Origin: Actinomycetospora chibensis
GTDB lineage: Bacteria > Actinomycetota > Actinomycetes > Mycobacteriales > Pseudonocardiaceae
NCBI RefSeq assembly: GCF_028737215.1
Contig: NZ_JAQZAM010000016.1
Location: 1-64,000, forward strand
Length of the DNA: 64,000 nucleotides
Reading direction: 5' to 3'
This document shows, in pieces, positions 1 through 64,000 of this stretch (position 1 is its first letter; each line of letters begins with the position of its first letter). The notes below the pieces were generated by a model that had not been told where the DNA came from, ran no database searches, and was given only the letters and a program-made list of their open reading frames with translations. Both the position numbers and the translations under genes were made by a program.

Positions 1-55
1 CATCGAGGGCCTACCACCCCTGCCCACTTGACAGAAGTGCTCTCCATATCAGCGG

Positions 56-448
56 TCACGACATCCCAGCGAGGTCCCGGAGCACCGCCATCGCCTCGTC
101 GCGGCGCTCCCACGGCACGAACAGGTGGTCGTGGTGGAAGCCGGCGACGGGGTTGGTGCCGATCCCGGCGTCGGCGAGCGCGCGGGTGATCACGGCGAGG
201 AAGCCGACGGCCTCGAGCGCCGACGCCACGCGCAGGGTGATTCCGGCGCAGGGGAACGCGCCGGGCAGGCCGTGGGCGTCTGCGTCATCGGCGGTCACCA
301 CCGCCGAGAGCCCCTCGTCCTCGCGCACCGTGACGAGCGGTGCGAGCCCTTCGGGGAGCTCGGGCACGGAGACGAACACGTAGCGGTCGAGGTGCAGCAC
401 CGGGTCCATTCCGGCGAGCAGTCGGACGGGATCGGTGTCGCCGGGCAT
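56..448 (-). CDS. ACT-domain protein
   Basis: A 130-residue protein made almost only of two short ACT-like modules. The text around residues 10-65 (PVLHLDRYVFVSVPE, then TVREDEGLSAVVTADDA) and the C-terminal half (AGITLRVASALEAVGFLAVIT) follow the small stand-alone ACT proteins usually annotated as amino-acid-binding regulators. No catalytic domain is attached, so a ligand-sensing or partner-binding role is inference. Two ATG codons lie at the 5' end; the second (448) is chosen because a GGGAGG box sits 9 nt before it, whereas it abuts the first (457). The gene lies upstream of nothing visible in its own direction; the sortase gene behind it is separated by a strong terminator. Confidence 0.75.
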   Translation of the reverse strand: MPGDTDPVRLLAGMDPVLHLDRYVFVSVPELPEGLAPLVTVREDEGLSAVVTADDADAHGLPGAFPCAGITLRVASALEAVGFLAVITRALADAGIGTNPVAGFHHDHLFVPWERRDEAMAVLRDLAGMS

Positions 449-490
449 CCGGGGCATCCTCCCGCTCCCGCGTGGCGTCGGTGGAAACGA

Positions 491-530
491 CCGAGGGCCC
501 GGGGCGGTCCTGCTCGCCCCGGGCCCTCGG
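491..530 (-). terminator. Strong intrinsic terminator hairpin
   Basis: A perfect 16-bp GC-rich stem (CCGAGGGCCCGGGGCG at 491-506, its complement at 515-530) with an 8-nt loop. It lies 20 bp past the sortase stop codon and before the ACT gene, so it should end the sortase transcript. No clear U-tract follows, as is common in actinobacteria. Confidence 0.75.
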
Positions 531-550
531 CCGTTGGTCGGACCTGACGG

Positions 551-1165
551 TCAGATGTTCTGCACCTCGACGAAGTCGGCGTAGACGATCACGTTGGAGA
601 GGTACGACCGGGCGCTCCGGTCGTAGTCCCCGCCGCAGGTGATGAGCCGCAGCTGGGGGTTGGCGGTGTCGTTGTAGACCGCGTCCGTCGGGAACGAGTC
701 CTTCGGGATCGTGTCCACCCGCGACACCTCGAACACGGCGCGCTGGCCGTCGGCACGGTCGATGAAGACCTGCGCGCCGGCGACCACGTCCTTGAGGTTC
801 ACGAAGATGCCCGGCTGGCCGCCGCCGTTGACGTGTCCCAGGACGATGCTCGGCCCGATCTCACCCGGCGTCGGACTCTGGTCGAACCACGACGCCTGCA
901 TCGGCTGGGACACCGGCGGCACCTCGAGGCTGCCGTTCTCCTGGAGCCCCGTCGGGACGAGCGACGACTCCGCGGAGATCGACGGCACGGTGACCCGGGT
1001 CGGGGCCGAGGCGGCCAGCGGGGCGGGCGAGTTGAAGCCCGCCGGACCGGACGAGTTCATCCCGACGACCAGGGCCAGGCCCACCAGGACGACGATCAGA
1101 CCGATCGAGATGTTCGTCATCGAGATCCCGGACTTCTGCTCCGGGCCCTTGTCGGTGATGCTCAT
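551..1165 (-). CDS. Class F sortase
   Basis: A 204-residue membrane-anchored transpeptidase of the actinobacterial class F sortases, which join secreted proteins to the cell surface. One transmembrane segment spans about residues 18-36 and is followed by a Pro/Ala linker. The catalytic triad is visible: His111 in VLGHVNG, Cys177 in LITCGG and Arg186 in SARSYLSN. The length is normal for the class. It starts 8 bp after the stop of the upstream secreted repeat protein, so the two are probably one operon and may be enzyme and substrate. That partner has no recognisable LPXTG signal, so the substrate relation is only inferred from position. Confidence 0.88.
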   Translation of the reverse strand: MSITDKGPEQKSGISMTNISIGLIVVLVGLALVVGMNSSGPAGFNSPAPLAASAPTRVTVPSISAESSLVPTGLQENGSLEVPPVSQPMQASWFDQSPTPGEIGPSIVLGHVNGGGQPGIFVNLKDVVAGAQVFIDRADGQRAVFEVSRVDTIPKDSFPTDAVYNDTANPQLRLITCGGDYDRSARSYLSNVIVYADFVEVQNI

Positions 1166-1173
1166 CCGCTCGC

Positions 1174-2022
1174 TCAGTTCCCCGTGTCGACGCCGCCGGA
1201 GGGCACGCGCTTGACCTGCGTCGCGTACACCTCACCGACGGGGCGGTAGTCGTACCAGTAGTGGTTCACCGAGCTGTTGAAGTAGCAGACGGTGCGGGCG
1301 TAGCCGTGGTGGTAGCCGGAGCCGTGGCTGTAGCCAGAGTCGTAGTTGTCGCCCTCGTCGGTCGTGGTGAGGGTGGCGCCGCTCTCGTCGAGGTCGGCGT
1401 CGGTGGCCGCGTCGCCGCCGGAGCCGGAGTCGGTCGGCTCCGCCGACCGGAGGCCCTGGGTGCCGGACAGGCCGCTCGAGCTCACGGACGGGAGCCCTCC
1501 ACCGGAGGTCACCGACGGGATGGAGGAGGTTCCGCCACCACTGCTCGAACCGCCACCGCCGGACGAGGTCCCGCCGCCGGACGAGGTCCCGCCACCGGAT
1601 GAGGTCCCGCCACCGCCGGTGATCGGGCCCGTGGCCGGGTCGAGGGCGTCGTCGAGGGGCGTGTCGGCGGCCGGGTCGGTGGCGGGGTCGAGGGCGTCGT
1701 CGAGGGGCGTGTCGGCGGCCGGGTCGGTGACCGGGTCCGTGACCGGGTCCGTGCCCGGGTCTGTGACGGGATCGAGGACGGGGTCGAGGACGGGGTCGAT
1801 CGGGTTGCTGTCGGTGTCGGTGCTGTCGGTGCCGTCCGTCGAGTTGTCGGTGTTGCCGTCGCCGTTTCCGTCCCGGTTCGGGTGGCCGTGGCTCGACACC
1901 TCGACACAGGCGTCGCCCGAGTAGTAGTCGGTCGCGGACGCCGACCCGACGCCCAGCGAGCCGATGAGCAGCACCCCGGCCCCGAGCACCAGGAACCGGC
2001 GCTGCCTCTCCTGACTGATCAT
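1174..2022 (-). CDS. Secreted Asp/Thr- and Gly/Ser-repeat protein
   Basis: A 282-residue protein with a clear signal peptide (MISQERQRR, then a hydrophobic stretch ending ASA at about residue 30). The mature part is low complexity: a D/T/N-rich stretch, DPVTDP-type repeats with two copies of a 16-residue unit, Gly-Gly-Gly-Thr-Ser-Ser repeats, then a Tyr/His-rich C-terminal region (about residues 235-270) ending VGEVYATQVKRVPSGGVDTGN. No enzyme domain is recognised. The ATG at 2022 is chosen over an earlier in-frame start because GAGAGG precedes it and the signal peptide begins there. It lies immediately before the class F sortase gene. A cell-wall or surface role is inference; no LPXTG motif or C-terminal membrane anchor is seen. 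Confidence 0.7.
   Translation of the reverse strand: MISQERQRRFLVLGAGVLLIGSLGVGSASATDYYSGDACVEVSSHGHPNRDGNGDGNTDNSTDGTDSTDTDSNPIDPVLDPVLDPVTDPGTDPVTDPVTDPAADTPLDDALDPATDPAADTPLDDALDPATGPITGGGGTSSGGGTSSGGGTSSGGGGSSSGGGTSSIPSVTSGGGLPSVSSSGLSGTQGLRSAEPTDSGSGGDAATDADLDESGATLTTTDEGDNYDSGYSHGSGYHHGYARTVCYFNSSVNHYWYDYRPVGEVYATQVKRVPSGGVDTGN
1637..1732. repeat. Two tandem 48-bp repeats inside the secreted protein gene
   Basis: Units at 1637-1684 and 1685-1732 differ at only a few final bases and encode two 16-residue copies (DPAADTPLDDALDPAT type). Shorter GGGTC-based degenerate units follow to about 1780, and an 18-bp Gly/Ser unit is repeated around 1552-1614. Such arrays change length readily. Confidence 0.85.
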
Positions 2023-2150
2023 GTCCTCTCTCCGTCCCCGGCCCTCGCCGGCCCGTTCCGCGTACTGACTGTCGCCCCGTCGACGTTGACCACGTCGCCG
2101 ATCACCCATTCGGTGTTACGTCTGAGTTGCGTCGTGACCAAAGCGTTAGC

Positions 2151-3281
2151 TCACGTGTCGGACAGCACCCTCGGCTGTTGTCCGTGTGCCACTCCGCTCT
2201 CTGCGGGAGCTGCCAGCTCCTCGGGCATCGGCGACGCCTCGGCTACCGGCCGGTGTTCGGGCGTCCGGGCGTCGGGCACCGCCACCCCGACGGGCTGCCG
2301 TGTCGGTTCCGGTGGTTGTTCCAGTGTCGGTTCCGCCGGTGGTGCCGGGGACCTCGGGACGGCGTTCCGGCGACGTCGGCGCACGTGCGCGACGCGGTCG
2401 CGGACCCACGCCAGGAGCTGCTCCGCGCGCTCGGGAGGGAGGAAGGCCAGGTAGAGGGTCACGATGGTCATGCTGAAGAAGCCGACGGCCAGGGTGAGCT
2501 CGATCGACAGGTGGAGGAGCACGCCGATCGCGAGCACGTAGGGCCGTGCCGTCCTGTTCCACACCAGGATGCCCACGGCCAGCTCCCCGGCGAGGGTGCC
2601 GTAGGTGGCCAGCTGGGTGAGCATCAGGGAGTCGGTGACGAACGACGGGACCGGGACACGGCTGACCTCGCCGATCCGGACCGCGTAGGACACCGCCGTG
2701 CCGTCGCGCCAGCGCTCACCGCCCGCCTTCTCCCAGACGGTGGAGACGTAGATGACGCTCAGCTGGATCTGCGCCAGGCGCAGGGCCCACGGTGCCCGCC
2801 GGGGGAAGCTCCACATGTTCTCGCGGTCGGCCCACCACCGGTCCGCCGACACCGCGGAGCCGGCCGGCATGAGGAGCACGTAGAAGGCGACGATCCGCAG
2901 CAGCGCGTCGCCCGCGTTGAAGGCGAGCGGCGCCGAGCGGGTCACCGACATCATCACGACGAACACGACCAGGGCGGCCACACGCGTGCGGAACCCGACG
3001 GTGAGGGCGACGGCGGCGAGCAGGCCGGCGAGCCACATCACCCAGACCATCGGCGTACCGAGAGTGAGGCTGAAGAGCGTCCACCCGCCGGCCGGCAGCT
3101 GGCGGGCCGTGATGACACCGTCCGCACCGAAGAACGGGTCGAGGATCGGGACGAGTGACAGCATCCACGCGGTCGCGACGACGCCGAAGACGATGCGGAG
3201 GACCTCGACCGGCGCGGTCGACTGCGGCGCGAACCAGAAGCGGTCCCAGCCGTCGCGCGCCCGCGTCCATCGCGCGGTCAT
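2151..3281 (-). CDS. HTTM-domain membrane protein
   Basis: A 376-residue polytopic membrane protein of the HTTM family (horizontally transferred transmembrane domain, related to vitamin K-dependent gamma-carboxylase). Family features seen are the N-terminal PVEVLRIVFG helix, FFGADGVI, the DALLRIVAFYVLLMPAG helix with Asp/Arg, the VIYVSTVWEKAGGERWRDGTAVSYA segment and the terminal helix with HLSIELTLAVGFFSM. The C-terminal 80 residues are Pro/Arg-rich and cytoplasmic-looking. The reaction of bacterial HTTM proteins is mostly unknown. Its start overlaps the stop of the upstream single-pass protein by 4 bp (ATGA), so the two are translated together and probably form a complex. Confidence 0.82.
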   Translation of the reverse strand: MTARWTRARDGWDRFWFAPQSTAPVEVLRIVFGVVATAWMLSLVPILDPFFGADGVITARQLPAGGWTLFSLTLGTPMVWVMWLAGLLAAVALTVGFRTRVAALVVFVVMMSVTRSAPLAFNAGDALLRIVAFYVLLMPAGSAVSADRWWADRENMWSFPRRAPWALRLAQIQLSVIYVSTVWEKAGGERWRDGTAVSYAVRIGEVSRVPVPSFVTDSLMLTQLATYGTLAGELAVGILVWNRTARPYVLAIGVLLHLSIELTLAVGFFSMTIVTLYLAFLPPERAEQLLAWVRDRVAHVRRRRRNAVPRSPAPPAEPTLEQPPEPTRQPVGVAVPDARTPEHRPVAEASPMPEELAAPAESGVAHGQQPRVLSDT

Positions 3282-3868
3282 CGCCGACCCACCGGGGTCG
3301 TGAAGAACGGGATCTCCCGCCAGGTCCCCTCGTCAGGGCCTGGGCCGGGCGGCAGGTTCTGGCGGTTCTGACGGACCAGCGTCACGCGGAGCGGCTCGTG
3401 CCCTGCCGCGCGGTCCTGGTCGGCGATCCAGCCCGCGAACGCCACGCGCTCGCGCTCGGCCGTGCGCTTCCTCCAGAGCTGCTCGGCGTACTTGCGCCAG
3501 CGGTAGTCCCAGTACTCGGTGATCCCACTGCCGCCCTCCATCGGGTAGACGCCGACGGTGCCGTCCGTGCGGTCGACCCGAGCAACGACCTCGTTGGTGG
3601 TGGTCGGCGGGCTGGGGGAGAACACGCCCCACCCCTGGTCGACGCCGGACGCGAGCAGGAAGGGTCGCGTCACGTCGCGCAGCTCCTCACGGAGCTCGGA
3701 CCTCGGCGCGACGCTCGCGAGCATCCCCAGGAGGACGAGCACGATCAGTGCCGAGAGGCCGAGGCGTCTGCCCCGGCTCATCGAGGGTGCGGTGTCTCCA
3801 GCCCCGTCTTCGCCTCCGGAGGGGGACGCCGCACCCGGGGCATCCGGCTCCTGGGTCGTCGTGACCAT
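3278..3868 (-). CDS. Single-pass membrane partner of HTTM protein
   Basis: A 196-residue protein with a Pro/Gly-rich cytoplasmic N-terminus, one transmembrane helix (LGLSALIVLVLLGMLASVAP) and a globular outside part containing GWGVFSPSP, EYWDYRWRKYAEQLWRK and WIADQD. This layout matches the small companion proteins commonly encoded with HTTM genes; I recognise the pairing, not a function. The ATG at 3868 is preferred over an ATG 21 bp upstream because a purine run precedes it. It is the first gene of the two-gene operon and is divergent from the secreted Met/His-rich protein at 3996. Confidence 0.65.
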   Translation of the reverse strand: MVTTTQEPDAPGAASPSGGEDGAGDTAPSMSRGRRLGLSALIVLVLLGMLASVAPRSELREELRDVTRPFLLASGVDQGWGVFSPSPPTTTNEVVARVDRTDGTVGVYPMEGGSGITEYWDYRWRKYAEQLWRKRTAERERVAFAGWIADQDRAAGHEPLRVTLVRQNRQNLPPGPGPDEGTWREIPFFTTPVGRR

Positions 3869-3958
3869 GTTCCCCCGACCTCTCCACACCCGCGTGTCGT
3901 CGGAAGAGGAATCGGCGGAACGCGCTGAGCGTTACGGCGCAGTCGTCGCCTCGCTCAT

Positions 3959-3988
3959 CTCATCAACCGCTGAGGTGTCACCTACGCT
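3959..3988 (+). promoter_or_regulatory. Shared 20-bp operator-like motif and -10 box
   Basis: CTCATCAACCGCTGAGGTGT at 3959-3978 matches 18 of 20 bases with a motif at 13893-13912 in front of cbtB. The core is an inverted repeat AyCTCA-N8-TGAGGT. A -10 box TACGCT follows at 3983-3988 and ends 7 nt before the GTG start at 3996, so the transcript is probably leaderless. Confidence 0.55.
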
Positions 3989-3995
3989 GTGCTGC

Positions 3996-5459
3996 GTGAT
4001 CGCGCAGCGAGGCCGGACCTGCGCTCTGCTCGTCCTGCTGGCCGCACTCCTCGCTGTCCTCGCCCCCGTGGCGTCCGCGCACGAGTCCACCCCGGTCGGC
4101 GTCCAGCGCGTCGAGCTCTCCCTCGGCGCACGCACGCTCGCCCTCACGATCACCGCGCCGCCCGAGGGCGGCGGGCGCATGCCGGTGGTGGTGCTCCCTC
4201 GCGGCGACGCGCCCCCGGGCGACGTCACGCTCGCGGCCGTCCGCCCGGGCGGGGACCCGGCAGCGGCGCCGGTCGTCGTGCCCGCGGCGCCCGTCGGGCA
4301 ACCGCACGAGGTGGTCCTGTCGGCCGACGGGATCGGCGCCTGGGAGATCACGGTCGCCGACGGGTCGACCGTCGCCCGGGTCCCGATCACCGTTGCCGCT
4401 CCCGGCCCGACGCCCGGCTGGGTGTGGGCGGTGCGGATCGGCGCCGCGCTCGGCGTCATCGCGCTGATCGCGGCGCTGGCCCCGAGCGTGCGACAGCGTC
4501 CCCGCCTGGCCCTCGCCCTCGGCGCCGTCGCACTCGTCGGTGTCACGGTCGCCGTGACGGCCGCGTCGACCGCGCCGACGACGTCGCCGGCGCCCTCCGC
4601 GACGCCGGTCGACGAAGCGGCGCCCCCCGCCGGGGGCCACGCGGGTCACGGCGGCGGCGCCATGCCCGACATGCCAGGGATGGCGGCGGCGGACATGCCG
4701 GCGACGGGTCCCGGCGCCGTCGTCGTCACGGCGCGGACCGGCCCGGGCGCGCAGGTCGGCGCCCCGACCGACCTCGTGCTCGACCTCACCGACGGCTCCA
4801 CCGGCGCCGTGGTCGACGACCTCACGATCCACGACGACGCCCCGATCCACCTCGCGGTGATGGGGCCCGACGGCTCGCTCGCCCACGTCCACCCGGTCCG
4901 CGTCGCACCCGGTCGCTACGTGGTCCGCGTGCAGCCGGCGACGGGCGGGCGTTACGGCGTCTTCGCCGAGATGGAGCGGGCCGGGGACGGCGGCCACCAG
5001 GTCGCCCGCACCGCGTTCGACGTGGCGGGACCCGCGGCTCCGGCGACCCCGGCCGCCCCGGGCGGGGGGATCCGCCAGGTCGCCGGCATGGACGCCGAGG
5101 TGACCGCCCCGGCGGCCGTGGCCGGCCGCCCCACCCGCGTGTCCGTCGCTTTCACCCGGGACGGAGGCGTTCCGGTGACCGACCTCCAGGGCTGGCTGGG
5201 CATGGGCGGCCACCTGATGCTGCTCGGCCCGGGGAACGCCGGGACGCCGACCCCGTCCGACCCGTCGTCGGCATTCGGCCACGTCCACGACATGAGCGCG
5301 GCGGGCCCCGCCGGCACGTACGGCCCGCAGGTCGGCTTCGACTACACCTTCCCCCGCGCCGGTCGCTACGCGCTGTGGGTCCAGGTGCAGCGCGACTGGC
5401 AGGTCCTGACCGTGCCGGTGACGGTCGACGTCGCGGCCGGGTCGGCGCCGACGCCGTGA
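3996..5459 (+). CDS. Secreted/membrane Met- and His-rich protein with two YtkA-like domains
   Basis: A 487-residue exported protein. A signal peptide (ALLVLLAALLAVLAPVASAHE) is followed by a beta-rich domain (about 30-140), two closely spaced hydrophobic helices (WVWAVRIGAALGVIALIAAL and LALALGAVALVGVTVAVTA), a His/Met-rich linker with HAGHGG and MPDMPGMAAADMP, and two beta-sandwich modules containing HLAVMGPDGSLAHVHP and GGHLMLLGP with FGHVHDM. The Met/His clusters suggest binding of copper or another soft metal at the cell surface; this is inference. The GTG at 3996 is chosen because the signal peptide begins there and a -10 box lies 7 nt upstream. It shares a regulatory motif with cbtBA. 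It ends back to back with the SRPBCC gene. Confidence 0.65.
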   Translation: MIAQRGRTCALLVLLAALLAVLAPVASAHESTPVGVQRVELSLGARTLALTITAPPEGGGRMPVVVLPRGDAPPGDVTLAAVRPGGDPAAAPVVVPAAPVGQPHEVVLSADGIGAWEITVADGSTVARVPITVAAPGPTPGWVWAVRIGAALGVIALIAALAPSVRQRPRLALALGAVALVGVTVAVTAASTAPTTSPAPSATPVDEAAPPAGGHAGHGGGAMPDMPGMAAADMPATGPGAVVVTARTGPGAQVGAPTDLVLDLTDGSTGAVVDDLTIHDDAPIHLAVMGPDGSLAHVHPVRVAPGRYVVRVQPATGGRYGVFAEMERAGDGGHQVARTAFDVAGPAAPATPAAPGGGIRQVAGMDAEVTAPAAVAGRPTRVSVAFTRDGGVPVTDLQGWLGMGGHLMLLGPGNAGTPTPSDPSSAFGHVHDMSAAGPAGTYGPQVGFDYTFPRAGRYALWVQVQRDWQVLTVPVTVDVAAGSAPTP

Positions 5460-5936
5460 TCACCGCCCGGCGAAGTGGCGGACGAGGCGACGCTGGCGGT
5501 GGTCGAAGAAGGCCGCGACGACCGGCCGCAGCACCGGCCCCGCCCACGTCAGGAACGCCCGCGGCTCGAAGGCCACGCGGTCGGTGATCGTCGTGGCGCC
5601 GCCGGGACCGGGCAGCACGGTCCGCTCGTGGATCCAGCGCCGCATCGAGGCCATCGTCGACTCCTCGAGGAAGCGTCGTCCCGGCTCCAGTTCGGTGATC
5701 ACGAGGTCGTCGTGGTCGAACGGGATGAGCCCGAACAGCCGCAACCGGGCGCGTCCGAGGGGCTCGCCCACCCGGACGGCGTCGATGCTGTGGACGTCCG
5801 CGTCGGGCGGGAGCGACATCGCCATCCACGGCCGCATCTCGTCGTTGATGCCCTCCGGGGTGACTACGCGCCGCCACACGGTGTCGGTGTCCGCAGGCAC
5901 GAGCGAGGACTGCACGAAGGTCCACACCCCGCCCAT
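5460..5936 (-). CDS. SRPBCC-family protein
   Basis: A 158-residue protein of the START/polyketide-cyclase-like (SRPBCC) fold, which forms a deep hydrophobic ligand pocket. Family marks are the N-terminal strand VQSSLVPADTDTVWRRV, the loop SRRFLEEST-like GRRFLEESTMASMRRWIHERTV and the C-terminal helix PVVAAFFDHRQRRLVRHFA. No ligand can be named. The ATG at 5936 gives the usual domain length. Its stop codon touches the stop of the opposing secreted-protein gene with no bases between. Confidence 0.75.
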   Translation of the reverse strand: MGGVWTFVQSSLVPADTDTVWRRVVTPEGINDEMRPWMAMSLPPDADVHSIDAVRVGEPLGRARLRLFGLIPFDHDDLVITELEPGRRFLEESTMASMRRWIHERTVLPGPGGATTITDRVAFEPRAFLTWAGPVLRPVVAAFFDHRQRRLVRHFAGR

Positions 5937-5996
5937 CTTCAGGATGTGACGCCCGCCGTCTCGGCGGGGGTGACCCGGCGTGAGAGCGTGCGTGCC

Positions 5997-6752
5997 GTGC
6001 GGAGGGTGCAGGTGGTCGGGATCGGGCTGGGCGACCCGGGTCAGCTGACCCTGGACGCGGTGGAGGCGCTCGGCGGGGTCGACGTGGTGGTGCTCCTGCA
6101 CAAGCCCGGACCCGCCGACGAGCTGACCGCGATCCGGTCGGCGATCGTCGAGCGGTTCGCGCCGCAGGCGCGGGTGGTCGAGCGCGACGACGCCGTGCGC
6201 GACCGCGCCTCCGCCGACTACGAGGGCGCCACCGAGCGCTGGCGCGACGAGCGCGCGGCCCTCTACGAGCAGACCCTGCTCGACGAGGTGCCCGACGGCG
6301 GCTCCTGCGGCCTGCTCGTGTGGGGCGACCCGGCGATCTACGACGGCACCGTCGAGATGCTCCACCGCCTCGACGCCCGGGGCCGGGTGGCCCTCGACTG
6401 GCGGGTGGTGCCCGGCCTCGGGGCGCCGTCGGTGCTCGCCGCGGCGCACCGGACGACGCTGACCCGCACCGCGCGCGCCGCCACGATCACGCCGGCGCGC
6501 CGCGTCCTCGACGACAGCGTGGACTCCGGCGAGGCCGACCTCGTCGTCATGCTCGACGGGTCGAAGGCCCACGGGCTCGAGCACCTGCCCGACGACGCGA
6601 CCGTCTACTGGGGCGCCTACGTGGGCACCGGCGACGAGGTGCTGATCTCGGGGCGCGTCGGTGACGTGCGCGAGGAGATCCTCGCGGCCCGCGTCGAGCA
6701 CCGGGAGCGCAAGGGCTGGCTGATGGACACCTACCTGGTGCGCCGCGCGTAG
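5997..6752 (+). CDS. cobF: Precorrin-6A synthase (deacetylating), CobF
   Basis: A 251-residue tetrapyrrole methylase acting in aerobic cobalamin synthesis: CobF methylates C-1 of precorrin-5 from S-adenosylmethionine with loss of acetate. The family N-terminus VVGIGLGDPGQLTL, the VLLHKPGPADEL segment, YEGATERWRDERAALYE, GLLVWGDPAIYDGT and the late PDDATVYWGAYVGTGDE stretch all fit. Four in-frame GTG codons occur; 5997 is chosen because it places VRRVQVVGIG at the usual N-terminus and has GAGAG about 11 nt upstream. No other corrin-ring genes are in the window; the nearby cobalt transporter cbtBA supplies a functional link. Its 3' end overlaps the convergent ankyrin gene by 22 bp. Confidence 0.9.
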   Translation: MRRVQVVGIGLGDPGQLTLDAVEALGGVDVVVLLHKPGPADELTAIRSAIVERFAPQARVVERDDAVRDRASADYEGATERWRDERAALYEQTLLDEVPDGGSCGLLVWGDPAIYDGTVEMLHRLDARGRVALDWRVVPGLGAPSVLAAAHRTTLTRTARAATITPARRVLDDSVDSGEADLVVMLDGSKAHGLEHLPDDATVYWGAYVGTGDEVLISGRVGDVREEILAARVEHRERKGWLMDTYLVRRA

Positions 6753-7060
6753 GACGGTTCCGGGGGCCGCAGGCTCCGCGCGGGCGCCCCGCCCAGGGTG
6801 CGCAGCCACCGGGCGATGTCGTCTGCTCCGCCCTCGACGGCGGCGTCCAGGGGCGTCCCGTCGTCCGCGGGCTGACAGCGGTTCAGCTCCGCCCCGTGCC
6901 GCAGGAGGATCTCCGCGCACCCCCGGTGCCCGTGGCGGCAGGCACTCCAGAAAGCGACGTCGATCTCGTCCCAGCCGGGCGTGGGGGAGAGGTGCAGGAG
7001 CGCGGTGACGGTGTCGTCGAGACCCGTCGCCGCGGCGTCGACGAGGGTGACTGGCTTCAC
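6731..7060 (-). CDS. Ankyrin-repeat protein
   Basis: A 109-residue protein with about three ankyrin repeats: LVDAAATGLDDTVTALLHLSP, then DVAFWSACRHGHRGCAEILLRHGAELN and DGTPLDAAVEGGADDIARWLRTLGG. These helix-loop-helix units mediate protein binding and imply no catalysis. The last 15 residues run antisense over the end of cobF. It sits 6 bp upstream-side of the histidine-phosphatase-like gene but reads away from the ABC operon end, so co-transcription from that operon is possible. Confidence 0.8.
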   Translation of the reverse strand: MKPVTLVDAAATGLDDTVTALLHLSPTPGWDEIDVAFWSACRHGHRGCAEILLRHGAELNRCQPADDGTPLDAAVEGGADDIARWLRTLGGAPARSLRPPEPSYARRTR

Positions 7061-7066
7061 ACTACG

Positions 7067-7675
7067 TCAGTGTGGGCGATCCGGACCGGGCTCGCGAATC
7101 GACGGCACACAACCGGCCGCCCCGAGCGAGCGCAGGTTCCACCGCCCGCTGCGTCCGGTGAGCACGGCGAGGGTCAGCGGGGCGACGTCCACACGCCACG
7201 CCCCCGCCGGCCCGGCCCCGAGCGTGTGGGCGACGGCGGCCCGCACGACGGGCGGGTCGACGACGGCGAGGCCGACGGAGCGTTCGTCGCCCGGCAGGCC
7301 GTCCATCCACCCGGCGACGCGGTCGACGAGGGCCCACAACGATTCACCGCCGGGCGGCCCGGCCTCGGCGTCGGTCATCCAGGCCTGCAGCGCGGCGGGG
7401 TCCTCGGCGGCCAGCTCGGCGGGGGACCGCCCGGCCCAGGCCCCGGGGTCGGGCCCGGCCGGGGCGTCGCCGTCGGGTTCCCGGCCCGGCAGCGCGAGCG
7501 CCGTCGTAGCCCGGCACCGGGCCGACGGCGCGCACCACAGGAGGTCCGGCTCCCGGAGTCGTCCCGCGAGCTCCCCCGCCGTACGCCGGCCCCCGGCGTC
7601 GAGCGGCTCGTCGCGCGGGAAGCGGGCGGCCCGGGACGCCTCGGTGGCGGCGTGGGCGAGCAGGTGCAGTCGCAC
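7067..7675 (-). CDS. Degenerate histidine-phosphatase-family protein
   Basis: A 202-residue member of the histidine phosphatase (phosphoglycerate mutase-like) fold, similar in layout to the phosphatases found near cobalamin and cobalt genes. The N-terminus VRLHLLAHAATEASR and the FPRDEPLDAGGRRTAGELAGRL segment show the family. The key RHG motif reads A7-H8-A9, so its Arg is lost, and the second catalytic His site (usually TH-P-x-V-x-R) reads VVDPPVVR, with Asp in place of His. Classic phosphatase activity is therefore doubtful. The GTG at 7675 matches the family start. It begins 10 bp after the fused permease gene and is probably the last gene of the ABC operon. Confidence 0.75.
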   Translation of the reverse strand: MRLHLLAHAATEASRAARFPRDEPLDAGGRRTAGELAGRLREPDLLWCAPSARCRATTALALPGREPDGDAPAGPDPGAWAGRSPAELAAEDPAALQAWMTDAEAGPPGGESLWALVDRVAGWMDGLPGDERSVGLAVVDPPVVRAAVAHTLGAGPAGAWRVDVAPLTLAVLTGRSGRWNLRSLGAAGCVPSIREPGPDRPH

Positions 7676-7685
7676 GCGTGCCTTC

Positions 7686-9416
7686 CTAGCTGCTGGTCCG
7701 GGTCTCGCGCACGAGGGCCACCACGACGGCGAGCAGCACGAGACCGGTGGCCGGGGCGATGATCGTCCACGGTGCCCGCTCGACGTAGGCGAGGGAGTCC
7801 GCGAGCACTGCGCCCCACTCCGGCGAGTCGGGTGCGGCACCCAGGCCGAGGAAGCTCAGCGCGGCGATCCCGAGCGCGGCGTGCGGCACCCGCGCCAGAC
7901 CGTGGCGCGTCACCGGGCCGACGACCGCGGGCAGGACGTGGCGCCGGGCGATGCGGGCGGGCGACGCGCCGGCCAGGACCGCGGCGCGGACGTAGCCCGA
8001 GGCGCGGGCCTCGGCGGCGAGTGTCCGCGCGTGCACGGCGAGGGGCACCCAGCCGACCGCCGCGACCGCGATCGCCGCGCCCAGCAGTCCCGGCCCGGCG
8101 ATCGCGGCGACGACGAGCCCGACGACGACGGGCGGCAGCGCGTTGAGGACGTCGGCCGCACCGGCGCGGGTCGAGCGTGCCCCGACGCCGACGAGCAGGC
8201 CGACGACCAGGCACGTCGCCGTCACCGCGACCGCGGTGCCCACCGTGAGCAGGGCACCGTGCGCGACCCGGGCCCACAGGTCGCGGCCGAGGGCGTCGGC
8301 ACCCAGCGGCACCGACCACGACGGCGGGGCGAGCCGGCGGCCCTCGACCACGGCCGACGGGTCGCGGGGCAGCCCGGCCACCACGACGGCCGCGAGCACC
8401 CCGGCGGCGACCCACGGGGCCCACGAGCGGGCCCCGCCACCGGGGAGCGGCACGCCCGCGGGGAGCTCGCCGCCCGAGCGGGCGGGACCGAGCAGCGCCC
8501 GGTGCACGAGCACGCCGACGCCGCCGAGGCCCAGCCCGAGCAGCACCAGCAGCATCACCGCGGCCTGGGCGACCGGCAGGTCCTGGGCGAGCACGGCGTC
8601 CAGCGCCGTCGAACCGACGCCCGGCACGCCGAAGAGCTCCTCGACGGCGACGGCGCTGCCGAGCAGGCCGACGACCAGCAGCGCGATCTGGGGCACCGCC
8701 GTGGCCACCGCACGCCGGGCGACGCCGAGCGCGATCGTCGCCGGCCGCGTGCCCCACGACCGCCACGTGCGTACCCACGGCTCGGCCAGCGCCGACTCCG
8801 TCGCCGACGACAGCATCCGCGCGAGCAGGCCGCCGGCGGGCAGGCCGAGCGCGAGCGCCGGGAGCACGAGGTGCACCGGACCGGAGAACCCGGTACTGGG
8901 CAGCAGCCCCCACGCGACGGCGACGACGGCGACGAGCACGGCCCCCAGCGCGATCTCGGGCACCGCACCCAGGACCGAGGCGACCAGCGCGCTCCCGCGA
9001 CCCGCGTCGCCGGTCCCGCGGCGGGCCGCCCGCGCCGCGCCCGGCGCGAGCAGACCGAGCGCCGCGACGGCGGCGACGACCGCGGCCGCGACGGCCAGCG
9101 TCAGCGAGACCCCGATCGCGGCGAGCACCCCCGGGGCGACCGGGCCCCGCGAGACCCACGAGGTGCCGAGATCGCCGGTGACCACCCCGCCGAGCCAGCC
9201 GAGTGCTCCGCCGACCGGGTTCGTCGGCAGGTCCAGCTCGGCGCGCAGGGCGTCGAGCGTCGCCGGGTCGACCCCGCGCTCGGGGTAGCGGGTGCGCAGG
9301 ACGGTCGCAGCGGGGTCGGTGTCCCACAGCCAGGGCAGCGCGGCGATCACGACGGTGAGCAGGACGACCGCCAGCCCGGTCGAGACCCAGGGCAGGAGCC
9401 GCCGCGCGGCGGTCAT
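7686..9416 (-). CDS. Fused DppB-DppC type ABC permease
   Basis: A 576-residue membrane protein that carries both permease subunits of a peptide/nickel ABC importer in one chain. Residues about 1-310 resemble DppB/NikB (TDPAATVLRTRYPERG, PTNPVGGALGWLGGVVTGDLGTSW, and LFGVPGVGSTALDAVLAQDLPVAQA). Residues about 340-576 resemble DppC/NikC (PLGADALGRDLWARVAHGALLTVGTA, the coupling stretch AAVLAGASPARIARRHVLPAVVGPV, and ALSFLGLGAAPDSPEWGAVLADS). The two are normally separate proteins. The start overlaps the lipoprotein stop by 4 bp. The substrate is unknown; nickel, cobalt or a metal chelate is suggested by the neighbourhood only. Confidence 0.85.
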   Translation of the reverse strand: MTAARRLLPWVSTGLAVVLLTVVIAALPWLWDTDPAATVLRTRYPERGVDPATLDALRAELDLPTNPVGGALGWLGGVVTGDLGTSWVSRGPVAPGVLAAIGVSLTLAVAAAVVAAVAALGLLAPGAARAARRGTGDAGRGSALVASVLGAVPEIALGAVLVAVVAVAWGLLPSTGFSGPVHLVLPALALGLPAGGLLARMLSSATESALAEPWVRTWRSWGTRPATIALGVARRAVATAVPQIALLVVGLLGSAVAVEELFGVPGVGSTALDAVLAQDLPVAQAAVMLLVLLGLGLGGVGVLVHRALLGPARSGGELPAGVPLPGGGARSWAPWVAAGVLAAVVVAGLPRDPSAVVEGRRLAPPSWSVPLGADALGRDLWARVAHGALLTVGTAVAVTATCLVVGLLVGVGARSTRAGAADVLNALPPVVVGLVVAAIAGPGLLGAAIAVAAVGWVPLAVHARTLAAEARASGYVRAAVLAGASPARIARRHVLPAVVGPVTRHGLARVPHAALGIAALSFLGLGAAPDSPEWGAVLADSLAYVERAPWTIIAPATGLVLLAVVVALVRETRTSS

Positions 9417-10909
9417 CGCCGGGTCGAGCCCGTGATCAGGAACTGCTCGTTCGGGTCCTCGGCCACGCCGGTGACGCCGGCGCCCACGCCGACCCGCGCG
9501 CGTTCGGTGACGTGCGGGACGACCGCGTCGGCGCCGAGCACCCGGCTCTCCACCTCGAGCGCGGCGCGGCGGCGGGCCTCGACGTCGCTGGTCGCCGCTC
9601 CCGTGGCGAGGCGCGCGTCGGTGGCGGGGTCGCAGTAGCGGGCCTGGTTGTAGCTGCCGGCGCACGAGAAGTCGCTGGCCAGGTATCCCACCGGGTCGCC
9701 GGTGTCGAGCTGCTGCGAGCGGCTGATGATCACCGCGTCGAAGGCGCCGGTGCCGAGCCGGGCCTCGAACGCCGAGCTCTCGAGCACCGTGACATCGACG
9801 GTGAACCCGGCGCGGCGCAGGGCGTCGGCGTCGGCCGCGGCGATCTCGGGGAGCTCGGCACGGTCGGAGTAGGTCGCGAGGCGGATCCGTTGTCCGGCCG
9901 GCGGAGTCGGAGGTGTGACGGGATGCGGGGGACGGGCGCCGGGAGCACCAGCCCACGGGGTGGCCGGACCGAACAGGCCGGCGGCGGCGTCCGCGCGCCC
10001 CTCGTAGATCGTGCCGGCGACGTCGACGGTGCCGATCGCGGTGCGGGCCGCGGCACGTACACCGGGGTCGGCGAACACCGGCGAGCGCTGGTCGAGGTAC
10101 ACCGCGACGCTGCGCGGCAGCGGGACGCCGACCACCTGCTGCGGCGGCGCGATCGCGGCCACCTGGGAGACCGGGATCGCCTCGGCGACGTCCAGCTCCC
10201 CGGCCCGCAGACCGTTGGCGCGGGCGACGCCGTCGGCGAGGAACCGCGCGTCGATGCCGGGCGCGGCCACCGGGCCGCGCCACGAGGTCGGGTTGGCGTC
10301 GAGGGCGGCCCCGGTGGAGCCGTCGACGCGCGTGAGCACGAACGGGCCGGTGCCGGCGCGGACGGGGCTCGGGCGGGTGGGGTCGGCGTAGGCGCCCGGC
10401 GCGAGGATCACGAGCTCCGGCGACGCCAGGCGCTGGGGGAGCACCGGGTCGGGCGCGGGCGTCGTCACCACGACGCCGTCGGGCCCGTCGACCCGCGCGG
10501 TGAGGGCGGGCCCCGTCCCGGCGAGCGAGGCCAGCGCGCGGGGCGTCGGGGTGGCCGCGGCCGCGCGGGTGAGGCTGCCGACGACGGCGTCCGGGGTCAG
10601 TGGCGTGCCGTCGTGGAAGGTGACGCCGGGACGCACGGTGAAGCGCCACTGCGTGGGCGCGACCTGCGCCCAGGCGGTCGCGAGCGCCGGCGTCGGCGTG
10701 CCGCCCTCGAGGACCACCAGCGGCTCGGTGACGCCGAGCCGCGTCGCGAGCGTCGCCTCGTTGCCGTACGGCGAGAGGCCCGACGTGGGCGGGAACGACA
10801 GTCCCACCCGCAGCCGGCCGTCCGCGGGGTCGCCGCCTCCGGAGCCGCTGAAGCAGCCGGTGAGGGCGAGACCGAGGACGGCCAGGACGACGGCCAGCCG
10901 GCGGGTCAT
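9413..10909 (-). CDS. ABC substrate-binding lipoprotein (peptide/nickel type)
   Basis: A 498-residue extracytoplasmic solute-binding protein of family 5. The lipoprotein signal is MTRRLAVVLAVLGLALTGC with the lipobox cysteine at residue 19. The family core is seen in LSPYGNEATLATRLGVTEPLV, the WRFTVRPGVTFHDGTPLTPDAV signature and TGPFVLTRVDG. It delivers ligand to the fused permease, encoded next with a 4-bp overlap. Members bind oligopeptides, nickel, opines or metallophores; sequence reading cannot choose. It overlaps the MFS gene upstream by 4 bp, so all genes from 13738 down to 7686 form one coupled operon. Confidence 0.88.
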   Translation of the reverse strand: MTRRLAVVLAVLGLALTGCFSGSGGGDPADGRLRVGLSFPPTSGLSPYGNEATLATRLGVTEPLVVLEGGTPTPALATAWAQVAPTQWRFTVRPGVTFHDGTPLTPDAVVGSLTRAAAATPTPRALASLAGTGPALTARVDGPDGVVVTTPAPDPVLPQRLASPELVILAPGAYADPTRPSPVRAGTGPFVLTRVDGSTGAALDANPTSWRGPVAAPGIDARFLADGVARANGLRAGELDVAEAIPVSQVAAIAPPQQVVGVPLPRSVAVYLDQRSPVFADPGVRAAARTAIGTVDVAGTIYEGRADAAAGLFGPATPWAGAPGARPPHPVTPPTPPAGQRIRLATYSDRAELPEIAAADADALRRAGFTVDVTVLESSAFEARLGTGAFDAVIISRSQQLDTGDPVGYLASDFSCAGSYNQARYCDPATDARLATGAATSDVEARRRAALEVESRVLGADAVVPHVTERARVGVGAGVTGVAEDPNEQFLITGSTRR

Positions 10910-12177
10910 GGGGAGTTCCTCTCGGCGGAGGTCAGGGAGTGGTCGGGCTGCAGGGCGGGGACACGGCGCACGAGGACGCCCATGACGACGGCGCTGGCCA
11001 GGGGCAGGGCCGCCGTGACGGCCCAGGGCAGGGCGGGCGGTCCCTGGGCCTCGAGCAGGGAGCCGAGCAGGGCGCTCCCGCCGAGCACGGCGAGGCCGCC
11101 GCCGGACGCGAGCACGCCGAAGTACGCGCCGAGACGCCGCTCGCCGGCGAGGCGCCCGACGGCGTCCTGCGCCACCGGCACGACGGTCATCTGTCCGAGC
11201 GTCAGGAGCACGACGAAGACGACCGCGGGCACCGGGCCCGCAGTCCCGAACCCGATGAGCACGGCGGTCGCCGCGAAGGCGAGAGCGAGCACGCCGAACC
11301 CCACGGGCAGCGCGCGGGCCCCGAGACGGCGGCGCACCAGCTCGGCCAGCGGGACCTGCCCGAGCACCACGAGCACCGCGGACAGGACGAAGAGCACGCC
11401 GAGCATCCCGGCCGCCCCGCCGCGCTCCAGCTCGACCGGCAGCGCGAGGTAGAGCTGGTTGTAGCTGAGCAGCCAGGTCGAGTAGGCGGCGGTGAACGCC
11501 AGGAACGCGGGGTTGCTCAGCACCTCGCCCCACCCCGCGAGCACGGGCTCGCCGGCGTGCGCCGCGGGTCGTCGTGGCATCCCGCGGGCGAAGGCGACGA
11601 GGACGACGACGAACACCCCGGCCGCGGCGAGCGTGGTGGCCGCGAAGTCGACGGTGAGCAGCAGCGACCCGATCACGGGGCCGAGGACGACGCCGACCTC
11701 GCCGGCGACGCCGAACATCGCGAACGCCTCGCTGCGGGTCGGCCCGTCGTCGCGCTCCAGCTCCCCGGCGCGCCGGGCCAGCTCGGCTTCGACGGCCGGC
11801 GAGAACAGGGCGGCGGCGAAGCCCGTCGCCACCGTCCCGGCGACGAGCAGGACCGCGCCGTCGGCCAGCGCCAGCAGCAGGAATCCGAGGATCCGCACGC
11901 CGAACCCGGTCAGCGCGACCGGGCGGGTGCCGAAGCGGTCGGCGAGCGCGCCGCCGACGAAGAACAGCCCCTGCTGGCTGAAGGTGCGCAGGCCGAGCAG
12001 GAGCCCGACGAGCGCGCCGCCGAACCCGAGGTCGCGGGTGAGGTGCAGCGCGAAGAACGGCAGCACCAGGTAGAAGCCGGTGTTGAACGCGAGCTGGCCG
12101 AGCACGATCAGCCGGATCGGGCCGGGCAGCTCGGAGAGCCGTCCCAGGACCGACCAGCGGCGCAGGAGCGTCGTCAC
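10906..12177 (-). CDS. MFS transporter embedded in the ABC operon
   Basis: A 423-residue major-facilitator protein with about 12 hydrophobic segments. The loop 2-3 signature is present as GGALADRFGTRPVALTG, and the mid-protein copy lies near AELVRRRLGARALPVGFG. The start GTG overlaps the upstream ATPase stop (GTGA) and its stop overlaps the lipoprotein start, so it is made in fixed ratio with the importer. A drug-efflux-like MFS inside an opine/nickel-type ABC operon recalls metallophore systems where an MFS protein exports the chelator and the ABC importer recovers it; this is inference, since no biosynthetic gene is present. Confidence 0.85.
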   Translation of the reverse strand: MTTLLRRWSVLGRLSELPGPIRLIVLGQLAFNTGFYLVLPFFALHLTRDLGFGGALVGLLLGLRTFSQQGLFFVGGALADRFGTRPVALTGFGVRILGFLLLALADGAVLLVAGTVATGFAAALFSPAVEAELARRAGELERDDGPTRSEAFAMFGVAGEVGVVLGPVIGSLLLTVDFAATTLAAAGVFVVVLVAFARGMPRRPAAHAGEPVLAGWGEVLSNPAFLAFTAAYSTWLLSYNQLYLALPVELERGGAAGMLGVLFVLSAVLVVLGQVPLAELVRRRLGARALPVGFGVLALAFAATAVLIGFGTAGPVPAVVFVVLLTLGQMTVVPVAQDAVGRLAGERRLGAYFGVLASGGGLAVLGGSALLGSLLEAQGPPALPWAVTAALPLASAVVMGVLVRRVPALQPDHSLTSAERNSP

Positions 12178-12953
12178 CCCATGACCTCCACCGGCAGCAC
12201 GGCGTCGAGCAGGGCTCGGGTGGCCTCGGCGGAGGGATGCGCGAACACCGCGGCGATCGGACCCGTCTCGACGACGCGGCCCGCGTCCAGCACCGCGACA
12301 TCGGCGCAGAGCCGCGACGCGATGCCGAGGTCGTGGCTCACGAGCAGCAGCTGCGTGCCCGAGGCCCGAACGAGGTCGCCGACGAGCGCCACCAGGCGGC
12401 GCCGCGTCGTGGGGTCCACGGCGCTGAACGGCTCGTCGGCGATCAGGACGTCCGGACGCGGCGCGAGTGCTCGGGCCAGGGCGATGCGCTGGCGCTCGCC
12501 GCCGGAGAACGCCGCGGGCCGGCGCTTCGCGACGGCCGGGTCGAGGCCGACGGCGTCGAGGAGCTGGGCGACCCGGGCGCCGTGGTCGCCTCCGACGCCG
12601 AGGCACTCGAGGGGTTCGCGGACGCTCGCGCCGACGGGCAGCCGCGGGTCGAGCGAGCTGCCGGGGTCCTGGGGGACGACGCCGACCGAGCGCCGCAGGG
12701 CTCCCGGCGACCGGGGTGACACCGCCTCCCCGCGGAACCGGACCGTGCCCGCGTCCGGCGCCTCGAGGGCGAGCAGCAGCCGCAGCAGCGTCGACTTGCC
12801 CGAGCCGGACGCACCGACGATCGCGAGGTCGCGGCCGGCGGGCACCTCGAGGTCGATCCTGTTGATCGCCGTGCGCGTCACCCGGCGCCACGGCCGGTCA
12901 CCCGGTACCGAGTAGCGGCGGGTGACGCCCTCGAGGGCGAAGGTGGCGGTCAC
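12174..12953 (-). CDS. ABC ATPase (DppF/NikE type)
   Basis: A 259-residue ATP-binding subunit of the importer. Walker A is GASGSGKST (about residue 46), the Q-loop PQDPGSSLDPRLPVG is typical of DppF/OppF subunits, the signature reads FSGGERQR and Walker B is VLIADEPFSAVDP, followed by the switch His in LLLVSHDLGIA. The short C-terminus (ATRALLDAVLPVEVMG) lacks the full Cys-rich oligopeptide tail. GTG start and GTGA overlaps on both sides couple it to the other ATPase and to the MFS gene. Confidence 0.9.
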   Translation of the reverse strand: MTATFALEGVTRRYSVPGDRPWRRVTRTAINRIDLEVPAGRDLAIVGASGSGKSTLLRLLLALEAPDAGTVRFRGEAVSPRSPGALRRSVGVVPQDPGSSLDPRLPVGASVREPLECLGVGGDHGARVAQLLDAVGLDPAVAKRRPAAFSGGERQRIALARALAPRPDVLIADEPFSAVDPTTRRRLVALVGDLVRASGTQLLLVSHDLGIASRLCADVAVLDAGRVVETGPIAAVFAHPSAEATRALLDAVLPVEVMG

Positions 12954-13738
12954 GCCCGCACCTCCGGCACCGACAGCCGCGCGGCCTCGACCAGCTCTCG
13001 CGTGACCTCGTGCCCCGGCGCGGCGAGGACCTCGGGCACGGGGCCGGACTCGACGACGCGCCCGCCGGCGAGGACCACCACGTGCCCGCACACCGCGGCG
13101 AGCACCCCGAGGTCGTGGGTGACGAGGAGCAGCGCGGTTCCCGTGGCGGTCAGGGAGCGGTCGAGCCGGTCGAGCAGGGCGCGGGCCACGGGCGGGTCGA
13201 GCGCGGCGGTCGGCTCGTCGGCCACGAGCAGACGGGACCGGCAGGCCAGCGCGGCGGCGAGGGCGACCCGCTGACGCTGCCCACCGGAGAGCTGCGCCGG
13301 GCGGGCGCGCGCCAGCTCGGCGGGCAGGTCGACCTCGGCGAGGAGCTCGGCGACCCGCGCTCGGGCTCCGGCGCGGTCGAGCCCCTGGTGACGACGCAGC
13401 GGCATCGCGAGCTGGCGGCCGACCGGCAGCAGCGGGTGCAGGGCCACGGCGGAGTCCTGGGCGACGAGCGCGACGTCGCGCCCGCGGACGTCGGCGAGGC
13501 CGGTCTCGGACGCGCCGACCAGCTCGGTGCCCGCGACGCGCACGCTGCCGGTGGCCGTCGCCCCGGGCGGCAGGAGTCCGGCGACGGCGGCGGCGGTCAG
13601 GGACTTGCCCGCGCCCGACGGCCCGACGACGCCCCACCGCTCGCCGTCCCCGATCCGGAGGGCGAGACCGTCGACCCCGGGCGTCCCGCCGACGAGCACC
13701 CGGAGATCACGGGTCTCGGCGATCGCGGCGGTCGACAT
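12950..13738 (-). CDS. ABC ATPase (DppD/NikD type), first gene of the operon
   Basis: A 262-residue ATP-binding subunit with Walker A GPSGAGKS (about residue 40), signature LSGGQRQR, Walker B LLVADEPTAALDP and switch His in LLVTHDLGVL. It forms a heterodimer with the next ATPase to drive the fused permease. The ATG at 13738 is preceded by a -10 box TAGGGT (13747-13752) with 8 nt between, so the message may be leaderless. Two inverted repeats lie 40-78 bp upstream, in the intergenic region shared with the divergent cbtBA operon. Confidence 0.9.
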   Translation of the reverse strand: MSTAAIAETRDLRVLVGGTPGVDGLALRIGDGERWGVVGPSGAGKSLTAAAVAGLLPPGATATGSVRVAGTELVGASETGLADVRGRDVALVAQDSAVALHPLLPVGRQLAMPLRRHQGLDRAGARARVAELLAEVDLPAELARARPAQLSGGQRQRVALAAALACRSRLLVADEPTAALDPPVARALLDRLDRSLTATGTALLLVTHDLGVLAAVCGHVVVLAGGRVVESGPVPEVLAAPGHEVTRELVEAARLSVPEVRA

Positions 13739-13777
13739 CGGCCGAGACCCTATGCCAGCTCTGTGGAGGTGCGAGCT

Positions 13778-13816
13778 GTGCGTTACAACGCACTGATGCA
13801 GCAGCATGTCTGCATC
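13778..13816. promoter_or_regulatory. Two adjacent inverted repeats upstream of the ABC operon
   Basis: GTGCGTT-AC-AACGCAC at 13778-13793 and GATGCAG-N8-CTGCATC at 13795-13816 are perfect inverted repeats lying just behind the probable promoter of the ABC operon (-10 TAGGGT at 13747-13752 on the minus strand). They are candidate sites for a metal or ligand-sensing repressor. They match no consensus I can name. Confidence 0.45.
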
Positions 13817-13892
13817 TGTTGCCAGTTGGCGGCAGCAGAGTGGCGGGGGGGCGTCTGACTCCGATGTGACACGCGCTGCTCAGGACACATAC

Positions 13893-13941
13893 CTCATCAC
13901 CTGCTGAGGTGTTGACGATCGTTGCGCGAGCCACCTACGTT
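13893..13941 (+). promoter_or_regulatory. cbtBA promoter with shared 20-bp motif
   Basis: CTCATCACCTGCTGAGGTGT (13893-13912) contains ACCTCA-N8-TGAGGT and repeats the element at 3959-3978. It runs into a -35 box TTGACG (13912-13917), with an 18-nt spacer to a -10 box TACGTT (13936-13941). A regulator bound to the motif would cover the -35 element. No cobalamin riboswitch consensus is visible in the roughly 50-nt leader. Confidence 0.6.
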
Positions 13942-14000
13942 CGCAACCGTCGCCGCCCGGTGTGGACGGTGACGTCGTCGTGCGCCCCGAGGAGAACCCC

Positions 14001-14213
14001 GTGACCACTGCCGGTGCCGTCGCCCGCGCCAAGGCCACCGCCGTCCCCGCGTCGGAGACCCTGCCCTGGCTGATCAGTGCCGTCCTCGTCGGACTGGCGC
14101 TCTACTTCTTCATCGGCATCGACCAGGGTGCTGTCTCCGTCTTCGGCGACACGAGCTACGTCCACGAGCTCGCCCACGACGCCCGCCACTTCCTCGGCTT
14201 CCCCTGCCACTGA
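14001..14213 (+). CDS. cbtB: CbtB, small subunit of cobalt transporter
   Basis: A 70-residue protein with one transmembrane helix (LPWLISAVLVGLALYFFIGIDQG) and the family's His-rich C-terminus VHELAHDARHFLGFPCH, thought to bind Co(II). CbtB pairs with CbtA in B12-linked cobalt uptake. The GTG at 14001 is fixed by a strong GAGGAG box at 13989-13994. An earlier in-frame start would only add unlike residues. The promoter and a shared regulatory motif lie upstream; cbtA follows after 46 bp. Confidence 0.9.
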   Translation: MTTAGAVARAKATAVPASETLPWLISAVLVGLALYFFIGIDQGAVSVFGDTSYVHELAHDARHFLGFPCH

Positions 14214-14259
14214 GCCCGGCTCGGTCGGCACCGACGTCCTCAGGGAAGAGAGGGTCCTG

Positions 14260-15114
14260 ATGGAGGCACGCTCGTTCGTGCTCCGTGGTGTGGTCGCCGG
14301 CGGTGTCGCCGGGCTCGTCGCCTGGCTGTTCGCGCTCGTCTTCGCCGAGCCCCAGATCGAGGCCGCGATCGCCTACGAGGAGGGTCGCGGCGAGGCCGAG
14401 CAGGCCCTGGCCGTCGCGGGCGGCGCGGCCCCGGCAGGGGGAGCCGAGGAGGAGATCGTCAGCCGCGGCGTCCAGGCCACCCTCGGGGTCGGCATCGGGA
14501 TGGTCGGCATCGGGATCGCGGTGGGCCTGCTGTTCGCCGTTGCCTACACGCTGCTGCACGGCCGGGTGGCGCTGCGGCCGCGGGTGCTCGCGCTCCTGGT
14601 CGCCGGCGCCGGCTTCCTGACGATCTACGCGACGCCGTTCGTCAAGTACCCGGCCAGCCCGCCCGCGGTGGGCAGCGACGAGACCATCGGCGACCGCACC
14701 GCGCTGTACCTGGTGATGGTGATCGGCTCGCTGGTGTTCCTCGCCGCCGCCGTCGCCGTGACGCGGCTGTTGCGGGAGCGTCTCGGGACGTGGAACGCCG
14801 TCCTGGTCGGCGGCGTCGTGTACGTCGCCCTCGCGGCGATCCTCATGTCGGTGCTGCCGGGTCTCGGCGAGCTGACGATCAACGTCGTCGAGAGCGGCCC
14901 GCGCGTCTCCGAGACGCCGCTGCCGCTGCGGGACGCCTCGGGGGCGATCCTCTACCCGGGCTTCGACGCCGACGTCCTCTACTCCTTCCGCGTCGCGTCC
15001 TTCACCGCGCAGGCCCTGCTGTGGGGCGTGCTCGGTCTCGTGTTCGGCGGCCTGGTCGAGCGCCGGATCGCCAGGGAGACCGCCGACCGGGCCACGGAGG
15101 CCTCCGCGTTCTAG
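14260..15114 (+). CDS. cbtA: CbtA, cobalt transporter membrane subunit
   Basis: A 284-residue integral membrane protein of the CbtA family, predicted cobalt transporter of cobalamin-producing bacteria. It begins LRGVVAGGVAGLVAWLFALVFAEPQIEAAIAYE, the usual first helix with Glu/Gln residues, then has about six further hydrophobic segments, including ATPFVKYPASPPAVG, a typical family loop, and a C-terminal helix FTAQALLWGVLGLVFGGLVERR. The ATG at 14260 has GAGAGG upstream. Its stop codon and that of the convergent feoB gene share the sequence CTAG (15111-15114). Confidence 0.9.
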   Translation: MEARSFVLRGVVAGGVAGLVAWLFALVFAEPQIEAAIAYEEGRGEAEQALAVAGGAAPAGGAEEEIVSRGVQATLGVGIGMVGIGIAVGLLFAVAYTLLHGRVALRPRVLALLVAGAGFLTIYATPFVKYPASPPAVGSDETIGDRTALYLVMVIGSLVFLAAAVAVTRLLRERLGTWNAVLVGGVVYVALAAILMSVLPGLGELTINVVESGPRVSETPLPLRDASGAILYPGFDADVLYSFRVASFTAQALLWGVLGLVFGGLVERRIARETADRATEASAF

Positions 15115-16520
15115 CCGAAGGCGCGCACCACACCCGCGACCGACGCGCAGACGAGGAACCCCAGCGCGATCGGCAGGAGTGTCGCCACCGCGGTCCAGCG
15201 CGCGCTGCGGGTCTCCTTCCAGATCGTCAGCACGGTCGTGCTGCACGGGTTGTGCAGCAGCGTGAAGAGCATGAGGTTCACGGCGGTGAGCAGCGTCCAG
15301 CCGCCGGCGGTCACGAGCACCGAGCCGACGGCGGCGTCGTCGCCCAGCTCGAGCATCACGCCGGGCGCCGCGCCGACGGTGTTCGCGCCGAGGGTCAGCG
15401 TCAGCATGATGATCGTCGGGATGATGATCTCGTTGGCGGGCACGGCGACGAGGTAGGCCAGCAGGATCACGCCGTTGAGGCCCAGCACCCAGCCCAGCGG
15501 CTCGAGGGCGTTCACGAGGTGCGCGGCGAGGCTCGCGTCGCCGAGGTGGACGTTGCCGATCAGCCAGATCACCGCGCCGGCCGGCGCCGCCATCATGAGC
15601 GCGCGCTTCAGGACCTTGAGCGTGCGGTCGACGATGCTGGTCCAGAGCGTGCGCCAGAGCTGCGGCGGCCGGTAGGGCGGCAGCTCGAGGGAGTACACCG
15701 AGCTCTCGCCGCGCAGCACCGTGCGCGACAGCGTCCAGGACACCGCGAGCGTGACGCCGATGCCGAGGATGACGACCGCGACGACGCTGCCGGCAGCGAC
15801 CACCCCCGCGAGTCCCGGCGGCACCACGGCCCCGACGAAGATCGTCCCCATCAGGATCAGGGTCGGCCAGCGCCCGTTGCAGATGCTGAAGTTGTTGGTG
15901 ATGATCGCGATCAGCCGCTCGCGGCGGCTGTCGATGATCCGCGTCGCGGTGACGCCGGCGGCGTTGCAGCCGTAGCCCATCATCATCGTGAGCGCCTGCT
16001 TGCCGTGCGCCCCGGACCGCGCGAAGAGCCGGTCGAGGTTGAACGCCACGCGCGGCAGGTAGCCGAAGTCCTCGAGCAGGGTGAACAGCGGGAAGAAGAT
16101 CGCCATCGGCGGCAGCATCACCGCGACCACCCACGCCGTCGCGAGGTAGACGCCGTCGACGAGCAGCCCGGTGACGAAGGACGGCGCCCCCGCGGCGACG
16201 AACACGTCGCGCAGCCAGGCGTGACCGTTCTCGACGAGCAGGACGTAGAGCAGGTCCGAGGGCACGGCCGCGCCGGCGATGGTGAACCAGAAGACGCCGA
16301 AGAACAGCACGCCCATCGCGACGAAGCCCCACACGCGGTGGGTGAGGATGCGGTCGAGCGCCCGGTCGAGGGTGAGGCGCGCACGGGCGTCGTCGCGGTC
16401 GACGCTGGTGGACGCGAGCCGGGCGGCGTCGGTGTAGAGGGACTCGACGACGCGGTCGCCGACGTCGTCGGGCAGCGCGCGGCGCAGCCGGGCGGCGTCG
16501 TCGAGGAGGTCGCTGCTCAT
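15111..16520 (-). CDS. feoB: FeoB membrane domain (split FeoB, C-terminal part)
   Basis: A 469-residue integral membrane protein equal to the permease half of the ferrous iron transporter FeoB. It has RILTHRVWGFVAMGVLFFGVFW, the Gate motifs (LPRVAFNLDRLFARSGAHGKQALTMMMGYGCNAAGV and its pseudo-repeat toward the C-terminus), NNFSICNGRWPTLI and PANEIIIPTIIMLTLTLG. It starts by a 4-bp ATGA overlap with the GTPase gene. In most bacteria both halves form one chain of about 650-800 residues; here the break lies in the GDI/linker region just before the first helix. Function as Fe(II) importer with the GTPase is expected. Confidence 0.88.
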   Translation of the reverse strand: MSSDLLDDAARLRRALPDDVGDRVVESLYTDAARLASTSVDRDDARARLTLDRALDRILTHRVWGFVAMGVLFFGVFWFTIAGAAVPSDLLYVLLVENGHAWLRDVFVAAGAPSFVTGLLVDGVYLATAWVVAVMLPPMAIFFPLFTLLEDFGYLPRVAFNLDRLFARSGAHGKQALTMMMGYGCNAAGVTATRIIDSRRERLIAIITNNFSICNGRWPTLILMGTIFVGAVVPPGLAGVVAAGSVVAVVILGIGVTLAVSWTLSRTVLRGESSVYSLELPPYRPPQLWRTLWTSIVDRTLKVLKRALMMAAPAGAVIWLIGNVHLGDASLAAHLVNALEPLGWVLGLNGVILLAYLVAVPANEIIIPTIIMLTLTLGANTVGAAPGVMLELGDDAAVGSVLVTAGGWTLLTAVNLMLFTLLHNPCSTTVLTIWKETRSARWTAVATLLPIALGFLVCASVAGVVRAFG

Positions 16521-17392
16521 CCCGCGCGCTCCACGGGGGTCGCCGGGGTCGCCAGCTCGCCGAGCGTCCCGTCGCGGACCGCGGCCTCGATCCCTGGGTC
16601 GCCCTCGAGCAGGCGCAGGGCCACCCAGCGGGCGTTGGGCACACCGGGGAACCGCCCGGCGACACGGCCGGCGAGCTCGGTCACCGCCTCCTCCAGCGCC
16701 GGGTCCTTGTGCACGAGACGCAGGGGTGCCGGCGCGTCCTCGGTGCCCGCGACCTGCGCGATCGCCGCGAGCAGGTCCGGGATGCCCTCGTTGCGGCGAG
16801 CGGCCATCGGGACGACGGGGACGCCGAGCTCGCGGGTCAGGTGCCGGGCGTCGACCGTGAGGCCGTGCCGCCGGGCCTCGTCGACGAGGTTGAGGGCGAC
16901 GACGACCCGGCCGGTGATCTGGCGGATCTGCAGCACCAGCGGCAGGTTGCGCTCCAGGCGCGTCGCGTCCACGACGACCACGACGACGTCGGGCTGCCCG
17001 AAGAGCAGCGCGTCGCGGGCGACGTCCTCGTCGGCGCTGGTGGACAGCAGCGAGTAGGTGCCGGGGAGGTCGACGAGCCGGTAGCGGGCGCCGCCGTAGG
17101 TGAAGCCGCCCTCGGCACGCGCCACCGTCTTGCCCGACCAGTTGCCGACGTGCTGGCGCAGCCCGGTGAGCGCGTTGAAGACGGTGCTCTTGCCGGTGTT
17201 CGGGTTGCCCGCCAGGGCGACGACGTGGTCGTGGCGCCCCGGGGCGAGTCCGAGCCGGGCGAGCCGGGCCCCGCCGGTGGACAGCGCGCAGGAGGCGCAG
17301 CCGGGGGCGGCGTCGTGGGAGTCGTGCGTGTCCTGCGACGGCCCCGGCCGCGGCGTCGGGAGGTCCTCGGTGCCCCCTCCCGGGCCGCGCAC
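16517..17392 (-). CDS. feoB: FeoB small GTPase domain (split FeoB, N-terminal part)
   Basis: A 291-residue protein holding only the G domain and most of the GDI domain of FeoB. After a Cys-containing leader (HDAAPGCASCALS) come Walker A GNPNTGKST, switch text VGNWSGKTVARAEG, G3 DLPGTYSL, G4 NLVD and the GDI stretch ARWVALRLLEGDPGIEAA. It controls Fe(II) flux through the membrane half encoded next. The GTG at 17392 follows the feoA stop by 2 bp. The end (TPVERAG) runs by ATGA overlap into the membrane gene. A frameshift cannot be excluded, but the coupled overlap looks designed. Confidence 0.87.
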   Translation of the reverse strand: MRGPGGGTEDLPTPRPGPSQDTHDSHDAAPGCASCALSTGGARLARLGLAPGRHDHVVALAGNPNTGKSTVFNALTGLRQHVGNWSGKTVARAEGGFTYGGARYRLVDLPGTYSLLSTSADEDVARDALLFGQPDVVVVVVDATRLERNLPLVLQIRQITGRVVVALNLVDEARRHGLTVDARHLTRELGVPVVPMAARRNEGIPDLLAAIAQVAGTEDAPAPLRLVHKDPALEEAVTELAGRVAGRFPGVPNARWVALRLLEGDPGIEAAVRDGTLGELATPATPVERAG

Positions 17393-17394
17393 GG

Positions 17395-17625
17395 TCAGCG
17401 GTCCTCGAGCTCGACGTGCACCGTGCGGGCCTGGTGGCCGCGGAGCACCACGAGGGTGCCGCGCACCTCGTAGGCCGTGGGGTCGCCCAGCGGGCTGCGG
17501 AGCTCGGCGCTGATCGAGACCCCGGGCAGCAGGCCGAGGTCCATGAGCCGCCGGCGCTCGGCGCCCCGGGTGTCCAGGGCGGTCACCACACCTCGCCGGT
17601 CTCGAGGCATCTCGTCGAGCGTCAT
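17395..17625 (-). CDS. feoA: FeoA, ferrous iron transport accessory protein
   Basis: A 76-residue SH3-like protein with the FeoA pattern TLDEMPRDRRGVVTALDTRGAERRRLMDLGLLPGVSI, then PTAYEVRGTLVVLRGHQARTVHVE. FeoA binds FeoB and tunes iron uptake. The ATG at 17625 is chosen because GAGG lies 8 nt upstream; a GTG 9 bp earlier is also in frame. It heads feoA-feoB(GTPase)-feoB(membrane). Two palindromes lie between it and the DtxR-type gene. Confidence 0.87.
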   Translation of the reverse strand: MTLDEMPRDRRGVVTALDTRGAERRRLMDLGLLPGVSISAELRSPLGDPTAYEVRGTLVVLRGHQARTVHVELEDR

Positions 17626-17643
17626 GCCCACCACCTCGGGGTC

Positions 17644-17691
17644 GGCGGCGACTTCGCCGCCTAGGAGACTGAAAGTTCGGCCAGCCGAACT
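17644..17691 (-). promoter_or_regulatory. Two palindromes upstream of feoA
   Basis: AGTTCGGC-CA-GCCGAACT (17674-17691) starts at the base next to the DtxR-type stop codon, and GGCGGCGA-CT-TCGCCGCC (17644-17661) lies 19 bp before the feoA start. Both have perfect 8-bp arms. The first is a candidate iron-regulator site; the second could form a leader hairpin or end the dtxR message. Confidence 0.5.
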
Positions 17692-18417
17692 CTACGTCGT
17701 CGGCGACCGGTGGAACACCCCTTCGACGACATCGTCGACCCACAACGAGTCGGCGAGCTCCGGGCCGAGGTCGATCTCGCGCCCGGCGTCCGCCGTCCCG
17801 TCGGAGATCCGCACCAGGAACGGCCCGCCGAACGGGCGGCGGGAGACGAGCTCCAGGCGCACGTCGAGCGCGATCGACTGCTCGCGCAGCCAGGTGAGCA
17901 TCGCGGGCTCGGTGTCGTCGACGCGGACGAGCCGCCCGTGGTCGCCGGGCTCGAGCGTGGCGAACCGGCGGCCCGAGAACGTGGCCACGGTGCCGTCGGC
18001 GGCCGGGATGGGGTCGCCGTGCGGGTCGAAGCGCGGGTGGCCCAGCCGGGCGTCCATACGGTCGAGCAGCGTCGGCGACACGTGGTGCTCGAGCACCTCG
18101 GCCTCGTCGTGCACCTCGTCCCAGCCGTACCCCAGCTCGCGGACGAGGTAGGTCTCGAGCAGCCGGTGTCGGCGCAGGACGTCCAGCGCGGCGCTCGTGC
18201 CGTCGGAGGTGAGCCGCACCCCACCGTAGGGCCGGTGCTCGATGAACCCCTGCTCGGCCAGCTTGCGCAGCATGCCCGACACGGAGGACGCGCCGACCCC
18301 GAGACGCCGGGCGAGACCCGTCGTCGTCGCCGGTCCCTCGCCGCGCTCGTCGCAGGCGTAGATGGCCTTGATGTAGTCGTCGACCGCCACCGTGCGCTGC
18401 GCGGCGGGTCCGGTCAT
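17692..18417 (-). CDS. DtxR/IdeR-family metal-dependent regulator
   Basis: A 241-residue iron- or manganese-dependent repressor. The winged helix is DYIKAIYACDERGEGPATTTGLARRLGVGASSVSGMLRKLAEQGFIEHRPYGGVRLT-like (residues about 12-70, shortened here), followed by the dimer/metal region LLETYLVRELGYGWDEVHDEAEVLEHHVSP with the Glu and His ligands, and a C-terminal SH3-like domain as in IdeR/DtxR. The ATG at 18417 is preceded by TACGCT with 6 nt between, so the mRNA is probably leaderless. Position beside feoAB points to iron as co-repressor; MntR-like manganese sensing is the alternative. Confidence 0.88.
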   Translation of the reverse strand: MTGPAAQRTVAVDDYIKAIYACDERGEGPATTTGLARRLGVGASSVSGMLRKLAEQGFIEHRPYGGVRLTSDGTSAALDVLRRHRLLETYLVRELGYGWDEVHDEAEVLEHHVSPTLLDRMDARLGHPRFDPHGDPIPAADGTVATFSGRRFATLEPGDHGRLVRVDDTEPAMLTWLREQSIALDVRLELVSRRPFGGPFLVRISDGTADAGREIDLGPELADSLWVDDVVEGVFHRSPTT

Positions 18418-18474
18418 GCCGTGAGCGTAACCGGGGAGGGGGTGGTTCCGAGGGTCGCTCACAGCGCGGTCACA

Positions 18475-18500
18475 CGCGAGTGAGGCTCGCCTTACTCGCG
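18475..18500. promoter_or_regulatory. Iron-box-like palindrome between dtxR-type gene and acyl-CoA dehydrogenase
   Basis: CGCGAGTGAGGC-TC-GCCTTACTCGCG has 12-bp arms with one mismatch. The centre TGAGGCTCGCCTTA agrees at 11 of 14 positions with the second part of the Streptomyces DmdR iron box (TTAGGCTCACCTAA, recalled). It would cover the -35 area of the promoter at 18514 (-10 TACCCT). Confidence 0.6.
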
Positions 18501-18527
18501 CGACGTCGAAAGCTACCCTCAGGGGTC

Positions 18528-19553
18528 ATGGGTGACGTGCTGGACCGGGCTCGGGACGTGGCCGCCGACGTGCTGCTCCCGTCGGCCGACGAGGTCGACG
18601 CGACCGCGACCATCCCGGAGGGCCACGTCCGCGCGCTGGCCGACGCCGGGCTCTACGGCCTCGCGGCCTCGGACGACGTCCCGTTCGAGGACTTCCTGGG
18701 CGTCGTCGAGACCCTCGCCGGTGCCTGCCTCACCACGACCTTCACGTGGATGCAGCACCACGGGGTGGTGCGCGGGCTGGCCGGCACCACCAACGCCGCC
18801 CTGCGCGAGCGCCACCTCGCCGACGCCGTCCGGGGCGCGACCCGCTGCGGAGTCGCCTTCGCCGGCGCGATCCCGCAGCCGCCGAAGCTGTGGGCGACGC
18901 GGGTCGAGGGCGGGTGGCGGCTCGACGGCGTGGCGCCGCTGGTCACGGGCTGGGGCCTCGTCGACCTCCTGCTGGTCTCCGCCCGGGATGCGGCGACGGC
19001 CGACGCCGACGACGACCGGGCCCGCGTGGTGTCGGTCCTCGTCCCCGCGCGGGCCGCCCCGGGCGTCACCGTGCACCCCCTCGACCTCGCCGCGGCGAAC
19101 GGGAGCCGCACCGTCCGCCTCGACGTCGACGGCTGGTCGGTGGGCGACGACGCGGTGGTGGCGACCCCCTCGCGCACTGAGTTCCTCGCCGGCCAGCACG
19201 CCAGTGCGCGGGTGAACGGCTGCCTCGCCCTCGGGGTGGCCGGGCGCTGCGCCGCCCTCGTCGAGGAGGCGGGCGAGCCGGGGACCGCGGAGGCGCTGCG
19301 CAAGGCGCTCGGCGCGGCGCGCAACGACCTCGACGCCGGGCTCGCCGACGCCGCCCGCATGCCGGCCGCGCGCGCCGCCGCCTCGGAGCTGGCGGTGCGG
19401 GCGGCCGCGACGCTGACCGTCGCGGTGGGCAGCCGCGCGATCGTCGGGCGCCACCCGGCCCGGCGGCTGGCCCGCGAGGCGGCATTCACGCTCGTCGCCG
19501 CAGGCCGTCCCGAGATCCGCGCCGAGCTGCTGGGTGCGCTACCGCGCATGTGA
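18528..19553 (+). CDS. Acyl-CoA dehydrogenase family protein
   Basis: A 341-residue flavoprotein-like protein of the acyl-CoA dehydrogenase superfamily, shorter than the usual 380. The N-terminal helical domain (GHVRALADAGLYGLAA, FTWMQHHGVVRGLAGT), the beta domain (RCGVAFAGAIPQPPKLWATRVEGGWRLDGVAPLVTGWGLVDLLLV) and a shortened C-terminal helical bundle are seen. The ATG at 18528 has TACCCT 8 nt upstream. It stands directly behind a DtxR-type palindrome and so may be iron-regulated, as acyl dehydrogenases in siderophore pathways are; no siderophore genes lie here. Its stop codon is inside a long terminator-like hairpin. Substrate unknown. Confidence 0.75.
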   Translation: MGDVLDRARDVAADVLLPSADEVDATATIPEGHVRALADAGLYGLAASDDVPFEDFLGVVETLAGACLTTTFTWMQHHGVVRGLAGTTNAALRERHLADAVRGATRCGVAFAGAIPQPPKLWATRVEGGWRLDGVAPLVTGWGLVDLLLVSARDAATADADDDRARVVSVLVPARAAPGVTVHPLDLAAANGSRTVRLDVDGWSVGDDAVVATPSRTEFLAGQHASARVNGCLALGVAGRCAALVEEAGEPGTAEALRKALGAARNDLDAGLADAARMPAARAAASELAVRAAATLTVAVGSRAIVGRHPARRLAREAAFTLVAAGRPEIRAELLGALPRM

Positions 19554-19593
19554 GCACTTCGGCGTGCTCTGGCACCTCGAAGTGCTCACATGC
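19546..19593. terminator. Long hairpin, bidirectional terminator-like
   Basis: Perfect 16-bp arms GCATGTGAGCACTTCG (19546-19561) and its complement (19578-19593) around a 16-nt loop that can pair further (GTGC-TCTG-GCAC). The left arm contains the dehydrogenase stop codon. The convergent VOC gene ends at 19684, so it may stop both transcripts. Confidence 0.65.
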
Positions 19594-19683
19594 CGCAGGC
19601 ACTCGAGGGGTCGTCGCGCGCCGCGCGGCGGACGCTTGTCGGTGCAACTCCAACAACCGTCCGGGCTGCGGCCCGGGGTGCCC

Positions 19684-20073
19684 CTACTCGGCGTACAGCC
19701 TGATCTCCAGGCCGTCGGGGTCGCGCAGGCCGATGAGGACCGCCCCGCCGCCGTGGCCGGTGATGATCCCGTCGTGGGGCTCGCCGAGATCGTCGAGCCG
19801 GGCGCGCCACTGTTCGACCTGTACGCGCTCGGGCACGAGCAGGGCGACCGGGTCGAAGCCTCGGAGCCCGGCGGCGCGCACGGGGTCCTCGCGCAACGCG
19901 ATCCCGGCGAGCCCGCCGTCGGGCAGGCGCAGGGCGAGGCCGCGGACGACGCCGTCCTCCTCGAACTCGATGATCACCTCGAGGCCCAGGACGCGCTCGT
20001 ACCAGGCGCGGCTGCGGGCCACGTCGGAGACGGGCAGCTTGACATGGTGGAAGCCGGTGATCGTCGCCGTCAT
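19684..20073 (-). CDS. VOC/glyoxalase-family protein
   Basis: A 129-residue vicinal-oxygen-chelate protein with one paired beta-alpha-beta module: ITGFHHVKLPVSDVARSRAWYERVLGLEV at the start and GGAVLIGLRDPDGLEIRLY at the end, with His and Glu in metal-ligand positions. Members include glyoxalases, dioxygenases and antibiotic-binding proteins. It is divergent from a TetR gene with a palindromic operator between them, so it is a likely target of that regulator. Confidence 0.8.
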   Translation of the reverse strand: MTATITGFHHVKLPVSDVARSRAWYERVLGLEVIIEFEEDGVVRGLALRLPDGGLAGIALREDPVRAAGLRGFDPVALLVPERVQVEQWRARLDDLGEPHDGIITGHGGGAVLIGLRDPDGLEIRLYAE

Positions 20074-20094
20074 GGGGACCTCACGTTTTCTGTA

Positions 20095-20120
20095 GTTGAA
20101 CTCTAGAGCTAGAGTCCAAC
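20095..20120. promoter_or_regulatory. TetR-type operator
   Basis: GTTGAACTCTAG-AG-CTAGAGTCCAAC has 12-bp arms with one mismatch. It lies between the divergent VOC and TetR genes and includes TAGAGT (20110-20115), a possible -10 box 8 nt before the tetR start. A regulator here would block both genes. Confidence 0.65.
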
Positions 20121-20123
20121 GCC

Positions 20124-20735
20124 GTGGCCGAGGGTGTCAAGAAGCGCGCGACCCGGCGCCGGATCGTCGACGCCGCGACGGCGCTGTTCGTCGCGGAGGG
20201 CTACGGGGCGACCACACTGGAGCAGATCGCGGCGCGGGCGGACGTGGCCGTGCAGACCATCTACTTCCACTTCGGTAACAAGCGCACGGTGCTCAAGGAG
20301 GCCGTCGACGTCGCATCGGTCGGCGACGACGAGCCGGTGCCGCTGCTGGATCGGCCGTGGATGGACCGGTTGCGCGCCGAGACCGATCCGGGCGCCGTCG
20401 TCGACGGCTGGGTCGCCGCGAGCCGCGAGATCGTCGAGCGGGTCGGAGGCATCATGGGCGTCGTCCGCGACGCCGCCGTGGTCGATCCCGAGATGGCCGA
20501 GCAGTGGGCGGTCAACGAGGAGCAGCGGGCGACGGCGTTCCGGACGTTCGTCGACCTGCTCGACGCCCGGGACGCGCTGCGGTCGGGCCTGTCGGCCGAC
20601 GAGGCCACCGACATCGTCGTCGCCGTGATGAGCATCGAGGTCTACCTGCTGCTGGCGCGGCGGGGTTGGACGCCCGAGCGCTGGCAGCGATGGATCACCC
20701 GGACGCTGCGGACGGCATTGCTCTCCGACGCATAG
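20124..20735 (+). CDS. TetR-family transcriptional regulator
   Basis: A 203-residue repressor. The N-terminal DNA-binding domain contains RRRIVDAATALFVAEGYGATTLEQIAARADVAVQTIYFHF-type text (residues about 9-50), and the C-terminal domain is a helical ligand-binding bundle without recognisable specificity. The GTG at 20124 follows directly on a 26-bp palindrome that is probably its own operator. Its last 41 bp overlap the end of the convergent mysD gene. Confidence 0.87.
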   Translation: MAEGVKKRATRRRIVDAATALFVAEGYGATTLEQIAARADVAVQTIYFHFGNKRTVLKEAVDVASVGDDEPVPLLDRPWMDRLRAETDPGAVVDGWVAASREIVERVGGIMGVVRDAAVVDPEMAEQWAVNEEQRATAFRTFVDLLDARDALRSGLSADEATDIVVAVMSIEVYLLLARRGWTPERWQRWITRTLRTALLSDA

Positions 20736-21801
20736 CGCTCTCGACGGCCGTCGCCAGCAGCTCGTCCAGCGGATTCCCGCCGGCCGCGGCCATGACGGCG
20801 AGCACGCTGGAGGGCGCGAACGAGCAGTAGAGGCTCGCCTCGAGGAACACGGGGCGCCCCGTGGGGTCGACGCGGAAGTCGAACAGCGAGTAGTCCCGGC
20901 ACCCGAGCGCGACGTGGCAGCGGCGCGCGGCCTCCCACACCCGGGCGGTCACCGGGTCGCCGGGGTCGACGATCAGCACCTCGGGGTTGTCCTTCGCCAC
21001 CAGGCGCAGCCCACCGGCGTCGTCGGGGGCGAGCTTGTCGTCGTAGGAGCGGACGGGCCGGGTCGCCTCGTCGAGGAGGTACTCCTCCAGCGGGAGGCCC
21101 ACGAGCTCGCCGTCCCGCTCGACCAGCCCGCACCGCACCTCCCGCCCGAGCGGGACGAACTCCTCGACCAGGACCTCCGCGGAGTGCGCGAACGCGTCGT
21201 CGAGGGCCTCGGGGAAGCCGTCGGCGGAGCGCACCAGCGTCACCCCGAGCGAGTTGTCGGCGTCCGCGGGCTTGACCACCGCGGGCGGCGCGACCGTCGG
21301 CCGGTCCCCGCGCCGTAGCACTTCGCCGTCCGGGACGTCGACGCCGGCGGCGGCGACCATCGCCTTCGCGGCGGCCTTGCGCGCCCCGATCGCCATGACC
21401 TCGCCGGTGTTGCCGACGACGGGCACGCCCAGCACCTCGAACAGCGAGCGGTAGGACGTCATGCCGGGCAGGCAGAACATCTGGGGGAGCACCACGTCGA
21501 TCCCGAGCACGCCCAGGTGTGCGAGGGCGTCGGCCGGGTCGAAGGGTGTCGCGGCGGCGATCACGTCGGCGTCGAAGGACGCCGGGAACCGCCACCGGCC
21601 GTCGGGGGAGACGACGGCCGGATGGGCCTCGTAGCGCTCCGGGTCCGCGGTGGCCGCGAGGCAGCCGCGGGCGTAGGTCAGCGAGAGGTCGGCGTGGAAG
21701 TCGCTCACGGCGGACCCGGCGAGGTGCAGCACGCGCAGGCGGGAGACGGAGCATCCGGGGGAGCACGCCGATAGGGGAGCTCGACCCGGAGAGGCGGTCA
21801 C
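20695..21801 (-). CDS. mysD: D-Ala-D-Ala-ligase-like ATP-grasp enzyme (MysD-like)
   Basis: A 368-residue ATP-grasp ligase. Conserved points are LPQMFCLPGMTSYRSLFEVLGVPVVGN, ARKAAAKAMVAAAGVDVPDG, the ATP-binding PAVVKPADADNSLGVTLV, VLVEEFVPLGREVRCGL and the metal site FLEASLYCSF. In mycosporine-like amino acid (MAA) synthesis MysD joins a second amino acid to mycosporine-glycine, giving imine products such as shinorine. The GTG at 21801 lies next to the mysC stop (21803). It is the last gene of the MAA operon and overlaps the tetR end by 41 bp. Which amino acid is added cannot be read. Confidence 0.85.
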   Translation of the reverse strand: MTASPGRAPLSACSPGCSVSRLRVLHLAGSAVSDFHADLSLTYARGCLAATADPERYEAHPAVVSPDGRWRFPASFDADVIAAATPFDPADALAHLGVLGIDVVLPQMFCLPGMTSYRSLFEVLGVPVVGNTGEVMAIGARKAAAKAMVAAAGVDVPDGEVLRRGDRPTVAPPAVVKPADADNSLGVTLVRSADGFPEALDDAFAHSAEVLVEEFVPLGREVRCGLVERDGELVGLPLEEYLLDEATRPVRSYDDKLAPDDAGGLRLVAKDNPEVLIVDPGDPVTARVWEAARRCHVALGCRDYSLFDFRVDPTGRPVFLEASLYCSFAPSSVLAVMAAAGGNPLDELLATAVESAMRRRAMPSAASG

Positions 21802-21802
21802 G

Positions 21803-23137
21803 TCAGTCCCCCGCCGGCTCGACGAGCTTGCCGATGTTGACGTCCACGCGGATCCACGGCCGGCCGGTGACGAGGTTGCGCAGCAGCAGCGACGGGATCT
21901 GCAGGTGGTGGAGCAGCAGGAACGGCAGCGGGTCGTCGCGGTCGAAGACGGCGTCGGTCCCGCGCCGGATCACGTCGAGGCGCTCGAGGGCCGTGGACGG
22001 ACGCGAGATCATCCGCCACACCTCGTGGTAGAGCCAGTAGGTCGGGCGGCTGTCCGGGCGCGGTGTCAGCGGACCCTCGCCGGGGTCCAGGTCGTCGAGG
22101 TAGGCACGGGCGAGGGCCTCGGAGTCGCGGTGGAACATCGTGATCGCCGAGTGCGTCCGCGGGTTGCACTCGAGGGCGACGAGGCCGCCCCCGGGGGTCT
22201 CGATGAAGTCGAACGACAGCTGCCCGCTGACCCGCAGCGCGCCGACGAAGCGGCGCACCCACTCCTCGATCTCCGGCTTGTCGACCATCGCGTAGTTGAG
22301 CTGGAACGCCGACGACTCGCAGCACGCCCAGACCTGCACGCGGCCGTCCCGCACGGTGCTGTGCGTGCAGTACTCCCGCCCCGGGGTGAACTCCTGGAGG
22401 ATCCAGGGCGTGTCCGCGGACATCGGCTTCGACCGCGCGAACTCCTCGGTCTCGGCCGCCGTGGGGCGCGGCAGGGTCGTGAGGTCGAGGCGTGCGACCG
22501 GGTCGTAGGGGACGCTCTTGAGGATCCAGGGCCCGGGTTCCGCGTCGAAGTCGAAGTCCTCGACCTGCTTCGCCGCGGTCACCCGGTGGGTCGCGGGGAC
22601 GGGCAGCCCGAGCGTGTCGGCGGCCTCGGCGAACCGGTCCTTGTCGTCGAGGATGCGCAGCACCTCGGGATCGGGGTGCAGCACCTCGCAGAACTCGGCG
22701 AGCACCGGCTTCGCCAGCGAGTCGTACCGGCTTGCCGCCGGGCTGCAGACCGGGACCCAGACGTCGACGCCCTCGGCGACGACGACGTCGCGCAGCGCGT
22801 CGACGTAGCCGGGCGTGCCGGGTTCCGGCACCAGGTGGAAGGCGTCGACCGCCCGCGAGAAGCGGTGCCCGGTGAGCCGGTAGCGCGCCGACTCGACCAG
22901 CACCACCCGGTGGCCCGCGGCGTGGAACGCGCGCGCCAGCGCCAGGGCCTTGGTCATCTTGCCGCCGCTGATGAGCACGGTGCGCGGGTCGTCGGCCACC
23001 GTGCGCCGCGGCGGGACCAGCAGCGAGCGCACCAGCGCCGCCCCCGTGACCGCGAGCGTCATCGGCAGCGGGACGGTCAGCAGGGCCAGCGCCCCGAGGG
23101 TCTTCGGGGCGTGGGCGAGGACGGCACGCAGGGTCAC
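21803..23137 (-). CDS. mysC: ATP-grasp mycosporine-glycine synthase (MysC-like)
   Basis: A 444-residue ATP-grasp protein whose order fits MysC, which activates 4-deoxygadusol and attaches glycine. It has an N-terminal hydrophobic stretch (LGALALLTVPLPMTLAVTGAALV, shortened), then VLISGGKMTKALALARAFHAAGHRVVLVE, the ATP-grasp part ILDDKDRFAEAADTLGLPVPATHRV, WILKSVPYDP, ILQEFTPGREYCTHS, and FIETPGGGLVALECNPRTHSAITMF. The GTG start overlaps the preceding dioxygenase stop by 4 bp. Identification rests on this context: cyclase, O-methyltransferase and a D-Ala-D-Ala-type ligase in the same coupled operon. Confidence 0.87.
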   Translation of the reverse strand: MTLRAVLAHAPKTLGALALLTVPLPMTLAVTGAALVRSLLVPPRRTVADDPRTVLISGGKMTKALALARAFHAAGHRVVLVESARYRLTGHRFSRAVDAFHLVPEPGTPGYVDALRDVVVAEGVDVWVPVCSPAASRYDSLAKPVLAEFCEVLHPDPEVLRILDDKDRFAEAADTLGLPVPATHRVTAAKQVEDFDFDAEPGPWILKSVPYDPVARLDLTTLPRPTAAETEEFARSKPMSADTPWILQEFTPGREYCTHSTVRDGRVQVWACCESSAFQLNYAMVDKPEIEEWVRRFVGALRVSGQLSFDFIETPGGGLVALECNPRTHSAITMFHRDSEALARAYLDDLDPGEGPLTPRPDSRPTYWLYHEVWRMISRPSTALERLDVIRRGTDAVFDRDDPLPFLLLHHLQIPSLLLRNLVTGRPWIRVDVNIGKLVEPAGD

Positions 23138-23688
23138 CGGGCCACCACCGTCTCGCGGTGCAGGATGCGGTCGTGGTCCCAGAGGACCACGTCGCCCGGA
23201 GCCCAGGTGTGCCGGTAGGCGGTGTCCGCGCCCGTCGCGTGCTCGTAGAGGAAGCCGATCGTCGTCCGCGACGCGCCGCCGTCCATCCCGCTGATCTCCG
23301 CGCCGCGCTCGGGCGCGGCGAGGTGCAGTGCGGTGCGCCCGGTGTCCGGGTGCCGGCGGAACAGCGGCTGCTCGGCGCCGGCCCCGTCGGTGACCGTGCG
23401 CCCCGCGAGGTGCATGCGGATGTCCGACGACAGGGTCTCGTAGGCGCGGTACCGGTCGCCGAAGAGCGACTCGCCCCCGCGCTCGGGCGCGGGGGCGAGT
23501 CGGACGTCTCCGACACGGCGCCGGAGCGCCGCGAGATCGTCCTCGTCGAGGCCCTCCTGGGCGGGCACGACGACGACGCCGTGCTCGGCGAGCAGGCTGC
23601 GCAGCTCATCGATCCGGGCGTCGTCGGCCGTCGCGAGGTCGAGGCCGGTGACCTCGACGCCGATCGGCTCCAGTGCGGTGGTCGCCAC
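23134..23688 (-). CDS. TauD/TfdA-like protein lacking the HxD segment
   Basis: A 184-residue relative of Fe(II)/2-oxoglutarate dioxygenases (TauD is about 283). The N-terminal part GVEVTGLDLATADDARIDELRSLLAEHGVVVV and the C-terminal part HPDTGRTALHL, RHTWAPGDVVLWDHDRILHRE fit TauD, including the distal His and the Arg-bearing end. Between residues about 65 and 75 the usual WHxD segment, which supplies His and Asp iron ligands, is absent: the text jumps from RVGDVRLAPAPER to GGESLFGDRYRAYETL (equal to TauD GGDTLW). A perfect 36-bp hairpin lies exactly there. Either a truncated remnant or an unusual protein. It has GAGGAG upstream and is coupled to mysC. Confidence 0.72.
   Translation of the reverse strand: MATTALEPIGVEVTGLDLATADDARIDELRSLLAEHGVVVVPAQEGLDEDDLAALRRRVGDVRLAPAPERGGESLFGDRYRAYETLSSDIRMHLAGRTVTDGAGAEQPLFRRHPDTGRTALHLAAPERGAEISGMDGGASRTTIGFLYEHATGADTAYRHTWAPGDVVLWDHDRILHRETVVAR
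23467..23502. repeat. Perfect 16-bp inverted repeat inside the TauD-like gene
   Basis: CGACTCGCCCCCGCGC (23467-23482), loop TCGG, and its exact complement (23487-23502). It falls where the conserved HxD region of TauD proteins is missing, so it looks like the scar of a hairpin-associated deletion or an assembly fold-back. Confidence 0.8.
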
Positions 23689-23696
23689 GTTTCTCC

Positions 23697-24521
23697 TCAC
23701 CCGCTCCGGCGGATCAGGGTCAGGCCGTCGCGCAACGGCAGGAGCACCTGCTCGACGCGCGGGTCGGCGGCGACGGTGTCGTTGAACGCGGCGATCGCGT
23801 CCCCGTTGGCCGTGCGCTCGCCGGCGACCCACGGCGCGCCCTGCATGAGCGTGTTGTCGACGGCGACCAGGCCGTGCGGGGCGAGCAGACCGGTGTTGAC
23901 CAGCGCCGCGAGATAGTCCGCGTAGCCCGCCTTGTCGGCGTCGATGAACACGAGGTCGAACTCCTCGCCGGCCGCGGCCAGCGCGGCGAGCGTGTCGGCG
24001 GCCGGCCCGACCTCGACGGTGATGCGCCCGCCGGCCGGGGACTCCGAGAACGCCCGGCGGGCCAGGTCGGCCACCTCGGCGTCGAGCTCGCACGCCACGA
24101 GCCGCCCGTCGACGGGCAGGGCCTCGGCCATGGCGAGCGCCGAGTACCCGGTGAACAGGCCGATCTCCAGCACCCGCCGGGCCCGGGTGGCGCCGACCAG
24201 CATCTTCAGCGCCTGACCCTCGACGTGCCCCGAGAGCATCTCCTGCTCGAGGAACACCGCCCCGGGGTCGCGCCCCGCCCAGTCGTGCTCGCGAGTCAGC
24301 GCGGCGAGGCGGGCGAGCGCGGACGACTCCGGCGTGGTGCAGCGCTCGAGGTACGGGTCGAGCCCGCCGGCGAGCTCCTGCGCCCGCCGCAGGTCGGCGC
24401 GGACGTCGTCGGGCACGTCCGCCACGCCGTCGAGTCCGTCGGCGATCCGGTCGAGCGTGGCGGCGAGGATGCCGACCGGGGTCACCGGCCGGGGTCCGGA
24501 CGCGCGAGCCGGGGCACTCAT
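23697..24521 (-). CDS. mysB: O-methyltransferase (MysB-like)
   Basis: A 274-residue SAM-dependent methyltransferase of the caffeoyl-CoA/catechol OMT type. Motif I is [20 protein letters not shown], followed by [35 protein letters not shown] (metal-binding Asp) and [15 protein letters not shown]. In MAA synthesis MysB methylates the cyclase product on the way to 4-deoxygadusol. The ATG overlaps the mysA stop by 4 bp (ATGA). An extra N-terminal helical region of about 60 residues is normal for this subgroup. Confidence 0.87.
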
Positions 24522-25717
24522 CGGCGGAACGTGTCCACACCCGCGCCCGCGCGGGGGTAGTCGGCCACCAGCGCGCGGTGCGCGGCGAGCGTCTCCTCGA
24601 GCTCGTCGGCGCCCAGGTCGTTGATGAAGTGCGTCGTCCCGATCGGCCGCGGGACCGCGGCGCGCAGCTTGCCGTCGCGGGTCTGCAGGATCGAGTCGGT
24701 GCCCTTGGCCAGCACCTCCGGGGTGAGCAGTGGGCTGTCGAGGGAGAGCCCGAGGCGGCTCATCAGGCCGAGGATCCGGTCGCGGGCGGCCTCGGTGATG
24801 TAGCCGCGGCGCTGCGCGAGGGTGGTCGAGAGCGCCATGTCGACGCTGATCGCGTGCCCGTGGAAGAAGGGCTCGTCGCCGGAGAGCTCGAGCGTCGGGC
24901 TCCAGGTGTGGCCGAAGGCGATGACGCGGTCGAGGTCGAGCTCCTGGAGGTTCGGCACCTCGAGCCGCAGCATCGTCTCGATCGCGTCGTAGGTCAGCCG
25001 GTGGGTGACCTCGCGGAGCTCCGGCGAGCCGTCCCGGTGCCCGAAGCCGGTGGCGAGCAGGTCCTCGCCGTACTTCTCGAGCAGCTCGAAGATGCTCTCG
25101 TTGCCCACCACGGCGATCTTGATGAGCTCGGCCATGCCGTTGCGCACCTGCTCGACGGGCAGGGTCGCGAGGAACGAGAAGTCGAGCAGAACCTGGCGGG
25201 ACGCGTGGAAGGCCCCGAGGCGGTTCTTCGCCTTGCCGTGGTTCACCGCGACCTTGATCGCGACGCTGGCGTCGACGAGCCCGATGAGCGTGGTCGGGAT
25301 GCGGATGTAGTCGGTGGACCGCCGGAAGATCGAGCACGCGAAGCCGGCGACGTCGGTGGTGAGGCCACCGCCGACGACGAGCACGGGCTCGGTGCGGACC
25401 AGCCCGAAGTCGCCGAACGCGTCCACGATGCGCTCCGCGGTGCGCATCGTCTTGTCCGCCTCGTCGATCGCGATCGCGAAGATCGTGAGGTCGATGCCGT
25501 GGTGGTCGAAGTAGGCCTGCATCGCGTCGCCGTGGAGCTCGGCCACGGTCGCGTCCACGACGGCGAGGCAGCGGCCGTAGGGACGGTAGGCGTCCGCCAG
25601 CCCGGTGTTCTCCGGCGCGAAGACGCCGTCGACGAGGGTGAGCGAGTAGTCGATCTTCTGGTAGCCCTCGACGTGGAAGGCGGTGTCGGTGGCCGTGAGG
25701 GTCGGCTGGGCGGTCAT
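24518..25717 (-). CDS. mysA: Sedoheptulose-7-phosphate cyclase, DDGS type (MysA-like)
   Basis: A 399-residue sugar-phosphate cyclase related to dehydroquinate synthase. Seen are the NAD site [22 protein letters not shown], the [26 protein letters not shown] catalytic stretch, [25 protein letters not shown], and the zinc ligands around [11 protein letters not shown] and [13 protein letters not shown]. Together with mysB, mysC and mysD this indicates 2-desmethyl-4-deoxygadusol synthase, which feeds MAA synthesis, rather than EEVS or DHQ synthase. The ATG at 25717 has GGGAGA about 9 nt upstream. A terminator-like hairpin (25771-25790) precedes it, so it may have its own promoter. Confidence 0.87.
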
Positions 25718-25770
25718 GGGCGCGGTCTCCCGATCTGGGTGCACGGGGTGATGTGGGCGTGCGTCATCGG

Positions 25771-25790
25771 ACCGCCGGGTGGCCGGCGGT
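25771..25790 (-). terminator. Short GC hairpin after HAD gene
   Basis: ACCGCCGG-GTGG-CCGGCGGT, perfect 8-bp stem with a 4-nt loop, 38 bp past the HAD stop codon and 54 bp before mysA. It may end the HAD message or attenuate read-through into mysA. Confidence 0.5.
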
Positions 25791-25827
25791 CGACGGGTGG
25801 TACAGCGGGTACGGGGGGGGCGGGCTG

Positions 25828-26493
25828 CTAGGCCGCGGTCAGGGAGGTGAGGTCGTCGACGGTCAGGCGGTCGAGGCGACGCGCCGCCTCGGGGAACTCG
25901 CCGCTCGCGGTGTTCTCGTTCGGGAAGGCGACACAGGTGACCCCGGCCGCGGCGGCGGCGCGGACGCCGTCGGCGTTGTCCTCGATGGCCACGGCCGCGC
26001 CGGCGTCCTCACCGAGGGTCGTCAGCGCGAGGGCGTAGGCGGCGGGGTCGGGCTTGGGGTTGTCGACCTGGTCGGAGGCGACGACGACGTCGAAGTGCTC
26101 GGGACGGATCGTCGCCTGGAGCCCGTCGAGCAGGGCGAGGACGTTGTCGCGGGACGTCGTCGTGACGAACCCGGTCTTCCAGCCCTGGCTCTTGGCCGCG
26201 CGCAGCGCGTCCAGCACACCGGGCCGGGGCGCGGGGGCCTGCGTGCGCAGCTTCTCCTGGAAGAGGCGCGACTTCGTGGCGTGCACCGCGGCGGCGTCGA
26301 CGTCCTCGCCACGGGCCTTCGCCTCGTCGGCGATGCGGGTCTCGCCGCCCGCCTTCCCGAGACGGGAGCGGTAGTCGTCGCGGTCCCAGTTCCAGTCCAG
26401 ACCGTGCTCGGCGAAGGCCTCGTTGAAGGCCGCGCGCTGCAGTTCGGAGGAGTCGGCGACGCTGCTGATCGAGCCGAAGAGGAGTGCGGTCAC
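25828..26493 (-). CDS. HAD-superfamily protein without the motif I nucleophile
   Basis: A 221-residue CbbY/PGMB-like HAD protein. Motif II (TTTSRDN), the motif III Lys in NPKPDPAAY and motif [11 protein letters not shown] are all normal. Motif I, usually FDxDGT with Asp nucleophile and Asp acid/base, reads F6-G7-S8-I9-S10, so both aspartates are missing. The rest of the cap ([32 protein letters not shown], shortened) is intact, so the loss looks evolved, not a frameshift. The GTG at 26493 is the fitting start. It lies directly upstream of the MAA operon in the same direction, which suggests but does not prove a role there. Confidence 0.8.
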
Positions 26494-26626
26494 CGGTGTG
26501 GTCCCTTTCGATCGGGGCGCACGAGGTGGCGCCGCGAGGGGGGTGACCACGGGAGGAGGACCGAAACGTGCCAGTCGGCCGGGGGCGACGGGCCCGCTCG
26601 GGGCGGGACCCGTCGCGCGTACCCGC

Positions 26627-26806
26627 TCAGGCGGCGGACGTCCTCCCGGTCGGCAGCGCGTCCTGAATTGCGCGCAGCTCCTGCGCGACGGTGACGAGGC
26701 CGTCGGCGTTCACGCGCCGCAGCTCCTCGAGGACCTGCTCGAGCAGGGTGTTCGTGGTCTCCAGGGCCTCGCGCAGGGGCGCGGTACCGGCGATGTCGCC
26801 CAGCAT
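26627..26806 (-). CDS. 59-residue conserved-looking small protein
   Basis: A small, mostly helical, acidic protein (LREALETTNTLLEQVLEELRRV, then VTVAQELRAIQDALP) that could form a short coiled coil. No family is recognised. Reality is supported by a very strong AGGAGG box 7 nt before the ATG and by a structured leader that can hide this box. It sits between the HAD gene (133 bp downstream) and the aminotransferase. It may be a partner or regulator; nothing in the sequence tells which. Confidence 0.6.
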   Translation of the reverse strand: MLGDIAGTAPLREALETTNTLLEQVLEELRRVNADGLVTVAQELRAIQDALPTGRTSAA

Positions 26807-26813
26807 GGGTCGT

Positions 26814-26844
26814 CCTCCTTCAGTAGGAGGTACCGACAGTACCT
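26814..26844 (-). promoter_or_regulatory. Two mutually exclusive leader hairpins over the RBS
   Basis: In the minus-strand message CCUCCU (26830-26825) pairs with the Shine-Dalgarno AGGAGG (26819-26814) around a 5-nt loop, which would block translation. Upstream, AGGUAC (26844-26839) pairs with GUACCU (26833-26828), which shares its CCU with the first stem. Only one can form, so the leader looks like a two-state switch. Confidence 0.5.
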
Positions 26845-26880
26845 GATACCGAGAGTCCCGTGTGTTCGACGTCGCCGCGC

Positions 26881-28092
26881 TCAGTCCTGGCGGTAGGTCT
26901 CCAGGAACCCGCCGATCCGCGTGATGGCGTCGTCGAGGGTCTCGGCGTGGGGGAGGGTGAGGATCCGGAAGTGGTCGGGCGTCGGCCAGTTGAAGCCCGT
27001 GCCCTGCACCACCTGGATCTTCTCCTCGCGCAGCAGGTCGAGCACGAACTGCTCGTCGTCCTTGATCGGGTAGCGCTCGGGGTCGAGCCTCGGGAACGCG
27101 TAGAGCGCGCCGCGGGGCTTGACGCACGAGACGCCGGCGATGGCGTTGAGGCCCTCCCATGCCCGCTCGCGCTGCTCGTAGAGGCGCCCACCGGGGGCGG
27201 TGAGGTCGCCGATCGTCTGCCGCCCGCCCAGCGCGGCCTGGATCGCGTACTGCGCCGGGGTGTTCGCGCACAGGCGCATCGAGGCCAGCATCGCCAGGCC
27301 CTCGAGGTAGTCGCGGGCGTGCTGGCGCGGCCCGGTGACCACCAGCCAGCCCGACCGGAAGCCGGCGACGCGGTGGGTCTTCGAGAGCCCCGAGAACGTG
27401 AGCACGACGAGGTCCGGCGCGAGCGAGGCGACGTCGTGGTGCATCGCGTCGTCGTAGAGCACCTGGTCGTAGATCTCGTCGGCCATCACCATCAGCCCGT
27501 GTCGGCGCGCGAGGTCGAGCAGGCCCTCCAGGACCTCCTTCGAGTAGACCGCGCCGGTCGGGTTGTTCGGGTTGATGATCACCAGCGCCTTGGTGCGGTC
27601 GGTGATCTTCGCGGCGACGTCGTCGAGGTCGGGGAACCAGTCGGCCGACTCGTCGCAGCGGTAGTGCACGGCGCGCCCGCCGGCGAGCGTGGCCACCGCG
27701 GTCCACAGCGGGTAGTCCGGCGCGGGCACCAGGACCTCGTCGCCGTCCTCCACCAGGGCCTGCACGGCCATCGAGATGAGCTCGGAGACGCCGTTGCCGA
27801 GGAAGACGTCGTCGACGTCGACGTCGAGCCCGCGCGCCTGGTAGCGCCCGGCCACCGCGCGCCGCGCGGGCAGCACGCCGCGCGAGTCGGTGTAGCCGTG
27901 CGCCTGCGGGAGCATCCGGATCATGTCCTGGACGATCTCCTCGGGCGCCTCGAAGTCGAAGAGCGCCGGGTTGCCGGTGTTGAGGCGCAGGACGCTGTGC
28001 CCCGCCTCCTCCAGCAGGTTCGCCTGCTCCACCACCGGCCCGCGGATCTCGTAACAGACGTCGCGCAACTTGTTCGACTGTCGGAACTCCAC
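26881..28092 (-). CDS. AlaA-type pyridoxal-phosphate aminotransferase
   Basis: A 403-residue class I/II aminotransferase. The start EFRQSNKLRDVCYEIRGPVVEQANLLEE and the HGYTDSRGVLPARRAVAGRYQARG stretch are typical of AlaA (glutamate-pyruvate transaminase). PLP contacts are visible in PDYPLWTA, NPNNPTGAVYSKEVLE, ADEIYDQVLYD and the lysine in FSGLSKTHRVAGFRSGW. It links alanine and glutamate metabolism in the cytoplasm. The GTG at 28092 has GAGGGG upstream; an earlier ATG would add unlike residues. Confidence 0.88.
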   Translation of the reverse strand: MEFRQSNKLRDVCYEIRGPVVEQANLLEEAGHSVLRLNTGNPALFDFEAPEEIVQDMIRMLPQAHGYTDSRGVLPARRAVAGRYQARGLDVDVDDVFLGNGVSELISMAVQALVEDGDEVLVPAPDYPLWTAVATLAGGRAVHYRCDESADWFPDLDDVAAKITDRTKALVIINPNNPTGAVYSKEVLEGLLDLARRHGLMVMADEIYDQVLYDDAMHHDVASLAPDLVVLTFSGLSKTHRVAGFRSGWLVVTGPRQHARDYLEGLAMLASMRLCANTPAQYAIQAALGGRQTIGDLTAPGGRLYEQRERAWEGLNAIAGVSCVKPRGALYAFPRLDPERYPIKDDEQFVLDLLREEKIQVVQGTGFNWPTPDHFRILTLPHAETLDDAITRIGGFLETYRQD

Positions 28093-28180
28093 GGCACTAC
28101 CCCTCGCACACGACGCCGGCACGACTCCGTGCCGCGTGCCGGTCTACCAAACGAGGACGTGTGACGGGGGTCTCCGGTTG

Positions 28181-28198
28181 TTCAACTCTATGGTTGAA
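28181..28198 (+). promoter_or_regulatory. Inverted repeat at promoter of DHFR/RibD-like gene
   Basis: TTCAAC-TCTATG-GTTGAA, perfect 6-bp arms, contains a possible -10 box TATGGT (28189-28194) 12 nt before the ATG. The left part resembles the TetR operator at 20095-20106 (11 of 14 bases with GTTGAACTCTAGAG), which may be chance. Confidence 0.4.
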
Positions 28199-28206
28199 TA
28201 AGTGCC

Positions 28207-28797
28207 ATGACCGTGCTGCTGGTGGCGACGATGTCGCTCGACGGGTTCATCGCCCGTCCCGACGACTCGGTGGGTCCGCTGTTCGACTGGTTCGGCGCCG
28301 GCACCGAGGAGGTGACCGCCGCGGACTCCGACCGCGTCTTCCGCACCACCGAGGCGAGCGCCACGTGGATCCGCGAGCAGTGGGGGAAGGTCCGCGCCGG
28401 TGTCTGCGGGCGGCACCTCTTCGACCACACCAACGGTTGGGAGGGACGCCCCCCGGCCGGCGACCACGTCGTCGTGCTGACGCACGCGGTGCCCACGGAC
28501 TGGCCGTACCTCGACACCGCCCCGTTCACCTTCGTCACCGAGGGCGTCGAGGCCGCGGTGGCGACCGCGAAGGAGCTCGCCGGCGACGCCGACGTCACGG
28601 TGACGGCCGGGAACGTGGGCGGGCAGGCGCTCGCGGCCGGCCTCGTCGACGAGGTCGAGATCTCCCTGGTGCCCGTGGTGCTCGGGCGCGGGAAGCGCTT
28701 CTTCGGTGAGGACGCCCCCGAGACCGTGCTCGAGGACCCCTACATGGCGGTGCCCGGCCGCCGGGTCACGCACCTGCGCTACCGCGTGTCCCGGTAG
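28207..28797 (+). CDS. Dihydrofolate reductase/RibD C-terminal family protein
   Basis: A 196-residue NADPH-binding reductase-like protein with MTVLLVATMSLDGFIARPDDSVG at the start, VCGRHLFDHTNGWEGR, FTFVTEGVEAAVATAKELAGDADVTVTAGNVGGQALAAGLVDEV and VPVVLGRGKRFFG, the pattern of RibD C-terminal/YyaP proteins. The natural substrate is usually unknown for this group. ATG start follows a promoter-like inverted repeat. It stands alone between divergent and co-directional operons. Confidence 0.82.
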   Translation: MTVLLVATMSLDGFIARPDDSVGPLFDWFGAGTEEVTAADSDRVFRTTEASATWIREQWGKVRAGVCGRHLFDHTNGWEGRPPAGDHVVVLTHAVPTDWPYLDTAPFTFVTEGVEAAVATAKELAGDADVTVTAGNVGGQALAAGLVDEVEISLVPVVLGRGKRFFGEDAPETVLEDPYMAVPGRRVTHLRYRVSR

Positions 28798-28832
28798 CCC
28801 GGCACAGGCTCCCGGAGCGCATTGCGCGGGCC

Positions 28833-28854
28833 CTCAAAGTGTGTGCACTATGAG
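28833..28854 (+). promoter_or_regulatory. GntR-type operator before aromatic operon
   Basis: CTCAAAGTG-TGTG-CACTATGAG, 9-bp arms with one mismatch, 24 bp upstream of the alcohol dehydrogenase start. Its centre TGTGTGCAC recurs as TGTATGCAC (35098-35106, opposite strand) and AGTGTGCAC (35178-35186) before the other transcripts of this locus. Confidence 0.6.
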
Positions 28855-28877
28855 CCGCCCAGGGAAGGAGCCTGTCG

Positions 28878-29984
28878 ATGACGACCCTCTCCGCGAGAAC
28901 CATCCCCGCCACGTGGCCCTCGGTCCCGCGCACGATCCCGAGCACCATGTCCGCGGTCGTGTTCGACGCCTTCGGCCCGCCCGACGTGCTGCGCGTCGAC
29001 ACGGTCGACGTCCCGGAGGTGGGTGCGGGCGAGGTCCTCGTGCGGGTCGCGGCGGTGTGCGTCGGGCGCTTCCTCGACGTCTCCCTGCGCGCGGGCCGAC
29101 ACCCGGTCAAGCCGGTGCTTCCGCACGTCCTCGGCGTGGAGCACGCGGGCACGGTCGTCGCGGTCGGTGCCGACGTGAGCGAGATCGACGTCGGCCAGCA
29201 CGTCGCCGTCTGGCCGGTGCTCGGCTGCGGCAACTGCGAGGCGTGCATCGACGGCAGCAAGGAGGCCTGCCCGACGCTGCGGATCGACGGCGTGCACTCC
29301 CACGGCGCCTACGCCGAGTACACCGCGGTCGGCGCGGACGCGGTCTGGTCGCTGCCCGACGACCTGGACCCGGCCACCGCCGCGGGCGTCGCCCTCGCCG
29401 GGCCGGTCGCGATGAACCAGCTGCGCCAGGCGGGCCTGCGCCGGCACGACTGGGTGCTGGTGGCGGGAGCGGCCTCGGCCCTCGGGGCCACCACCGCCGA
29501 GCTCGCCCGGCACCTCGGGGCGCGCGTCATCGGCACGTCCCGCGCGGCCTGGAAGCGCGAGCGGCTCCTCGCGATGGGCCTCGAGGCGGCGCTCGACCCC
29601 ACCGCCGAGGGCTTCGTCGACGAGGTCCGCGCGCTGACCGGCGGAGCCGGCGTCGCCGTGGCCGTCGACGACCTGGGCGACCCGGACATCTTCGCCCGCC
29701 TCACCGACGTCCTCGCCCCGCAGGGCGTGCTGGTCTCGTCCGGGGCGTTCCTCGGCGGGACGGTGCCGCTGAACCTGGCCCGGCTCTACACGCTCAACCA
29801 GCGGATCCTCGGTGTCCGCACCGGCAACGACGCGAGCGCCCTGGCGCTGTGGGCGGAGGTCGCGCGCGGGTTCCGGCCCGTCGTCGACCGCGCGTTCCCG
29901 CTGGCGGAGGCGGCCGAGGCGCACCGGTTCCTGGAGGCCGACGACAACATGGGCCGGATCGTGCTGATCACGGGCCAGGCCTGA
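28878..29984 (+). CDS. Zinc-type medium-chain alcohol dehydrogenase
   Basis: A 368-residue NAD(P)-dependent MDR oxidoreductase. The catalytic domain has VLPHVLGVEHAGTVVAVG and the structural-zinc motif CGNCEACIDGSKEACPTLR; the Rossmann part is VLVAGAASALGATTAELARHLGARVIGTSR. The usual first catalytic Cys region reads VCVGRFLD, so catalytic zinc binding may differ. ATG at 28878 is supported by GGAAGGAG 7 nt upstream, though the first 23 residues precede the normal family start (MSAVVFDAFG). First gene of an operon with a fumarylacetoacetase-type hydrolase and an extradiol dioxygenase; probably oxidises a side-chain alcohol of the aromatic substrate. Confidence 0.82.
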   Translation: MTTLSARTIPATWPSVPRTIPSTMSAVVFDAFGPPDVLRVDTVDVPEVGAGEVLVRVAAVCVGRFLDVSLRAGRHPVKPVLPHVLGVEHAGTVVAVGADVSEIDVGQHVAVWPVLGCGNCEACIDGSKEACPTLRIDGVHSHGAYAEYTAVGADAVWSLPDDLDPATAAGVALAGPVAMNQLRQAGLRRHDWVLVAGAASALGATTAELARHLGARVIGTSRAAWKRERLLAMGLEAALDPTAEGFVDEVRALTGGAGVAVAVDDLGDPDIFARLTDVLAPQGVLVSSGAFLGGTVPLNLARLYTLNQRILGVRTGNDASALALWAEVARGFRPVVDRAFPLAEAAEAHRFLEADDNMGRIVLITGQA

Positions 29985-30012
29985 GTCCGAACAGACCTGA
30001 GTCCGAACAGAG
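29981..30012 (+). repeat. 16-bp tandem duplication after the dehydrogenase stop
   Basis: CTGAGTCCGAACAGAC at 29981-29996 is followed by a second copy (29997-30012, last base changed). The first copy contains the stop codon TGA. It enlarges the gap before the next gene without disturbing its ribosome site. Confidence 0.85.
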
Positions 30013-30025
30013 CAGGGGAGGACGC

Positions 30026-30952
30026 GTGCGCGAGGCGCCGTGGATGCTCGTCACCCACCACCAGGGGGACGCGGCGAAGTCGGAGGTCGGCATCCGGGCC
30101 GGTGGGGTGATCCGCCGGGCGCCCGACGAGCTCGCCGGCCGGACGATGCTCGAGGTGCTGGGGGAATGGGACACCCTGGCCCCGGTGCTGCGCGGCCTCG
30201 ACCCCGACCGGCTCGCGCCGGTGGAGGGCGCGGTGCTGCTCGCGCCGCTGCTCTACCCGCCGAAGGTGCTCTGCGCGGGGGCGAACTACTACGCCCACCT
30301 CGCCGAGATGGGCGTGGACCGCCCCCCGGGCCCCGTCGAGCCGTACTTCTTCTTCAAGCCGCCGACGACGTCGGTGGTCGGGCCGGGCGAGCCGATCGTG
30401 CTGCCTCCGCGCGCCGGCCGGAAGATCGACTGGGAGGTCGAGCTCGCCGCGGTGATCGGCCGCCGGTGCGTCGACGTGCCGGTGGAGCACGCGCTCGACG
30501 TCGTCGCCGGCTGGACGGTCGTCAACGACGTCTCGTCGCGCGACCTGCTCGACCGCGCCGGGGCGATCGCGCCGCCGTTCGGGCACGACTGGGTCGGCGC
30601 CAAGGCGGGCGATACGTTCTGCCCCACGGGGCCGGGGATCGTGCCGTCGTGGATGGTCGACGACCCGCAGCGGGTGGCGCTGCGGCTGTCGGTCAACGGC
30701 GTGGTGAAGCAGGACTCCAGCACCACCGACATGGTCACCCCGATCGACCAGCTGATCGCCGCCGCGAGCCGGGCCGTGACCCTCGAGCCCGGCGACGTCC
30801 TCGCCACCGGTACGCCGGCCGGTGTCGGCTTCCCCCGCGGTGAGTTCCTGGCGCCCGGCGACGAGACCGTCGCCGAGGTCGACGGCATCGGCGCGCTGCA
30901 CAACCCCGTCGCGGAGCGCACGACACGAGAGGACTCCTCATGGGCACGGTGA
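30026..30952 (+). CDS. Fumarylacetoacetate-hydrolase family protein
   Basis: A 308-residue FAH-fold hydrolase or decarboxylase. Family text is LYPPKVLCAGANYYAHLAEMG, YFFFKPPTTSVVGPGEPIVLPP, the metal-ligand stretch KIDWEVELAAVIGRRC, VVNDVSSRDLL, GAKAGDTFCPTGPGIVP and LEPGDVLATGTPAGVGF. In aromatic degradation such enzymes hydrate, decarboxylate or cleave the ring-fission product. The GTG at 30026 follows GGGGAGGAC. Its end overlaps the start of the dioxygenase gene by 13 bp, so the ring-cleaving and product-processing enzymes are coupled. Confidence 0.85.
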   Translation: MREAPWMLVTHHQGDAAKSEVGIRAGGVIRRAPDELAGRTMLEVLGEWDTLAPVLRGLDPDRLAPVEGAVLLAPLLYPPKVLCAGANYYAHLAEMGVDRPPGPVEPYFFFKPPTTSVVGPGEPIVLPPRAGRKIDWEVELAAVIGRRCVDVPVEHALDVVAGWTVVNDVSSRDLLDRAGAIAPPFGHDWVGAKAGDTFCPTGPGIVPSWMVDDPQRVALRLSVNGVVKQDSSTTDMVTPIDQLIAAASRAVTLEPGDVLATGTPAGVGFPRGEFLAPGDETVAEVDGIGALHNPVAERTTREDSSWAR

Positions 30953-31830
30953 ACGTCTCGAAGCTCGGCTACGTGGGCTTCGAGACCCCGGACGTCGAGC
31001 GGCTCGTCGAGTACTACACGACGGTCCTGGACTTCGTGCTCGTCGAGGGCGACGACCGCGGGGCGTTCCTCACCACCGGCTCCGACCACCACTGCGTGGT
31101 CGTCACCCGGGGCGACGCCAAGGCCCGTCAGGTGGTCGGTTACGAGCTCTGGGAGGACCTCGACAGCGCCGAGCAGCGGCTCAAGAACGCCGGGTACGTC
31201 ACCGAGCGGCGCAGCGACATCGGGCCGGGCACGCCCGACGTGCTGGTGCTGGAGGAGCCGATGACCGGGGTCGCCCTGCACCTGGCGACCTCGCAGGACC
31301 CCAGCGGCGTCCAGGGCTTCACGCCCCTGCGCCCCACCAAGCTCGGCCACGTCGCGGCCTACACCCCCGAGCTGGCGACCATGCAGTCCTTCTACCAGGA
31401 CCTCCTCGGCTTCCGGTGGTCGGACACCGTGGGCGACTTCTTCGTCTTCATGCGCTGCAACGCCGACCACCACGCGGCCAACTTCATGGCCAGCCAGAAG
31501 TACTCCGGCATGCACCACGTCGCCTACGAGATGCGCAGCCCCGACCACCTGATCTCGATGCTCGACCACCTCGCCAAGCACGACTACCGGCTGCACTGGG
31601 GGCCGGGGCGCCACGGGCCGGGCCACAACCTGTTCACCTACCACCGCGACCCCGACGGCAACGTCGTCGAGCTGTTCACCCAGATCGACGTCGTGGTCGA
31701 CGAGGCCAAGGGCCACTGGGAGCCGCGCCCGTGGCACGAGGAGTTCCCGATGTACCCGAGGACCTGGGAGGTCGACCTCGCCACGGTCAACCAGTGGGGG
31801 CCGATCGACCCGCCGAGTCTGGATCACTGA
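30940..31830 (+). CDS. Extradiol (catechol 2,3-) dioxygenase
   Basis: A 296-residue two-domain vicinal-oxygen-chelate dioxygenase. Metal ligands are in the second domain: His137 in KLGHVAAYTP, His192/193 in SGMHHVAYEM and Glu244 in DGNVVELFTQ; the active-site Tyr lies in LFTYHRDPDG. It should cleave a catechol-type ring next to the hydroxyls with Fe(II) or Mn(II). GAGGACTCCTC precedes the ATG inside the FAH gene end. The last 44 bp overlap the convergent gntR gene. Substrate identity is unknown; a second, diverged extradiol enzyme is encoded at 34133-35056. Confidence 0.87.
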   Translation: MGTVNVSKLGYVGFETPDVERLVEYYTTVLDFVLVEGDDRGAFLTTGSDHHCVVVTRGDAKARQVVGYELWEDLDSAEQRLKNAGYVTERRSDIGPGTPDVLVLEEPMTGVALHLATSQDPSGVQGFTPLRPTKLGHVAAYTPELATMQSFYQDLLGFRWSDTVGDFFVFMRCNADHHAANFMASQKYSGMHHVAYEMRSPDHLISMLDHLAKHDYRLHWGPGRHGPGHNLFTYHRDPDGNVVELFTQIDVVVDEAKGHWEPRPWHEEFPMYPRTWEVDLATVNQWGPIDPPSLDH

Positions 31831-32602
31831 CCGACGCCCGACCGCCCAGCAGCAGCGCCAGCGCCCCGTCGACGCACGGGGTGCCGTGGCCCGGGGCGTG
31901 GCCGTCGACCACGCGCCGGGCCGTGCCCGCGAGGTGGCGCGCCATCTCGGCGACCGCGGCGTCGGGGTCGGCGTCGCGCACCGCGTCGAAGATCGCCTGG
32001 TGCTCGCGCTGGCGCGCCCCGAAGTCGGTGCGGTGCTGGGCCTGGTCGATGCGCACGTAGCGCTCGCTCTGCTCGGCGTAGGAGTTGATCGTGCGCAGCA
32101 CGGTGGCGCCGCAGCGCCCGACCAGCAGGCGGTGGAAGCCGCGGTGGGCAACGGTCCAGCTGGCCATGTCGCCGGCCCGGTACGTGCGTTCCATCTCCTT
32201 GAACGCCGACGTCGCGCCCCGGATCTCCTCGCGGCTCAGCCGGCCGGCGGTCAGACGTGCGCCGAGCGACTCGAGCGTGATCCGGGCGGCGTAGAGCGAG
32301 TCCAGCTCCTCGGCGTCGAGCCCGAGGACGCGGCTGCGCTGATTGGGCTCGGAGGAGATCAGCCCCTCCTCCTGGAGCATCCGGAACGCCTCGCGCAGCG
32401 GGGTGCGTGACACCGCGAGGACGCGGGCCAGCTCGGCCTGCTTGAGCTGGGTGCCGGGTGGGAGCGTGCCGCTGATGATCAGGTCGCGCAGGTACGCGTG
32501 CACGCTGACGCTCGTCTGGCGCGGGTCGTTGATGCGCAGCCCCGCCCGGCCCCCCAGGAGCTCGCCGATCGACACCGCCGGAGTGTATGCAGACGTGCTC
32601 AC
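31787..32602 (-). CDS. GntR-family regulator, FCD subgroup
   Basis: A 271-residue regulator with the winged-helix text SVHAYLRDLIISGTLPPGTQLKQAELARVLAVSRTPLREAFRMLQEEGLI (shortened; residues about 33-85) and an FCD ligand domain (LYAARITLESLGARLTA, FHRLLVGRCG, REHQAIFDAVRDADPDAAVAEMARHLAG). FCD domains often bind metal and a carboxylic acid pathway intermediate. GTG start overlaps the aldolase stop by 4 bp, so it is the last gene of the minus-strand operon. It is the likely controller of both operons of this locus through TGTRTGCAC-type sites. Confidence 0.87.
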   Translation of the reverse strand: MSTSAYTPAVSIGELLGGRAGLRINDPRQTSVSVHAYLRDLIISGTLPPGTQLKQAELARVLAVSRTPLREAFRMLQEEGLISSEPNQRSRVLGLDAEELDSLYAARITLESLGARLTAGRLSREEIRGATSAFKEMERTYRAGDMASWTVAHRGFHRLLVGRCGATVLRTINSYAEQSERYVRIDQAQHRTDFGARQREHQAIFDAVRDADPDAAVAEMARHLAGTARRVVDGHAPGHGTPCVDGALALLLGGRASVSDPDSAGRSAPTG

Positions 32603-33249
32603 GGCAGCCCTGCGAGGTGACGCCACAACCGCTCCATCAGGGGCGGGGCGGCCGCGCGCCAGGCGTCGATCTCGTCGTACGTGAGGGCCCGTGGCCCGTG
32701 CCCGACGGTCGCGAGGTGCACCCGGCACGCGGCCTCGAGCAGCCACATGCGGGCTACCGCCGCCCCCGGGGTCTCGCCCACGGTGAGCGCGCCGTTGCCG
32801 CGCAGGAGCACGGCGTCGGCGTCGGCGAGGGTGTCGGCGGCGGCTTCGGCGCGGTCCCGGTCGCGCAGCAATCGCGCGGAACCGTGCACCGGGATGCGGC
32901 GCCCCAGCCACGATGCCTGGCCGTGCAGCGGGACCAGTTCGGTCGCGATCGCCGACGCGGCGAACGCCGACTCGGGCTGGGCGCGCACCACGGCGCCGAC
33001 GTCGGGGCGCGCCCGGTAGATCGCGAGGTGCGCCCAGGTCTCCGGGGCGGTGCCCGTCGGCAGTTCCCCGGCGGCCGCATCGAGCGTCACGAGCGCGTCG
33101 GCGGTGACGTCGCCCGGTGCGATCGGCGGGGTGATCACCACGAGATCCCCGACGCGCGCGGACACGTGCCCGAACGCGGTGACCAGCCCGTGGCGGGCCA
33201 GCGTCCGCGCCGCGAGCGCGACCTGCTCGCGAATCTCGTCGAGTGTCAC
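32599..33249 (-). CDS. Class II aldolase/adducin-family protein
   Basis: A 216-residue zinc-dependent aldolase-type protein with LAARTLARHGLVTAFGHVSARV, the HGSARLLRDRDRAEAA region, AVLLRGNGALTVGE and a C-terminal helical end. The canonical zinc His pair (usually HxH around residue 95) is partly altered here (LVPLHGQASWLG keeps one His). Family members act on fuculose/ribulose phosphates or, in aromatic loci, on 4-hydroxy-2-oxo acids and pyrogallol-type carboxylates. GTGA overlaps couple it to the SnoaL-like gene before and gntR after. Confidence 0.78.
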   Translation of the reverse strand: MTLDEIREQVALAARTLARHGLVTAFGHVSARVGDLVVITPPIAPGDVTADALVTLDAAAGELPTGTAPETWAHLAIYRARPDVGAVVRAQPESAFAASAIATELVPLHGQASWLGRRIPVHGSARLLRDRDRAEAAADTLADADAVLLRGNGALTVGETPGAAVARMWLLEAACRVHLATVGHGPRALTYDEIDAWRAAAPPLMERLWRHLAGLP

Positions 33250-33647
33250 GGGACCGGCGCGGCCTCCTGGGATTCGGCCTCGATCGCGGCGAACAGGGGC
33301 GCGAGATCGATGTGGATGCGCAACGAGGAAACCAGGCCCTGCGGGTTGCGGTCGAGGATCGACACGCACGGCATCGAGATGTGGGCACCGCCCTTGGTCG
33401 TGTAGTGGGTGGTGACCTCGAGGATCACGGTCGCGCCGTCGTTCTCGTCCCAGCGGTGGTGGACCTCGTGGCGCATCCCGCCGATCATCGACCAGAAGCC
33501 CTCGAAGGCGTCGTGGATCGCGGCGATGCCGACCGTCGGCGGCTGGTTGCCGAAGATCACCTCGGCATCCTCGGCGTGACGCGCGACGAACGGCTCGAGA
33601 CGCAACGCGTCGACGTCGGCGTAGTAGTCGGTGACCCAATCGGACAT
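33246..33647 (-). CDS. SnoaL/NTF2-like protein
   Basis: A 133-residue cone-shaped alpha+beta barrel protein: VTDYYADVDALRLEPFVARHAEDAEVIFGNQPPTVG, AIHDAFEGFWSMIGGMRHEVHHRWDE and TTHYTTKGGAHISMPCVSILDR. The fold hosts isomerases, dehydratases and cyclases; no residue set fixes the reaction. It is probably an accessory enzyme for the aromatic pathway. ATG at 33647 with GGGAG upstream; 4-bp overlap with the aldolase. Confidence 0.78.
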   Translation of the reverse strand: MSDWVTDYYADVDALRLEPFVARHAEDAEVIFGNQPPTVGIAAIHDAFEGFWSMIGGMRHEVHHRWDENDGATVILEVTTHYTTKGGAHISMPCVSILDRNPQGLVSSLRIHIDLAPLFAAIEAESQEAAPVP

Positions 33648-33671
33648 GGCTGCTCCCGGAGACAGGTGGGA

Positions 33672-34136
33672 CTAGACGGCTGCGCCGGCGGCGATCTTGC
33701 GGACGGCGCCGAGCGTGGCGGCCACCGCGGCGCGGTAGCTGTCGGTCATCTGGTCGGCGTGGGCCTTCTCGCCCGCCGACCCGCCCGGCTCGCCGGCCAC
33801 GGTCAGGGCGAAGCTGAACCGCAGCGTGAGGTCATCGGACCCGGCCCCCTCGATCTCGTTCGCGATCGTGCCCAGCACCGGCCCGGCGATGCGGGTGAAC
33901 ACGACGCGGTGCGGGCGCTCGAGCGTGATCCGCTCGGAGAACGCCTGGCCCTTGTACACGATGTCGCGGTCGAACACGGTGTCGCTGTACCGGGCGGTGA
34001 CGGTGCAGTCGGTCATCGACGGGACGAACGGCAGCGCGTTCTCCGCCTTGCGCACCAGCCCGTCCCACAGGGCGTCGGGCGTGATCAGCGGCTCGCCGGG
34101 CTCGTTCACGGGCAGCGCGTGCGTCACGAAGATCAT
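33672..34136 (-). CDS. DUF1857-type SRPBCC protein
   Basis: A 154-residue START-like protein with the DUF1857 (AtaL-like) pattern: IFVTHALPVNEPGEPLITPDALWDGLVRKAENALPFVP at the start, CTVTARYSDTVFDRDIVYKGQAFSERITLE in the middle, SDDLTLRFSFAL near the end. Function in this group is not established; it may bind or turn over a hydrophobic intermediate. The ATG overlaps the stop of the upstream VOC gene by 4 bp. Confidence 0.75.
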   Translation of the reverse strand: MIFVTHALPVNEPGEPLITPDALWDGLVRKAENALPFVPSMTDCTVTARYSDTVFDRDIVYKGQAFSERITLERPHRVVFTRIAGPVLGTIANEIEGAGSDDLTLRFSFALTVAGEPGGSAGEKAHADQMTDSYRAAVAATLGAVRKIAAGAAV

Positions 34137-35056
34137 GGGTGGACCGCCTCCGGGAGCACCTGGGGTCGAGTGATCTGGGGTCGGGTCGTCACCGGCTTCT
34201 GCGTCGGACCGAGCCACATGTCGATCGAGCCGCGCTCGGCGGGATCGAAGTAGCGGGGCCGCCAGGCCGCCTCGTCGGTGATCCGGCGGACGCCGTACGA
34301 GTACTCGTAGGTCAGGCCCTCGGGCCCGAGGAAGTACAGGAACACCGCGCCCGACTGCGGGTGGCGCCCCGGGCCCATCTCGATGGGCACGCCCTGGTCC
34401 TGCAGGTGGTGCCAGTTGCGGAACACGTCGTCGAGCTCGGCGACCTGGAAGTTCACGTGGCACAGGCCCGGCCGGTCGCCCTGGAACACCGCGAGCTTGT
34501 GGTGGACCTCGTCGATGCGCATCAGGCAGGCCGCGTCGCCGATCCAGTCCGAGGCCCGCGCGTTGAACGTCGTCGACCAGAACCGGTGGGCCTCGGCGAC
34601 ATCGGGGGCGTCGAGGCAGAGGTGGCCGAACTCGGTGATGCCCGACCCCCGGCCCGGCCGCACCGGGCGGGCGAGGGTCTGCTGCCCGCAGACCAGCTCG
34701 ATCCGGTTGCCGAACGGGTCGTCGAACCCGATCAGCTCGCCGACCCGCCGCGAGCGGGCGTCGGCCGGCCCGCCGCGCCACACCGTGAACCCGCGGCTCT
34801 CGAGCTCCGTCTCCGCCAGCGCGAGGGCGCCGGGGCCGTCGACGGTGAACGCCGAGGCGATGACGCCCGAGACCCCCTCGACGAACGCCAGGCAGTGGTG
34901 CCGGGAGTCCGCGCGCAGATGGGCGACGCCGGGCTCGGTGTCGTCCGCGGGGCCGTCGACGTGCTCGAGCCCGACCACCTCGGTCGCGAACCGCACCGCG
35001 CCCGCGAGGTCGGCGGCGCCGGAGCGGACATAGGCGATGTCGACCAGCTCGATCAC
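34133..35056 (-). CDS. Second extradiol-dioxygenase-type VOC protein
   Basis: A 307-residue two-domain VOC protein similar in layout to 2,3-dihydroxybiphenyl dioxygenases. Probable metal ligands: His in TEFGHLCLDAPD, His in GLCHVNFQVAE and Glu in GLTYEYSYGVRR. The N-terminal domain (VDIAYVRSGAADLAGAVRFATEVVGLEHV) is catalytically silent as usual. The GTG at 35056 is favoured over one 36 bp upstream because GGGAGG lies 7 nt before it. It heads the minus-strand operon. An operator-like TGTATGCAC lies 42-50 bp upstream. Confidence 0.82.
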   Translation of the reverse strand: MIELVDIAYVRSGAADLAGAVRFATEVVGLEHVDGPADDTEPGVAHLRADSRHHCLAFVEGVSGVIASAFTVDGPGALALAETELESRGFTVWRGGPADARSRRVGELIGFDDPFGNRIELVCGQQTLARPVRPGRGSGITEFGHLCLDAPDVAEAHRFWSTTFNARASDWIGDAACLMRIDEVHHKLAVFQGDRPGLCHVNFQVAELDDVFRNWHHLQDQGVPIEMGPGRHPQSGAVFLYFLGPEGLTYEYSYGVRRITDEAAWRPRYFDPAERGSIDMWLGPTQKPVTTRPQITRPQVLPEAVHP

Positions 35057-35097
35057 ACCGGGGCCTCCCGCCTCGACAGTGATGGGGACCACTCAGG

Positions 35098-35189
35098 GTG
35101 CATACAGTTGAGACGGGTGTCAATGCGTGGGCGGGCGCTCGATGGTCGAGCTGTGACGTGGTTGACCGGTGGTGCCAAGTGTGCACACT
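35098..35189. promoter_or_regulatory. Divergent control region of aromatic locus
   Basis: TGTATGCAC (minus strand, 35106-35098) and the perfect 12-bp palindrome AGTGTGCACACT (35178-35189) flank a TTGACC element (35162-35167). They match the operator-like site at 28833-28854 and are probable binding sites of the FCD GntR protein for the VOC operon and the SDR gene. Confidence 0.55.
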
Positions 35190-35197
35190 CTAGGGAC

Positions 35198-36025
35198 GTG
35201 AGCACAGTGCCGACGGACGCCACGCCCGCCCGTTTCCCCGCGACCGCCCCCTCCGCGCCGCCCGGCGGGCGCCTGGCCGGCAAGCGGGTGCTGATCACCG
35301 GCACCGCCGGCGGGCAGGGTGAGGCGGCCCAGGCGGTGTTCCTCCGCGAGGGTGCGCGGGTCGTCGGGTGCGACGTGCAGACCGGCGCGGCCGAGCGCAC
35401 GGCGGGCCCGCTCGTGGCCGAGGGCTACGACGTCACCGGTCACACCGTCGACCTCGCGGACCCGGTGGCGGCGGAGCGCTGGATCGAGGAGAGCGCCGCG
35501 CGGCTCGGCGGCATCGACGTCCTCTACAACAACGCCGCGGGCGCCGGGTTCGCGCCGTTCGACCAGATGACCCTCGACCTCTGGCGCCACGTGCTCCACG
35601 TCGAGCTGGACATCGTCTTCCACACGACCCGGCCCGCCTGGCCGCACCTGCTGGCCACCGGCAACGCCTCGGTGATCAACACGGCGTCGATGTCCGGGCT
35701 GCGTGGCATCGCCCCGCTCGGGCAGGTCGCGCACTCGGCGGCCAAGGGCGGGGTCATCGCGATGACGCGCTCGCTCGCGGCCGAGGGCGCCGAGCGGGGC
35801 GTCCGGGTCAACACGATCTCGCCGGGCTTCGTCACGTCCCCGGCCACCGACCAGTTCGTCGGCGACGAGCTCCGGGCGTTCCAGATGGGGTTCCACCTGA
35901 TCCAGCGGCCCGGTACCGGGCTCGACATCGCCCACCTGGCGGTCTACCTGGCCTCCGACGAGTCGGTGTGGGTCACCGGGCAGAACATCTCGATCGACGG
36001 CGGGGTCACGGCCGGCTTCCGCTGA
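35198..36025 (+). CDS. SDR oxidoreductase with His in place of catalytic Tyr
   Basis: A 275-residue short-chain dehydrogenase. The cofactor site VLITGTAGGQGEAAQAVFLREGARVVGCDV with its following Asp suggests NAD, and NNAAG is present. The catalytic Ser lies in NTASMSGLRG, but the YxxxK motif reads H179-S-A-A-K183, so the general-base Tyr is replaced by His (codon CAC). The C-terminal VTGQNISIDGGVTAGF is normal. An extra 25-residue Ala/Pro N-terminal tail is present. It may be inactive or use altered chemistry. It is divergent from the VOC operon with operator-like sites between. Confidence 0.82.
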   Translation: MSTVPTDATPARFPATAPSAPPGGRLAGKRVLITGTAGGQGEAAQAVFLREGARVVGCDVQTGAAERTAGPLVAEGYDVTGHTVDLADPVAAERWIEESAARLGGIDVLYNNAAGAGFAPFDQMTLDLWRHVLHVELDIVFHTTRPAWPHLLATGNASVINTASMSGLRGIAPLGQVAHSAAKGGVIAMTRSLAAEGAERGVRVNTISPGFVTSPATDQFVGDELRAFQMGFHLIQRPGTGLDIAHLAVYLASDESVWVTGQNISIDGGVTAGFR

Positions 36026-36082
36026 TCGCCACGGACCGCCGAAGCGCGCCTGCTCGCCCCACCGCCGCGATCCCTCACCCTC

Positions 36083-36319
36083 ATGGCGCCGGGTCGCCGG
36101 AGCGGCTCGCTCGATGTCCGGACCCTGGTGACGACCGCGACCTACCTCGTCGTCGGCGCGGTCCTGGTGCTCCTCGTCCTCCTCGTCGCGGCGCCGTCGG
36201 TGAGCACCGTCCTCCCGACGGTCCCGACGTCGTCGATCCCCGCGATGGGCGACTACGACACCACGGGCGGGCTGGTCTGGACGCTCTACCGCGACGCCGG
36301 CGGCCCCGTCGCCCCCTGA
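36083..36319 (+). CDS. Small single-pass membrane protein
   Basis: A 78-residue hypothetical protein: a basic N-terminus, one strong transmembrane helix (TYLVVGAVLVLLVLLVAAPS) and a short outside tail with Thr/Ser/Pro and a Tyr/Trp-containing end. No family is recognised and no clear ribosome site precedes the ATG. A good terminator hairpin begins 4 bp after the stop, which supports a real transcript ending here. Confidence 0.45.
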   Translation: MAPGRRSGSLDVRTLVTTATYLVVGAVLVLLVLLVAAPSVSTVLPTVPTSSIPAMGDYDTTGGLVWTLYRDAGGPVAP

Positions 36320-36322
36320 CCG

Positions 36323-36349
36323 GAGACGCTTCGGAAACCGAAGCGTCTC
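36323..36349 (+). terminator. Intrinsic terminator hairpin
   Basis: GAGACGCTTCGG-AAA-CCGAAGCGTCTC, perfect 12-bp stem with a 3-nt loop, directly after the small membrane protein gene. No U-tract follows. Bases 36350-36461 hold nothing recognisable. Confidence 0.75.
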
Positions 36350-36461
36350 AGCGATCGCCTGTGCCGGTCCGCGCTCCCGGGTCTCCGGCCCCATGAGCGA
36401 TCGACTCGACTTCTTCAGTCCGGGGCCACGCCGACGTCCGGAGTCAGGAGAGCCCCCATGA

Positions 36462-37298
36462 TCACGTCCGCCGGGCCCGCACGATCCAGGTCGCCGCGTC
36501 GTACCGGACACCTCCGGGGTCGTGGTGGGCGACGAGGTCCGCGCGCAGGGCGGCGAGGGCGTCGTCGCGGGTCGCCGGGTCGAGGTCGGCGAGCAGTCCC
36601 GCCTGCTGGCCGGCCACGTAGCCCAGGGCGTCGTCGGGGTCGGCGCCGAACACCATGGGCGCGCGACGGGCCATGAACTCGACGTCGGTGAACCCGGCGT
36701 CCCGGAGCACCGCGTCCACGCGGGCGGGCACCGACAGGGACAGCGGGCTCGGACCCTGCGCCGGCGGGAACGCCACCGCGCGTCCCGCGGCGAGGATCGT
36801 CAGGAACGAGCGCAGCCACTCCTGGTGCTCGAGGCCCTGCCAGGTGAGCAGCACCATCCGGCCGCCCGGGCGCAGGGCCCGGGCGAGGTTGGCGAACGCC
36901 GCCACGGGGTCCGCGAAGAACATCGCGCCGTGGCGGCTGACGACGACGTCGGTGCCGCCGGCGGGGAAGGGGTGCACCTGGGCGTCGGCGTGCTCGAAGG
37001 TGACCGTGTCGAGCCCGGCGTCCGCGGCACGCTGCCGGGCGATCGCGAGCAGGCGCGTCGAGAGGTCGACGCCGGTGACGTGCCCGGGCGCTGCCGCCCG
37101 GGCCGCGTCGAGCGACGTCCGGCCTGCGCCGCACCCGACGTCGAGCACCGTCTCGCCCGTGGTGATCGCCGCGGCCCCGAGGAACGGCGGGTGGTGCGCG
37201 GCCACGGCGGCGTCGAAGCGGTCGGCGTGCTCCGCCCAGAAGGCGCCGGTCCCGCCGTCCCACGCCTCGGCCTGCGCAGCGTTGCCCGGGTCGGTCAC
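36462..37298 (-). CDS. Class I SAM-dependent methyltransferase
   Basis: A 278-residue methyltransferase. Motif I is VLDVGCGAGRTSLDAARAA, then VTGVDLSTRLLAIARQRA, DVVVSRHGAMFFADPVAAFANLARALRPGGRMVLLTW (shortened) in motif II-III order. The C-terminal part (FTDVEFMARRAPMVFGADPDDALGYV) resembles UbiE/arsenite-type small-molecule enzymes. The substrate is not evident. Its GTG start overlaps the stop of the ECF sigma gene by 4 bp, so the two are coupled. Confidence 0.85.
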   Translation of the reverse strand: MTDPGNAAQAEAWDGGTGAFWAEHADRFDAAVAAHHPPFLGAAAITTGETVLDVGCGAGRTSLDAARAAAPGHVTGVDLSTRLLAIARQRAADAGLDTVTFEHADAQVHPFPAGGTDVVVSRHGAMFFADPVAAFANLARALRPGGRMVLLTWQGLEHQEWLRSFLTILAAGRAVAFPPAQGPSPLSLSVPARVDAVLRDAGFTDVEFMARRAPMVFGADPDDALGYVAGQQAGLLADLDPATRDDALAALRADLVAHHDPGGVRYDAATWIVRARRT

Positions 37299-38329
37299 GG
37301 CAGGGTCGATCGCGGTAGGGAGCCGGGCAGCCCGAAGCGCGCGTGGTGCTCGGCGCCGATGAACGAGGTGACCCCGGCGATGCGGTCGCCGCGCAGGGTC
37401 AGCACGTCGATCGACCAGGGCGTGTGCGGGGCGTCCGCGGGTTCGTCGGGCGCGCGCCGGTACGAGGCCACGGCGAGCTGACCGTTGGCGGAGACCTCGA
37501 GGTGGCGCCACGAGCCGCAGCCGCCGCCGAGCGGCACGGCGCGCGCGAACGCCGTCACCGGCCCGATCCCCGCGTACCAGTGGGTCATGGGCGGCATCGA
37601 CCAGGTGACGTCCTCGGTGAGCAGGGCGACGAGCGCGTCGGCGTCGCCGCGCTCCAGTGCCGAGGAGTAGACGCGGACGACCTCGCGCAGGCGGGCGTCG
37701 TCGACCTCGCGCAACGTGCGCTGCTGGCTCGCCGTCGGCACCTTCTCGGCGACGAGCTTGCGGGCCCGCTGCAGCGCCGAGTTCACCGACGCCGTCGACG
37801 TGTCCATCGTCGTGGCGATCTCGGCGGCCGAGAAGCCGAGGACCTCGAACAGCACGAGCGCCGCCCGCTGGTTGCCCGGCAGGTGCTGCAGGGCCGCGAC
37901 GAACGCCAGCTCCACCGACTCGCGCTCCTCGGCGCGGGCGCCCGGCTCGTCCGGGTAGGGGCCCAACCAGGCGACGTCGGTGACCGGGACGTCGCCCGTG
38001 GCCACGCGCTCGCTCGCCGGTCCGAGGTCGACGGGCAGGGCGCGGCGGCCGCGCGCGTCGACGAGGTCGAGGCACGTGCGGGTCGCCACCGTGTACAGCC
38101 AGGTGCGCAGCGAGCTCCGGCCCTCGAACGAGCCGAGCTTGCGCCAGGCGCGCACCAGCGCGTCCTGCAGCGCGTCATCGGCGTCGTGCGCCGAGCCGAG
38201 CATCCGGTAGCAGTGCGCGTGCAGCTCGCGGCGCAGCGGCGACACCAGGCGGCCGAAGGCGTCGTCGTCGCCGGCCCGGGCCCGGGCGAGGTCGTCCGTG
38301 AGATCGGGACTGACCGTGGTCTCGCTCAC
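37295..38329 (-). CDS. ECF sigma factor with C-terminal SnoaL-like domain
   Basis: A 344-residue extracytoplasmic-function sigma factor of the SigJ/ECF41-like type. Region 2 is LHAHCYRMLGSAHDADDALQDALVRAWRKLGSFEGRSSLRTWLYTVATRTCLD (shortened), region 4 is LPGNQRAALVLFEVLGFSAAEIATTMDTSTASVNSALQRARK (shortened), and the last 130 residues form a SnoaL-like domain (VRVYSSALERGDADALVALLTEDVTWSMPP) that in this class controls sigma activity in place of an anti-sigma factor. It overlaps MerR upstream and methyltransferase downstream by 4 bp each: one three-gene operon. Confidence 0.87.
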   Translation of the reverse strand: MSETTVSPDLTDDLARARAGDDDAFGRLVSPLRRELHAHCYRMLGSAHDADDALQDALVRAWRKLGSFEGRSSLRTWLYTVATRTCLDLVDARGRRALPVDLGPASERVATGDVPVTDVAWLGPYPDEPGARAEERESVELAFVAALQHLPGNQRAALVLFEVLGFSAAEIATTMDTSTASVNSALQRARKLVAEKVPTASQQRTLREVDDARLREVVRVYSSALERGDADALVALLTEDVTWSMPPMTHWYAGIGPVTAFARAVPLGGGCGSWRHLEVSANGQLAVASYRRAPDEPADAPHTPWSIDVLTLRGDRIAGVTSFIGAEHHARFGLPGSLPRSTLP

Positions 38330-39105
38330 CCGTCCGATTCTGCCGCAGGCGGGCTGCCCCCGGGGGCGGATCCGGTCGGGCCCGCGGAGCCGGACTCGAA
38401 CGCGTCGGAGACCTCGTCGAGGAAGCCCGAGATGGCCCGTGGCATCTCCTCGCGGAAGGCGGCGAGCAGGGCCTGCGCGGCCACGGGCTGCAGGGCGCCG
38501 ACGACGTCGAGGACCTGCCCGTGGCGCTCGTGGGGGAGGCCGTCGCGGACGTGGTCGGCCCACACCGTGCGCCGGAACAGGTCGATGAAACTCGCCGTCA
38601 CCGCGCCGACGTGGGTGGTCAGCTCCTCGCGCAGGTCGACGAGGGCGCTCAGCGGCATCCCGAGGCGGACGGCCTCGGCCCCGGCCCGCACGAGCCCGGG
38701 GTTGGGGACGCGCACGCGCCCGTCGTCGAGGGTCTGCACGAGGTGCGCGTCCACCAGCGAGCCCCAGGTCTCCTCGTCCACCGCGACCCCGAGCCAGCCC
38801 GGGAGGTCCGCGAGCGGCATCTCCAGCGGCGGCTCCGGGGCCCACGGCGCGAGCATGTGCAGGTACTGGGCGAGCGCCTCCTCCGCGGACTGCCGCGGTG
38901 TCGCCGTGACGAGGCGCTCGATCGCGGCGAGCGCGAACCCCTGCTCCTGGAGCTGGGCGATGAGGTCGAGGCGCGCGAGGTGCTCGGGCCCGTAGTAGCC
39001 GGTGCGTCCCTGCAGGTGGGGAGGCGGCAGGAGCCCCCGGGCGGCGTGCGCGCGGACGTTGCGCACGGTCATGCCCGCCCGACGGGCGAGCACGCCGACC
39101 GTCAT
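38326..39105 (-). CDS. MerR-family regulator
   Basis: A 259-residue regulator with the MerR DNA-binding head TVGVLARRAGMTVRNVRAHAARGLLPPP and GRTGYYGPEHLARLDLIAQLQEQGFALAAIERL (shortened), followed by a long helical effector domain without the Cys ligands of metal sensors. The ATG at 39105 gives the normal family start; GTG codons at 39123 or 39132 are alternatives with closer GGAGG. It is divergent from the reductase/desaturase operon, with a palindromic site between them, so fatty-acid desaturation is its probable target. Confidence 0.82.
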   Translation of the reverse strand: MTVGVLARRAGMTVRNVRAHAARGLLPPPHLQGRTGYYGPEHLARLDLIAQLQEQGFALAAIERLVTATPRQSAEEALAQYLHMLAPWAPEPPLEMPLADLPGWLGVAVDEETWGSLVDAHLVQTLDDGRVRVPNPGLVRAGAEAVRLGMPLSALVDLREELTTHVGAVTASFIDLFRRTVWADHVRDGLPHERHGQVLDVVGALQPVAAQALLAAFREEMPRAISGFLDEVSDAFESGSAGPTGSAPGGSPPAAESDG

Positions 39106-39160
39106 CTCGTGCCCCGTGTCCACGGCCTCCACGCTAACGATGGCCCCGCGTGACATCTCG

Positions 39161-39198
39161 GGGCGACATATGACATGTGATCGTGTTTCATGTCGCCC
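39161..39198. promoter_or_regulatory. MerR-type dyad between merR and reductase/desaturase genes
   Basis: GGGCGACAT (39161-39169) and its complement (39190-39198) enclose a second dyad GACATG-N11-CATGTC (39172-39177 and 39189-39194). The repeated TGACAT half-sites from 39151 onward are AT-rich against the GC-rich surroundings, as expected for a control site. Confidence 0.55.
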
Positions 39199-39292
39199 TC
39201 GGAGGGTCATCCGTGGCCAGACGACAACCTGTACGTGTAACCCCCGGTTCCCGGTACTGGCGGTTCCATGTAGCGTGGCGGAGGTGAGCGAC

Positions 39293-40414
39293 GTGAGCGA
39301 TGAACAGACCGCCGGCCGACTCCCTCGCGGAGTACGGCGCCTCCGCAAGGTGGCGTCGCGGTTCACCACGCCGCTGCTCCCCGACGACTACCTCTCGTCG
39401 CTGGTCAACCCGCTCTGGTCGGCCCGCGAGCTGCGCGGCAAGGTCGTCAAGGTCGTGCCCGAGACCGAGGACGCGGTCACCCTCGTCATCAAGCCCGGCT
39501 GGGGCTGGTCGTTCGACCACCAGCCCGGCCAGTACGTGGGCATCGCGGTCCAGGTGGACGGACGCTTCCACTGGCGGTCCTACTCGCTGACGTCACCGCC
39601 CAAGCGGGACCAGGGTCACCTGTCGGTGACGGTCAAGGCGATGCCCGAGGGCTTCATGTCCCAGCACCTCGTCGGCGGGCTCGAGCCGGGCACCATCGTG
39701 CGTCTCGCGCCGCCGCGCGGCGAGTTCGTGCTTCCCGACCCGCCGCCGAAGAAGATCCTGTTCCTCACCGGCGGCAGCGGCGTCACCCCGATCATCGCGA
39801 TGCTGCGCACGCTCGACCGCCGCGGCACGATGCCCGACGTCCTCGTCGCCCACTCGGCGCCGGACGAGGAGAGCCTGCTGTTCTCCGACGAGCTGGACCG
39901 GCTGTCGGAGAAGCACGAGAACCTGCGGGTGCACAAGCAGTTCACCCGCACCGCCGGCCACCTCGACCTCGACAACCTGTCCGACCTCTGCCCCGACTGG
40001 CAGGAACGCCAGGCCTGGGTGTGCGGACCGAACGCGCTGCTCGACGACGCCGAGCGCGTGTGGTCCGACGCCGGCCTCGACGAGCAGCTGCACCTCGAGC
40101 GCTTCTCGGTCGACCTCGCGGGCGGTGAGGCCGAGGGCGGCACCGTGTCGTTCAAGCAGTCCGACGTCGAGATCGAGATCGACGGTGCCACCACGTTGCT
40201 CGAGGCCGGCGAGCAGGCCGGCCTGCAGCTCCCGTTCGGGTGCCGCATGGGCATCTGTCACACCTGCGTCGTCCCGCTGCGCCAGGGCGTCGTCCGCGAC
40301 CTGCGCGACGGCACCGAGCACCGTGCCGACGGCACGGGTGGCGCCGACTGGGACGCCGTCAAGATTCAGACCTGCGTCGGCGCCGCCGCCGGCGACGTCG
40401 TCCTCGACATCTGA
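39293..40414 (+). CDS. Ferredoxin-NADP reductase-type electron donor for desaturase
   Basis: A 373-residue protein with an FNR-like FAD domain (HWRSYSLTSPP; GGFMS-like EGFMSQHLVGGLEPG), an NAD(P) domain (KKILFLTGGSGVTPIIAMLRTL, VCGPNALLDDAERV) and a C-terminal plant-type 2Fe-2S ferredoxin domain (FGCRMGICHTCVVPL and a later TCVG, giving four Cys). It passes electrons from NAD(P)H to the desaturase encoded next; the pair corresponds to Rv3230c/DesA3 of mycobacteria. GTG at 39293 is fixed by GGAGG at 39280-39284. Confidence 0.9.
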   Translation: MSDEQTAGRLPRGVRRLRKVASRFTTPLLPDDYLSSLVNPLWSARELRGKVVKVVPETEDAVTLVIKPGWGWSFDHQPGQYVGIAVQVDGRFHWRSYSLTSPPKRDQGHLSVTVKAMPEGFMSQHLVGGLEPGTIVRLAPPRGEFVLPDPPPKKILFLTGGSGVTPIIAMLRTLDRRGTMPDVLVAHSAPDEESLLFSDELDRLSEKHENLRVHKQFTRTAGHLDLDNLSDLCPDWQERQAWVCGPNALLDDAERVWSDAGLDEQLHLERFSVDLAGGEAEGGTVSFKQSDVEIEIDGATTLLEAGEQAGLQLPFGCRMGICHTCVVPLRQGVVRDLRDGTEHRADGTGGADWDAVKIQTCVGAAAGDVVLDI

Positions 40415-40467
40415 CCTCGTTTCCCGCCCGACCAGGTCCCACGTCCCCCGCCGGAGAGGAACCGACC

Positions 40468-41694
40468 ATGGCCATTGCCGACGTCAAGGAGTTCGCCCAC
40501 CTCAGTGAGGCGGACGTGGAGGCCCTCGGCCGCGAGTTCGACCAGATCCGCGCCGACTTCGAGGAGAAGCGCGGCGATGAGGACGCCGCCTACATCCGCC
40601 GACTGATCACGATCCAGCGCCGGCTCAACGTCGCCGGACGCGCCCTGCTCTTCGGCAGCCACCGCCGCGAGCTGTGGTGGGCCGGGGCGCTGACGCTCTC
40701 CGTGGCCAAGATCCTCGAGAACATGGAGATCGGCCACAACGTCATGCACGGCCAGTGGGACTGGATGAACGATCCGGAGGTCCACTCGGCCACGTGGGAG
40801 TGGGACAACGTCTGCCCCGCGGACCAGTGGAAGCACTCCCACAACTACCTGCACCACACGTACACGAACGTCATCGGCAAGGACAAGGACGTCGGGTACG
40901 AGATCCTCCGCGTCCGGTCCGACCAGCCGTGGCACCCGTACTACCTGACCCAGCCCGTGGTGAACACGCTGCTGATGCTGGCGTTCGAGTACGGCGTGTC
41001 CCTGCACGACCTCGACATCGAGGGCCTGCGGAAGATGGAGCTCGAGGACCCGGAGGAGTTCAAGCGCAAGCTGCAGGGCATCGCGCAGAAGCAGGCCCGC
41101 CAGATCGGCAAGGACTACGTCCTCTTCCCGGCCCTGGCCGGCAAGAACTTCGTCCCCACCGCGACGGCGAACTTCACGGCGAACATCATCCGCAACATCT
41201 GGTCCTACGCGATCATCTTCTGCGGACACTTCCCCGACGGGGCCGAGGTGTTCACCGAGGAGGAGCTGGAGAACGAGACGCAGGGCGAGTGGTACCTGCG
41301 CCAGCTGCTCGGCTCGGCGAACTTCACCGGCAACCGGCTGATGCACGTGATGTCGGGCAGCCTCGGCTACCAGATCGAGCACCACCTGTACCCGGACCTG
41401 CCGTCCAACCGGTACCCGGAGATCCAGGAGCGCGTCCTCGCGCTGTGCGAGAAGTACGACCTGCCCTACACCACCGGGGCGTTCCCGCGGCAGTTCTGGC
41501 AGGCCACGCGCTCGATCTGGCGGCTCTCGCTGCCGGCGAAGAAGATGCGCGAGGCCTCGCAGCGTCGTCAGGCCCGCGGCCTGCCGCGCAGCGCGGGCGC
41601 GGTCAACGCCACGGGCTCGGACAGCCCGGACACGCCGCAGACCCCGCCGGCCCCGGCGAACACCCCGGGGCACCCGGGGCCGAACCAGGCCTGA
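40468..41694 (+). CDS. Membrane fatty-acid (acyl-CoA) desaturase
   Basis: A 408-residue di-iron desaturase. The three His boxes are GHNVMHG, KHSHNYLHHTYTN and QIEHHLYPDLPSNRYPE. It resembles mycobacterial DesA3, the stearoyl-CoA delta-9 desaturase, and should act in the cytoplasmic membrane with the reductase encoded 53 bp upstream. GGAGAGG precedes the ATG. The C-terminal 40 residues are a Pro/Gly/Ser-rich tail of uncertain role. The stop lies 1 bp from that of the convergent flavoprotein. Confidence 0.9.
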   Translation: MAIADVKEFAHLSEADVEALGREFDQIRADFEEKRGDEDAAYIRRLITIQRRLNVAGRALLFGSHRRELWWAGALTLSVAKILENMEIGHNVMHGQWDWMNDPEVHSATWEWDNVCPADQWKHSHNYLHHTYTNVIGKDKDVGYEILRVRSDQPWHPYYLTQPVVNTLLMLAFEYGVSLHDLDIEGLRKMELEDPEEFKRKLQGIAQKQARQIGKDYVLFPALAGKNFVPTATANFTANIIRNIWSYAIIFCGHFPDGAEVFTEEELENETQGEWYLRQLLGSANFTGNRLMHVMSGSLGYQIEHHLYPDLPSNRYPEIQERVLALCEKYDLPYTTGAFPRQFWQATRSIWRLSLPAKKMREASQRRQARGLPRSAGAVNATGSDSPDTPQTPPAPANTPGHPGPNQA

Positions 41695-41695
41695 G

Positions 41696-43051
41696 TCACG
41701 AGCCCAGCGCGAGGACGTTGCAGACGTCCCCGCGTGGCCCGGTGCTCGTCAGGCCGCGCTGGGAGCGGATGCGCTCGGCGAGGTACTCGGCGTCGCGCCC
41801 GACGCCCGAGAACCGTCCCGAGCCCCAGGTCCACTGCCACGGCAGGCCCAGGAAGTAGAGCCCGGGGGAGCTGGTGACGCCGCGGGTGTGGGTCGGCGCG
41901 CCGCGTCCGGTGAACACCGGCACGTCGACCCACCGGAAGTCCTGGCGGAAGCCGATGCACCAGACCACCGAGGTGATGTCGGTGTCCGCCAGCGCCAGCT
42001 CGGTCGTCTCGGCCTCCGGGCGCCACACCGGCGTGTAGCGCTCCTCGGCCGGGACGTCGAGCTGCTCCTGCACGATGTACTTGTCGATCGTGTCCTTGAT
42101 CGACTCGGAGACCTCGTCGGCATGGTCCAGCCGCTCGGTGAGGTCCGGGTTGAAGTGCAGCGTCCCGTCGCGGTGGTCGGTCATGAGGCCGTAGAGCCTC
42201 ATGCCGTCCCTCGCGTGGGCCCGCAGGTCGATGTCGCGGCCGCCGTCACGACCGGTGACGTAGTGGTTGGCCTGGGCCCGTACGGCCTCACGGCGCGGGT
42301 GCTCGGTGACGGGCATGTCGTAGTAGCCCATCTCCGCGAGCCAGTCGGTGACGTCGCGGCCGCGGTAGAAGCGCGCGACCCGCGGGGCGTCGCCGACGAC
42401 GAGGTGCACCCGGCGGCCCTCGAGGTGCAGGTCCTCCGCGATCTGCGCGCCGGACTGACCGCTGCCGACCACCAGGACCTCGCCGGGCGGCAGCTGCGCC
42501 CCGGACTTGTAGTCCTGCGACTGCACCTGGGTGATCCCGGCCGGCAGCGGCTGGGACATCGGCGGGGTGATCGGCGTGTGGTACCCGCCGGTGGCCACGA
42601 CGACCTGGTCGGCGGTGAGCTCGCCCGCGTTCGTCGTCACCCGGTACGTGCCGCGGTCGTCGCGGGCGAGCCGCGTGACCTCGACGCCCTCGACCACCGG
42701 CGGCTCGATGAACGCGCGGTAGGCCTCGAGGTAGTCGACGATCTGGTCGCGGACCATGAACCCGTGCGGGTCCTCCCCGGCGTAGGGGAAGTCGGGCAGC
42801 TGGCACTGCCAGTTGGGGGTGACCAGGCAGAACGTGTCCCACCGGTAGGTCTTCCACGAGTGCGCCACCACGGCGCGCTCCAGCACGACGTGGTCGACCC
42901 CCTGCCGCTGCAGGCACCGGCTCATCGACAGCCCGGCCTGTCCGCCGCCCACGATCACCACCGGCCAGTGGCCCCCGGCCAGGTCCTCGGGGCCCGTCGG
43001 GCGGCGTCGTGAGGACCGGTTCTCCGGAGCCGTGTCGGTGGACAGCGCCAT
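41696..43051 (-). CDS. MSMEG_0569-like flavin-dependent oxidoreductase
   Basis: A 451-residue flavin monooxygenase-like protein. The FAD motif is VVIVGGGQAGLSMSRCLQRQG, followed by LERAVVAHSWKTYRWDTFCLVTPNWQCQLPDFPY, a stretch typical of the MSMEG_0569 family; the NADPH motif is VLVVGSGQSGAQIAEDL. In other genomes this family lies in the Nit1C nitrilase-like cluster; none of those partners is present here. ATG at 43051 has GGAG close upstream. A perfect palindrome GGTCGACGTCGACC lies 33 bp upstream. Confidence 0.85.
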   Translation of the reverse strand: MALSTDTAPENRSSRRRPTGPEDLAGGHWPVVIVGGGQAGLSMSRCLQRQGVDHVVLERAVVAHSWKTYRWDTFCLVTPNWQCQLPDFPYAGEDPHGFMVRDQIVDYLEAYRAFIEPPVVEGVEVTRLARDDRGTYRVTTNAGELTADQVVVATGGYHTPITPPMSQPLPAGITQVQSQDYKSGAQLPPGEVLVVGSGQSGAQIAEDLHLEGRRVHLVVGDAPRVARFYRGRDVTDWLAEMGYYDMPVTEHPRREAVRAQANHYVTGRDGGRDIDLRAHARDGMRLYGLMTDHRDGTLHFNPDLTERLDHADEVSESIKDTIDKYIVQEQLDVPAEERYTPVWRPEAETTELALADTDITSVVWCIGFRQDFRWVDVPVFTGRGAPTHTRGVTSSPGLYFLGLPWQWTWGSGRFSGVGRDAEYLAERIRSQRGLTSTGPRGDVCNVLALGS

Positions 43052-43550
43052 GATCACTCCTGCGTCACGTGAGAGCGGGATCGGGTCGACGTCGACCGGT
43101 GATCCCTACGATGCGCAGGGCCTGTTGCCGGGTGGTTGCCGCCGGACTGCCGCGGCGTTGCCGCGTGTAACGGCGCGGAGGAGCCGCCGGGAGCGATGGC
43201 GCGGCGATCGTCGTCGTCGAGGGTCGAGCGTGGCGCGGGTTGACGCGCGCGGCAGGGCTCCCGATGGTGGCGGAGTACGCCCCCGACGGGGTGCGGCCCG
43301 ACGGTGCGGGGCCCGGCCGGCCACCCGCGGGCCCGAGGTGAGCGCTGGGCGATGGCAGGCCCTGCCGCTGCGGGCGCGTCCCACGTCGGCTCGCTCATCC
43401 ATGTGCGAACGGTGGTCCGGCCCGGCGGCGGCCTGCCGAGAGCAGGCGCTGGAGGGCCATGCCACGGGAAGATCTGCCCGGTTCGAGGACGCCCGAGGGG
43501 ATGAGGTGGGATTGCCCCGTGGCGCATGTGTGACTGGTATCATCGAACAC
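43052..43550. other. Intergenic region of about 500 bp
   Basis: No convincing gene is seen. It holds the palindrome GGTCGACGTCGACC (43084-43097) near the flavoprotein start, GC-rich sequence with several weak inverted repeats (for example around 43315-43345), and the promoter/LexA box of the DUF222 gene at its end. Confidence 0.6.
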
Positions 43551-43558
43551 ATGTTCGA
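43538..43558 (+). promoter_or_regulatory. LexA (SOS) box over the DUF222/HNH start
   Basis: TCGAACACATGTTCGA (43543-43558) is a perfect 16-bp palindrome and fits the actinobacterial LexA consensus CGAAC-RNNY-GTTCG exactly. It overlaps the ATG at 43551; a -10 box TATCAT (43538-43543) lies 7 nt before that ATG, so LexA would block a leaderless promoter. Confidence 0.82.
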
Positions 43559-45283
43559 CAGGGGCTACGCGACGGTGGTGGAGGAGCCACGTCCGTCCGC
43601 CGTGCCGCTGTGGTCGTCCTGGGTTCCCGGTCCCGAGCTCGCGGCGGCGCTGGCCGGATCGGAGGCCGTCGATCTCGTCGACGACGAGGGCCACGACGCC
43701 GCTGAACGTCTCGCCGGCTGGGAGGCGATCGCGAACTGGGCGACCGGCCACCTCTACCGCGAGACCGGCGAGTACCTCCACGCCCGTCAGGGCCGCGTCC
43801 GTGGGGCCGGACGTGCGGAGCTGGTGTCCGAGGCCGTGGCGATGGAGGTCGCCACGCTCGCCCGGGTGGCGCCGCGCACCGGGGAGATCCGCATCCACCA
43901 GGCCGAGACCCTGATCGACCAGCTGCCCCGCACCCTCGACGCGCTCGAGGCCGGACAGATCTCGATGTCGCACGTGCGGGTCGTGATCGAGCAGACCGAG
44001 CTGTGCGATCCGGGGACGGCCCGTGCCGTGGACGCCGAGCTGTGGTCCCGCCCGGCCCGTGACCGGACGCCGACCCAACTGCGTGCTCTGGTGCGCCGCA
44101 TCGTCACCCGGCTCGATCCCGACCTGCTGCGCCGTCGGCCCGAGCAGGCGCGGAAGGACCGCGATCTGCGGTACTGGTCGGACGACCACGGCGCCACCGC
44201 GTCCTGCAGCTGCGCCTGCCCGCCGACGAGGCGCGCGGGGTCTACGCGGTCATCGACGGGTTCGCCCGTCGCGCCGGCGACGGTCCCGACGGCGAGAAGC
44301 GCGACCTCGCGCAGAAGCGCGCCGACACAACCCGCGACCTCCTCCTCGACGGCGCCACCGCCCGCGACGATGGTTGCGCGGGCGACTGCTCCTGCGGCTC
44401 CGCCGAGGGGGTGGGAGGAGACGGCGTCGGCGGCGCGACGAATGAGGCGCCCGATGGGTCGACCGACACGGCGCCTCGTGGGCCGACGGACACGACGCCC
44501 GATGGGCCGACCGACACCGCGCCCTACGGGACGACTGGGACGACGACCTGCGACGGCGACCCGGCGGCCAGCCCTTCCGACGCAGAGGCCAACCCCGACC
44601 CCCGGACCTCGCCCATCGAGGACCAGCGCGACCCGGTGCGGGGGGTACAGGTCGGTGCCCGGTCGCCCGTGCGGGCCGAGATCCGGGTGACCATCGGGTG
44701 GGACGTCCTGGCCGGGTTCTCGGACCGGCCCGCGGAGCTCGAGGGCCACGGCCCGATCCCGGCCGAGATGGGTCGCCGGCTGGCGGGCGACCCGGGCTCG
44801 TGGTGGCGGCGGCTCCTCACCGACCCGGTCACCGGAACGGCCTCCCACCTCGACGCCCGGCGCTACCGACCACCCGTGTCGATGCAGGAGTTCGTGCGCG
44901 CCCGGGACATGACCTGCGCGGCACCCGGCTGTCGAGTGCCGGCCGCGCGCTGCGACCTCGACCACGTCGTGCCGTACGAGCACGGCCGTCCGGGCGGCGG
45001 TGCCGGGCCGACGCGCGCCGACAAGCTCAAGCCGGAGTACCGGCGGCACCACCGGCTCAAGACGTTGTCCGACTGGACGGCCGAGCTCGGCCCGGATCCC
45101 GAGGGCGGAGGGGAGGCCGTGATCATCTGGACCTCGCCGTCCGGGCACCGCTGGTGGGTGCGGCCGCCCGAGCTCGACCCGCCCTCGTGGGAACGCCCGA
45201 CGGACGACTGGCCCCGGGAGGTCGACTCGTGGCGACGGCGCGAGGCCGATCCGACCGTCGGCTCCTGGCCGCGCGCGGGCTGA
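43551..45283 (+). pseudogene. Frameshifted DUF222/HNH endonuclease (13E12 family)
   Basis: The N-terminal DUF222 part (LAGWEAIANWATGHLYRETGEYLHARQ to RKDRDLRYWSDDHGAT) reads in one frame up to about 44195. From about 44201 the same family continues in another frame (VLQLRLPADEARGVYAVIDGFARRAGDG), through a long Thr/Asp/Gly/Pro-rich linker, to a C-terminal HNH domain: DMTCAAPGCRVPAARCDLDHVVPYEHG and KPEYRRHHRLKT. One missing base near 44200 (ACC GC- GTC) restores a single roughly 577-residue protein. Either a pseudogene or a sequencing error. The HNH residues are intact. The start is under a LexA box, as for 13E12-family genes. Confidence 0.8.
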
Positions 45284-45295
45284 CGAATGCCGTGG

Positions 45296-46189
45296 TCACC
45301 CGTCGCCCTCGGTCATGAGCGCGACCAGCCGGGCGTAGGGGAGCTCGTCGGCCCCCGCGAGCGCGCCCCACCCGCGCCCGGCGGTGGTGTCCGCGACGAT
45401 CGCGAGGGCGCGGGCGAGGGCGGCTCGGTAGAGCGAGGAGCCGAAGCTGATCCGGCGCACCCCGAGGGCCGCGAGCTCGTCGAGCCCGAGCCCCAGGTCG
45501 CGGGAGGCCAACAGGTTCACGGGGACGCCGTCGCAGGCGCCGACCAGCGCGCCGACGAGGTCCGCGACCGAGCCCAGCTCGTTCCCCGTGCGCTGAATGC
45601 CCGGCACGAACAGGCATGTGGCCCCGGCCGCGCGGTAGCGCTCGAGGCGGTCGAGGGCGAGTCCGAGGCGTTCGGCCGACCGGCCCTCGGGGGTCCAGAA
45701 GACGTCGGTGCGCGCGTTCAGCACCGCCACCGACGACAGCTCGCGGATCGCGGACGCTGCCGCGGCGACGATCTCCGCCTGCATGCCGACGTCGCGGAGC
45801 CGGCCGGTCGCGGGGTCGGTGTCCTCGATGTTCACCCCGCTCGCGCCGGCGAGGACGGTGCGCGAGACGGTCCCGTGCACCTCCTCCGGGGTCGCGCCGA
45901 AGCCCGCTTCCAGGTCGACGGTCACGGGCACGTCCTCGGCGGCGACCGCCTCGATGACGGCAGCCGCGCCGGCGATCGCTGCGTCCCGTCCCATCCGCTC
46001 GCCGTCGGCGAGACCCGCCGTGGCGGCGACGGCCGCGCTCGACGTCGCGATGGCGACCGTGCCGGGGCGGGCGGCAAGGACCCTGGCGCTCCCCGCGTCC
46101 CACGCGTTGGGCAGCAGGAAGAGCTGCTCGTGCGCCGCCGCGAAGCGCTCTGCGCGGGCCTGAGCCGCGTCAGAGAGGGGGGAAGCCAT
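45296..46189 (-). CDS. Isocitrate lyase/PEP-mutase superfamily protein
   Basis: A 297-residue TIM-barrel enzyme of the PEP mutase group: RFAAAHEQLFLLPNAWDAGSARVLAA at the start, VPVTVDLEAGFG, SGVNIEDTDPATG and FGSSLYRAALARA at the end. The KKCGH signature of isocitrate lyases is absent, so a C-C lyase or oxaloacetate hydrolase-type activity on a 2-oxo or phosphono acid is likelier. It ends 12 bp from the DUF222/HNH stop and is divergent from the PobA-like gene. Confidence 0.82.
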   Translation of the reverse strand: MASPLSDAAQARAERFAAAHEQLFLLPNAWDAGSARVLAARPGTVAIATSSAAVAATAGLADGERMGRDAAIAGAAAVIEAVAAEDVPVTVDLEAGFGATPEEVHGTVSRTVLAGASGVNIEDTDPATGRLRDVGMQAEIVAAAASAIRELSSVAVLNARTDVFWTPEGRSAERLGLALDRLERYRAAGATCLFVPGIQRTGNELGSVADLVGALVGACDGVPVNLLASRDLGLGLDELAALGVRRISFGSSLYRAALARALAIVADTTAGRGWGALAGADELPYARLVALMTEGDG

Positions 46190-46288
46190 GACGACACGCT
46201 AGGTCGGCGTCGCTTCGGTGATCGCCGAACCTCCCGCTCCCCGGGAGTCGCGCTGCGCCGGGGCGGCGGTGGGAGCGAGGGTGTCCCT

Positions 46289-47461
46289 GTGCGTACGGAC
46301 GTGGTCGTCGTCGGCGCCGGCCCCGCGGGGCTGGTGCTCGCCTGGCTCCTGCAGCGGGCGGGGGTGGCGACGACGGTCGTCGAGTCCCAGCCGCAGACCG
46401 AGCTCGGCCTCCTGCCGAAGGCCGGCATCGTCGAGTACCGGACGGTGCAGATGCTCACCGCGGAGGGCCTCGGCGACACGGTCCTGCCGTTCGCGGCCGA
46501 GAACCGGCGCTGCGAGTTCCGGACGGCCGACGAGTCGGTCGTCGTCGACTACGCCGAGATCACCGGCGGCCGCCCGCACTACGTCTTCCCGCAGCACGAG
46601 CTGGTCGCGCGGGTGGCGGCCTCCTTCCTCGACGAGGGCGGCTCGGTCCTGTTCGAGCACCGGGTCACGGCCGTCGAGCAGGACGCCGACGGTGCGCGGC
46701 TGTCGGTGACCGGTCCGGACGGCCCGCTGGAGATCCTCGCCGACACCGTCGTCGGCTGCGACGGCGCGGGCAGCGCGGTGGCGCGCTCCCTGCGGGGGCA
46801 CCTGAGCGTCCACGACCGCCACCACCCCATGCGCTTCCTCGTGATCAGCGCCGCGATGCCGCCCCTGGTCGACCACACCATCTACGCCGCCCACCCGCGG
46901 GGCTACGCCGCGCACATGCGCCGGCTGCCCGACGTCACCCGGCTCTACCTCGAGGTGCCGGCCGGCGACACCGCCGCCGACTGGCCCGCCCCGCGGCTGC
47001 GCGAGGAGCTGGGCCGGCGCCTCGGCGCGGACCTCGGCGACGTCGAGCTACCCGAGGTCGACGTCCTCGACCTGCGGGTCCGGGTGACGACGCCGATGCA
47101 GCACGGGCGGGTGTTCCTCGTCGGCGACGCCGCGCACCTGATCACCCCCGCCGGTGGCAAGGGCATGAACCTCGCGCTCGGCGACGCCGTCGAGCTCGCC
47201 CATGGGCTGATCGAGCAGTACGGACCGCAGCGCGACGGCACCCGCACCGCGCGCTACAGCGACACCCGCCTGCCGGTGATCTGGCGGACCGAGGCGTTCT
47301 CCGACTGGTTCCTGCGCGTCATCACCGCCCCGCCCGGCGCCGGGGACGACCGCGACGGCTTCGGGCTCGGCCTGCGCGAGGGCTGGGTGTCGACGCTGCA
47401 GCACGACCCGCTGCTGCGGCGCTGGTTCGCCCACGCCTACGCGGGCGTCGACCCGGAATGA
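46289..47461 (+). CDS. PobA-like aromatic hydroxylase (FAD monooxygenase)
   Basis: A 390-residue group A flavoprotein monooxygenase, the same length as 4-hydroxybenzoate 3-monooxygenase. FAD contacts: VVVVGAGPAGLVLAWLLQRAG, and GRVFLVGDAAHLITPAGGKGMNLALGDA (shortened). The middle part IYAAHPRGYAAHMRRLPDVTRLYLEVP lines up with PobA ANHPRGFALCSQRS. It hydroxylates a phenolic acid using NAD(P)H and oxygen. The GTG at 46289 has a GAG-rich ribosome site. No protocatechuate genes are nearby, so substrate is uncertain. Confidence 0.83.
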   Translation: MRTDVVVVGAGPAGLVLAWLLQRAGVATTVVESQPQTELGLLPKAGIVEYRTVQMLTAEGLGDTVLPFAAENRRCEFRTADESVVVDYAEITGGRPHYVFPQHELVARVAASFLDEGGSVLFEHRVTAVEQDADGARLSVTGPDGPLEILADTVVGCDGAGSAVARSLRGHLSVHDRHHPMRFLVISAAMPPLVDHTIYAAHPRGYAAHMRRLPDVTRLYLEVPAGDTAADWPAPRLREELGRRLGADLGDVELPEVDVLDLRVRVTTPMQHGRVFLVGDAAHLITPAGGKGMNLALGDAVELAHGLIEQYGPQRDGTRTARYSDTRLPVIWRTEAFSDWFLRVITAPPGAGDDRDGFGLGLREGWVSTLQHDPLLRRWFAHAYAGVDPE

Positions 47462-47537
47462 GACCCGGAAATGACACGGCGGCCCCGCCCCGGGTCCCGG
47501 CACGGAGGCAGTCGCGCGCGTCGGCGCTCTGCGGGGG

Positions 47538-48968
47538 TCAGGCGCCGTGCGTCGCCGCGGAGCGGTAGTCCGTGTACTGGTAGGGGTTGTCGAGGATCTT
47601 CGTCTCGGGGATGTCGGGGTTCATGCCCTGGCGCCAGTCGTCCTCGCCGAGCTCGCCGCGCAGGTGGTCGACGGTCTCCTCCACCGCGCGCCGTGCGGCG
47701 CCCAGGTCGACCCCGACGAGACGGTGGTCGCGCTTGACGACGCGGCCGTCGACGAGCACGGCCTCGACGTCGCCGCGCTGGGCCTGGAACGCGACGTGCC
47801 CGTGCGGGTGCAGGATCGGGAAGCTCACCGGCGAGTGCTCGTTGCGGATCAGCACGAGGTCGGCCTTCTTGCCCACCTCGACGCTGCCGAGGTCGGCCTC
47901 GCGCCCGAGGGCCCGCGCGCCGCCGCGGGTGGCCATGTCGACCACGTGCTCGGCGCGCAGCGCGGCGTGGGTGACGGTCTCGCCGCGGGCGTGGGCCTCG
48001 AGATGCTCGCGGGAGCGGTCGGCGCCGAGGGTGGTGCGCATCGCGGTGAACAGGTCGCCCGACCACCACACCGAGGTGTCCATCGACAGGGACACCGGGA
48101 TGTCGTGGCTGCGCAGGGCCCAGGTGGGCGGGTAGCCCTGTCCGGCGCTCTGCTCGCTCTCGGTGGACACCGACACCGAGCCGCCGGTGGCCGCGATCCG
48201 GTGGTACGAGTCGGCGGACAGCGTCGCCGCGTGGACGTAGATCGTCTCCGGCGCCATGAAGCCGTGCTCGTACATGAGGCGGATGCCGTCGTCGTTGGTC
48301 GCGCCCCAGACGCCGGCGTGGGTGGTCACCGGGAGGCCGAGGTCGCGGGCGACCTCGAACGCCGGCTTCTCCGGGAACGACGGATCGCCGGTGACGTCGA
48401 ACGCGAGCTGGAAGCCCTCGACGTCGCTGCGGCGCCGGTCGAGGAAGTCGCGGAGCTCGGAGGTCCCCGTCCAGTTCGCGGGGGCGTCCTGGATGTTGCC
48501 GTAGGCGAGCAGGAAGCGGCCGGGCACGGCGGCGAGGGCGTCGACGGCGGCGTCGGCGTGCTGGGTGGTCTGCAACCCGTGCGACCAGTCGACGCAGGTG
48601 GTGACGCCGGCGTCGATCGCCTCGATGGCGGCGACCAGGTTGCCCGCGTGCACGTCCTGCGGGCGGAACTTGCGCCCGTGCTCGAGGTAGTACCAGACGA
48701 AGTACTGCGTGAGCGTCCAGTCGGCGCCGTAGCCGCGCATGGCCGTCTGCCACATGTGCCGGTGGGTGTCGACCATGCCCGGCATCACGATGCCGCCGCG
48801 CGCGTCGATCTCCTCGGTGCCCGCCGGCACCTCGAGGCCGACCCCGACGCCGGCGATGCGGTCGTCGACGACGAGCACGTCGTGGCCCTCGAGCACGGTG
48901 TGCCCGGTGTCGACGGTGAGCACGGTGCCGCCGCGCAGGACGACGGGGCGCCGCTCGGGCTGGCTCAT
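47538..48968 (-). CDS. Amidohydrolase (TrzA/AtzA-SsnA type)
   Basis: A 476-residue metal-dependent amidohydrolase. Ligands visible: VDTHRHMWQT (HxH), THAGVWGA (His), VHAATLS (His) and SMDTSVWWSGD (Asp). VLRGGTVLTVDTG and DLGSVEVGKKADLVLIRN are the family ends. Such enzymes deaminate or hydrolyse ring-bound amines. It is divergent from iclR, and an IclR-type 17-bp site (48997-49013) lies 29 bp upstream, so it probably starts the pathway controlled by that regulator. Confidence 0.85.
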   Translation of the reverse strand: MSQPERRPVVLRGGTVLTVDTGHTVLEGHDVLVVDDRIAGVGVGLEVPAGTEEIDARGGIVMPGMVDTHRHMWQTAMRGYGADWTLTQYFVWYYLEHGRKFRPQDVHAGNLVAAIEAIDAGVTTCVDWSHGLQTTQHADAAVDALAAVPGRFLLAYGNIQDAPANWTGTSELRDFLDRRRSDVEGFQLAFDVTGDPSFPEKPAFEVARDLGLPVTTHAGVWGATNDDGIRLMYEHGFMAPETIYVHAATLSADSYHRIAATGGSVSVSTESEQSAGQGYPPTWALRSHDIPVSLSMDTSVWWSGDLFTAMRTTLGADRSREHLEAHARGETVTHAALRAEHVVDMATRGGARALGREADLGSVEVGKKADLVLIRNEHSPVSFPILHPHGHVAFQAQRGDVEAVLVDGRVVKRDHRLVGVDLGAARRAVEETVDHLRGELGEDDWRQGMNPDIPETKILDNPYQYTDYRSAATHGA

Positions 48969-48996
48969 GGACGGGCTCCTGCCACTCGCGGACGGA

Positions 48997-49013
48997 TGTC
49001 CGGCAGACGGTCA
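48997..49013 (-). promoter_or_regulatory. IclR-type operator copy 1 (amidohydrolase promoter)
   Basis: TGTCCGGCAGACGGTCA matches 14 of 17 bases of the perfect palindrome at 49099-49115. It lies 29-45 bp upstream of the amidohydrolase start. Confidence 0.65.
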
Positions 49014-49098
49014 GATGATGTGGGTCACTGTCGTCCAGCGATGGTCCAGCTGTCAACGACCTGACGCGCGCGACCCGGTGACCGGGATCGGCGGGTGC

Positions 49099-49115
49099 TG
49101 TCCGCCAGGCGGACA
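49099..49115 (+). promoter_or_regulatory. IclR-type operator copy 2 (iclR promoter)
   Basis: TGTCCGCC-A-GGCGGACA is a perfect 17-bp palindrome 46 bp before the iclR start. Variants of it lie before the amidohydrolase and before the caiB operon, so the three define a probable regulon. Confidence 0.75.
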
Positions 49116-49160
49116 TGCGGTTACGCTCCCGCCACCCGGACCTCGAGGAGGGTGGTGGGA

Positions 49161-49967
49161 GTGCCACGGGACGGAGCGGGCCCGGACTTCATCGAGGCCC
49201 TCGCGCGCGGCCTGGACGTGATCACGGCGTTCAAGGCCGGGCGCCCGGTGATGACGCTCGCCGAGGTGGCCGCCACGACCGGGCTCGCGCGCCCCACGGC
49301 GCGACGCATCCTGCTCACCCTCGCCGAGCTGGGGTACGTCCGCGCCGGCGAGCGCGGCTTCACCCTGACGCCCCGGGTACTCGACCTCGGCGTGGCCTAC
49401 GTCGACGCGCTGGGCCTGTGGGACATCGCGCGCCCGCACCTCGAACGCCTGGTGGAGCGCACCGGCGAGTCGTGCTCGGTCGCGCAGCTCGACGGCTCCG
49501 ACATCGTCTACGTCGCGCGCGTGGCCGTCCCGAAGATCGTGTCGCTGACCGTGCAGATCGGAACGCGCTTCCCCGCGCTGCCGACGTCGCTGGGCAAGGT
49601 GCAGCTCGCCGCCCTGGCGCCCGACGAGCTCGAGCGCATCCTCGCCGAGCCCACCCGCTCCGGTCTGACGGCGCGCTGGCGCCCCGACCGCGAGGAGCGC
49701 GACGCCGCGCTGCGCGAGGTGCGCGCCCGTGGCTGGGCGCTCACAGACGAGCAGCTGGCGCCGGGCATCCGCTCGGTGGCCGCACCCCTGCGCGACGGCG
49801 AGGGCCGCGTGATCGCCGGGGTCAACGTCAACTGCCACGCCGCCGAGACCTCGGTGGCCCACCTCGTCGAGCACCACCTGCCCCTGCTGCTGCAGGCCGC
49901 GGGCGACATCTCCGCCGACTTCGCGAGCCGGGAGAGGCTGCCGCGGGTCACCGCCCCGGCGTCGTGA
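49161..49967 (+). CDS. IclR-family regulator (PcaR/PobR subgroup)
   Basis: A 268-residue regulator. The start DFIEALARGLDVITAFKAGRPVMTLAEVAATTGLARPTARRILLTLAELGYV (shortened) is the typical winged helix of the beta-ketoadipate IclR group; the effector domain carries GESCSVAQLDGSDIVYVARV and SLGKVQLAALAPDEL. The GTG at 49161 is chosen because GAGGAGG lies 9 nt upstream. A perfect 17-bp palindrome precedes it. It probably acts on the divergent amidohydrolase gene, itself and the caiB-hydroxyquinol operon. Confidence 0.87.
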   Translation: MPRDGAGPDFIEALARGLDVITAFKAGRPVMTLAEVAATTGLARPTARRILLTLAELGYVRAGERGFTLTPRVLDLGVAYVDALGLWDIARPHLERLVERTGESCSVAQLDGSDIVYVARVAVPKIVSLTVQIGTRFPALPTSLGKVQLAALAPDELERILAEPTRSGLTARWRPDREERDAALREVRARGWALTDEQLAPGIRSVAAPLRDGEGRVIAGVNVNCHAAETSVAHLVEHHLPLLLQAAGDISADFASRERLPRVTAPAS

Positions 49968-49976
49968 GCCCCCGGC

Positions 49977-50847
49977 TCAGGAGGCCGGATCCACCAGGTC
50001 CAGGAACACCCACGTCGCGCCGGGCGCCAGCCCCGCCAGGCGGCGCCCGCACCCGTGCCGGACGGCCGGTCCGGACGTGACGTGCTGGGTCCCGCCGTGC
50101 AGGTCGCGGAAGACGCGGTTGAGGTCCCCGCTGCGCAGCGCAGTCGTGCCCGCCCACTGGTAGACGGTCCGCCCGACGTCCTGGGCCGCGGTCGTCGCGG
50201 TGTGCAGGGCGAGCCGCAGGAGCGTCTCCTGGTCGGCGGTGAGGTGCTCACCGCGGTCGAGGGTGGCCTCGACGTCGGCCCATACCTCCATGTTCCAGGC
50301 GCGGGCCGAGCGCAGCGTCGCCTCCGCGCGGGCGTAGTCGGCGTGGAACTCGGCGGTGTCGACGCCGGCGTTGCGCGTGCCGGTCCTCGCCGTCGCCACC
50401 GCCTGCATCTCGTCGAGCAGGCGCCGGCCGACGCCGAGGGCCCAGCCGACGTGCTGGAGGCTGGCGAAGTTCGCCAGTCCCAGCCGGAACACCGCCCCGC
50501 CGAGCCGCGGTTCGGTGGTGGTCGCGACGTAGGTGTACTCGGCCGGGACGAAGACGTCCTCGCAGCGGTAGTCGACGCTGCCGGTGGCCCGCAGCCCCAT
50601 GACGTCCCAGTCGTCGACGATCGAGACCTGCTCCTTGGGCAGGGTGAAGACCCGCACCTCGCCGGTGTCGACCATCGCCGCGGTGTGGATGTGCGTGGCG
50701 TGGTGCAGCCCCGAGGCGAACGACCCCGAGCCGGACAGCAGGTACCCGCCGTCGACGGCGCGCGCCCGGCCCGGCCGCGTGCCCTGGCCGGCCGCGAGGG
50801 TGCGGTCGCCGTGTGCGGCGACGAGGTCGGCGAAGTGCCTCGTCGCC
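49977..50847 (-). pseudogene. 5'-truncated acyl-CoA-dehydrogenase/HsaA-type flavoprotein
   Basis: The C-terminal roughly 290 residues of an acyl-CoA-dehydrogenase-fold monooxygenase: VDGGYLLSGSGSFASGLHHATHIHTAAMV, DWDVMGLRATGSVDYRCEDVFVP, WALGVGRRLLDEM and FRDLHGGTQHVTSGPAVRHG. The N-terminal helical domain (about 100-150 residues) is missing and no start codon with ribosome site precedes the conserved part. The conserved text stops near HFADLVAAHGDRT, at a hairpin (50817-50847), beyond which a different gene fragment reads the other way. Confidence 0.78.
50817..50847. repeat. Inverted repeat at the junction of two truncated genes
   Basis: GGCGACGAGG and its complement (arms extendable to 11 bp) around TCGGCGAAGTG. 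It lies exactly where the flavoprotein remnant (minus strand) meets the hydrolase remnant (plus strand). Confidence 0.75.
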
Positions 50848-51168
50848 GACCACCTGCTGCGCAGGCCCCGTCGCTGGGCGGGTGCGGTGGTCTGGACCGG
50901 CGCCGCGTTCGGTCCGCCCGGCACCGACCGGTCGCTGCCCCCGTCGGCGTCGGACCGCCTGCCCCTGCGCGGGCTCCCGGTGCTGGTCACCAACGGTGAT
51001 GCGGACCCATGGGTGCCGCTCGCGCACACCGAGGAGCTGGTCGCCGAGCTGCGTGCGCGCGGGGCCGCGCCCGAGCTGCGGGTCCAGCCCGGACGGGACC
51101 ACGAGGTGGCCGTCGACGAGGTGGACGCGGCGGCGGCCCTGCTGGTCCTTCTCGCCTCACGGCCTTGA
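50848..51168 (+). pseudogene. 5'-truncated alpha/beta-hydrolase (carboxylesterase type)
   Basis: About 106 C-terminal residues of an esterase/phospholipase-type alpha/beta hydrolase: DHLLRRPRRWAGAVVWTGAAFGPPG, LPVLVTNGDADPWVPLAHTEELVAELRARGAAPELRV (shortened, with the catalytic Asp) and GRDHEVAVDEVDAA with the catalytic His. The nucleophile elbow GxSxG and everything before it are absent. It reads away from the flavoprotein remnant on its left, so one deletion appears to have removed the 5' ends of both. Confidence 0.75.
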
Positions 51169-51210
51169 CGATCTCGCCCACGGCGAGCAGGCTCCGCTTC
51201 GACGGACAGG

Positions 51211-51227
51211 TGTCCGGCTGGCGGACG
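51211..51227 (+). promoter_or_regulatory. IclR-type operator copy 3 (caiB operon promoter)
   Basis: TGTCCGGCTGGCGGACG matches 14 of 17 bases of the palindrome before iclR. It lies 13 bp before the caiB-type start; a second half-site GGACAGG precedes it, making CGGACA-GG-TGTCCG (51203-51216). Confidence 0.65.
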
Positions 51228-51239
51228 GAGGGCGTGAGG

Positions 51240-52421
51240 ATGGCGTCGGAGGACCACTCCGAGGGGATCGGCGGCGGGCCGCTGGCCGGGCTGGTGGTGG
51301 CCGACTTCTCGCGGGTGCTGGCCGGGCCCTACGCGACGATGCTGCTGGCGGACCTGGGTGCCGAGGTGATCAAGGTCGAGTCGCCGCAGGGCGACGAGAC
51401 GCGCACCTGGATGCCGCCGAAGCGCGACGAGACGTCGACCTACTACCTCGGGATCAACCGCGGGAAGCGCTCGATCGCGCTCGATCTGCGCGACGCCGAG
51501 GACGTCGCGCTGGGCAAGGAGCTCGCCCGCCGCGCCGATGTCCTCATCGAGAACCTGCGCCCGGGCGGCATGGCCAAGTACGGGCTGGACTACGAGTCCG
51601 TCGCGGCCGACAACCCGGGGCTCGTCTACGCCTCGATCTCGGGCTTCGGGTCCACAGGCGGCGGGCACGTGCCGGGCTACGACCTCATGGTCCAGGCGGT
51701 GTCCGGCCTGATGAGCCTCACCGGCGCCCCCGACGGCCCGCCCTTCCGCGCGGGCATCTCGATCTTCGACGTGATGGCGGGCAAGGACGCGCTCATCGGC
51801 ATCCTGGCCGCGCTGCGCCACCGCGACGCGACGGGGAAGGGCCAGCACGTCGAGGTCAGCCTGCTCGGCTCGGCGATGTCGGGGATGGTCAACCAGAGCT
51901 CGGCCTACGCCGCGGGCGGCGTCGTCCCCACGCGGATGGGCAACGCCCACCCCAGCGTCGTGCCCTACGAGCCGCTGCCGACCGCCGACAACGACCTCAT
52001 CGTCGCCGCCGCCAACGACGGCCTGTTCCGCAAGCTGGTCGTCGTGCTCGGGCTGCCCGAGCTGGCCGACGACCCGCGGTTCCTGCGCAACGCCGACCGC
52101 ACCGAGCACCGCGAGGAGCTGCGCCCGATCCTGATCGAGGCGCTCTCGGCGAAGGGCGCGGAGGAGTGGTTCGACCTCCTCGTCGACGCCGGGGTGCCGT
52201 GCGGGCCGATCAACTCCGTTGCCGGCGGCTTCGCCATCGCCGAGCGCTTCGGTCTCGACCCGATCGTCAGCGTCGGGGAGGGGGAGCGCGCGGTGCCCAC
52301 CACCCGCAACCCGATCCGCTTCTCCGGCACGCCGGCGGTCTACGAGCTTCCGCCGCCGGAGCTCGACGAGCACGGCGCGGAGCTGCGTCGCTGGTTGACG
52401 ACACCGGAGGGGCAGGCATGA
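51240..52421 (+). CDS. CaiB/BaiF-family (class III) CoA transferase
   Basis: A 393-residue CoA transferase. Family text: LVVADFSRVLAGPYATMLLADLGAEVIKVE, YYLGINRGKRSIALDLRD, DVLIENLRPGGMAKYGLDYE, GFGSTGGGHVPGYDLMVQAVSGLMSLTG, with the catalytic Asp in this last stretch. It moves CoA to a carboxylic acid. The ATG has GGAGGGCG upstream. It overlaps the citrate-synthase-like gene by 4 bp (ATGA), so CoA activation and C-C cleavage are probably consecutive steps. Confidence 0.88.
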   Translation: MASEDHSEGIGGGPLAGLVVADFSRVLAGPYATMLLADLGAEVIKVESPQGDETRTWMPPKRDETSTYYLGINRGKRSIALDLRDAEDVALGKELARRADVLIENLRPGGMAKYGLDYESVAADNPGLVYASISGFGSTGGGHVPGYDLMVQAVSGLMSLTGAPDGPPFRAGISIFDVMAGKDALIGILAALRHRDATGKGQHVEVSLLGSAMSGMVNQSSAYAAGGVVPTRMGNAHPSVVPYEPLPTADNDLIVAAANDGLFRKLVVVLGLPELADDPRFLRNADRTEHREELRPILIEALSAKGAEEWFDLLVDAGVPCGPINSVAGGFAIAERFGLDPIVSVGEGERAVPTTRNPIRFSGTPAVYELPPPELDEHGAELRRWLTTPEGQA

Positions 52422-53230
52422 CCGAACACCCGACGGCCCTGTATCCGACTGCTCTGGGTGCGGCCTCCAAGGACGAGATCACGCTGCTCGGGCACGACCT
52501 CGCCCGCGACGTCATGGGCGAGGTCTCGTTCGGCGAGCTCGCGTTCTGGCTCGCGACCCAGCGGCGCCCGACGCCCGGGGAGACGCGGGTGTTCGAGGCG
52601 GTGCTCGCGGCGCTCGCCGACCACGGCTACACGCCCACCGCGATCATCAGCAGGCTCGCCCTCCTGTCCGCGCCCGACTCCGTGCAGGGCGCACTGGCCG
52701 CGGGTCTGCTGGCCGGAGGCTCGCGGTTCCTCGGCGTCACCGAGGACTGCGGGCGGTTCCTGCACGCGGTGCTCGTCGAGAACACGATCCCCACCGACGA
52801 CGCCGGCTGGGACGCCCTCGCCCTGGAGACCGTGACGGCGCAGCGGGCGGCCGGGAGGTTCGTCCCCGGCCTCGGCCACCACGTCCACAAGGACGGCGAC
52901 CCGCGCACGCCGCGGCTCATGGAGATCGCGACCGAGGAGGGCCTGTTCGGCCCGCACCTGGCGCTGTTCGCCGCGATCGGGCGGGTGCACCCCCAGGTGC
53001 TCGGCAAGACCCTGCCGCTCAACGGCGCCGGGGTGTGCGGGGCGGCGCTCGCCGACCTCGGCCTGCCGCTCGAGCTGCTGCGCGCCTTCGCGCTGCTGGC
53101 CCGCACCGCGGGACTCATCGGCCAGCTCGCCGAGGAACTGCGCCACCCCGTCGCGAACGACATCTTCCTGTCGGTGGACCGCAACAACCGCCCGACGGAT
53201 CCTGATCCCTACAAGCCTGCCGACCTCTAA
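52418..53230 (+). CDS. Citryl-CoA-lyase-like protein (citrate synthase fold)
   Basis: A 270-residue protein matching the short citrate-synthase-related citryl-CoA lyases: EVSFGELAFWLATQRRPTPGETRVFEAVLAALADHG, LLAGGSRFLGVTEDCGRF, FVPGLGHHVHKDGDPRTPRLMEIA and LPLNGAGVCGAALADLGL. The His in GLGHHVHKDGDPR lies at the citrate-synthase active site. With the CaiB-type transferase it should split a CoA-activated hydroxy-dicarboxylate into acetyl-CoA or a related acyl-CoA and an oxo acid. Short length (full citrate synthase is about 430) is normal for this group. Confidence 0.8.
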   Translation: MTEHPTALYPTALGAASKDEITLLGHDLARDVMGEVSFGELAFWLATQRRPTPGETRVFEAVLAALADHGYTPTAIISRLALLSAPDSVQGALAAGLLAGGSRFLGVTEDCGRFLHAVLVENTIPTDDAGWDALALETVTAQRAAGRFVPGLGHHVHKDGDPRTPRLMEIATEEGLFGPHLALFAAIGRVHPQVLGKTLPLNGAGVCGAALADLGLPLELLRAFALLARTAGLIGQLAEELRHPVANDIFLSVDRNNRPTDPDPYKPADL

Positions 53231-53247
53231 GCCACCAGGAGGGCGCG

Positions 53248-54126
53248 ATGGCGCACCCGGTCACCCCCGTCGTCGTCACCGAGGACACGATCACCGATCT
53301 CGCCGCGGCCCGCTGGGGCACGGCCCACGACCCGCGCACCGCGGAGCTGATGAGCGCCCTCGTCCGCCACCTCCACGCGTTCGCGCGCGAGACCCGGCTC
53401 ACCGAGGCGGAGTGGATGGCGGCGGTGCGCTGGCTCACCGACGTCGGGCAGATCAGCGACGACAAGCGCGAGGAGTTCATCCTCACCTCCGACGTGCTCG
53501 GCCTGTCGATGCTGGTCGTGCAGCAGAACCACCGCTTCGCCGAGGGCGCGACGCCCGCCACCGTGCTCGGCCCGTTCCACATCGAGGGCTCACCGGAGCT
53601 GGGCTACGGCGCGGACATGTCCCAGGGCCTGCCGGGCACCCCGCTCTACGTCCACGGCACGGTGCGCGCGCTCGACGGGACGCCGATCCCCGGCGCGGTG
53701 CTCGACGTCTGGCAGGCGGACTCCGACGGCGCCTACGAGTCGCAGCTCGACGTCGACGAGGCGCGTCTGCGCGGGAAGTACACCGCCCGCGAGGACGGCA
53801 CGTACTGCGTCCGCACGATCGCCCCGCTCGGGTACGCGATCCCCATGGACGGCCCGGTCGGCACCCTCATCTCGAAGACCGACATCAGCCACTACCGGCC
53901 CGCCCACGTGCACTTCCTGCTCAACGTGCCCGGCTTCGAGCCGCTGATCACGCACCTCTTCCGGGAGGGGGCGCAGTACCTCGACAGCGACGTCGTCTTC
54001 GGCGTCAAGCGGGAGCTGGTCGTGACCTTCACCGAGCGCGAGCCGGGCCCCACGCCCGACGGCGGGCACTGCGACGTCCCGTGGTGCGAGGCCGCGTACG
54101 ACTTCGTGCTGCAGCCGGCCGCCTGA
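53248..54126 (+). CDS. Hydroxyquinol 1,2-dioxygenase (intradiol)
   Basis: A 292-residue intradiol ring-cleavage dioxygenase. The N-terminal dimer helices (ELMSALVRHLHAFARETRLTEAEWMAAVRWL, shortened) and the Fe(III) ligands Tyr163, Tyr196, His220 and His222 (DGAYESQ, LGYAIPM, PAHVHF) are all present with the spacing of the Nocardioides simplex enzyme (164/197/221/223 from memory). It converts hydroxyquinol to maleylacetate. AGGAGG precedes the ATG. No maleylacetate reductase is in the window, so the product's further route lies elsewhere or differs. Confidence 0.88.
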   Translation: MAHPVTPVVVTEDTITDLAAARWGTAHDPRTAELMSALVRHLHAFARETRLTEAEWMAAVRWLTDVGQISDDKREEFILTSDVLGLSMLVVQQNHRFAEGATPATVLGPFHIEGSPELGYGADMSQGLPGTPLYVHGTVRALDGTPIPGAVLDVWQADSDGAYESQLDVDEARLRGKYTAREDGTYCVRTIAPLGYAIPMDGPVGTLISKTDISHYRPAHVHFLLNVPGFEPLITHLFREGAQYLDSDVVFGVKRELVVTFTEREPGPTPDGGHCDVPWCEAAYDFVLQPAA

Positions 54127-54148
54127 CCGACACCCCCGAGGAGCCCCC

Positions 54149-55183
54149 GTGCCGACCCTGCCCCTGCTGCCGACGTCGCTGGTCGGCAGCTACGCCCAGC
54201 CCGACTGGCTCATCGACCGCGCCAAGCTCGCGGGGCGCTTCCCGCCGCGGGTGCGGGCCAAGGAGCTGTGGCGGGTCGCCCCGGAGTTCCTCGCGCAGGC
54301 CCAGGACGACGCCACGCTCCTGGCGATCAAGGCCCAGGAGGACGCGGGCCTGGACGTCGTCACCGACGGCGAGATCCGTCGCGAGAGCTACTCGAACCAC
54401 TTCGCGACGGCCCTCGACGGCGTCGACGTCGACAATCCGGGCAGCGCGCTCGACCGCAGCGGGCACCCGAACCCGGTCCCGCGCATCACCGGCCCGATCG
54501 AGCGGCCGAAGCCGATCCAGGTCGACGACCTGCGCTTCCTGCGCGCGGCGACCGACCACACGATCAAGATGACCGTGCCCGGCCCGTTCACGATGTCCCA
54601 GCAGGCCCAGGACGACCACTACGGCGACCCGGAGGCCGCGGCGATGGCGTACGCCGCGGTGGTGAACGCCGAGGTCCGCGACCTCTTCGCCGCCGGGGCG
54701 GACGTCGTGCAGATCGACGAGCCGTACATGCAGGCTCGTCCCGAGGCCGCGCGGGCCTACGGGCTGGCGGCGCTGAACGCCGCGCTCGACGGCGTCACCG
54801 GCACCACGGCGGTGCACATCTGCTTCGGTTACGCCGCGATCATCCACGAGCGGCCCGAGGGGTACTCGTTCCTGCCCGAGCTCGCGGGCAGCCCGGTCCA
54901 GCAGATCTCGATCGAGACCGCGCAGTCCGGGCTCGACCTCGGGGTGCTGCGCGACCTCACCGACAAGACGATCATCCTCGGGGTGCTCGACCTGTCCGAC
55001 CCGGCGGTGGAGACGGCCGAGACCGTCGCCGGCCGCGCTCGTCGCGCCCTCGAGCTGCTCCCGCCGGAGCAGGTCGTCCTCGCCCCCGACTGCGGGCTGA
55101 AGTACCTGCCGCGCGACTCGGCCGAGGGCAAGATGCGCGCGCTCGCCGCCGGAGCGGCGCTGCTGCGCGCGGAACTCACGTAG
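54149..55183 (+). CDS. MetE-like cobalamin-independent methionine synthase, short form
   Basis: A 344-residue protein equal to the C-terminal zinc domain of MetE: LPTSLVGSYAQPDWLIDR at the start, DAGLDVVTDGEIRRESY, TVPGPFTMSQQAQD, VVQIDEPYMQARPEAARAYG, then His and Cys zinc ligands in VHICFGYA and PDCGLKYLPRDSAEGKM. Short MetE homologs move methyl groups from donors other than methyl-folate. Last gene of the hydroxyquinol operon (GTG with GAGGAG, 22 bp gap). A role in demethylating a methoxy- or methylated substrate is a guess from context. Confidence 0.82.
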   Translation: MPTLPLLPTSLVGSYAQPDWLIDRAKLAGRFPPRVRAKELWRVAPEFLAQAQDDATLLAIKAQEDAGLDVVTDGEIRRESYSNHFATALDGVDVDNPGSALDRSGHPNPVPRITGPIERPKPIQVDDLRFLRAATDHTIKMTVPGPFTMSQQAQDDHYGDPEAAAMAYAAVVNAEVRDLFAAGADVVQIDEPYMQARPEAARAYGLAALNAALDGVTGTTAVHICFGYAAIIHERPEGYSFLPELAGSPVQQISIETAQSGLDLGVLRDLTDKTIILGVLDLSDPAVETAETVAGRARRALELLPPEQVVLAPDCGLKYLPRDSAEGKMRALAAGAALLRAELT

Positions 55184-55281
55184 GAGTTCACCGAGGGGCG
55201 CACCGGGAGGATCGTCCTCTCGGTCCAGTGGGTACCACCGCTCGTCAGCGCCGTTGGCGTCGTTCGAGCAGGAGGAAGCCC

Positions 55282-55788
55282 ATGGCCGACCCCAGCGAGT
55301 CCACGAAGGCGACCCGCGCGGGTCAGCGCATCGCCGGCGCCGCCAAGCAGGCGGCCGGAGCGATCACCGACAACCAGGACCTGCGCGCCGAGGGCGAGCT
55401 CCAGCAGGAGAAGGCGGACGCGGCGAAGGAGGCACGGCGCGCCGACGAGTTCGCCGCGCAGAAGCGCGAGGAGGCCGAGGCCACCGCCCGCGAGGAGGAG
55501 CTCCGCGTCGAGCGCGAGCGCCTGGCGGCCGAGGACGCCGCCGCCGCGCGGGAGGAGCGCGCCGAGCAGGACCGGCAGGCCGAGCAGCAGCAGGCGGCCC
55601 GCGACACCGCGGTGCGCCGGCAGGCCACCGAGCAGGTCGCGCAGGCCCGCGAGCAGGACCTGCGTCGCGACGAGGTGGATGCGGTGCACGAGCGCGCCGC
55701 CGCCGAGGAGCGCGCGCAGGACGAGGAAGTCCGAGCCGAGCGGGCCCGTCGCGACGCGGCCGCGCTCGAGAACGTCGAGGAGTCCTGA
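55282..55788 (+). CDS. CsbD-like protein with long coiled coil
   Basis: A 168-residue, very charged protein. The first 60 residues (GQRIAGAAKQAAGAITDNQDLRAEGELQQEKADAAKE, shortened) are CsbD-like, a small general-stress domain; the rest is Glu/Arg/Ala heptad coiled coil. GGAGG precedes the ATG. A sigma-B-like -10 element GGGTAC (55230-55235) lies 47 bp upstream with no convincing -35. The next gene begins 1 bp after its stop and encodes another coiled-coil protein, so they may form a complex. Confidence 0.75.
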   Translation: MADPSESTKATRAGQRIAGAAKQAAGAITDNQDLRAEGELQQEKADAAKEARRADEFAAQKREEAEATAREEELRVERERLAAEDAAAAREERAEQDRQAEQQQAARDTAVRRQATEQVAQAREQDLRRDEVDAVHERAAAEERAQDEEVRAERARRDAAALENVEES

Positions 55789-55789
55789 G

Positions 55790-56404
55790 ATGACCAATCC
55801 GGTGGCCGCGGTGCCGCGGACGATCGTGTCGCTGGGCTTCGGCGCGGCGCGCGTGCCGGTCGACCTGCTCGCGCAGGTGACCGGGAACGGCAACAACCGT
55901 GAATGGGGGCCGACCCTCGCCCTCGACAGCGTCGAGGCGACGGTGCGCGGGCTGCTGGGCTCGCTGCTCGGCGACCCGGAGCTGGCCGCGCAGGGTCACG
56001 TGAAGGAGGCCCGGGTGCAGCAGCGCACCGAGGCCGCGGAGCGGGACCGGGCGGCGGACGCGCGGCGCGAGGTCGCCGACGACCGGCTGCAGCGCCGGCG
56101 CGAGGAGGACCAGCAGGCCCGCGAGCAGGTGCGGAACCAGGCGCAGGAGCAGAAGCAGCAGCTGGAGCAGGAGCGCCGGCAGCGCGCGCAGGAGGCCGAG
56201 GAGCGCGAGCAGCAGCGCAAGGAACAGGCCCGGCGCGACGAGCAGAAGGCGCAGGAGCGCGCCGACGAGCACGCGAAGGAGGCCCACCGCACGCGGGTGG
56301 CCGAGGAGACCGAGGCCGTCGCCGCCGAGCGCGAGGCGGCGCAGCGCAAGGCCGAGGCCCTCGAGCTGGCGGAGGCCGCCGACGAGGCGCGTCGCCGGCG
56401 CTGA
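55790..56404 (+). CDS. Coiled-coil protein with short N-terminal globular part
   Basis: A 204-residue protein. Residues 1-75 (VPRTIVSLGFGAARVPVDLLAQVTGNGNNREWGPTLALDSVEATVRGLLGSLLGDPELA, shortened) are hydrophobic-to-mixed; residues about 75-204 are an uninterrupted Glu/Gln/Arg/Ala coiled coil. The first part resembles the IF2-type/lipid droplet-associated actinobacterial coiled-coil proteins only in composition; no function is named. Start ATG with GAGGAG box inside the previous gene's end. It is convergent with the BAAT fusion gene, with 2 bp between stops. Confidence 0.7.
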   Translation: MTNPVAAVPRTIVSLGFGAARVPVDLLAQVTGNGNNREWGPTLALDSVEATVRGLLGSLLGDPELAAQGHVKEARVQQRTEAAERDRAADARREVADDRLQRRREEDQQAREQVRNQAQEQKQQLEQERRQRAQEAEEREQQRKEQARRDEQKAQERADEHAKEAHRTRVAEETEAVAAEREAAQRKAEALELAEAADEARRRR

Positions 56405-56406
56405 CC

Positions 56407-58377
56407 TCAGGCGCGCGCGGTGGCGCCGGTGTACTGGACGAGGAACGCGGCCACCAGGTCCGTCGCCTCCTTCTGTGCGGCCGCCAGCCCGGGCCGTGTC
56501 CCGCCGAACGCGATGCCCCCGCTCCACGGCGCCTCGGTGGGCAGCAGCGCGCACCGGATCAGGTGCCCGGCGCCGGGGAAGGCGTGGTGCTGGTCGTCGA
56601 CGCGGGCGCGACGCGCCAGCAGGGTCCGCGCCATCGGGCCGGAGGGCCAGAGCGCGTCGTCCTCGCCGGTGAGGACGAGCAGGGGACAGGCGACGTTCTC
56701 GGCCGCGATGGCCGCGTCGGCCCCGTCGATCGTGTCCCGCGCGAGGCCCGCCTCGTAGGCCGGACGCAGTCGCAGGAGGGTCGGCCGGTGCGCCGCGACG
56801 TCGCGCCGGACGCTCAGGGCATGGCGCACGAGCTGCCCCATCAGCACCCCGCTGGGGAGGGGCTGCCACGGCAGCGGGGCGCCGCGCAGCGTCCAGGAGG
56901 GGGTGCCGGGCACCTCGCCGCCGCCGCCGACCGCCTGCCACGTGACGCTGCTCGGGCTGACGAGCACGAGCGCGGTCGGGTGGACGAGCCCCGCGGCCGC
57001 GGCGGCGAGGACCCCCTCGGAGCCGCGCGAGATCGCCGTCGCGCCCACCCGCCCCGGGTCGACCGCGGCGTGGCCCGCGAGGAGGTCGAACGCCTCCGCG
57101 AACCGTTCCAGCGGCACCTCCCGGATCGCCGTCGCGGCGTCCTCCTCGGTGATCCACGAGGCCGCGAGCGCCACCAGACCCCGCGAGGCCAGCGCCGCCG
57201 CGAGCCCGATCTGGGAGTCCGACCCGCCCTCGGAGCCGCCGAAGCACGCGACCGCGGCCAGCCGGTCACCGGCGGCCGCGTCGGCGGGGAGCGCGAGGTG
57301 GGCGACGCGGCCACCGAGGTGCACGGTCTCGATCCGCACGCCGGGACCGGCCGCGTGCCGCCGGACGGTGCGCGTCGCGGACCGCCCGCCCGAGCGGGCA
57401 CGCACCGTGACCTGCCACGGCTCGGCCGGCGGGACGAACATCGAGGGCGTCGGGTCCCCGCCGCCCGACAAGCCGTCGGGCGCGTCGACGCAGCGCATCG
57501 CCCAGATCGGGGCGTCGCCGTCGGGGGCGTCCCAGTCGCCGCCGGTGGGGGTGGCCCGGTCCGGGTCGACGACGCCGTCGGCGCCGGCGGGCAGCGTCGC
57601 ACGCGAGCGCCACGCGCGGCCCACGAGGTCGGTGCCCTCGACCTCGAGCTCGACGGGCCCGTCGGCGCCACGCACGACGAGGTCGAACGGCTCGTCGTGG
57701 CGCCGGTCGGCGGCGAGGTCGATCTCCAGCCCGTCGGCCGCGTCGGGCGGCGGGGTGCCCTGGGCCACGGGCGCCGGGTCACCGGCGGAGCGGGCGTCGA
57801 CCTCCGCCGACCGCGACGCGAACCACGGCGGGAACGCCCCCGAGATCGTGCCGCCCAGCCCGAGCAGGACGAACGGCGCCACCCAGTAGCAGAGGATCGA
57901 CAGGGTGTCGGTCGAATCCAGCATGGTGGCCGACCCGTCGACGATCGGGGGGATCGCCGAGAGCAGCGTCATCAGTGCGAACAGCCCGGCCCACATCCAG
58001 GTCATCGCCGTGGTGATCGCGCGGAACCCGTCGGTGCGGGCCGTGACGGCGTCGACGGTCGGCGTCGCGTAGTCCAGGACGAACGGGCGCCCGAGGGCGA
58101 GCCCCGCGAGCACGACGGCCAGCAGCCCGGCGTTGCCCAGCGGCTGCAGCCAGCGCTCGAGCACGTCGTCCGGGACCACGAACGCGAGGACCGCCAGGAC
58201 GACGAAGACCACGAGCGTGCCGGTGTCGAGCGTCCGGCCCGGTGCGTGCCGGAGTCGCCCGACCAGCAGCGCCAGCCCGGAGACGGGCACCGCGACCAGC
58301 ACCGCGAGCTGGAACGGGACGTTGCCGACGAGGACCCAGTAGACGATCCAGGGCAGGAAGCCGACGACGAAGGCCAT
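56407..58377 (-). CDS. Membrane domain fused to acyl-CoA thioester hydrolase/BAAT
   Basis: A 656-residue protein of unusual design. Residues 1-185 hold about five transmembrane helices (MAFVVGFLPWIVYWVLV, FQLAVLVAVPVSGLALLVG, LVVFVVLAVLAFVV, and two more). Residues about 205-375 resemble the N-terminal beta domain of acyl-CoA thioesterases (FDLVVRGADGPVELEVEGTDLVGRAWRSRA), and residues about 385-650 the BAAT C-terminal alpha/beta hydrolase, with the nucleophile region VGATAISRGSEGVLAAA, LLVLTGEDDALWPSGPM (Asp) and GAGHLIRCALLPTE (His). It may hydrolyse or transfer acyl groups at the membrane. The membrane fusion is rare to my knowledge. Confidence 0.78.
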   Translation of the reverse strand: MAFVVGFLPWIVYWVLVGNVPFQLAVLVAVPVSGLALLVGRLRHAPGRTLDTGTLVVFVVLAVLAFVVPDDVLERWLQPLGNAGLLAVVLAGLALGRPFVLDYATPTVDAVTARTDGFRAITTAMTWMWAGLFALMTLLSAIPPIVDGSATMLDSTDTLSILCYWVAPFVLLGLGGTISGAFPPWFASRSAEVDARSAGDPAPVAQGTPPPDAADGLEIDLAADRRHDEPFDLVVRGADGPVELEVEGTDLVGRAWRSRATLPAGADGVVDPDRATPTGGDWDAPDGDAPIWAMRCVDAPDGLSGGGDPTPSMFVPPAEPWQVTVRARSGGRSATRTVRRHAAGPGVRIETVHLGGRVAHLALPADAAAGDRLAAVACFGGSEGGSDSQIGLAAALASRGLVALAASWITEEDAATAIREVPLERFAEAFDLLAGHAAVDPGRVGATAISRGSEGVLAAAAAGLVHPTALVLVSPSSVTWQAVGGGGEVPGTPSWTLRGAPLPWQPLPSGVLMGQLVRHALSVRRDVAAHRPTLLRLRPAYEAGLARDTIDGADAAIAAENVACPLLVLTGEDDALWPSGPMARTLLARRARVDDQHHAFPGAGHLIRCALLPTEAPWSGGIAFGGTRPGLAAAQKEATDLVAAFLVQYTGATARA

Positions 58378-58437
58378 GCCCGGATGATCGGGCCCGCGCG
58401 GCTCAGGGCAGAGAGTCGGTGGCCCCCGTCGCCCGAT

Positions 58438-58455
58438 CGGACGAGTCGTCGTCCG
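58438..58455. promoter_or_regulatory. Inverted repeat between BAAT fusion and PucR genes
   Basis: CGGACGA-GTCG-TCGTCCG, perfect 7-bp arms, in the divergent intergenic region. It is a candidate operator for the PucR-type regulator on its own gene or the fusion gene. Confidence 0.4.
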
Positions 58456-58534
58456 GCGCCGGCCCGGACGGGATGGGCTCGGAGCGCTTCGTGTGACGTG
58501 GACCGCACAGCCCGTGGCACGGCATGCTGCCGTG

Positions 58535-59749
58535 ATGGCCGCTCCCGCCCGCCCGGACGCCGCCCGGGAGACGCGCACCGTGCTGTGCCGGGCGCTGCTG
58601 GAGGACGTCGACGGCCTCGCCGACCGGCTCACCCGGCGGATCCTCGAGCGGGAGGACGTCTACGGGGTGCTCGGCGTGCCGGTGCGCGACGACCTCCGCG
58701 CGACGTGCCGGGCGAGCCTCGAGCGCCTGCTCACCCAGCTCGCGGGCGACCTGCCCGACGACGTCGACGCGGCTGCCCTCACCGTCGACACCGGGCGTCG
58801 CCGGGCGCGCCAGGGGGTGCCGCTCGAGGTCGTGCTGCGCGCCTACCGCCAGTGCGGGCGGCTGGTCTGGGAGCGGATGCGGGCAGTGTCGCAGGAGCGC
58901 TTCGCCGGGGCGCACGACGCGGCGCTGCTCGTCGTCGCCGACGACGTCTGGCGCATCCTCGACGCGAGCTCCGACCGTCTCGTCGACGCCTACCGGCGCG
59001 AGGAGACGCGGCTGCGCGGCCTCGAGCTGGGCCGGCGCTGGGCGGTGCTCGAGGGCCTGCTCGCCGGGCGTGGGCGCGAGCCCGGCGCGGCCCGGGACGC
59101 GGCCCGGGTGCTCGACGTGGGGGAGGACGCCGAGGTCCTCTGCGTCGTCGCGCCCTTCGGGGAGGCCGACGACGACCCGCTGCCCGCACCGGCCGAGGCC
59201 CTCGCCGGCGTCGCGACCTCGATCTGGCACACCCGCGCCGCCGAGGTCGTGGGCGTGGTCGTGCCTCCCGAGGACGCGTCGGCCGCGGTCCCGGCCGTGC
59301 TCGCGGCGCTGCGCCGGCGCGCCCAGGGGCCGGTGGGCGTGTCCCCGGTGGTGCGCGGGCTCGGCGAGCTCGACGTCGCCCACCGGTGGGCGCGGCTCGC
59401 GGCCCGAACGCTCCCGCTCGGTACGGGCGCCGTCGCCGGGCTCGACGAGCGCCTGCCCGAGGCCCTGCTCGGCGAGGCGCCGGACCTCGTGCCCCGGCTG
59501 CGCCGCGCCGCCCTCGGCGACCTGCTCGACCTGCCCGGGCCCGAGCGCGCCACTCTCCTCGCCACCCTGCGCGCCGTCCTCGACGCCGACGGCTCGCCCT
59601 CGCACGCCGCGTCCGCCCTGTACTGCCACCGCAACACGGTCATGTACCGGCTCGCGCGGATCGAGACGCTCACCGGTCGCCGCCTCGCCGACGCCCGCGA
59701 CCGCCTGCTCCTCGGCCTCGCCCTCGTCGCGGCGGACGAGCCGGGCTGA
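58535..59749 (+). CDS. PucR/CdaR-family transcriptional regulator
   Basis: A 404-residue activator. The N-terminal helical part (LEDVDGLADRLTRRILEREDVYGVLG, GRRRARQGVPLEVVLRAYRQCGRLVWERM) is the RsbRD-like sensor, the middle is a GGDEF-like relic, and the C-terminal PucR HTH_30 is complete: LYCHRNTVMYRLARIETLTGRRLADARDRLLLGLAL (shortened). The ATG at 58535 is preferred; a start 42 bp earlier is possible. It is divergent from the membrane-BAAT gene, a possible target. A long hairpin follows its stop. Confidence 0.82.
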   Translation: MAAPARPDAARETRTVLCRALLEDVDGLADRLTRRILEREDVYGVLGVPVRDDLRATCRASLERLLTQLAGDLPDDVDAAALTVDTGRRRARQGVPLEVVLRAYRQCGRLVWERMRAVSQERFAGAHDAALLVVADDVWRILDASSDRLVDAYRREETRLRGLELGRRWAVLEGLLAGRGREPGAARDAARVLDVGEDAEVLCVVAPFGEADDDPLPAPAEALAGVATSIWHTRAAEVVGVVVPPEDASAAVPAVLAALRRRAQGPVGVSPVVRGLGELDVAHRWARLAARTLPLGTGAVAGLDERLPEALLGEAPDLVPRLRRAALGDLLDLPGPERATLLATLRAVLDADGSPSHAASALYCHRNTVMYRLARIETLTGRRLADARDRLLLGLALVAADEPG

Positions 59750-59767
59750 GCCGGGGCTCTTCCGTGA

Positions 59768-59827
59768 GATCACGGGCACGTGGCGCACCTCGCGTGGCTC
59801 TCCCAGGTGCGTGAGGTGCCCGTGATC
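59768..59827 (+). terminator. Long hairpin after PucR gene
   Basis: Perfect 12-bp outer arms GATCACGGGCAC and complement (59768-59779, 59816-59827), extended inward by CGCACCT on both sides with few mismatches, giving about 23 paired positions. It lies 18 bp past the PucR stop and before the GntR gene. Confidence 0.65.
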
Positions 59828-59876
59828 GTGAGGGGAGGGGCGGGCAAACCTCTCGGCGCGACAAATCCCATAGGAT

Positions 59877-60563
59877 ATGGTCGCGCTCGTGGACACCGGC
59901 CTGCTCGGCGACGCCCCGGCGCTCCCCGAGCGCGTGGAGCTGCAGCTCCGCGAGCGGATCCTCGCCGGCGACCTGCGCCCCGGTACCTTCCTGCGCCCCG
60001 ACCGCCTGGCCGTCGAGCTCGGCGTCAGCCCCACGCCGGTGCGCGAGGCGCTGCAGGCGCTGCGCGCCGACGACATGGTGCGCGCCCTGCCCCGCCGCGG
60101 GTTCGTGGTCGCGCCGCTGGAGCGCGGCGACGTGATCGACCTGTTCGCCGTCCAGGCCCGGATCACCGGCGAGCTCGCGGCCCGCGCCGCCCGTGCACTC
60201 GACGCCGAGGGCCTCGCGGGCCTCCGGGTCCGCGCCGCGGAGGTCGATGCGCTCATCGAGGCCGGCGAACCCGGCGACCTCGCCCAGGCCGAGCGCCGCT
60301 TCCACACCGCGCTCAACCGCGCGTCCGGTGCCCGCAAGCTCGCCTGGCTCGTCGGGCGCGCCGCGCACTACCTGCCCCCGCGCTTCTACACCGACCGCCG
60401 CGCCTGGCGCACCGCCACCGTGGCGGCCCACCGCACCCTGCTCGACGCGCTCGCCGCGGGCGATCCCGACACCGCCCGCGCGGCGATGGAGGGCCACGTC
60501 CTCGACGGCCGCGACCTGCTCGTCGCCCACCTGGAGGCCGTCGGCTTCTGGGACGAGACCTGA
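59877..60563 (+). CDS. GntR-family regulator, FCD subgroup
   Basis: A 228-residue regulator with the winged helix LPERVELQLRERILAGDLRPGTFLRPDRLAVELGVSPTPVREALQALRADDMV (shortened) and an FCD domain (DLFAVQARITGELAARAARAL, RRFHTALNRASGARKLAWLV, HRTLLDALAAGDPDTARAAMEGHV). An inverted repeat ATCC-CATA-GGAT (59865-59876) touches the ATG and is a likely self-operator. The acyl-CoA dehydrogenase gene follows after 28 bp in the same direction. Confidence 0.87.
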   Translation: MVALVDTGLLGDAPALPERVELQLRERILAGDLRPGTFLRPDRLAVELGVSPTPVREALQALRADDMVRALPRRGFVVAPLERGDVIDLFAVQARITGELAARAARALDAEGLAGLRVRAAEVDALIEAGEPGDLAQAERRFHTALNRASGARKLAWLVGRAAHYLPPRFYTDRRAWRTATVAAHRTLLDALAAGDPDTARAAMEGHVLDGRDLLVAHLEAVGFWDET

Positions 60564-60591
60564 CACCAGAAGAGAACACCGGAGGCCGACG

Positions 60592-61728
60592 ATGCCCGTC
60601 ACCCTGACCGAGGAACAGCAGGACTTCGCGAACGCGATCGGCGAGTTCGCCCGCCGCGAGGTGCCCGACAAGGCGCGTCGCGACGAGCTGACCGCCGAGG
60701 GTCCGCACTCGATGGAGATCTATCGCAAGATGGCCGACCAGGGCTGGCTCGGCATCGCGCTGCCCGAGGCCTACGGCGGCTCCGGCGGGTCGATGACCGA
60801 CCTGCTCGTCTTCCTCGAGGAGACCTCGTACCACCAGATTCCCATCGGCGGCTTCGGCACGACGATCATCACCGCGGCGGCCCTGGAGCGCAGCGGCTCC
60901 GAGGAGCAGAAGCAGCAGCTGCTCGGCGAGGTGATCAACGGGGAGCTGCTGGCGATCTCGATGTCCGAGCCCGGCGCCGGGTCCGACGTCGGCGGCCTGA
61001 CCTGCAAGGCCGAGAAGACCGAGAACGGCTGGGTGGTCAACGGCCAGAAGACGTGGTGCTCCAACGCCCACATCTCGAAGCACATCCTGCTGGTGGCGCG
61101 CACGTCCACCGACGGCGGCAAGCACGACGGCCTGACGATGTTCATGGTGCCGACCGACGCCGACGGGCTCGAGATGCACGGCATCGAGACGATGGGCGGC
61201 AAGGAGGTCAACGACCTCTACTTCACCGACTGCCACCTGCCCGCCGACGCCGTCGTCGGCACCGAGGGGCAGGGCTGGCGCCAGCTCATGGCCGGGCTGA
61301 ACCTCGAGCGCATGATCCTCGCCGGGCTGATGCTCGGGCTCGCGCGCCGCGCGTTCGACGACACCGTCGCCTACGTCAAGGAGCGCCACCAGTTCGGCCG
61401 GCCGGTCGGCAGCTTCCAGGCCATGCGCCACCGCATCGCCGACAACGCCACCGAGCTCGCGGCCACGAAGCTGCTGGTGCACGACACCGCGCGCACCATC
61501 GACGCCAACCCGGGCGCGCTGTTCCCGCGCGAGGCGTCGATGGCCAAGCTCAAGGCCACCGAGCTGGCCAAGCACCTCTCGCTCGAGGGCATGCAGATGC
61601 TCGGCGGCTACGGCTACGCCACCGAGTACGGCATGGAGCGCCTGCTGCGCCAGAGCGTCGTCTCGACCGTGTACGGCGGCACGAGCGAGATCCAGCGCGA
61701 CATCATCGGTAAGTCCTACGGACTCTGA
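60592..61728 (+). CDS. Acyl-CoA dehydrogenase
   Basis: A 378-residue FAD-dependent acyl-CoA dehydrogenase of normal length. Seen are EGPHSMEIYRKMADQGWLGIALPEAYGGSGG, the FAD/substrate text ISMSEPGAGSDVGGL and NGQKTWCSNAHIS, FGRPVGSFQAMRHRIADN and the C-terminal EGMQMLGGYGYATEYGMERLLRQSVVSTVYGGTSEIQRDII (shortened). The usual catalytic Glu position lies in the last stretch (YGGTSEIQ). GGAGG precedes the ATG. It is in operon with the GntR gene and overlaps the convergent AMP ligase by 13 bp, so it probably oxidises the acyl-CoA made by that enzyme. Confidence 0.9.
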   Translation: MPVTLTEEQQDFANAIGEFARREVPDKARRDELTAEGPHSMEIYRKMADQGWLGIALPEAYGGSGGSMTDLLVFLEETSYHQIPIGGFGTTIITAAALERSGSEEQKQQLLGEVINGELLAISMSEPGAGSDVGGLTCKAEKTENGWVVNGQKTWCSNAHISKHILLVARTSTDGGKHDGLTMFMVPTDADGLEMHGIETMGGKEVNDLYFTDCHLPADAVVGTEGQGWRQLMAGLNLERMILAGLMLGLARRAFDDTVAYVKERHQFGRPVGSFQAMRHRIADNATELAATKLLVHDTARTIDANPGALFPREASMAKLKATELAKHLSLEGMQMLGGYGYATEYGMERLLRQSVVSTVYGGTSEIQRDIIGKSYGL

Positions 61729-63419
61729 GGGGTCTCCGCCAGCTCGCCGCGCAGCGTGTCCTTGAGGACCTTGCCGGTCGCGGTGCGGGGCAACGGGCCC
61801 CCACGCCAGATCACCGTGCCGGGCACCGCGAACGATGGCAGCGCCCGGCCGAGGGCCTCCTGCAGCGCGCCGGTGTCGGGCGCGCTGCCGGGGGCGGCGA
61901 CGAGCACGGCGGCCACGTCCTCGCCGAGACGCGGGTGCGGGATCCCGACGACGGCGGCCTCGAGCACGCCCGGCTGCGCGAGCAGTGCGGCCTCGACCTC
62001 GCCGCAGTAGACGTTCTCCCCGCCGCGGACGATGACGTCCTTCGCGCGGTCCACGACGAACACCCACCCCTCGCGCCGCAGCCCGAGGTCACCGGAGGAC
62101 AGCCACCCGTCGCGCAGCACGGCGGCGGTGGCCTCGGCGTCGCGCCAGTAGCCGCGCATGATCTGAGGGCCGCGGAAGCACAGCTCGCCCACGACGCCGT
62201 CGGGCACCTCGGTGCCCGTGGCCGGGTCGACGACCCGTAGCTCCGCCCCGGGGACCGGGCGGCCGACGCTGTCGGGGTGCGCGGCGTAGTCGGCGCCGGT
62301 GTTGGCGCAGATCGCCGACGTGGTCTCCGTGGCGCCGTACCCGTTGGCCGCCGACGCCCGTCCCGCCAGCTTTGTGGCCACCCGCTGCACCAGGGGCGGG
62401 GGGATCGGGGCGCCGCCCATCGCGATGCGGGTGAGCGACGCGGTCTCGCGCGGGTGGTCGACGGCCAGCTCGACGACGTCGCGCAGCACCGCGGGCACGC
62501 CGGACGCGGTGGTCAGCGCCTCGGAGGCGATGAGGCGCAGCGCCTCGTCGGGGTCCCAGTGGTGCAGCAGCGCGAGCGTCGCGCCGGACAGCACGGCGCC
62601 GTAGAGGCCGTTGAGCCCGGCGATGTGGAACATCGGGTAGGCCAGCAGCGTGCCGGGGCGCGTGGGGGCGGCCGCGGCATCGCCCCGCCGCGCGGCGGCC
62701 AGCGCGACGGCGCGGCCGAGGCACGCGACGTTCAGCGCGTTCGTCATGTGGTTGCGGTGGCTGCTGACGACGCCCTTCGGCCGGCCCGTGGTGCCGGAGG
62801 TGTAGATGAGCGTCGCGGTGTCGTCCGGCGCGACGTCCACCGCGGGCGGCGCCTGGTCCGAGCGACGCACGACGTCCTCCCAGGCCACCACGCCGGCCGG
62901 GGTCGGGTCCTCGCCCCGCACCCGCACGATCGTCGGGAGGTCCGGGTGGCCCGCGAGCGCGGTGACCCGCTCCGGATCGGCGACCAGCACCCGCGCTCCG
63001 GCGTGCCCGAGCGCGCCGGCGAGCTGGTCACCGGTCCACCACGCGTTGAGCGGCACGGCGACGAGGCCGGCGACCATCGCCGCCCAGAACGCCACCGTCC
63101 ACTCGGGCACGTTGCGCATCCCGATCGCCACCCGGTCGCCCGGGCGCAGCCCCTGTTCGTCGACCAGCCACGCGGCGAGCCCTGCCACCGAGCGCCGGTG
63201 CTCGCCGTAGGTGCGGCGCTCGTCGCCGTAGACGGTGAACACGCGGTCGTCCGGTGCGGGCGTCGTCAGGTAGAGCTCCCGCAGCGTGTGCGGGCCGCGC
63301 TGGTGGACGCGCATCGGGACGCCGTCGACGGTCGTGGGGACCATCGCGAACTCGCCGCCCGGCGCGGTCAGCTCCGCGAGCACCGGGCCCAGGCCGACGC
63401 GCTCGGCGTGGTCGGTCAT
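61716..63419 (-). CDS. Acyl-CoA synthetase (AMP-forming)
   Basis: A 567-residue adenylate-forming ligase. Motifs: the P-loop TLIYTSGTTGRPKGV, the A5-type NGYGATETTS, DGWLSSGDLGLRREGWVFVVDRAKDVIVRGGENVYCGEVEAALLAQPGV (shortened) and the C-terminal Lys in PRTATGKVLKDTLR. It activates a fatty or aromatic acid with ATP and CoA. A longer N-terminal lead (about 35 residues) is present. Its ATG directly follows the stop of the LLM flavoprotein gene, so these two are one operon. Confidence 0.9.
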   Translation of the reverse strand: MTDHAERVGLGPVLAELTAPGGEFAMVPTTVDGVPMRVHQRGPHTLRELYLTTPAPDDRVFTVYGDERRTYGEHRRSVAGLAAWLVDEQGLRPGDRVAIGMRNVPEWTVAFWAAMVAGLVAVPLNAWWTGDQLAGALGHAGARVLVADPERVTALAGHPDLPTIVRVRGEDPTPAGVVAWEDVVRRSDQAPPAVDVAPDDTATLIYTSGTTGRPKGVVSSHRNHMTNALNVACLGRAVALAAARRGDAAAAPTRPGTLLAYPMFHIAGLNGLYGAVLSGATLALLHHWDPDEALRLIASEALTTASGVPAVLRDVVELAVDHPRETASLTRIAMGGAPIPPPLVQRVATKLAGRASAANGYGATETTSAICANTGADYAAHPDSVGRPVPGAELRVVDPATGTEVPDGVVGELCFRGPQIMRGYWRDAEATAAVLRDGWLSSGDLGLRREGWVFVVDRAKDVIVRGGENVYCGEVEAALLAQPGVLEAAVVGIPHPRLGEDVAAVLVAAPGSAPDTGALQEALGRALPSFAVPGTVIWRGGPLPRTATGKVLKDTLRGELAETPQSP

Positions 63420-64000
63420 CTACGCGGCGGCCTTCCACCCCAGCGCCGGCCCGAGCTTGGTGGCCATGTCGGTGAGGATCTGCACGTAGTCGGCGTGCTC
63501 GAAGGTGAACGGCAGCGCGAAGACGACCTCGCGCACCTCGCGGAACGCCGGGTCGGCGTACAGCTTCTCGGCGACCTCCTCGGACGTGCCGAGCACGTCG
63601 GGTGCGGCGAGCAGCCCCGGCCCGGGCGGGCCCATCGGCGCCGCGGTGCGCGGGGTGCGCTTCTCGACGTAGGCCTCGTACTTCGCCCGCTGCTCCGCGG
63701 TGGCCGAGTCCGTGGGGATCACGACCAGGCCCTGCGACACCCGCGCGGAGTCGCCGGCGGGGTGGTGTGCCTTGAACAGCGCGATCTGGCGCTGCTGGAT
63801 CGCCGCGAAGTCCCACTTCCCGTCGGCCTCGAGGTCGCTGTCCTCGGGCTTGATGATGTTGCTCGTGAGCAGGTTCAGGCCCTGCTCGGCGGCCCACTGC
63901 GTGGAGCGCTTGCTCCCCGCGCCGTACCAGATGCGCTCGCCGAGCCCGGGGGAGTGCGGCTCGACGCGCGCCGAGAACTCCTCGAAGCCCTGCGTGCCCG
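63420..64000 (-). CDS. LLM-class flavin-dependent oxidoreductase (5' part outside window)
   Basis: The last 193 residues of a luciferase-like F420/FMN oxidoreductase; the start lies beyond 64000. Family text: IWYGAGSKRSTQWAAEQGLNLLTSNII, QRQIALFKAHHPAGDSARVSQGLVVIP, APDVLGTSEEVAEKLYADPAFREV and the terminal LPFTFEHADYVQILTDMATKLGPALGW (shortened). The flavin-site Ser/Gly turn is present. It is transcribed just before the AMP ligase with no gap, pointing to a lipid or steroid-type catabolic step; substrate unknown. Confidence 0.85.
   Translation of the reverse strand, partial: GTQGFEEFSARVEPHSPGLGERIWYGAGSKRSTQWAAEQGLNLLTSNIIKPEDSDLEADGKWDFAAIQQRQIALFKAHHPAGDSARVSQGLVVIPTDSATAEQRAKYEAYVEKRTPRTAAPMGPPGPGLLAAPDVLGTSEEVAEKLYADPAFREVREVVFALPFTFEHADYVQILTDMATKLGPALGWKAAA

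Follow-up and report, generated by a model that had tools for sequence, protein, structure and literature searches.

An inherited and probably decaying TauD/TfdA-type oxygenase gene in an MAA operon of Actinomycetospora

How did the TauD-like protein of an MAA operon come to lose the segment with the His-x-Asp (HxD) motif of its family, and what is left of its function? This question is raised by a stretch of 64,000 nucleotides from Actinomycetospora chibensis (hereafter, the window), in which a first-pass annotation had described a 184-aa product keeping both ends of a TauD protein but not the HxD segment, with a perfect 16-bp hairpin exactly at the break. The open reading frame, its position and the gap were all borne out, as was the hairpin in an inverted-repeat scan (Table 1). 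The operon displays the gene order HAD-like gene, mysA, mysB, tauD remnant, mysC and mysD, with mys names that we assigned from the known MAA gene set; mysB and mysC presumably encode the O-methyltransferase and the ATP-grasp ligase, respectively, also judging from the gene order.

Table 1. Features of the MAA operon in the window; loci numbered with L are from the best 80 of 172 mysC relatives.
Feature	Positions	Strand	Remarks
HAD-like gene of the operon	25828..26496	minus	motif I FGSIS instead of DxD
mysA	24518..25726	minus	dehydroquinate-synthase-like
mysB	23697..24485	minus	no Pfam or NCBIfam match
tauD remnant (ORF)	23134..23688	minus	begins with GTG; 184 codons and a TGA stop; three in-frame deletions when aligned with intact relatives
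Deletion 1, junction	23479..23503	minus	47-49 aa including His-x-Asp; remnant residues 62-70; aligned with L009, L010 and L012
Perfect 16-bp inverted repeat, 4-nt loop	23467..23502	.	begins with the residue that follows the break
Deletion 2, junction	23388..23389	minus	12 aa
Deletion 3, junction region	23152..23175	minus	14 aa near the C-terminus, including the putative 2OG-binding Arg
mysC	21803..23137	minus	its GTG start overlaps with the TGA of tauD
mysD	20695..21801	minus	D-Ala-D-Ala-ligase-like

Operons of this kind have been described. The GATOR-GC study (PMC11888242) reports that HAD and TauD/TfdA genes are conserved in those of actinobacteria, and the operon in the window resembles these clusters in combining TauD/TfdA with HAD, DHQS, O-MT, ATP-grasp and D-Ala-D-Ala-ligase genes, whereas its tauD differs from theirs by three deletions and has no complete metal or 2OG site. 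The same study cites unpublished work according to which a Rhodococcus fascians operon leads to shinorine, palythine and palythine-serine. In cyanobacterial MAA synthesis, the TauD/TfdA dioxygenase MysI was proposed (PMC10510106); compared at family level only, the window tauD is like MysI a TauD/TfdA family oxygenase gene in MAA synthesis, but unlike MysI its product is predicted to be inactive. The phytanoyl-CoA-dioxygenase-like MysH is an enzyme of palythine synthesis (PMC11378024); we propose an analogous step, from shinorine-type to palythine-type compounds, though the MysH family differs from that of the window TauD. The suggestion that an intact relative would be a new tailoring oxygenase was therefore correct in part: relatives with HxD do occur in actinobacterial mys operons, but they are already in print as a conserved TauD/TfdA gene of these clusters (PMC11888242). 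Our literature search on mycosporine together with Actinomycetospora found no paper, and a report of a decayed tauD in an MAA cluster was not seen among the open-licence papers listed.

Pfam TauD (PF02668) matched the remnant product in two stretches (E 3.3e-27, 96.5 bits, cut-off 27) with the HxD segment falling within the gap between them, and the break lies directly after RVGDV. The first-pass annotation had recognised one lost segment, corresponding to deletion 1, but overlooked two further deletions of 12 and 14 aa. In the numbering of the intact relative L009, deletion 1 removes H94 and D96, and deletion 3 removes R247, which we take, by E. coli TauD, to be the 2OG-binding Arg located 11 residues after the distal His. 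H94, D96, T121, H236 and R247 are kept in 37/37 relatives of alignment A3; the position of T121 is occupied by Ser in the window remnant and by Ala in Actinomycetospora callitridis. The larger alignment A2 comprised 38 of the 53 other loci with a tauD hit, the 15 omitted loci being the damaged L027 and L051, L013 and L024 on the minus strand, the short L087 and, for the rest, loci left out by hand as closely related to rows already included. One HR is left in the remnant, being either the distal His or a later HR with deletion 3 falling between both, and this deletion could have arisen by slippage, given that L009 has two HR-coding repeats (TGCACCGCG) at a distance of 42 bp. By pattern, His-x-Asp is absent in the window and in L008 and present in 51/53 other tauD-hit loci. 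Because both His-x-Asp and the 2OG arginine are deleted, Fe(II)/2OG chemistry by the remnant should be impossible, so that the cluster would be expected to end at the MysD product (shinorine type) and not to proceed to palythine-type products. Among solved structures related to the intact family, aryloxyalkanoate-type dioxygenases lead, with TauD among the first ten.

The window genome consists of 55 contigs, and its nearest named relatives by mysC are Actinomycetospora, including A. callitridis DSM 101857 (L008), the mysC of which is 95% identical to that of the window. All three deletions are common to the window tauD and that of A. callitridis (90% aa identity), which comes from a separate assembly. 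The perfect GC-rich hairpin exactly at the break had favoured an assembly fold-back or a sequencing error as the origin of both deletion and hairpin, but since A. callitridis carries the same deletions in its own assembly, they are refuted as artefacts and represent a real, inherited scar common to sister species. The fold-back, offered earlier as the source of the missing segment, is accordingly the least probable of all the origins considered here, although the hairpin alone, being present in one assembly, could be an artefact. Genome G001 is no second witness, because its tauD letters are exactly those of L008.

In the scan for inverted repeats with arms of at least 14 bp and loops of 3-8, five order-1 Markov sequences of 64 kb each contained none, the window contained one besides the hairpin, and 410,053 bases of GC-rich loci contained two; the hairpin is thus unlikely to be a product of chance, although these genomes are not free of similar repeats. 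The other one in the window (491-530) likewise has perfectly matching arms of 16 bp, separated by a loop of 8 nt, and is perhaps a terminator. The placement of the hairpin at the junction fits a hairpin-driven deletion, by a polymerase skipping the stem, as had been suggested, but A. callitridis has deletion 1 with no perfect hairpin at the junction. RNA folding gave a z of -5.8 for the window stretch, and one of +0.9, no better than shuffles, for that of A. callitridis. For this reason the hairpin is probably not the cause, and we give a hairpin-driven deletion very little credence; strictly speaking, A. callitridis might have had the hairpin and lost it later. On the coding strand, the core of the 3' arm is common to the window, L008 and L009, and the 5' arm, which is unique to the window, owes its exact complementarity to the 3' arm to 6 bp and adjoining substitutions. 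The hairpin therefore appears to have arisen later, in the lineage of the window; the simplest mechanism would be a template switch in which the polymerase used the 3' arm to rewrite the 5' side, with an in-frame gain of 6 bp, the direction being read from one comparison. In quasipalindrome template switching, one arm is converted so as to match the other exactly, and the changes are clustered; the window hairpin seems similar in its apparently copied arm and clustered substitutions, but differs from these published cases in being deduced from two species compared and not from experiment (PMC7202029, PMC8604942).

Looking beyond the species pair, a tauD match was present in 54 of the best 80 of 172 mysC loci, with HxD by pattern in 51 of these 54 (L087, short at its N-terminus, was counted by its motifs). 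Split by record titles, the 80 loci comprise 57 actinobacterial and 23 cyanobacterial ones. Among the former, 49 display HxD, three are damaged (L008, L027 and L051) and five are without tauD (L011, L021, L028, L057 and L081), in none of which a tauD remnant was found. The terminal tauD copy of L027 (Rhodococcus sp. 1168; 8315-8797) is frameshifted and has lost the HxD region by a separate deletion, and its sister on the mysC tree, L032 (BP22), keeps the tauD motifs. In L051 (Nocardioides mangrovicus), the tauD at 5231-5989 shows a deletion of about 55 bp and a frameshift with a 233-aa ORF, HxD being kept in the first piece. The mysC tree, built from the window and 60 of the 80 loci, placed window/L008, L011, L021/L028, L027 and L057 on supported separate branches, L051 and L081 being weakly placed; if tauD was ancestral there, it was lost or decayed at least five times. 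No tauD was found in the 21 cyanobacterial loci other than L024 and L056. These two (at 1854-2549 and 1549-2337, respectively) are MAGs labelled as cyanobacterium with tauD and a HAD-like gene beside the mys genes, and the HAD gene of L056 reads a stop near its start; the GATOR-GC study describes HAD and TauD/TfdA genes as absent from Cyanobacteriota (PMC11888242).

Within the genus, 2/18 genomes carry the deleted tauD form. In the family, 13/249 genomes matched at 1e-22; in two of them the alignment spans the entire remnant, and in the remaining 11 it is confined at this threshold to the portion beyond the break. A plasmid search yielded 441 records, all below 60% identity. As to a close replacement elsewhere in the same genome, PF02668 occurs at four other places, of which one matches the MAA TauD at 39% identity, and this candidate was rejected; several congeners reveal similarly weak matches.

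Whether the remnant is decaying or constrained was addressed by substitution tests. At an 80% threshold, amino acid changes between the window and L008 affected 6/65 conserved and 13/114 variable columns of tauD (ratio 0.81, P = 0.80; 0.67 and 0.92 at thresholds of 70% and 90%), and 11 intact tauD pairs, some sharing sequences and thus not all independent, gave 0.08-0.53 at 80%, the upper value stemming from pair L017-L048 and not being significant itself. For the same two strains, the ratios were 0 for HAD, 0.08 for mysA, 0.21 for mysB, 0.13 for mysC and 0.14 for mysD, compared with 0.92 for tauD in that alignment. After removal of the junction (residues 62-76), tauD retained 4/59 conserved and 12/107 variable changes with a ratio of 0.60 (0.54-0.64 by threshold), and ten controls gave 0.09-0.22, L017-L048 overlapping tauD with 0.63. 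The five neighbours pooled (HAD and mysA-D) had changed at 7/790 conserved and 63/802 variable sites; tauD exceeded them at conserved sites (6/65 vs 7/790, P = 0.0002; 4/59 without the junction, P = 0.005), with no difference at variable sites (P = 0.20-0.26). The share of changes falling on conserved sites differed as well (P = 0.029), but not without the junction (4:12 vs 7:63, P = 0.21), and part of the site-class signal thus sits at the junction of deletion 1. From these comparisons we infer that constraint on the formerly conserved tauD sites is relaxed relative to the neighbours, though not necessarily wholly gone. The surviving remnant is 60% identical to L009, compared with 81% between L009 and L012, mysC being 86-88% identical in both comparisons.

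Other measures indicate that the remnant ORF is not free of selection, as far as can be read from its substitutions. Outside the junction, replacement and silent changes numbered 16:16, fewer replacements than neutrality predicts (P from 0.018 down to 6e-7, depending on the spectrum), base-composition bias weakening such neutrality tests and the most cautious one giving the value of 0.018. A codon model rejected an omega of 1 for both tips (lnL -1488.97 vs -1507.64) and, only weakly, for the stem (lnL -1492.43 vs -1488.97). Third positions held an excess of changes (18/32, P = 0.0064) that did not differ from the neighbours (P = 0.32), and the NG86 ratio of 0.37 for tauD against 0.13-0.24 for the neighbours is weak on its own. 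With regard to pseudogene features, the frame is not broken, staying open in both the window and A. callitridis with indels in-frame only, and replacement changes lie below the neutral rate. AlphaFold2 returned a confident, compact model of the window protein (pLDDT 91.2, pTM 0.85; 94.3 and 0.91 for the intact L009), which is no proof of a stable fold, since its alignment consists mostly of intact relatives.

Two readings of the remnant have to be weighed against this background. We consider it likely that it is an inherited and decaying form of the TauD/TfdA-type oxygenase known from MAA operons of actinobacteria, its frame perhaps staying open so that translation can proceed into mysC, and the rest of the operon still looks maintained. 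The alternative, a protein repurposed within mycosporine synthesis as already envisaged by the first-pass annotation, would be a pseudo-oxygenase whose short chain folds and serves a non-catalytic role, for instance with MAA intermediates or in contact with MysC or the HAD-like protein. The open frame with its in-frame indels, the deficit of replacements, the compact model predicted by AlphaFold2 and the less clear relaxation without the junction all suit such a new role, which is possible but improbable, because the conserved sites of the family are relaxed in the remnant and not in the neighbouring genes, where they change less. Moreover, a single pair of species is known to carry the deleted form, i.e., 2/18 genomes of the genus and two of the 13 strong-match genomes among the 249 searched in the family, and L011, L021, L028 and L057 manage without tauD. 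Slightly less probable still is the more specific version of a metal-free miniature MAA oxygenase with a compact fold, acting non-catalytically in the operon by intermediate binding or complex formation.

For a decaying oxygenase gene, the open frame might be explained, less surely, by translation through the remnant delivering ribosomes to mysC; we propose this because the mysC start overlaps the tauD stop, as GTGA in the window. Of the 20 loci in which tauD immediately precedes mysC, 13 have the tauD stop within GTGA or ATGA, which could serve as an overlapping start, and in L011, which lacks tauD, it is mysB that runs into mysC. Given these few cases, the translational relay is put forward as a proposal. 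A point against it is the operon-internal tauD of L051, which is frameshifted, yet its ORF continues to 5951, 38 bases before the original stop.

The HAD-like protein of the operon displays a peculiarity of its own. DxD of HAD motif I is the nucleophile motif, and all 54 loci with a HAD match, which are not the same set as the 54 with a tauD match, have GS in its place ([FL]GS[ILM][SG]), together with the motif III Lys in 54/54 and the motif IV EDN in 53/54 loci. None of its 92 conserved sites has changed between the window and L008. By its motifs, the HAD-like protein of MAA operons looks like a conserved pseudo-HAD. If the miniature pseudo-oxygenase were real, the operon would hold two pseudo-enzymes, with the remnant perhaps beside the HAD-like protein.

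For the annotation of such clusters, a Pfam TauD match as strong as the one found here is no guarantee of an active enzyme. Natural pairs with and without the gene, namely A. lutea and NBRC 106375 as well as the Rhodococcus strains BP22 and 1168, would allow the effect of TauD on the product to be followed. Altogether, these bacteria are apparently losing a tailoring enzyme of microbial sunscreens even as selection continues to act on the core pathway.
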